DNA of 23,456 nt from a virus: positions 1-23,456 of the IMG/VR virus record IMGVR_UViG_3300010151_000173; one strand, written 5' to 3'. Every line of letters starts with the position of its first letter. The stretch's first letter is position 1. Shown piece by piece: positions 1-23,456 of this stretch. Under the pieces are notes generated by a model. The model saw nothing but the letters and a program-made list of their open reading frames with translations. It was not told where the DNA came from and did no database searches. The translations under genes and the position numbers were made by a program.

Positions 1-849
1 CAAGAAGAGTTGATGCTGGAGGGCACACTCGACTCTGGCCTACCATGGCATTGGCCGCTGTTCAATGAGGCTCTGGCAAAGGTCAACTATGGTGAGTTTT
101 GGATCGTAACCGGACAAGAGGGGCGAGGAAAAACAACCCTAATGAAACAGCAACTGTTAGAATGGGCAAAGATGAATATTCCCAGTCTGCTCTGGTGTGC
201 TGAGATGCCTATACGACAGATCGCAAGACAGTATGTGCAGTCGATCACCTCAACGCGCAAGAAAGATCTGACACAAGAGACATTAGCTGTGGCCTATGAG
301 CAGATCGCGGACGTGCCGCTCTATGTCGCATATCCAAGCTTGGACCCAAGCATAGATTCGCTGATTAGCATTATGACACAGGCCTATCGTGAATACGATA
401 TTCGCATCTTCGTCGTAGACAATCTGATGATGCTGACCATGAGCGCTCGCCATAATGAGGTGAATCACGAACAAGGGCGCGTAGCCAAGGCCCTCAAAGA
501 ATTCGCTGTTTACAATGAGTGCAGTGTATTTCTGATCGCCCACCCTAAAAAGCCACAGGGCAGTGATGATGAGCGCGTGGAAACGCTTAATGAGATTAGC
601 GGATCCAAGATGGTCCCTCAATTGGCCGACAACGCGTTCACCGTATTCCGCAAGAACACACAGGCCAAGCACTCTAGTGAACTGGACGGCGAACCGTCGC
701 AGCTGCTTGATCCTATAACATCAATCGTTCCGCTCAAGGGTAGAGACACAGAAGGGGCGGGTGTTCCAAAGCTATTCATGGAAGGGCATTTTTCCCGCTT
801 CCGCGATGCCACCGCTGCCGACTACGATGGCATCGTAAACTTGAGATAA
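1..849 (+). CDS. DnaB/Twinkle-type replicative helicase core (5' truncated)
   Basis: Likely the ATPase domain of the phage replicative DNA helicase, or of a primase-helicase, which would unwind the fork during phage replication. The frame is open to the left edge (bases 1-9 read QEE), so the gene starts outside the window; a TTG at 10 is only the first in-window start codon. Numbering from that TTG, Walker A is GQEGRGKT at about residues 35-42 and Walker B is IFVVDN at about 132-137. The late motif IAHPKK followed by EISGSKMVPQLADNAFTVFR is the HPrK/GS/aDn/R signature of the Twinkle and T7 gp4 branch of RecA-fold hexameric helicases. The primase or N-terminal part cannot be seen. A RadA/KaiC-like RecA-fold ATPase is a less likely alternative. 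Confidence 0.85.
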   Translation, partial: QEELMLEGTLDSGLPWHWPLFNEALAKVNYGEFWIVTGQEGRGKTTLMKQQLLEWAKMNIPSLLWCAEMPIRQIARQYVQSITSTRKKDLTQETLAVAYEQIADVPLYVAYPSLDPSIDSLISIMTQAYREYDIRIFVVDNLMMLTMSARHNEVNHEQGRVAKALKEFAVYNECSVFLIAHPKKPQGSDDERVETLNEISGSKMVPQLADNAFTVFRKNTQAKHSSELDGEPSQLLDPITSIVPLKGRDTEGAGVPKLFMEGHFSRFRDATAADYDGIVNLR

Positions 850-853
850 TCCT

Positions 854-1390
854 ATGAACCTTACCAAGCAACAAGAAGTAACGCTGAGAAAGAAAGGGGG
901 CGCATCGGTCTTGAAGAAGATGCGCCTGCTCGAAAAGAAGATCGATACTGGAAAAGCATCGGATAAAGACCGGACGCAATTCGATCAGTTGATGGATCGT
1001 AGCTTGAATCTCATCGGCACCAATCTAAACGGGACAATAGAAGAGGATCCGAAACCCAAGGAAAAGCCGATAGTTAATGCGGAAGACGAAAAAATACAGG
1101 CGCGTGATTACTACGATAAGCGCCTTGCGAATCTAAAGAAATTCAAGATCGAAGAGCGCGAAGTGTTCATGTTTTCGCATCGTCTGAAGCGTAACATTTG
1201 GGTCGTTACCACAGAAGGACAACGGATAGAAAAGGAAAAGGGAACAGACGAGGTTTGGACTATAGATGAGGCCATTATACTTGCTACAAAAGAGCGAGCA
1301 CTGGCCATAAAGGGTGAAGACTTCACGGATGAGCAGTATGCGTCTATAAGCACAGCCAAGCAATTATTTGATGGGGAGGTAGTCCAGTGA
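854..1390 (+). CDS. Highly charged hypothetical protein (178 aa)
   Basis: I do not recognise this gene. The protein is rich in Lys, Glu and Asp. Residues 1-50 look like a basic helix (LRKKGGASVLKKMRLLEKK), then comes an acidic/proline linker (EEDPKPKEKP, near residues 63-72) and a mixed alpha/beta C-terminal part. There are no membrane segments and no cysteine pairs that suggest zinc binding. It starts 4 bases after the helicase stop and its TGA overlaps the GTG start of the HNH gene (GTGA), so it belongs to the same transcript. Position beside the helicase suggests a DNA-metabolism accessory role, but that is only inference from context. Confidence 0.75.
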   Translation: MNLTKQQEVTLRKKGGASVLKKMRLLEKKIDTGKASDKDRTQFDQLMDRSLNLIGTNLNGTIEEDPKPKEKPIVNAEDEKIQARDYYDKRLANLKKFKIEEREVFMFSHRLKRNIWVVTTEGQRIEKEKGTDEVWTIDEAIILATKERALAIKGEDFTDEQYASISTAKQLFDGEVVQ

Positions 1391-2370
1391 CCGAAATAGA
1401 CACCGACAACTGCACCGTAGTGGAACAAGTGCCAGAACCCGTATTCCCACCGGCAATCCCACAGTATCGGGAGTGGCCAGAGTATCGAGAGTATGTGCGT
1501 AAGGTCCGCTGTGTCATCTGTCAGTTCACTAAAGGCACTGACTTCGATGGCAATAACGTCGAGGACATATCAGTTAATCCAGAGATCGTTCAAGTATCTG
1601 ATCCACATCATATCGTTACACGCGGAGCCGGTGGGCCGGATGCGGAAAACTTGGTGAGCCTATGTCGCTTCCATCACACTGAAGCACACAACATGGGTAT
1701 CCGCTCGTTTCAGTTGCACTACAATTTCGATTTAAAAAGTGCCGCTAAAATCATTTTCCAATCATACTTGGATTCTCTTCGCGGCCAAGACTTCGCTGAA
1801 GAGATACAGGCCGAACACAACTTATTGCTATCTCGATTCCATAGCGTAAAACAGCAAACATTGGAAATGGGCGAAATGCTCATCGAACTCAAGGACAAGA
1901 ACAGGGGCGGCAAGAGAGGCTTTGAATGGCTGGGATTTCAAAGCTTTGAGCAGTATGTGTCTGCTCCAGTGCTGAGCGGTGGACTGAGCATTGCTCCACG
2001 AACTGCGTTTAGGGCTATGCTTTTCTGGCGAGCAGACAAGGAGCACTCACAGGACGGTGCGTCTATTGTCGAGTTGGGCGTAGCTAAGACCAATATGATC
2101 AATCCATTACTGGAACAGGCCGCAACGCCAGAGGAAAAACAAACGATCATTAAGACGGCACAGAGTTTGAGCAGTACTGACTTGGTATCGTGGAAGAATG
2201 AAAAGCTCGGATACAGAGATACGAGAATGGACTCTCATAAGTGTATTGTAGATCTGCTTATCGCGTTACTGGATGAACACGGCGTTAACCTCGAAGAGCA
2301 TGGACCCCTCGAAGCGTGTGCTTGGCGCATTCTGCGCCATGCCAAACAGGAGAACAATTCTCATGGCTAA
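1387..2370 (+). CDS. HNH endonuclease fused to a phage-type C-terminal domain
   Basis: Putative HNH nuclease. Residues about 40-102 hold the fold: a zinc pair C42/C45, the ββα-metal core DPHHI (H74/H75), N88, then SLCRFHHTEAH (C93, H96, H97, H101). From about residue 130 a second helical domain begins with GEMLIELKD, then FEWLGFQSFEQYV and PRTAFRAMLFWRA. This resembles the phage domain with the wording 'GykSFeeYv... RstAYrli', whose function is not established. The GTG start is chosen because GGAGG lies 7 bases upstream and the codon overlaps the previous stop (GTGA). HNH proteins beside terminase genes help cos cleavage and packaging in HK97-like phages; a homing or defence nuclease is the alternative. 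The HNH call is solid, the fusion partner is not. Confidence 0.82.
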   Translation: MTEIDTDNCTVVEQVPEPVFPPAIPQYREWPEYREYVRKVRCVICQFTKGTDFDGNNVEDISVNPEIVQVSDPHHIVTRGAGGPDAENLVSLCRFHHTEAHNMGIRSFQLHYNFDLKSAAKIIFQSYLDSLRGQDFAEEIQAEHNLLLSRFHSVKQQTLEMGEMLIELKDKNRGGKRGFEWLGFQSFEQYVSAPVLSGGLSIAPRTAFRAMLFWRADKEHSQDGASIVELGVAKTNMINPLLEQAATPEEKQTIIKTAQSLSSTDLVSWKNEKLGYRDTRMDSHKCIVDLLIALLDEHGVNLEEHGPLEACAWRILRHAKQENNSHG

Positions 2371-2683
2371 GCGAAAAACAGCAACAGCACCTCGCGCCAA
2401 GCGCAAGGTGGTCGAAGAAGCTCCAGATCACTTCGATGAGATGACAGTCGAACTTGAATCGATGTGTGATGTTTCCTTCAACAAGCGATACAATCTTTTC
2501 TTGGACAAGCGCCCCTATGAGGTGCGTCTGTGCAGTGTGGATTCAAGCAATATACTGGCCTACTTCTTCCGCTCCCACACCACCAGAGACTGCGAGTATC
2601 TCTCTCAATCTAGCTTGATGCATGATCTTGTATCTACAGGCGATTACCCGAATGTAACGGCATTTATCAAGCGCCATGGCTGA
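2363..2683 (+). CDS. Small hypothetical protein (106 aa)
   Basis: Not recognised. The start at ATG 2363 is preferred over an in-frame ATG at 2273 because AGGAG at about 2348-2352 sits ten bases upstream and because 2273 would overlap the HNH gene by nearly 100 bases. The N-terminus is basic and low-complexity (MAKRKTATAPRAKRKVVEE), as in nucleic-acid-binding tails, followed by an acidic stretch and a compact C-terminal region. It overlaps the HNH gene by 8 bases and the next gene by 8, so it appears translationally coupled. A DNA-binding accessory of the packaging or replication module would fit, but nothing in the sequence proves it. Confidence 0.7.
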   Translation: MAKRKTATAPRAKRKVVEEAPDHFDEMTVELESMCDVSFNKRYNLFLDKRPYEVRLCSVDSSNILAYFFRSHTTRDCEYLSQSSLMHDLVSTGDYPNVTAFIKRHG

Positions 2684-3626
2684 ACTGAACAACATAAAAA
2701 GCCTCAAAACGTGCGGACAAAAATATTCCCGTCCGCGCAATGAGCGCCAGCTGCGTGACGTGTTAGAGACAAAGCCACCGCGATTTGAGTTCGTCAACCA
2801 GATCGAAATATATCTACTGGAAGACGATGGCTCGCGCAAGCGCAGGGTCTGTGGCCATCACACCAACCATGCTTTGCCTACGTTTGTTCCCGACGATATG
2901 GACAATCCACACGGTTGGATCAACCCACGACAGCAAAGACGATGCACCAACTACGCCGGATACCGCACTGATCACGCAGGGCTTGGCCCTTGCAATCGAC
3001 ATCAAAACTGCTGGTATGCCGGTTGGGGCGGTAGGGCATACAGTAAATCTTATCGACTCGCACATGACTTCGAGGAGTTGGTGCGCAATGAATTTTTAAC
3101 TGGGGAAACCATGACTGAAAATGCAATAACGGCAGGCGACGCCGCAGAAGATTCACTGGAATTCAATAAGTATTTGGATAAAGTGAAAAGTGAGCTTTCA
3201 CCCGAAGATCTATATGACTCGGTTCGATCTCTCTATGAGCTTGAAGCACTTAAAGAGATGGCTAAAGATAAGATGACTGAAGATGGAGTGACTCTTGATC
3301 GCATTGAGTCAGTGGCCACTCAGATCATCAAAAGTGCTCAGTATCAAGCAACGACCGCTCGGCGCGATGCAACGATCATGCAGGGAAGGGCTGTTCAGGC
3401 CATTGCTCAAGTGATGGTCACTGGCATACTGCACATAGTCTCTGAGACTGTTAAGGGAGATGCAGCAGTGTCCATCTTAAAACGCATAAAAGACGAATTG
3501 GTCTTGCCGACTAATGAATTTGGCTATACCGAGATGATACGAAGGCAAAAAGCTGCCGGTATTAGCGAAACTGTATCACAATTAGTAGAACAAGAGCCAT
3601 CATCTGATGGTATTGTGGACAAATAG
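2676..3626 (+). CDS. Zinc-motif protein, candidate small terminase subunit
   Basis: 316 aa in two parts. Residues about 55-115 hold Cys/His clusters: VCGHHTNH (C59, H61, H62), then RRCTNYAGYRTDHAGLGPC and NRHQNC (C90, H100, C106, H109, C112). The phrase 'G(T)DHxGxGxCxxH' recurs in phage proteins encoded just before large terminases. Residues about 160-290 are predominantly helical (SLYELEALKEMAKDKM, IESVATQIIKSAQYQ), as in oligomeric small terminase subunits. Its position, shortly upstream of the ATPase gene, supports a DNA-recognition role in packaging. The role is an inference: no clear helix-turn-helix is visible, and a zinc-binding regulator is an alternative. Confidence 0.55.
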   Translation: MAELNNIKSLKTCGQKYSRPRNERQLRDVLETKPPRFEFVNQIEIYLLEDDGSRKRRVCGHHTNHALPTFVPDDMDNPHGWINPRQQRRCTNYAGYRTDHAGLGPCNRHQNCWYAGWGGRAYSKSYRLAHDFEELVRNEFLTGETMTENAITAGDAAEDSLEFNKYLDKVKSELSPEDLYDSVRSLYELEALKEMAKDKMTEDGVTLDRIESVATQIIKSAQYQATTARRDATIMQGRAVQAIAQVMVTGILHIVSETVKGDAAVSILKRIKDELVLPTNEFGYTEMIRRQKAAGISETVSQLVEQEPSSDGIVDK

Positions 3627-3713
3627 CATCTATATTGTAATATTATTAATATAAAGCATAGCCATATTATGCTAATTATGCACTATCTTCATCTTTTTAA
3701 TAGGGAGTTGCAT
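3627..3713 (+). promoter_or_regulatory. AT-rich intergenic region with weak sigma70-like promoter
   Basis: This 87-base gap is the largest on the plus-strand side and is much more AT-rich than its neighbours. TTGTGG at 3613-3618 and TGTAAT at 3636-3641 are 17 bases apart; the second is a 5/6 match to the sigma70 -10 box, the first only 3/6 to the -35 box. A leader of roughly 65 bases would precede the MotA-like gene, with AGGGAG at 3702-3707 as its ribosome binding site. Recognition by the phage's own sigma factor instead is possible. Confidence 0.3.
3655..3673 (+). other. Hairpin in the leader of the MotA-like gene
   Basis: AGCATA (3655-3660) pairs with TATGCT (3668-3673) around a 7-base loop. 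The stem is AT-rich and weak and is not followed by a T-run, so it is unlikely to be an intrinsic terminator. It could affect mRNA stability or be incidental in AT-rich DNA. Confidence 0.25.
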
Positions 3714-4085
3714 ATGTCCAAAGTCAAACAGATCATCGGATTTGTAGGGCTATTTGTTTTGTCTGCACTCGCGATGGAAGATCCGACAATTTTCATAAAT
3801 GTCCCATCCCTGCTGATCGTCGTCGGCATGACTGGCTGTGCGCTCTTGTTCACTAATGTGAAGACAGGCACCGCAGATTTCTGGCGATTAACTCGCTTAT
3901 ATGCAATGGGTTCTGGCGGTTTTGGCACCTTAATTGGACTTGTGCTCATGCTCGTAGCCTTGGACGATCCAGCGAAGATCGGACCCGCGATTGCCATATC
4001 TATTCTAACTGTGTTATACGCAGTGTTTATTGGCTATTTCATTGCCTTGCCAATGGAAAATCGCAGCCGAATGGCTTCCCGTTAG
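3714..4085 (+). CDS. Short MotA/PomA-like stator membrane protein
   Basis: A 123-aa membrane protein with about four hydrophobic segments (near residues 5-20, 28-46, 64-84, 90-113). FINVPSLLIVVG (27-38) matches the second-helix signature of MotA/PomA. GTLIGLVLML (71-80) followed by DDPAKIGPAIAISILTVLY (84-102) and ending in ALPMENR matches helices 3 and 4 of MotA/PomA, which conduct H+ or Na+ with MotB/PomB in flagellar stators. The roughly 100-residue cytoplasmic loop between helices 2 and 3, which carries the rotor-interacting charges, is absent. ATG 3714 is chosen over an in-frame ATG at 3669 because AGGGAG lies 6 bases upstream. No MotB-like partner is visible. It may act as a channel, a holin-like protein or a poison subunit. 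Similarity is read by eye. Confidence 0.65.
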   Translation: MSKVKQIIGFVGLFVLSALAMEDPTIFINVPSLLIVVGMTGCALLFTNVKTGTADFWRLTRLYAMGSGGFGTLIGLVLMLVALDDPAKIGPAIAISILTVLYAVFIGYFIALPMENRSRMASR

Positions 4086-4086
4086 A

Positions 4087-5253
4087 ATGAATAAGACGGC
4101 TAATGTCTGGACAGATCTGGATCAAATCCTAACGACCTCCATTGAGGACTTGGAAAAAGATCAGATAGGTGCTGAAAAATATCGCGGGGCTCGCAAAGAG
4201 TGGAACGACGATGTAGCAGACGCGGAGATGGAAGTAACTATCGAAGACTTATTGCGCGATGATTACTACCTTGGCCGCTTCAAGATTTGGGAGTCCGTGC
4301 GCCAAGAATTGGCCGATGTCTGGCATATGCGTTGCGATTTTGACGTGGCCTTTATAGCACATGAAAAGACATTACAAACCGTTCGTGTTTACGCCTTGTC
4401 GTTTGAACATGCCAAGCGCAAGGCGATTGCTGCTTATCCCACTGTGCATGGCCAAAGCGATGAGGTGACCGTTCGACGTGCTCATAATGTGCATACTGTG
4501 GTGATTGAGACACCCAAGGGGACAGGCAAGGATTTTGAAATGTCATTGGCCATCTGGCTACTGACCAGAGAATTCCTTATTCAGCCTCGCACCGAATTTT
4601 TTGAGCCATACAACTTAGACCTCGATACTACCATTTCCATAAACTGCATGAATCGGTCGGAGGACCAAGCGAAGAAGGTTACGTTCAAAGAACTGCTTCC
4701 CAAGTTCGATACTCCCTTTTTTAACGATTACTTCCCGCCGCAAATCGACATCTCTGACATGCAAGACAAGCGACAGTATCCGAGCGAACTGCGTTTTCCT
4801 CGTAACGTAGTCATTTTCCCCGGCTCTGGATCGGCTGCTACGGGGCTTGGTTATTGCATTGGGGCAGGGGTGATCGATGAGGCCAATTTCATGGAGAGGA
4901 CGGGGTCATCTAAGCGAGCCCTGACTGGCGCCGATGAGTATGATGCGGCAAGAGAGGCCTATGAAGACCTCTATCAACGTCAGGAATCCCGCTTTGGCGC
5001 CATTAGACACGGGCAAATGTGTTTGGCTGGATTGATTATTGTCATTTCTTCTTCCCGTACCACCAATGATTTTACGCAGAAAATGAAACGCCGCGCCCAT
5101 AATGATCGTGGGATATTCTACACGAGCAAGCCGTTTTGGGAGCGCAAGCCTCTAAATCTTAGTGGAAAGACGTTTTCCTTTGATGTGGATAACGTCAAGG
5201 TTGTCAACTCTGCCAAAGCCGAGGAAACACTTGAGGCCGTTACAGCTGCGTAG
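4087..5253 (+). CDS. Terminase large subunit, ATPase domain (separate ORF)
   Basis: Motor half of the DNA-packaging terminase, which translocates phage DNA into the prohead. Within 388 aa the visible motifs are a Walker A-like TPKGTGKD at 142-149 (the residue after Lys is Asp, not the usual Ser/Thr), Walker B VIDEANFM at 262-269 with E265 as catalytic carboxylate, and a coupling motif ISSSRT at 320-325. The end (LSGKTFSFDVDN) matches the place where terminases normally continue into 'VIEVPxEY' and the nuclease; here it stops, and that continuation starts at 6847. An in-frame ATG at 4030 lies inside the MotA-like gene, so ATG 4087, one base after that gene's stop, is preferred. Residues 1-130 are an N-terminal extension I cannot assign. 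Confidence 0.82.
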   Translation: MNKTANVWTDLDQILTTSIEDLEKDQIGAEKYRGARKEWNDDVADAEMEVTIEDLLRDDYYLGRFKIWESVRQELADVWHMRCDFDVAFIAHEKTLQTVRVYALSFEHAKRKAIAAYPTVHGQSDEVTVRRAHNVHTVVIETPKGTGKDFEMSLAIWLLTREFLIQPRTEFFEPYNLDLDTTISINCMNRSEDQAKKVTFKELLPKFDTPFFNDYFPPQIDISDMQDKRQYPSELRFPRNVVIFPGSGSAATGLGYCIGAGVIDEANFMERTGSSKRALTGADEYDAAREAYEDLYQRQESRFGAIRHGQMCLAGLIIVISSSRTTNDFTQKMKRRAHNDRGIFYTSKPFWERKPLNLSGKTFSFDVDNVKVVNSAKAEETLEAVTAA

Positions 5254-5275
5254 TCGTACTTGTTGAGGTTCGCCA

Positions 5276-6187
5276 ATGGAAGCCGAAGAAAGCTTTTCAA
5301 ATACCACTACACGATTGAGCAATATATGCATACGCACTGACATCAATGTTGCTGATTCACAGAAGACGCAAAGTGTTCTATTCCAATCGGACCAACACTT
5401 TGACTCTACGTATTGCCTGCGCGATATGTTAGAGCGCCACCTACAGGAAGCCGTCAGCACAAACTCACCTATTTATTTTTTAGGTGACTGGTATGATATG
5501 ATGCAAGGCCGAAATGATCCCCGTCGTTCCAAAAATTCTATGCGTCCCGGCCTAATGGCCGACAACTACATTGATCGGGCGATAGACGAAACTGTGGAAT
5601 TTTTGACCCCATACTGCAAAAACATTGTCGGTTGGGCCAAGGGCAATCATGAAACCAGTATTTTGCGTCATCTGGAAACTGACGTTATCAATCGAACCAT
5701 CGAATCATTGCGCCACAAAGGGGCTTCGATAAAGCCGATGGGCTATCAAGGGTGGATCTTTTTCCTCCTCCACCGAAACCCCATGTCAACGAACAAGCGA
5801 CGGTCAGACACTTACACTATCCGCACTTTTTACACCCATGGATACGGAGGTTCATCGCCCGTTACAAAAGGTGTAATACAGGCCAATCGCAAGGCGGTTT
5901 ACTTGCCCGATGCGGACATCGTTATCAGTGGCCACACACATCAGCAGTGGGACTTTCCAGTTACCCGTTATCGCATCTCACAGCGCGGAAAGCAATACAC
6001 GGACACGCAATATCATTTGCAGTTGCCCTGCTATTTAGATCCGTCACCGGAAGATGCAGACGGCATGGGATGGGCCATAGAAAAGGGCTATTCTCCTACA
6101 CCCACTGGAGCTTGGTGGGTGGATTTTACCTACGCAAAGCTCGACAATCATCGAATCTTTACCACTGACGTGCGTCGCGCACAATGA
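5276..6187 (+). CDS. Calcineurin-like metallophosphoesterase
   Basis: 303 aa with the complete di-metal phosphoesterase motif set: SDQH (D39, H41), GDWYD (D71, D74), GNHE (N124, H125), THG (H188) and GHTH (H220, H222). These residues bind two metal ions in phosphatases, phosphodiesterases and Mre11/SbcD-type nucleases, so catalytic activity is expected; the substrate cannot be told. No signal peptide, so it is likely cytoplasmic. It lies between the two terminase halves, starting 22 bases after the ATPase gene. A role in processing DNA ends, a protein phosphatase or a nucleotide phosphodiesterase are all open. The gene is followed by a well-placed GAGGAG for the next small gene. Confidence 0.85.
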   Translation: MEAEESFSNTTTRLSNICIRTDINVADSQKTQSVLFQSDQHFDSTYCLRDMLERHLQEAVSTNSPIYFLGDWYDMMQGRNDPRRSKNSMRPGLMADNYIDRAIDETVEFLTPYCKNIVGWAKGNHETSILRHLETDVINRTIESLRHKGASIKPMGYQGWIFFLLHRNPMSTNKRRSDTYTIRTFYTHGYGGSSPVTKGVIQANRKAVYLPDADIVISGHTHQQWDFPVTRYRISQRGKQYTDTQYHLQLPCYLDPSPEDADGMGWAIEKGYSPTPTGAWWVDFTYAKLDNHRIFTTDVRRAQ

Positions 6188-6197
6188 GGAGTGTATT

Positions 6198-6353
6198 ATG
6201 ACCGTTGAAGAGGCTCGTGATCGAGTCGCAATCTTATTGCAGCATGCCCATTCTGTGATGTCTCCAGAGACGCGCAAGGAATTAAATGAGTGCATGCAAG
6301 TGCTTGACCCCAACTTCGATCCTACAGTGAACATCCAACGAGTTACTGAATGA
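6198..6353 (+). CDS. Small hypothetical protein (51 aa)
   Basis: A short gene: ATG at 6198 preceded by TGAGGAG (about 6185-6191), stop TGA at 6351-6353. The product begins MTVEEARDRVAILLQHAH and looks like two amphipathic helices (about 3-18 and 23-36) with an acidic, unstructured tail. Its stop overlaps the next start (ATGA). It sits in the module between the terminase halves. The strong ribosome binding site and the coupling support a real gene; its function is unknown. Confidence 0.65.
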   Translation: MTVEEARDRVAILLQHAHSVMSPETRKELNECMQVLDPNFDPTVNIQRVTE

Positions 6354-6850
6354 CCATTATTGTCGAACGGGCCGACAATGCTCGCAGGGCGATAGCGCGG
6401 GGCTATCGGTGGCAAGAATACCGCGTAGCCACTGTTCGGTTTGTATCTAAGGAGTGCTTTTCTACTCTCTTTAACACTTCGATGAAGGCGTGCTCTGAAG
6501 CGATGGGCGCATGGGAAGGAGCAGTGGCAGGCTATATCAATCGGCGCAGCGATCATCTGGGACTGCACATAGCCAACATATCGGCGCAGCTGGTTGAAGA
6601 GCCTAATGAGTCGAGGATAGTAGAGGCCAATTTGTGGCGCATAAAAGATCCTATATGCGTGTGGTCTGTGTGGGCCAATCTCGAAGGACCGGTGCCCGAA
6701 TTCAAGTGGTCTGAACGCTTTATTCCGCTCTTTAATTTCTGGCCTCGCGATCTGGGTAACCCTACGTCAGCTATGCCTGAAATCATTGACGCCTCAAAGC
6801 TATCAGCGTTTGAGCAGGGACAAATAATCACAAGCGAAGCCATGCAATGA
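6350..6850 (+). CDS. Hypothetical protein in the terminase-splitting module (166 aa)
   Basis: Not recognised. A soluble protein rich in Trp and aromatic residues (IKDPICVWSVWANLEG, FIPLFNFWPRDLG), with a basic N-terminus (RADNARRAIARGYRWQEYR). There are no membrane segments, signal peptide or clear catalytic motif. It is coupled on both sides by ATGA overlaps, to the 51-aa gene before it and to the terminase nuclease after it, so its translation is tied to terminase nuclease production. This arrangement suggests a partner or regulator of the nuclease half, which is inference from position only. Confidence 0.7.
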   Translation: MTIIVERADNARRAIARGYRWQEYRVATVRFVSKECFSTLFNTSMKACSEAMGAWEGAVAGYINRRSDHLGLHIANISAQLVEEPNESRIVEANLWRIKDPICVWSVWANLEGPVPEFKWSERFIPLFNFWPRDLGNPTSAMPEIIDASKLSAFEQGQIITSEAMQ

Positions 6851-7896
6851 TTGTTGAAATACCCATAGAGTTCTATCGCGCCTTTAAGGACAATCCCGAA
6901 AGGGCGATGCTGGAGTACCTGTCGATCCCCGTAGGAGCGACTAACCCATACTTCCGCAGTCCAGAACATATCCAAGGGGCGATAAGTAAGGGTGCGTCTA
7001 TTCCACTGGCCATCGATGAGGACACCTACGCGCTGCGGCCCGACTTCAGGGCCACTAATGTAGTGCCTCGTTACATGCACATTGACTTAGCGATTCGCAG
7101 AGATGCCGTGGGTATGTCTATGTGCCACGCAGTTGGCTTTACGAAGCGGCAGATGCGCATGCCCGGCGATGAGGAATATCGAGAGATTAATATTCCCAAG
7201 ATAAAGTTTGATTTCGTCAGTCGAATTAAGCCGCGAAGGTACTATGATGAGCGTGAAATGTCGTTTAATGCGCTGATGAGCATCATCGAACAGTTGGTTT
7301 ACGAGCGAGAATTTAACTTACAAGACGGACTGATTACGTTTGACCGTTTTCAAAGCCACCAGATGATCTCCAATATTCGCGGCATGGGCATTCCTTGCGG
7401 CCTACTCTCTGTGGATCAAACATCCAACAAGGTCATGATCGACTTTTCAAAGCCGGAGATGATCCGCAAGGAAACAATCAGTCGAGAGCCTTCAGCTGCA
7501 ATGGGCGCATTGCGCGATGCGCTACACGAATCGCGGGTAATATTGCCACAAATGACCTTCTTTGATGAGTCGCGTACGTGGATCGAAAAGGAAATGGACG
7601 AGGCTCAGTTCGATGGACAAAAGGGCAAAGTAGTCAAAATGGAAGGGGGGACGGATGATGTCCTCCAAAGCGCAGCGGGTGCACTCTTTAACTGTATGAA
7701 CAATGCTTCTGAAATGGTCGATCCAGAGGAACTATCGGCCTTTGACCAGCAATCAGAAGATGAATTTTATGGAAACTTGGGCATCGATTCGATAGCGGAC
7801 AGCGACAATGAAGATGGGTTCGTAGAAGACTCGTTCGGAGTAGAAGAAAACGATCTATCTCAAACCATGAGCCTAGAAGATTTTCTGGGAAGATAA
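6847..7896 (+). CDS. Terminase large subunit, nuclease domain (separate ORF)
   Basis: RNase H-like nuclease half of the terminase, which cuts concatemeric DNA at packaging start and end. It opens with VEIPIEFYRAFKDNPERAM, which in other terminases directly follows the ATPase domain. Catalytic carboxylates are seen in MHIDLAIRRDAVGMS (D80, D86), ITFDRFQS (D166) and GGTDDVLQS (D270/D271). Residues about 289-349 form a long acidic tail. The start ATG overlaps the 166-aa gene's stop (ATGA). A terminase ATPase domain is absent here and is supplied by the ORF at 4087-5253, nearly 1.6 kb upstream. Together the two would make about 737 aa, near the size of a complete TerL. Confidence 0.85.
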   Translation: MIVEIPIEFYRAFKDNPERAMLEYLSIPVGATNPYFRSPEHIQGAISKGASIPLAIDEDTYALRPDFRATNVVPRYMHIDLAIRRDAVGMSMCHAVGFTKRQMRMPGDEEYREINIPKIKFDFVSRIKPRRYYDEREMSFNALMSIIEQLVYEREFNLQDGLITFDRFQSHQMISNIRGMGIPCGLLSVDQTSNKVMIDFSKPEMIRKETISREPSAAMGALRDALHESRVILPQMTFFDESRTWIEKEMDEAQFDGQKGKVVKMEGGTDDVLQSAAGALFNCMNNASEMVDPEELSAFDQQSEDEFYGNLGIDSIADSDNEDGFVEDSFGVEENDLSQTMSLEDFLGR

Positions 7897-7899
7897 ATT

Positions 7900-9744
7900 A
7901 TGACCGATTCAACTGGATTCACTGAAGACTTAGCAACAGAGCTTGGACGAGTCGTCGTTTCTGAAGTCGGCGCTCTCGAAGAGCGGATACGAAGCGACGT
8001 AGAAGAGAAGATGAAGGCTGAACAAGACGAAAAGATAAATGATGCCGTCTTAGACGCCGTAGCAGAGATGGGAGCCGATGTAAACAGGGGATATACAGAC
8101 ACCAGCGGCGGCATGTTGGAATTTGGCACAGGCGATGTCACGTTAGCCACACAGGCCTCCCAACTACTCGACAGCCGATGGAAGCCTCTTGTAGTGTCAT
8201 CTGACAGTGTGGATGACAGTTCCATCAAGCAGGCTTTGACCGAATTCTTCGCTGGTGGTCCACTCGGATCGTATGCCGTTGGGTCCGACGAAGACTCTGC
8301 GGTGCTGGTTCAGGTGATGGAAAGCTGCCATCAAAAGGCGAAGATCGATCCACATGCCAAATCCATCATATCCAACCTGACCAACTATACAGTGGGAACA
8401 GGCCTTGAAATTTCTTGTTCGGTGCAAGAAATAGAAGACGAATTGCGCTCGTTTGCTTCATCCAATCAATTACACAGTCGTATAAAACAGGCCGTAAAAA
8501 GCAAGTTCATTCACGGCGAACACTACTTTTTCTACTACATAGATCCCTCTACAGGCGACGTCCACTTACGCGACCGGACGAAGCCTTACGATATACGCTC
8601 TATTCAAACGCATCCCGAAGATACAGAAACGCGACTGGCCTACGGTAAGCTGATGGAAAACGATTCTGTAAATCGCATTTCATTTGACACCGACAGAGAC
8701 TCTGCCAAATACGACTGGTATGCCGACATCGACTATTTCGAGCAGAAGGCTTTGCCCAGTGGGGCCGTTGCAAAAGGCACGGGCCGCATGTCGAATCGCA
8801 AGCTCGTTCAGATGGTCAAAATGGGCGCAGGGTCGGATGTGCGCGGAGTGCCGTTAATGTATCCGGTATTGCGCTATTTGAAGTATTACGAGGACTTCAT
8901 AACCGATAGGATTATCCTCAATCACGAACGCTCTAAGGTGGTCTGGGTGCGCCGTATTAGCGGTAATCGAAAGCTGGCTGGAGGAAGGGCGCAGCGCGGC
9001 CCTGTAGGCGGTCAAATCTTAACAGAGACCCCTCAGGTCGAGTGGCGTGTTATTAAGCCTGAGATCAACGCTGATGATGTTACCGAAGACGGTAGATTGA
9101 TACGATTGGCTATCGCCTCTGGTGTGGGCATGCCAGAGCATCTGCTTTTCCAAGACCCCTCAAATCAAGTGTATGCTAGCATCCGCAGTAGCGATACGCC
9201 CTTTGCTCAATCGATCCGCTCGTATCAGTTCGATTGGCTTAAAGACCTTGAAATCATGTTTCGTGTCGTTTTACGCGAGAAGGTCAAGGCGGGAGCACTG
9301 CCAGAGAAAACAGAAGTAGAAACCTTTACCATGGAAAGCTATGATCGATTGGCCGATGAGATTGGCCCAATGGTTCGCGCTAAAGCTCCACAGAGCGAAA
9401 TCATTCATGCCGTAGCTCAAGTTGGCGAAGAGGTTCCCACTGAAACCGTTAGTATAGATACTGTTGATGTAAAGATCGATCTCCAGTTTCCAGAAGTCGT
9501 GCAACAAGATCCAATCCGCATGGCACAGGAGTCAGAGATTCTTCATCGAATCGGCGTGCTATCCAAGACAGAGATTGCCGCTCGACACGGATTCAACTTC
9601 AAGCAAAGTGCTAAGCTGATGAGCATGGAACGAGCTTGGGATACCAGCAATGGTGAGGAAGATGATTCTGGGGGGCCTGAAACCTACGGCAAAGGATCCG
9701 ATTCTAATGAGCCTGAAACCGACACAGAGGAGGAAGAAGAATGA
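7900..9744 (+). CDS. Portal protein
   Basis: 614 aa, the dodecameric portal that forms the capsid vertex for DNA entry and tail attachment. Typical wording includes RGVPLMYPVLRYLKYYEDF (about 313-331) followed by ILNHERSKVVWVRRI, and GVGMPEHLLFQDPSNQVYAS (about 408-427) leading into IRSSDTPF, a stretch common in phage portals of this branch. The first 60 residues are charged and helical and the last 20 strongly acidic (EEEEE end). It begins 3 bases after the terminase nuclease stop, the standard TerL-portal order. Its stop overlaps the next start (ATGA). No capsid protease or major capsid gene follows, which is unusual. Confidence 0.85.
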   Translation: MTDSTGFTEDLATELGRVVVSEVGALEERIRSDVEEKMKAEQDEKINDAVLDAVAEMGADVNRGYTDTSGGMLEFGTGDVTLATQASQLLDSRWKPLVVSSDSVDDSSIKQALTEFFAGGPLGSYAVGSDEDSAVLVQVMESCHQKAKIDPHAKSIISNLTNYTVGTGLEISCSVQEIEDELRSFASSNQLHSRIKQAVKSKFIHGEHYFFYYIDPSTGDVHLRDRTKPYDIRSIQTHPEDTETRLAYGKLMENDSVNRISFDTDRDSAKYDWYADIDYFEQKALPSGAVAKGTGRMSNRKLVQMVKMGAGSDVRGVPLMYPVLRYLKYYEDFITDRIILNHERSKVVWVRRISGNRKLAGGRAQRGPVGGQILTETPQVEWRVIKPEINADDVTEDGRLIRLAIASGVGMPEHLLFQDPSNQVYASIRSSDTPFAQSIRSYQFDWLKDLEIMFRVVLREKVKAGALPEKTEVETFTMESYDRLADEIGPMVRAKAPQSEIIHAVAQVGEEVPTETVSIDTVDVKIDLQFPEVVQQDPIRMAQESEILHRIGVLSKTEIAARHGFNFKQSAKLMSMERAWDTSNGEEDDSGGPETYGKGSDSNEPETDTEEEEE

Positions 9745-9998
9745 CTGAACGAGCCAGTGACAAGATCAACCCACTATCAATATCCGACGCGTCCACTGCA
9801 GAAGAGGCGAAGCAAGATCCAATCGGCTTTGTAGTGATTTGCAATGAGGCGGGGATGCCTGTGTTGCATGAAATACCAGACCACCGAACACCCAATAATG
9901 CGGAGTTGTTCAATATAAATTGGTTTTTAGCTGGATCTATAATAGGAGGGGCTATAACCGAACCTGAGTCCAGTCTCACCGAAAACATCACTGTATAG
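9741..9998 (+). CDS. Small hypothetical protein after the portal (85 aa)
   Basis: Not recognised. It begins with ATG at 9741 overlapping the portal stop (ATGA), and GAGGAGGAAGA just upstream gives a strong ribosome binding site, which supports expression. The central part (DPIGFVVICNEAGMPVLHEI) reads as a small beta-rich unit, and INWFLAGSIIGGAI (about 59-72) is hydrophobic but short for a membrane span. The ends are acidic and Ser/Thr-rich. It could be a portal accessory or capsid-related small protein; nothing in the sequence decides this. Confidence 0.65.
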   Translation: MTERASDKINPLSISDASTAEEAKQDPIGFVVICNEAGMPVLHEIPDHRTPNNAELFNINWFLAGSIIGGAITEPESSLTENITV

Positions 9999-10059
9999 CT
10001 ACTTGAGTGACTGCTGCACGGGGTCCAAGTAAAAGCATTACCAGATAACGAAGAGCCCG

Positions 10060-10953
10060 ATGGATTACCCGATACAGAAGAGTGAAAAAAATGCGATAAC
10101 GCGGCTATGTCGGCGCTATCGACATCTGCCTCCCATGACGCGACCCGATGAACGCGCTTCATTTGCACAGTTGCGCATTCTTGAAAACGTAGGCGGTCCA
10201 CGTCCAAAAATAGACACCCTGCAAGATGCGATAATGCGCTCTAATGTGCGCTTTGTAGCGACGGTAGTGTTGTCATATGATCGACGCAGTAAAGTTTTAG
10301 CTGTAGATGATCTGATGTCAGAGGGCATGGTAGGGTTGATGGAGGCAATGACCCGCTTCGACCCAAGTCGCAACTGTAAGTTTATCACGTATGCCGTGTG
10401 GTGGATTCGCAACACGATTATTAGTGCACTGATACAAGCCTACACGATAACTCCTTCTCAATCGTTTATTGATAAAATCCGCAAAATGGAGAAGGAAAAG
10501 AAATCACTTGAGCAGGCATTAGGTAGACACCTCACAGATAGGGAGAGCTTTGAACTGAGCGAGATGCGCAAGGATTTTGTCGAAGCCTATATAGCCCACA
10601 CCTCAGTAATTACCTCTCTTGATATGCCTTTGTTTTTTATCGACAACGATTTGGAAGGCTCAACGACGCTGCGCGACTTTATACGCGACGAAACAATTCA
10701 ACCGAGCGACGATGCAATGGTTGATGCTGAGTTGCTACTGGACGTTAGGGAGGTAGTCAATTCCATCGATGGACTACGCGAGCGGTTTATAGTCCAGAGC
10801 TATCACGGGATAGATGGCCCTGCGATGGTCTTAGAAGATATTGGCAAATCTCTAGGCTTAACTAGAGAGCGAGTGCGGCAGATCTATTGGATGGCACTAC
10901 GAAAACTGTCGCGCAATAAGGTGCTGGCCTCGCATCGCAAGGACAGCTACTAA
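10060..10953 (+). CDS. Phage-encoded sigma-70 family RNA polymerase factor
   Basis: 297 aa sigma factor, expected to redirect host RNA polymerase to phage promoters. Region 2 is clear at about 84-123 (DDLMSEGMVGLMEAMTRFDP, then FITYAVWWIRNTI), containing the -10 recognition and melting helix. A region 3-like stretch follows (SLDMPLFFIDNDLEG, DFIRDE), and region 4.2 carries the -35 helix-turn-helix at about 257-285 (LEDIGKSLGLTRERVRQIYW). This is the layout of RpoD/RpoH-type factors; region 1.1 is absent. It ends 10951-10953, overlapping the stop of the opposing tail gene. Late control of the minus-strand tail/lysis block is a natural hypothesis. A host-derived sigma gene cannot be excluded. 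Confidence 0.88.
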   Translation: MDYPIQKSEKNAITRLCRRYRHLPPMTRPDERASFAQLRILENVGGPRPKIDTLQDAIMRSNVRFVATVVLSYDRRSKVLAVDDLMSEGMVGLMEAMTRFDPSRNCKFITYAVWWIRNTIISALIQAYTITPSQSFIDKIRKMEKEKKSLEQALGRHLTDRESFELSEMRKDFVEAYIAHTSVITSLDMPLFFIDNDLEGSTTLRDFIRDETIQPSDDAMVDAELLLDVREVVNSIDGLRERFIVQSYHGIDGPAMVLEDIGKSLGLTRERVRQIYWMALRKLSRNKVLASHRKDSY

Positions 10954-10961
10954 TAACTATC
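10942..10961. other. Imperfect inverted repeat at the convergent gene junction
   Basis: The 20 bases spanning both stop codons form a near palindrome: all mismatches between the sequence and its reverse complement are transitions, so RNA from either strand could fold with G-U wobble pairs. As a result, both opposing proteins end in Asp-Ser-Tyr. No T-run follows, so it is not a standard terminator. Confidence 0.35.
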
Positions 10962-13900
10962 TATTGAGCGCAGTGTCAGATTCATCAGCCCATTAGTTTG
11001 TGGGTTGAATGAAATATTGGATATGTAACAATCCTCAGAAAACTGTTTGCTTCTTGGCAACACTTCTTGATCTTGCAGCGTCACTACATCCATCAGATTG
11101 ATCCACGGTGCCAGAAGGGTAGAAACAGTCAGTGTGTATTTGGGATCTTTGTTGTTTCTTACTTCGCGTTGCGCATTCCACTGAGACTGTAAGATGTTGG
11201 CAAATGGATTGTCGCGCAGCTGCGACTCGCGCTTGCCCCACTTGTTAACAGACACAGAATCAGCAGCCACTTGAGCAGATCCTGTGTCTTGTTCGAGTGT
11301 CATGCCCTGACATTCAATACGAACCATATCGCCTTCGCTGAACTTTAGTTCCTTATTGTTTGCAGTTGTGTCTATGGAGAACCGAAGATCTACATTGGTA
11401 GTGTAGGGCGTATTAAGTCCACCTATGGGAGTGTATTCGCCTAAGATCGGTTGAAATTCTGCTACATCGTAGCGATCCGAATGCACAAAGCTATTATCGA
11501 AGACGTTTGTGGGAAGGAGCAGTGAATCCTTGTCATTGAGTGGCGTATCAATGACAACCGAATCGCCCAAGGCGTATGATGTGCTACCGCTCAAGGGCGC
11601 ATTAAGATAAACTTCACTGCCATTGCGAATAAGGTAAATATCTTCATCGGGTCGATGCTGGACAGGGCCTGTGTTAAACTGGCTATTGCGAATGACGTGA
11701 ATGCGTTTGTTTGCATTGTCAATGGACTGTATCGTCATGTATTCGATGCGCGTATCGGCACTTTGGCGCGTCAAATCTCCTACTGCGATCACATCTCCGA
11801 ACTTCAGAGGCCGACTTAGGTTTTGGATGTCGGCTGTAAGGTCTATGCTGCCATCGGTAATAGGACTGTTGGTGTTGTGTTTTCTAACATCGATGTATGT
11901 CTGAATTTCATTGATGGGAAACGTAGCCTCGCCCGAAGCTCCAGCAGGCCATGCGGCATCATGCGTCTCGATAATGTCGGTATCATTACTCCCAAAGCGC
12001 AGTAGCATACCTACCAATGCAGTGTCTTTGGCCCCATCGTCTCCTTCTACAGTCAGGGCCGACCCTAAGCGAGTGCCTTCAGCGTCTATTGTTTTTACGA
12101 CATATGAAGACGCACTGTACGTTGCTCGTAATGACGTTTCAATCTTGGGCTCAGTTATTTTAAACTTAAACTTGGCCAAAGATCGTTTTACGTGAATGGT
12201 GTCTGTAGACGTCGGGATTCGACCGCCCTGAATACATGAAAGAATAATTGATTTTCTATCCATGTCTCGCTGTATCGCAGACAGCGTATGGCGATCATTG
12301 GTCTCTTTTCCATAGTCAGACGCATTGATCACATCGACATGTATTTTTATGTCGCCAATGATAGCCATAGACGGTATGCGCGTCGCATGATTGACTATTT
12401 CTTTTTGTCCTCGCCCCTTGTCTATGGAAATTAACTTATTTGCTCCGACAGACGTAAACGTATAAGCGGAGTTTTTGTGTGATGGCTTGCGCTTGAAGAA
12501 GAATGTTCCATCGGGGTTAAAGCCGTAATTGCAGTCGGCTATCTCAGCCAAATAACCCAATGCCTCCCATGTATTCATTTTACTAAAATCAGCAAATTCT
12601 ACACGGGCAGGGTATGTAGGGGCCCACTTGGATAAATAATATTTACCATTTACCATCTCAGATCGCAACGGCGAAGGCGTAGGCGATGAGATCCAAAACG
12701 CGTGCTTAATGTTTTGCAGCCAGACAATGGGTGTAATCGTAGAAAATTCAGTGTTGACGGCAGGCAGGTTGCTAATCGTCTGAAAAATAGACTGGCCACT
12801 TTCCGTGCTGTCGCTCATATCATGCGTCTTTAGTTGGCCCGTCTTATCCTCAAGGAACATCACGCGACGATCATTGGAACTGCCGCCTAAGTTGACATAT
12901 GCCAAGCCCGTTGGACGGTATTGCGACCTACGATATCCATTTAATACAGTGGCGGTTGAGTTTTCAGTCGCCGCATCGTCATATACCCACATGCGGTAGG
13001 CAGGGGAAGAGGTTTGGTCAGTATCAATATTTTCGGCTTGTAGTGCAGACATACACAGGCGCGAATTATTATTTGAAGCAACACCCTCGACCATTTCCAG
13101 TACGCATAACTGCTCTGGATCTGCTGCACTACCTCCTCCAGCCGCTATGTTTGTATACTCCAATAGTCTTTTATAGTTGTGCGTTACCGTTCCACCTGAC
13201 TCTGTATAACCCAATCGATATAAATGCGTTTTACTGTTCGCGCCATAGGTAGCTGAGTCATATCGCTCATTGACGCCTAATTCGTGAAAGGCAATGTAAA
13301 TAGGCTTGTTTCCATTGCTATCGTTTGTATTACCAAGGCACACAGCCGTTGGCACCGCCTTATTTACATCCGTGGCAAAGCCAGAAAGTGCAGTGTGAGA
13401 ATTTGCATTGATGTCGTAGGCGTAAATAGTATATGTTCGTTCGAGTATATCGTCTTCATCTGTTGAAGTCCCATCTCCTAAATCAATCGAGCCAAAGGTG
13501 CCCGAAGACGTATCGTCTGCGCGGCAATAATAGATAGTCCCCTTGGTGCCTGCATCTGGATTGAGAATTAAGAAACCTTGCTGGCCATAGGTGTACTTTA
13601 CTCGTATGTAATAACTGGTTGGGCTGTTCGGAATCGCATTGGTCTTAGGCTCTCCTTCCACAGACCAATGACCTTCGTTCACGCCAGCATCTCGAACATC
13701 AACTATATCAACGTCTTTGGCATTGCTTGTATTGTTAATTGTCTGCTCTACTGCATACGCTGTCTTAGTATCGGTGCTCTGCTGCTTATAGACGTTGATG
13801 GTCTTGCCATAATTATCGTAGCACTGCGAAAGAGTCTGCTCAAATGGTATAGTGATTGGCACTTGGTCTATTGAACCATCTTGGTACGCTGTATCTTCAT

Positions 13901-15620
13901 GCCACTTCCCAATTTTGTAATTGTAAAGTGTCGGTGAATGCCTAATCTGATCCGCTTCACGGACGAACGTATCACCCATATAAAAGCGATTTGAGCTTTC
14001 GCCTATGGTCGCAGTGACGCTGAATTCCGGCGTAGTGCCGTTCCAGCGAAACTTGAAGACTTTGCATCCCAACTCGAATGCTTCAGACGGGTCGCTTTTG
14101 ACAGCCGCTCCATAAATAGGGTAATCTGTATCTCCAGTGTTTACCCAAAGACGGCGAATCTTGTATCCATTGGTGGTATCCAATGGATTAGTAGATGAAT
14201 TAGTAAGTTCACGGTGCCGATCTGTGGCAATGTTGTATTCCCACAAGCTATTATCAAGGCCCATATATACACGAACAATACTGTATTTTAATCCGGTTTC
14301 ATCGGCTGTTCCCTCAACGGGCCGATCCAGTGTTATACTGGTCGCACTATTGATGGCCGATATCGTGAAATAGCCATTGTTGCCATCTGAAGACGCATTG
14401 TCACCGCTGGCGTATTGTTTTCCAATAATTAAAGCGTCGCCCACTTTAATTTTATTATGAAGGTCACTGGTTGACGAGGACCAGCTGGTGCTCGTTCCCG
14501 TTATGGTCGTTGAACCTACCGTTGTAGCTATTGTCCCCGTTGTGTATTCCCATGCGACCATGGCGCGACATATGCGCCCATGACTATCAGCCCAACCTTG
14601 GTCAGTGCCAGTAGAGTCAGAGTAAGCTTCTGGTGGACGACCAAAAGACGACGAGACCCATGCTGATGTCGAATCTTCTGGGACATCAAAGCTTGTGTCG
14701 TTTTGTATAAACCACGAGCTAGGAATATCACCTGTATCATTGCCACTGGTATCGGTGCCATTGTATACCTTGCGAAGTAGCTCTCGTGTCAGAAAATGTG
14801 GCGACCGATTCATGTAGGGCGTAGTGCCGTTTTTTACATTGCCGGCACGGCTTTCAGTTAGCGCATTGGAAAGAGGCGCAAGTCGGAGTGTGGCACTTTT
14901 ATCTTGGTTGTTAGTTCTAATGTCTTCTATAATAAAGATGCCCAGTGTGACCACATTGGGTTGTTCGTCTCCAGCAAGAAGAAACTCCACTCGCAGCGCA
15001 GCCTTACGTCGAAAGAAGGCGCTTTCTTTTCCTCCAGCTGACACACTGAAACTTGCAGCATAGGGCCTATTGTTGGAACTGTCATACACTTGTTTGAAGT
15101 TTTCGTCGTATGACGCTTTTAACTCGGCTGGAAGGGGCCTTTCCCAAAATCCATCCGAGTTATCCAATGTGACAGATGACAGTTTTTGCTGTAATTCGCC
15201 TCGAAGACGCTGTGAGGAATACGTAAGGCTTCCAACCTTGCGAAGTTGATTACGTCCGCGCCACTCACCGCGATCCGTAAAATCAACCCATCGCTGATTG
15301 TTATCCATGATAAAGAACTTCAAATCATAGGTTACAATATGCGATTCTAATGCATCTTTAAGTGCTTGTGTAATCACGTCAGTTCCTCTAACCAGCGTTC
15401 CACCAGCCCCAGTAAGGCTTGCGGTTATGGTATCCTTAAGCGCTTGGTCGCCTGCGGTAAGGCCGTGGGATAAAACCACGACCTTACCTGAGGGCATTCG
15501 GATGTAATCATCGCGCCTCGAAGCACCTCCCGCCGTAGTGAGGGCTGGAGGGTCGGCAACAGTCGCGGCGTAGGTGCCAAATTTATCTGTGCCGAACTTA
15601 AAGGTGTCAAATTTAGGCAT
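10950..15620 (-). CDS. Giant tail protein, candidate tail hub/tip (1556 aa)
   Basis: A structural tail protein, the last gene of the minus-strand block. The N-terminal quarter contains SLTYSSQRLRGELQ and VTLDNSDGFWE, followed by TLGIFIIEDIRTNNQDKSAT, wording typical of baseplate/hub proteins of long-tailed phages. Around residues 993-1050, FADFSKMNTWEALGYLAEIA with a following 'DGTFFFKRKP' matches the 'aLqeIAeae...DGrlvfr' pattern of tail hub domains. The middle is Thr/Ser/Asn-rich with many beta strands and may be a carbohydrate- or receptor-contacting region. No catalytic motif is seen. Neighbours are a fibre and another tail protein, which supports the role. Host-specificity or tip function is inferred. 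Confidence 0.6.
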   Translation of the reverse strand: MPKFDTFKFGTDKFGTYAATVADPPALTTAGGASRRDDYIRMPSGKVVVLSHGLTAGDQALKDTITASLTGAGGTLVRGTDVITQALKDALESHIVTYDLKFFIMDNNQRWVDFTDRGEWRGRNQLRKVGSLTYSSQRLRGELQQKLSSVTLDNSDGFWERPLPAELKASYDENFKQVYDSSNNRPYAASFSVSAGGKESAFFRRKAALRVEFLLAGDEQPNVVTLGIFIIEDIRTNNQDKSATLRLAPLSNALTESRAGNVKNGTTPYMNRSPHFLTRELLRKVYNGTDTSGNDTGDIPSSWFIQNDTSFDVPEDSTSAWVSSSFGRPPEAYSDSTGTDQGWADSHGRICRAMVAWEYTTGTIATTVGSTTITGTSTSWSSSTSDLHNKIKVGDALIIGKQYASGDNASSDGNNGYFTISAINSATSITLDRPVEGTADETGLKYSIVRVYMGLDNSLWEYNIATDRHRELTNSSTNPLDTTNGYKIRRLWVNTGDTDYPIYGAAVKSDPSEAFELGCKVFKFRWNGTTPEFSVTATIGESSNRFYMGDTFVREADQIRHSPTLYNYKIGKWHEDTAYQDGSIDQVPITIPFEQTLSQCYDNYGKTINVYKQQSTDTKTAYAVEQTINNTSNAKDVDIVDVRDAGVNEGHWSVEGEPKTNAIPNSPTSYYIRVKYTYGQQGFLILNPDAGTKGTIYYCRADDTSSGTFGSIDLGDGTSTDEDDILERTYTIYAYDINANSHTALSGFATDVNKAVPTAVCLGNTNDSNGNKPIYIAFHELGVNERYDSATYGANSKTHLYRLGYTESGGTVTHNYKRLLEYTNIAAGGGSAADPEQLCVLEMVEGVASNNNSRLCMSALQAENIDTDQTSSPAYRMWVYDDAATENSTATVLNGYRRSQYRPTGLAYVNLGGSSNDRRVMFLEDKTGQLKTHDMSDSTESGQSIFQTISNLPAVNTEFSTITPIVWLQNIKHAFWISSPTPSPLRSEMVNGKYYLSKWAPTYPARVEFADFSKMNTWEALGYLAEIADCNYGFNPDGTFFFKRKPSHKNSAYTFTSVGANKLISIDKGRGQKEIVNHATRIPSMAIIGDIKIHVDVINASDYGKETNDRHTLSAIQRDMDRKSIILSCIQGGRIPTSTDTIHVKRSLAKFKFKITEPKIETSLRATYSASSYVVKTIDAEGTRLGSALTVEGDDGAKDTALVGMLLRFGSNDTDIIETHDAAWPAGASGEATFPINEIQTYIDVRKHNTNSPITDGSIDLTADIQNLSRPLKFGDVIAVGDLTRQSADTRIEYMTIQSIDNANKRIHVIRNSQFNTGPVQHRPDEDIYLIRNGSEVYLNAPLSGSTSYALGDSVVIDTPLNDKDSLLLPTNVFDNSFVHSDRYDVAEFQPILGEYTPIGGLNTPYTTNVDLRFSIDTTANNKELKFSEGDMVRIECQGMTLEQDTGSAQVAADSVSVNKWGKRESQLRDNPFANILQSQWNAQREVRNNKDPKYTLTVSTLLAPWINLMDVVTLQDQEVLPRSKQFSEDCYISNISFNPQTNGLMNLTLRSIDSY

Positions 15621-15915
15621 CCTCGGTTACTTCTCTATTGATCTCATTACTGTTGAGATACTGGCTTTGCTGTGAAATGGCATTTACAAGCTCTACATAG
15701 AATGCGGAAAGCTTGCTGACTTGTTCGGCGTCCATAGGGAAGATCTCTATCATCTTTCGTGCCAGAAGATCTTCTTTGTGTGTGCTGTCTCCAGCCTGCA
15801 TAGCCACGTCACATACGCGGATCGCACTCATTACCTCGCGACTGAGATCAAGCAATTGCTCTCTCGCCAAATCCCAATTCACATAATGATCTACCGCCGT
15901 GTCGCTCACGGACAC
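15613..15915 (-). CDS. Small hypothetical tail-region protein (100 aa)
   Basis: Not recognised. It is mostly helical and acidic with no membrane segment (EQLLDLSREVMSAIRVCDVA; DAEQVSKLSAFYVELVNAIS), and resembles small soluble tail-assembly or chaperone-like proteins by composition only. Its stop overlaps the giant tail gene's start by 8 bases. Two GTG starts are possible: 15915 as given, or 15909, which would overlap the upstream stop as GTGA, the coupling style used elsewhere here; the latter gives 98 aa and may be the true start. A chaperone for the tail protein that follows is a guess from position. Confidence 0.65.
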   Translation of the reverse strand: MSVSDTAVDHYVNWDLAREQLLDLSREVMSAIRVCDVAMQAGDSTHKEDLLARKMIEIFPMDAEQVSKLSAFYVELVNAISQQSQYLNSNEINREVTEDA

Positions 15916-16211
15916 TTACATCGATTGCCGATGGCATTCTTAATCCATCGGACCCACATCGACTCCCATTTTACACCCCCGATGTAGCGTAGCGACATGC
16001 GCCAAACGACCCAACTGATCAACGCCAGCGGACCCCACCATTGCCATCCAATATGCATGACCATGATAAAGGTTAGCGGCAGATAAAAGCTGATCCACTT
16101 AACCGTATGTCGCTTCCACCAGCCCTCCGAGCGCATCCACGCATCGCGTAGCGCATCGAAGCACGTAGCGGTCAATATTACAATAGTTGCTATGTATTCC
16201 ATGTAACCCAT
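15906..16211 (-). CDS. Small membrane protein (101 aa)
   Basis: Three hydrophobic segments: MEYIATIVILTATCFDA (about 4-20), WISFYLPLTFIMVMHIGW (39-56) and WGPLALISWVVW (59-70), separated by short basic stretches rich in Trp and Arg; the tail is basic and ends in CKCP. The topology fits an inner-membrane protein, possibly holin-like or an anti-superinfection factor. GAGGA a few bases upstream of ATG supports the start. It lies between the fibre/37-aa peptide and the 100-aa gene, well away from the main lysis-like cluster. Not recognised beyond 'membrane protein'. Confidence 0.65.
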   Translation of the reverse strand: MGYMEYIATIVILTATCFDALRDAWMRSEGWWKRHTVKWISFYLPLTFIMVMHIGWQWWGPLALISWVVWRMSLRYIGGVKWESMWVRWIKNAIGNRCKCP

Positions 16212-16227
16212 TTTAAGTTCCTCAATT

Positions 16228-16341
16228 TCAATCGAACGGGTTCCAGCCCCTATGGCCTTGGCCGTTCATTCGTTTTGATAAATACCACACTGCTTTACTG
16301 ATTACGGCCATGGGGAGCAGCATCCACCATGGAAGTATCAC
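16228..16341 (-). CDS. Possible 37-aa membrane peptide, GTGA-coupled to the fibre
   Basis: A short frame between the fibre stop and the 101-aa gene. GTG at 16341-16339 overlaps the fibre's TGA as GTGA, the same coupling used elsewhere in this window, and it ends with TGA at 16230-16228. The product begins with a hydrophobic stretch (ILPWWMLLPMAVISKAVW) followed by a basic tail (SKRMNGQGHRGWNPFD), giving one membrane span with a cytoplasmic positive end. This could be a small holin or antiholin-like peptide. Too short to be certain. Confidence 0.45.
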   Translation of the reverse strand: MILPWWMLLPMAVISKAVWYLSKRMNGQGHRGWNPFD

Positions 16342-19091
16342 GAACCCGCTTTCAGGGTTTCGATTTCTTCTTTAAGCTCTTTGATCGCTTCAATAAGAAA
16401 AGGGATAATACTTGACTTTTTAATTGATTTTATTGCATCACCCTGAGAATTCACTATTTCAGGAAGGACACCCTCTACATCTTGGGCAATTAAGCCAAAT
16501 TGCGTTCTATCGCCGTTCGGTGGAGTATCAAATCCAAGGTCTTCATTGTCTTGCCAGTCGAAGGTCACTCCCTGCAGTTGAGTGACTGTATCCAGCGCAC
16601 TATCGATATTATTGATGTTGGTCTTTACGCGTGAGTCTGACGTCTCGTCAACTGAAGTGCATTGGATTTCACCCCCTACAACAAGGACATAATCACCGCC
16701 TGACAGTTCACTTCCCGAACAATTAAGGTGTGTCAACGTAAACGACGCAGCACCACCCGGCGTGATAAGCTTGGTGTAATTATATTTATCTATGCCGCCG
16801 CCGGAGTACCACTTCCAATAGAACTTCGCGCCTGTATCACCATGGAAATTATGGTTATAGTCCGTTCCCGTTGTCCCAATATCCCAGTTTCCACTGCTAT
16901 CGACTTTGAGTCTCTCCGTGCCCGATAGGGTAGTTCCAGTCGTTATTTTATATGCACCGCCACTAAGGCCGGTGGAGAACTTGGATGAGGTATTACCATC
17001 TTCGTATATCGTGTAGGCTTTAAAAGTGCCCGATGGGGAGGTCGAATTAATATGTATCCGTGCGTCAGAACCTGAAGAGCGAAACTTGGCTAATGATTCA
17101 CCCGAATCTGCCCAACTAGATCCTCCATATACTTCCAGCTTGCCGCCACCACTTGAAGGAGTATATCCGATGCCGACCTTGGAATAGCCTGTCGCAACAT
17201 AAAGCAGGGAGGAATTGATATTTACATCAGAATTACTGGTTAGAACTCCAGTTAATGCACCACCGCTCGTAGCTAAATACCCCGAATGGCTGTGGTCGGC
17301 TGATGTCACACCTGTCACATGTCCATAAGTATCGAACGTAATATCTTGTATATACGTCGTTCCCGAATTATCTACATTGGCTTGTGACGATGTGTCTTCG
17401 TGGGAGAAGGTGATGAGCTTATCTGTGCCGCCGCTAACACTGGTTTCGTAAGTGATATCCAATCCATTGCCAGCAGCGAAATAGACATTATAACCCGATA
17501 ACACATTGGCACTGGTCCCACCAACAGCTAAGGTCCAGTAGTTGTATGCCGAAGGGAGCACTCCATCGGCAATCTTGTCGGCAGTTACAGCGTCATCTGC
17601 TATCATTGCCGTAGAAATGCCACCCGATGCGATGTCTATGGTTTGATTGCCACCTCCCGACGTCATCGACAAGCCAGACCCTGCAAAGTTCGCTTTAATA
17701 CGCAGGCCCGAACTGTTTTCGAGAGCACTGTTGGTGGATTGCTGGATAGCACTAGCCGCGACCTTATTGCCTGTGGTGATGGTGGCTAATTTACTATCCG
17801 CTATGGCTGCACTGGAATTGATATCCGCATTGACGATCACGCCAGAGGCAATAGCTGTTACACCGCCATCGGTGATGGATATATCGCCTGTGACCTCCTT
17901 GTTGCGCCATGCAGAAGTCTGTTGGTCGTAAATGAGCACATGGCCATCGACGGGGGAGGATACGGTTGTATCGGTTAAGGCCGATAGGGTAGAGCTTGTC
18001 GAATTAATCCACGAGAGCGTGCCGCTGCCATTTGTAGACAGGACTTGACCGCTATTGCCGTCAGCATTGGGTACCGTTAAATAATTTCCGTTTTGAAATC
18101 TTATTTTAACCGTTCCAGCACCATTGGGATCAAGGAGGATGTTTCCATTGGTGTCTGTAGATGAAACGGTATTTCCAGCAATTTGCAGATTGTCTACATC
18201 CAACTGCCCAAACGTCACCGATGCATCTGTGGTTACGTCTTGGTTGATATTGGAATCGGCTTCGATGTTCAGGCTACCGCCAATTGTAATCGTCTCCGCA
18301 GCGGCAGTAGCGTTGATTTTAAACTGCTCGCCTGCTGGTGCCTTAAATAGTAATAGGTTTCCATAGCCAGTCGAGCCGACCTTGAAATACCCAACTTCTG
18401 TATTACTATCGCCCAAAATAGTGAGGCCAGAGTCTATGGCATTGGCAGTATTGCTATTCTTGTTTACCTGAATGTTTTTATCTTCGACATCAAGTGTTGC
18501 CGTATTTAAATAGGTCTGTGTTCCACTGACCGTAAGGTTTCCCGCAATCGTAACGTCATTTCCATTGAAGGTGGTGCCTTCAACAAGGATGGAGCCGCCT
18601 GAGTTAGATATCGTTGAACTGTTAATATTGACGCTGTCTACCTGAAGGGCAGTCAATGTACCAAGTGATGTAATGCCGGACGTCGCGCTACTGGCCAATG
18701 TCCCAGCAAAGGTTCCGGTGATATTACCTGTGGCCTGAAGCGTGCCTGTTACTTTAACTGCATTATTGAAAGCGAAGTGAGTCTCAGAGGCGTCCCAAAG
18801 GATCTCAGGATTAGTGCTGCTAACATTGTTGTTGGTTTGGAATACTAACTTGGAATCGGCATTGCTGGTGGCATCGTAATTGATCCACAAGTCACCATCT
18901 ACGCCCTTGTCTGGATTGCTTGGAAAGAGCGTGAACATACTGTATAGCTGATCGTAAGCATTGGCTTCCCAGTAAGTCTTGTCGCAGTCGGTGCCATTCA
19001 CATCGGTAGCACTGGTTGCATCCGTAATATTGGATAAGGCTACTTTGCCGCCTGCTAATGCGCTTGATCGCCATGAGGCATAGGTTGCCAT
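16338..19091 (-). CDS. Tail fibre/spike with C-terminal S74 chaperone domain
   Basis: 917-aa structural protein, probably a host-contacting fibre. The last 100 residues are an intramolecular chaperone of the peptidase S74 type: SDSRVKTNI (S818, K823 as the catalytic pair) and GLIAQDVEGVLPE, ending in a helix (FLIEAIKELKEEIETLK). S74 domains help the fibre trimerise and then cut themselves off just before the Ser, so a mature fibre of about 817 residues is expected. Upstream are beta-rich, Gly/Ser/Asn-rich segments with phrases such as NGNILLDPNGAGTVKI and ATLDVEDKNIQVN that recall fibres of marine phages (from memory). The ATG overlaps the previous stop (TAATG), with GAAGAGG as ribosome binding site. 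Confidence 0.85.
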   Translation of the reverse strand: MATYASWRSSALAGGKVALSNITDATSATDVNGTDCDKTYWEANAYDQLYSMFTLFPSNPDKGVDGDLWINYDATSNADSKLVFQTNNNVSSTNPEILWDASETHFAFNNAVKVTGTLQATGNITGTFAGTLASSATSGITSLGTLTALQVDSVNINSSTISNSGGSILVEGTTFNGNDVTIAGNLTVSGTQTYLNTATLDVEDKNIQVNKNSNTANAIDSGLTILGDSNTEVGYFKVGSTGYGNLLLFKAPAGEQFKINATAAAETITIGGSLNIEADSNINQDVTTDASVTFGQLDVDNLQIAGNTVSSTDTNGNILLDPNGAGTVKIRFQNGNYLTVPNADGNSGQVLSTNGSGTLSWINSTSSTLSALTDTTVSSPVDGHVLIYDQQTSAWRNKEVTGDISITDGGVTAIASGVIVNADINSSAAIADSKLATITTGNKVAASAIQQSTNSALENSSGLRIKANFAGSGLSMTSGGGNQTIDIASGGISTAMIADDAVTADKIADGVLPSAYNYWTLAVGGTSANVLSGYNVYFAAGNGLDITYETSVSGGTDKLITFSHEDTSSQANVDNSGTTYIQDITFDTYGHVTGVTSADHSHSGYLATSGGALTGVLTSNSDVNINSSLLYVATGYSKVGIGYTPSSGGGKLEVYGGSSWADSGESLAKFRSSGSDARIHINSTSPSGTFKAYTIYEDGNTSSKFSTGLSGGAYKITTGTTLSGTERLKVDSSGNWDIGTTGTDYNHNFHGDTGAKFYWKWYSGGGIDKYNYTKLITPGGAASFTLTHLNCSGSELSGGDYVLVVGGEIQCTSVDETSDSRVKTNINNIDSALDTVTQLQGVTFDWQDNEDLGFDTPPNGDRTQFGLIAQDVEGVLPEIVNSQGDAIKSIKKSSIIPFLIEAIKELKEEIETLKAGS

Positions 19092-20551
19092 TATGCCTCT
19101 TCAAATTTTAAAGAGAACGTCACTCGCCCCAGATCCCACATCTGGTTGGAAAAATTATCTACAGATATGATGCCTTGTAATACATTGGGAAGCCCACTAT
19201 GATATGGGCGCAAAGAGATCAAGTGCCCTCGATCTTGCCAACCCATTAGAGTGCGCATATCGTAAAACATCTGCTTGGGCACATTAACAAACGACGCGCT
19301 GATAATGTGCTTCGGCTTCATATTTCCTGACGTTTTTGCTCGGCGCATTGTATTGTTGACCGTGTAACTGTTCCGTGTGGATGGCCGTCTAAAATTCCAC
19401 TGCAATGAGCCCTGCTCTGGATACGTTGCCATTTCGTAGTATCCATTGTTTTCATGCGATGTTCCAGCTGCATGCTCTATCATCAGATCATCGACATCAA
19501 ATGCCGCATTGACACCAGAACGCAGGGCCATCTGTATTTCCATGCGATTAATTCGCAGAGCGGCTTTATCATTGGGGTTGGTGCTCGGCGTAGTAGTGGT
19601 AGACATGTTCCAGTCTGGACTGTCTGTCGTAGAGGATCCAGTTTGGTACAACCCAAATGTTTTTGTTGCTAATGTAAATTCACTTTTTAGGTCGTCGGTG
19701 CTGCTTCCCAATAAGGATGCATTGTATGTGACTGTCCCTACTGTCTCTCCAGTTAGCGCAGCAAGCACATTCCCATCTGCCGACATAGCTCGAAGGTGTA
19801 TACGAGCGGGGTTAGCCGTTGACATAGAGGTAAGCGATATGTCAGTAGTCGCTCGCGGATTAGCCTTGGCTAAACGATAATAATAGCTGAAGCGGTACTT
19901 GGGGATATGGGCACTGATGCTATTAATGGGCGTGGTGCGCTTGATCACTCGGTTGCTATTGTCGCTTGAATCATTTACGGCCATTCGCACTGCTTTTTGG
20001 TTGAAATACGCGTAGGCCGTTGTAGTGTCAACGGTAACAGCATTTCCTCCAGCGATAGCGACATTGATATATCTGTCATCATACCGCCGGACTGGATATA
20101 CCTGCCACTTAGCGGTTTCTAGGTTAACAGAAGGAGTCCAACCGTGGGGAACAGTGCGTATAATAACTGGATCGTTTTGGTTGAACTTGGCATAGGGCAC
20201 AGTAGAAACGCTAAATTGTCCCTGCTGAATTCCCGACATCACATTGTTGGATAGTGTGGTAACGTGCGTTCGAGCTATGGCTCCATCATTATCCGCATGA
20301 GAAGATGGCCCCATATGAAGCTCAGCACCCTTCAACTGAGCGCCATTGGATGTAGGTTCCGTAAATAAATAAAACGGAGCGGCGGCGTAGTTGGCAGAGA
20401 TGGTACTATCAAGCGTTATATCGCCCGTTGCGTTATTGGCCGAGGGCAGTGTAGTGTAATCCGAACCGAGTCGTGTAAATTGGTCGAAATCTTCAAAGGA
20501 ATCGAAGAAGGAGACTACGCCTAACTCCCACTTCCCATTGGATGCACTCAT
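19091..20551 (-). CDS. Putative tail structural protein (486 aa)
   Basis: A beta-rich, Thr/Ser/Asn-rich protein with no signal peptide or membrane segment. The C-terminus (LQWNFRRPSTRNS; GWQDRGHLISLRPYH) resembles distal-tail or tail-tip adapters, but I cannot name the family. It sits between the XhlA-like gene and the fibre gene, and its stop overlaps the fibre start by TAATG, so coordinated production with the fibre is likely. Its start ATG overlaps the upstream stop (ATGA). A tail component such as a fibre-attachment protein fits the context best; confidence in a virion role is moderate. Confidence 0.6.
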   Translation of the reverse strand: MSASNGKWELGVVSFFDSFEDFDQFTRLGSDYTTLPSANNATGDITLDSTISANYAAAPFYLFTEPTSNGAQLKGAELHMGPSSHADNDGAIARTHVTTLSNNVMSGIQQGQFSVSTVPYAKFNQNDPVIIRTVPHGWTPSVNLETAKWQVYPVRRYDDRYINVAIAGGNAVTVDTTTAYAYFNQKAVRMAVNDSSDNSNRVIKRTTPINSISAHIPKYRFSYYYRLAKANPRATTDISLTSMSTANPARIHLRAMSADGNVLAALTGETVGTVTYNASLLGSSTDDLKSEFTLATKTFGLYQTGSSTTDSPDWNMSTTTTPSTNPNDKAALRINRMEIQMALRSGVNAAFDVDDLMIEHAAGTSHENNGYYEMATYPEQGSLQWNFRRPSTRNSYTVNNTMRRAKTSGNMKPKHIISASFVNVPKQMFYDMRTLMGWQDRGHLISLRPYHSGLPNVLQGIISVDNFSNQMWDLGRVTFSLKFEEA

Positions 20552-20829
20552 TTAATAAGCCATTCTTTAACTGTGTTTATTGTAATGGTATATACAGTGA
20601 GAATAGACCCCATCATCGCAGCTACTACGAGAGCCGTGCGGTGCCATAAACTCTGGCGCCACGCATCAATCGCCTCGATGCGCTTCTCGTGGATCTCGAT
20701 GCGAGCAATGTAGTGCGCTGACTCATCTAGTTTGCGATCTATGTCGTCAACCTGACGAATCAGCGCATCTAATTTGCCCGCTATCTCTCCGATTTCTCTA
20801 TGATATTGGGGGGTCGAATCGGAGGGCAT
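20548..20829 (-). CDS. XhlA-like coiled-coil/membrane protein (93 aa)
   Basis: Residues about 10-60 form a charged coiled coil (GEIAGKLDALIRQVDDIDRK; RIEIHEKRIEAIDAWRQS), followed by a membrane span at about 67-87 (LVVAAMMGSILTVYTITIN) and a short end, KEWLIK. This layout and the 'HEkRIeaiD.W' phrase resemble the haemolysin XhlA / phage holin-associated family. In phages such proteins act with holins or as membrane-anchored tail/lysis accessories. The start follows AAGG by a short spacer. The lysis role is inferred from layout and the holin-like and spanin-like genes nearby. Confidence 0.55.
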   Translation of the reverse strand: MPSDSTPQYHREIGEIAGKLDALIRQVDDIDRKLDESAHYIARIEIHEKRIEAIDAWRQSLWHRTALVVAAMMGSILTVYTITINTVKEWLIK

Positions 20830-20840
20830 TAAACAAGACC

Positions 20841-21050
20841 TTATTCAATATCCTCTCCGTCCGGATTTTCGATGGAGTCGGGCGAAGGATTCCCATTAGT
20901 GGGATTGACTCGCTCTTGCAGCATAGCAAGATCTGCTTGCATTACCACTACGTCATCCAGTGCCTTGTTGCGTTGCTGGATCAAGCTCTGAATGATACGA
21001 TTCTGCTTCTCTATTGCCGCCTGAAGGTCGGCAGTTGTTGCTTCGGTCAT
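20841..21050 (-). CDS. Small coiled-coil protein (69 aa)
   Basis: A short soluble protein. Residues about 6-48 make one long helix with heptad spacing (LQAAIEKQNRIIQSLIQQRN), and the C-terminal third is acidic and proline/asparagine-rich (GNPSPDSIENPDGEDIE), probably disordered. The ATG follows the spanin-like gene's stop by 1 base, with GGGAGAGAG as a strong ribosome binding site. A lysis or tail accessory role is possible but not shown; function unknown. Confidence 0.6.
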   Translation of the reverse strand: MTEATTADLQAAIEKQNRIIQSLIQQRNKALDDVVVMQADLAMLQERVNPTNGNPSPDSIENPDGEDIE

Positions 21051-21051
21051 C

Positions 21052-21621
21052 TTACTCTCTCCCCGTTGAAGGTTTGCGAAGCACCTTGGTTAATATGGCA
21101 CCCAACAGCGCGACCCAACCAAATAGGCCTGCTGTTGCTATGTTATCCATAAACGATAAAGGATTGGCCATTGACTTGAGACTATCAAGCCGACTGGCAA
21201 TACTTTCCATTTGTTGATTCAATGCATCTTTTTGTGCGTTGATGCGATTGAATAAGTCTTTCTGTCTTTCAATGGACAGCCCACCCATTACTTTCACTTC
21301 TGACTCAAAGCGCTGAACTTTTTCTACTACGCGCTCTTTGATCAGCTGCGGCACTTGATTCTTGCCTTTTTCAATTTCTGCTCTCAAAGAGTCTATCAGC
21401 ACCAGTATTTCAGACGATGTGGATTCGACTTTAGCCACTGACCCTGAAATCACATTTATCTTTTTCGTCTGCGCTATGGCCTCGGCTTTCAGATTGTCCG
21501 TCTTTTGGTGCACGGATACGATAGCCGTCGATAGGGGATTGAGCGACATTTGTATCCGCTCTGGAATAGAGGCCGTAGCGCAGCCGAAGCAAAGCAGGGC
21601 AGGGAGAAGCCGAACTGTCAC
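21052..21621 (-). CDS. Candidate unimolecular spanin (lipoprotein signal + C-terminal TM)
   Basis: 189 aa with an N-terminal secretion-like stretch RLLPALLCFGC ending in a cysteine preceded by glycine (C14), a possible but non-canonical lipobox. Then comes a long helical/coiled-coil region (about 38-150) and a single C-terminal membrane span AGLFGWVALLGAILTKV (about 164-180) followed by a basic end. This topology, outer-membrane lipid at one end and inner-membrane helix at the other, is that of u-spanins such as T1 gp11, which fuse the two membranes at the last step of Gram-negative lysis. Its GTG overlaps the holin-like gene's stop (GTGA). If the Cys is not lipidated it could be a simple membrane-anchored coiled coil. 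No endolysin is seen in the window. Confidence 0.5.
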   Translation of the reverse strand: MTVRLLPALLCFGCATASIPERIQMSLNPLSTAIVSVHQKTDNLKAEAIAQTKKINVISGSVAKVESTSSEILVLIDSLRAEIEKGKNQVPQLIKERVVEKVQRFESEVKVMGGLSIERQKDLFNRINAQKDALNQQMESIASRLDSLKSMANPLSFMDNIATAGLFGWVALLGAILTKVLRKPSTGRE

Positions 21622-21800
21622 TTGTCAGCCTTTTCTGAAGCTGCTTCGCCGAAATAAAACGCCATGATCATGGAATAGAGCGTTATGAACTCACCCGATA
21701 CGCCACTACCGGCTAATTCACCAGCTACCACGCACACCGTAAGTCCGGAGGCAATGAGAGGACGAACATATGCTTTGAAATTACGACCCTCCATTACCAT
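21618..21800 (-). CDS. Holin-like small membrane protein (60 aa)
   Basis: 60 aa with two hydrophobic segments: VRPLIASGLTVCVVAGELA (about 12-30) and FITLYSMIMAFYFGE (about 38-52), then a charged tail EAASEKADK. The pattern 'RPLI...ltv...' ending in 'FYFGE.a' is seen in phage holins and related small inner-membrane proteins. It would form or seed membrane holes at lysis. It overlaps the outer-membrane-type gene by 7 bases, and ATG 21794 (TAATG overlap) is a second possible start giving 58 aa. The adjacent u-spanin-like gene supports a lysis setting. Confidence 0.55.
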   Translation of the reverse strand: MVMEGRNFKAYVRPLIASGLTVCVVAGELAGSGVSGEFITLYSMIMAFYFGEAASEKADK

Positions 21801-22402
21801 CTCTTGCTTGCAATGAGGAAGGGCGATTCGGTGTCTGCATTATACATGAAGGATGCTCCATAGCCGCCCTCTAATTCGATTTCAGCGCCTATAACGACAA
21901 GCCCCATATCATCGTCATCCGTTATGTAATTGCCGTCTCCTACGCCTGCAAATACGCCAAAGCCGCCTATGTCGTATCCTACTTGAAGCCACTTATCATT
22001 TTTGACTGCATCGCCAGAAACGAAATAGCCGACCATTAGATCGACCCCCTCATACGACGCAGCGAATGACACCTCTACATCGTGACTGTCTACTTCAAGA
22101 AAGGGGCCGTCGTAGTAATATGCCGTTGCAGTAAGCGTGCCTATTTTGCCAATGTCTTGTGCAACGGTAAGATCTATCTCTGTCGCGTCGCCTCGGATGG
22201 GCACTTGCCCCCAAAGGCCCACACTGGTCCCATTGCTGGACAAGGGAATTCGTATATCTGGCTGTATGGAGATAGCGTCCGGTCCCGCTTGACCGCGCCA
22301 GACATGTCTAGTGTGTGCCGATATGTCTATCGAAGGCTGCGAGGCGGCTATAGAAGTCGTAAACAAAAGGGTTATAAGACTAAGGATGATCTTTTTCATC
22401 AT
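21794..22402 (-). CDS. Outer-membrane-type protein, TorF/Gcw_chp-like
   Basis: 202 aa with a typical Sec signal peptide (KKIILSLITLLFTTSIAA, cut near residue 20, A|SQ). The mature part is beta-rich: HVWRGQAGPDAISIQPDIRI, SVGLWGQVPIRGDATEIDL, LTATAYYYDG. The 'RG... Q.D... G.WG... EiDl... yYY' order resembles the bacterial TorF/Gcw_chp family, and the chain ends in SKRW, where a C-terminal aromatic residue is a typical BAM assembly signal. An outer-membrane beta-barrel is expected, probably taken from a host. A role as receptor mask, exclusion factor or in the late envelope is possible. AAAGGAAG is the ribosome binding site; two adjacent ATGs (22402, 22399) are both possible. Confidence 0.65.
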   Translation of the reverse strand: MMKKIILSLITLLFTTSIAASQPSIDISAHTRHVWRGQAGPDAISIQPDIRIPLSSNGTSVGLWGQVPIRGDATEIDLTVAQDIGKIGTLTATAYYYDGPFLEVDSHDVEVSFAASYEGVDLMVGYFVSGDAVKNDKWLQVGYDIGGFGVFAGVGDGNYITDDDDMGLVVIGAEIELEGGYGASFMYNADTESPFLIASKRW

Positions 22403-22481
22403 TTTCTTCCTTTGGATGGGCGAGACCCATTTATTCTCTTATTCCCCGAATATTACATATTACGCGCCCGTGTCCACTGGT
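22403..22481 (-). promoter_or_regulatory. Leader region of the outer-membrane-type gene
   Basis: A 79-base gap, the largest in the minus-strand block. It holds an AT palindrome (AATAT-TAC-ATATT, 22449-22461) and a hairpin next to the ribosome binding site. On the minus strand it contains TGTAATATT, also found in the leader of the MotA-like gene. No convincing -35 box is seen. It may host an internal promoter or RNA-processing site. Confidence 0.25.
22416..22430 (-). other. Hairpin beside the ribosome binding site of the outer-membrane-type gene
   Basis: ATGGG pairs with CCCAT around a 5-base loop, immediately upstream of the AAAGGAAG ribosome binding site. The stem is short but GC-bearing. 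It could tune translation or mRNA stability of the outer-membrane-type gene. There is no following T-run, so it is not an intrinsic terminator. Confidence 0.3.
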
Positions 22482-22841
22482 TTAGGCTGTATCCCAAGGA
22501 AGGGGGATAATCTTAGGCCTTTTCTTAATTATTTCGATGTCCGCTGCCAGCTTCGCGTCTACGTCATTGTCTGTGCGCCATTGTTCTGCGATGGCATCCC
22601 CCCACGCCTTTTCCAGCGATGCAAATGCTGTAAAGGAAGAGGGGTCTTTACTTTCTGGAGCAGAAAGGGACACAATGCCGTCCGTATACGATGTGGTGCC
22701 ATCGTCGTCGGTAGCTGTGTAACCTACTGCCACCGACGTAACATATTCATCAGCTGGAATCACCGTGCTGCCATCTGACAGTGTCACATCCACGGGGAAG
22801 CACTGTAATTCAAGGCGAGAATTCGTGATCGTTAATGACAT
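22482..22841 (-). CDS. Hypothetical protein (119 aa)
   Basis: Not recognised. The first 70 residues read as beta strands (RLELQCFPVDVTLSDGSTVI; VTSVAVGYTATDDDGTTSYT), followed by a helical section (SFTAFASLEKAWGDAIAEQW) and a basic end. No signal peptide or membrane segment. AGGA upstream of ATG and a 15-base gap from the previous stop support a real gene in the block. A small virion or tail-associated protein is plausible by composition only. Confidence 0.65.
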   Translation of the reverse strand: MSLTITNSRLELQCFPVDVTLSDGSTVIPADEYVTSVAVGYTATDDDGTTSYTDGIVSLSAPESKDPSSFTAFASLEKAWGDAIAEQWRTDNDVDAKLAADIEIIKKRPKIIPLPWDTA

Positions 22842-22856
22842 TTCATTGTTTTCCTG

Positions 22857-23297
22857 TTATCGACTGTCTGGGTGGGCGCAACGGTATGCCCATGCGAAAA
22901 TTGTGGTGTAAATAAATGTCATCGTAGAGACCATCGCTTCATGGCTCCAGAACTCTTTGAAGGACGATCCTCCCGGCCATGCATCTCCAGCCTTGAAAAG
23001 TTCATAGGTAAGGGCTACGCTAATGGCTGATGCCCCACTCCAATATCCACTTTTAACGGCTTCTTCTTTTGCTTTCTGCTTCTTGGTAATCGTTATCAGC
23101 TGCTTGCTGGCACTTTTGGCTACTTTCTTTGCCTCGCGCTCTGTCATGACTGATTTTTTTAGAACTGTCTCTGTAGCCCCCTTCATTCTGCGACATTCTT
23201 CTAAGCGCTTATAAAGCAGTCGATAGGCTTTTTGCAAATCACCAAAACTAAATCCATTTGGATCTGCGGGAAGACGACTCCAATTTATTCTATTCAT
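22857..23297 (-). CDS. Membrane protein with coiled coil (146 aa)
   Basis: Not recognised. Residues about 15-85 are strongly charged and helical (ECRRMKGATETVLKKS; EREAKKVAKSASKQLITITK), and the C-terminal part has hydrophobic segments (SGASAISVALTYELFKAG, about 87-104, and MVSTMTFIYTTIFAWAYRC, about 122-140). It probably sits in the inner membrane with the coiled coil in the cytoplasm. It follows the 43-aa membrane gene by 7 bases. It may be another lysis-related or virion membrane protein. Confidence 0.6.
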   Translation of the reverse strand: MNRINWSRLPADPNGFSFGDLQKAYRLLYKRLEECRRMKGATETVLKKSVMTEREAKKVAKSASKQLITITKKQKAKEEAVKSGYWSGASAISVALTYELFKAGDAWPGGSSFKEFWSHEAMVSTMTFIYTTIFAWAYRCAHPDSR

Positions 23298-23304
23298 TTT
23301 CTAT

Positions 23305-23436
23305 TCAAGTAATTTGTCGTTCACGTTTTCGTGTATTTAGGATTTTCTTTTTCTTCGGTTTTTCGTCAGGTATTAGGAATGTGGCGATAATAAAAAAAAG
23401 AGAAGCAGTAAATACTCCACTTAAAAGTATAGCCAT
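23305..23436 (-). CDS. Small membrane protein (43 aa), possibly extended past the edge
   Basis: ATG at 23436-23434, stop TGA at 23307-23305. The product begins MAILLSGVFTASLFFIIATF, a single membrane span, followed by a very basic tail (PDEKPKKKKILNTRKRERQ). The frame also stays open to the right edge (reading THCEIG before the Met), so the true start may lie outside the window. Composition resembles small holin or anchor peptides. The gene lies immediately upstream of the 146-aa membrane gene in the same direction. Confidence 0.5.
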   Translation of the reverse strand: MAILLSGVFTASLFFIIATFLIPDEKPKKKKILNTRKRERQIT

Positions 23437-23456
23437 TCCGATCTCGCAGTGGGTCA

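Follow-up and report, generated by a model that had tools for sequence, protein, structure and literature searches.

Gene content around the mini-MotA locus

The window analyzed here, the whole of a 23,456-base virus record, contains at positions 3714 to 4085 an open reading frame for a 123-residue protein, which we term mini-MotA. The frame starts with the ATG at 3714, just preceded by the sequence AGGGAG, and ends with the stop codon at 4083–4085, the encoded protein running from MSKVKQIIGF to MASR. The initial annotation had placed the frame, its length and the motifs it quoted (including GTLIGLVLML) exactly. The gene sits between a 316-residue gene and a probable TerL gene, the ATG of which lies one base past the mini-MotA stop. 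The relevant features are as follows.

2676–3626, + strand: upstream gene, 316 residues, no Pfam or PHROGs match
3627–3713, + strand: AT-rich 87-bp leader with the Shine-Dalgarno-like AGGGAG ahead of the ATG at 3714, from the sequence
3714–4085, + strand: mini-MotA gene, 123 residues, loop-less MotA/PomA-type stator A subunit, from profile, PDB-sequence and fold matches
Residues 3–20, 30–47, 54–81 and 86–122 of mini-MotA: helices in the predicted model
4087–5253, + strand: downstream gene, candidate ATPase half of TerL, from motifs only (Walker-like ETPKGTGKD and VIDEAN)
7900–9744, + strand: portal protein, PHROGs portal match at 1.5e-14
21618–21800, − strand: 60-residue membrane protein, candidate holin, similar by eye to the C-terminal portion of the GTA-holin-like protein of viral lineage 2

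Of the gene's proposed "own leader", the 87-bp AT-rich stretch is present, but promoter-like matches within it are not clearly more than chance would give. Its placement within the packaging module is likely correct, as the portal gene is confirmed by its PHROGs match, while TerL is recognized by motif only; the gene at 4087–5253 gave neither a profile nor a PDB sequence match. Across 4087–7896 a split TerL is probable on a motif reading only, with an ATPase-like part at 4087–5253 and a nuclease-like part at 6847–7896, separated by a calcineurin-like phosphoesterase gene (5276–6187, Pfam Metallophos) and a 166-residue gene; profile and PDB sequence searches with the split TerL genes gave no match. 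The window also encodes a factor of the sigma-70 family that has regions 2, 3 and 4 (10060–10953), and genes for a DnaB-like helicase and a tail-fibre protein were identified in this virus. The 60-residue candidate holin has no Pfam match and stands apart from the mini-MotA gene.

A nearly identical contig (L001, 99.96–99.98%) extends the window leftward and carries a tyrosine integrase (PF00589) and a CI-like repressor (HTH), and the virus is therefore probably temperate. The left half of L001 yielded no tRNA. From the company of its relatives, we infer that the virus is marine. The mini-MotA gene is identical in L001, while that in a further contig, L002, differs by six synonymous and three non-synonymous base changes, leaving the protein 98% identical; other viruses encode relatives at 43–53% identity. 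These observations rule out a truncation or assembly artefact.

Mini-MotA is a MotA/PomA-type protein without the torque-generating loop

Mini-MotA matches the Pfam MotA_ExbB family (PF01618) with an E value of 8.5e-7 and 29.2 bits, above the curated cut-off of 22.9, which is also exceeded by its relatives in five virus records. The best NCBIfam model is PomA (1.6e-15), with MotP at 2.7e-12, and phmmer comparison with solved chains returned MotA at 4.4e-12 and PomA at 1.1e-10. Mini-MotA is thus a member of the MotA/PomA branch of PF01618. Among annotated phages only three weak Listeria matches were found (E 0.1), and the lineage-2 protein matched none.

The torque-generating loop of MotA contacts FliG of the rotor. 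With mini-MotA as query, the phmmer alignment splits into two segments, between which falls the loop of the MotA or PomA chain. Conversely, a profile built from the loop-less proteins (minis, 123–204 residues) aligns with them in one unbroken stretch and with full-length MotAs (at least 250 residues) in two. The rotor-contacting loop between TM2 and TM3 is thus really absent from mini-MotA, and this one-segment versus two-segment pattern upholds the loop deletion first read from the sequence.

AlphaFold2 modeled mini-MotA as a stator four-helix bundle with a mean pLDDT of 94.2. The input alignment consisted of 50 window and locus proteins; because full-length MotAs were among them, what the model shows is a sequence compatible with the stator fold, not proof independent of homology. 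Among PDB folds, the model matched PomA and MotA chains best, with TM-scores of 0.72–0.84 by query length for several of them, while TolQ and ExbB scored clearly lower. An earlier model from five sequences, now superseded, was weak (pLDDT 67), yet also ranked PomA first. A fold search of BFVD with mini-MotA gave no significant match. The initial annotation had assigned the protein to the MotA/PomA family with four stator helices, an assignment borne out by Pfam, NCBIfam, phmmer, AlphaFold2 and the fold search: rather than a missing profile match or a different fold, a MotA/PomA profile and a stator fold were found.

In the minis sampled, residues for packing are mostly retained while those for ion binding and torque are lost

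Residues were compared in an alignment of 14 minis, 4 of them viral and 10 cellular, and 30 full-length MotAs, the latter picked from search matches and not at random, so that the residue counts describe a chosen sample of 44 sequences. In PomA numbering, the TM3 glycine zipper is largely preserved in the minis (G154 in 13/14, G157 in 11/14 and G161 in 14/14). P177 and Y188 are retained in all 14 and T185 in 12, and the DDPxxIGP turn, present in mini-MotA of the window, is mostly retained. In contrast, P151, M155 and N194, each found in 29–30 of the 30 full-length MotAs, occur in none of the minis; N194 is replaced by tyrosine or phenylalanine in 12 of 14, and T186 is missing from 11 and present in 3. 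The window protein has M65 in place of P151 and V100 in place of T186, retains T158 and T185, and is without an acidic residue at the ion site in TM3/TM4.

Na+ binding by PomA involves P151, T158, T185 and T186, and its G154–G161 zipper serves TM3/TM4 packing (PMC10374538). In Escherichia coli MotA, partial deletions in the torque-generating interface abolish motility (PMC12505986). In this sample the minis have thus retained packing features and lost those for ion binding and torque, and the loss of P151, M155 and N194 throughout, together with that of T186 in most, makes ion-driven torque unlikely.

Loop-less relatives in other viruses

Searches of IMG/VR identified three further viral lineages with loop-less relatives, of 155 residues (L003/L004), 149 residues (L008) and 148 residues (L013). 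Scanning IMG/VR with a profile of full-length MotA, limited to two peptide patterns, found only loop-less genes and no full-length viral MotA, so that, within that scan, the full-length protein is rejected as the typical version of MotA in viruses. The MotA/PomA-type genes are loop-less in 4/4 viral lineages compared with 2/80 cellular loci; the IMG/VR scans rest on short peptide patterns and more divergent viral MotAs may exist.

The gene neighborhood differs among the viral lineages. In lineage 2 the mini-MotA gene shares bases with the start of a GTA_holin_3TM-like gene (ATGA in L004 and TAATG in L008); the Pfam matches of the latter (0.0031 and 9.5e-5) both miss its curated cut-off, the 9.5e-5 match by little. 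The lineage-3 gene has an Amidase_2 gene ~1.4 kb upstream and, alone among the genes of its 19-kb contig, encodes a protein predicted to have four membrane segments. Thus, the place next to the terminase, the conservation of which the initial annotation had proposed to survey, is not conserved. The proposed lack of a MotB partner holds on the six virus records searched for MotB_plug, all possibly incomplete, which yielded none. A secreted beta-barrel-like protein appears, by eye, to be common to the window virus (21794–22402) and the otherwise different viruses of lineage 2 (L004, 1847–2467; L008, 1–294).

Loop-less MotAs in bacterial chromosomes and their flagellar association

In bacterial genomes the mini profile retrieved mostly full-length MotAs and some loop-less ones. 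The chromosomal minis are from Gemmatimonadota (L015, L050, L097, L098, L122, L124 and L137) and a planctomycete (L125); four further loci (L017, L024, L030 and L072) that seemed loop-less by match length proved to be full-length MotAs. The minis occur singly or as tandem pairs, the latter in two Gemmatimonadetes MAGs. No MotB adjoined them in the neighborhoods read (L015, L050, L097, L098, L122 and L124), and they did not adjoin lysis genes in the loci read. In two pairs the first gene (L015, 4397–4915; L050, 4313–4855) has an extra C-terminal hydrophobic segment, which could form a fifth membrane helix. The existence of chromosomal minis rules out the loop deletion as a phage invention, contrary to the phage-specific deletion originally envisaged, and the phage form therefore belongs to a wider loop-less class.

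At an E value of 1e-25, a strict threshold that more distant minis would escape, surveys found minis in 0 of 274 in the gammaproteobacterial class of genome G070 and in 1 of 149 in the planctomycete phylum of G072. In a tree built on 110 columns, the mini at L122 and the full-length MotA encoded by the same genome form a sister pair (UFBoot 97), with deeper branches weakly supported; this grouping suggests that the loop was lost more than once.

Of 64 Gemmatimonadota genomes, 8 carry minis, and 7 of these have FlhA, as do 18 of the 56 others (Fisher p 0.004, a value that ignores relatedness and MAG incompleteness). This association is compatible with a motor-related role and just as compatible with an origin of minis as MotA duplicates. 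FliG_C matches are numerous in mini-carrying Gemmatimonadota (loci L138–L140), with 10 in G006, 19 in G007, 12 in G069 and 6 in G048, and some of the FliG genes in G006 are full-length and stand-alone, with no flagellar neighbors in the stretch read. G006, G069 and G048 yielded no MotB_plug gene.

Possible roles of mini-MotA

Our tentative preference, held at less than even confidence, is that mini-MotA is a non-motor "dead stator" paralogue that acts on host MotA-type complexes. The PomA-like, loop-less protein would form a non-conducting stator of the inner membrane, assembling alone or mixed with host MotA. Host MotA-type stators would be its target, through mixed pentamers or by competing for motor sites or MotB, and the most likely outcome would be a flagellar motor silenced or retuned during infection or lysogeny. 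We favor this reading because the sequence is PomA-type, with packing motifs kept and torque parts lost; because of the flagellar association; and because the L122 mini groups with the MotA of its own genome and viral MotA/PomA-type genes are found only in loop-less form. The more specific proposal of a dominant-negative subunit, which would enter host MotA pentamers or motor sites and stop or retune swimming by way of a loop-less form that bacteria apparently evolved more than once, is possible but on balance doubtful. Several points weigh against a dead stator: the flagellar association may only mean that copies of MotA in flagellated lineages give rise to minis, a gene among apparent late genes would act at an odd time for halting swimming, a holin-like gene is overlapped in lineage 2, and loss of N194 and P151 could weaken binding to host MotA or MotB.

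The overlap in lineage 2 is also a link to lysis, in which mini-MotA would be an inner-membrane oligomer expressed with the late genes and working with a holin as co-holin, antiholin or pore. Its small size, four TM segments and apparent late-region position would suit such an accessory, as would the upstream Amidase_2 gene of lineage 3 and the lack of any other four-segment membrane protein on its contig, so that genomic context fits in two of the four viral lineages. However, the window gene lies outside the lysis region, with the holin-like gene elsewhere (21618–21800), stator-specific motifs are common to mini-MotA and bacterial MotAs, and the chromosomal relatives read are not beside lysis genes. 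A lysis accessory is the main rival, a reading we regard as plausible without expecting it to be right, and it and the dead stator are close. We would give about as little credence to a stand-alone membrane function of the cellular mini class, for example as a scaffold or partner, carried by the phage for host fitness or superinfection exclusion: chromosomal minis occur singly or in tandem without adjoining MotB and the virus is probably temperate, but no partner gene is kept across lineages and the gene position is atypical for lysogenic conversion. An ion leak that de-energizes the cell, raised at the outset and in keeping with membership of the ion-driven stator family, is improbable given that P151 (0/14) and T186 (3/14) are lost from the minis, that the ion site lacks an acidic residue and that no MotB gene was seen to supply the ion-binding aspartate. 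Most improbable is a decoy or inhibitor of Zorya acting through ZorA, a distant relative of MotA (PMC12505986); no evidence for it emerged, as the window protein has no match among PADLOC defence profiles, its sequence and fold are PomA/MotA-like and its family matches are to flagellar PomA/MotA.

Whatever its role, the loop-less MotA class spans phages and bacterial chromosomes and, in our sample, its members lack the same residues for torque and ion binding but have mostly kept packing motifs. The minis thereby offer a natural test that separates the parts of a stator needed for assembly from those needed for torque, and mini-MotA is a possible phage handle on bacterial motility. A "motA" annotation in a virome need not indicate a working motor.

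Comparison with known systems

Viral motA and motB have been described as auxiliary genes (PMC8290583), both of them in a glacier-ice virus and one or the other in 70 contigs of the Global Ocean Virome, and our virus likewise places a MotA-family gene in marine virus contigs. In the available portion of that report, the pair was modeled as MotA plus MotB and the loop content of the contigs was not at issue. Virus-borne motA was thus already reported, and the initial view that no such phage system had been described is partly wrong, though open-licence PubMed Central literature yielded no account of a loop-less MotA class or an orphan MotA. Like the chromosomal minis, mini-MotA is loop-less and lacks P151 and N194; the chromosomal proteins differ in a linker usually ~18 residues longer and, in two first-of-pair genes, in the fifth C-terminal hydrophobic segment. 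With ExbB, TolQ and AglR, classed as generic ion transporters among MotA relatives (PMC12505986), mini-MotA shares a superfamily and small cytoplasmic domains, but its sequence and fold scores are clearly better to PomA/MotA. With PomA/MotA themselves (PF01618; PDB 8brd, 8gqy and 6ysl) it has in common the four-helix membrane fold, the TM3 glycine zipper, Y188 and the FINVPSLLIVVG and DDPxxIGP motifs; it differs in having no torque-generating loop, P151, M155 or N194, in the T186-to-valine replacement, and in the absence of a MotB-plug gene on the virus records searched.
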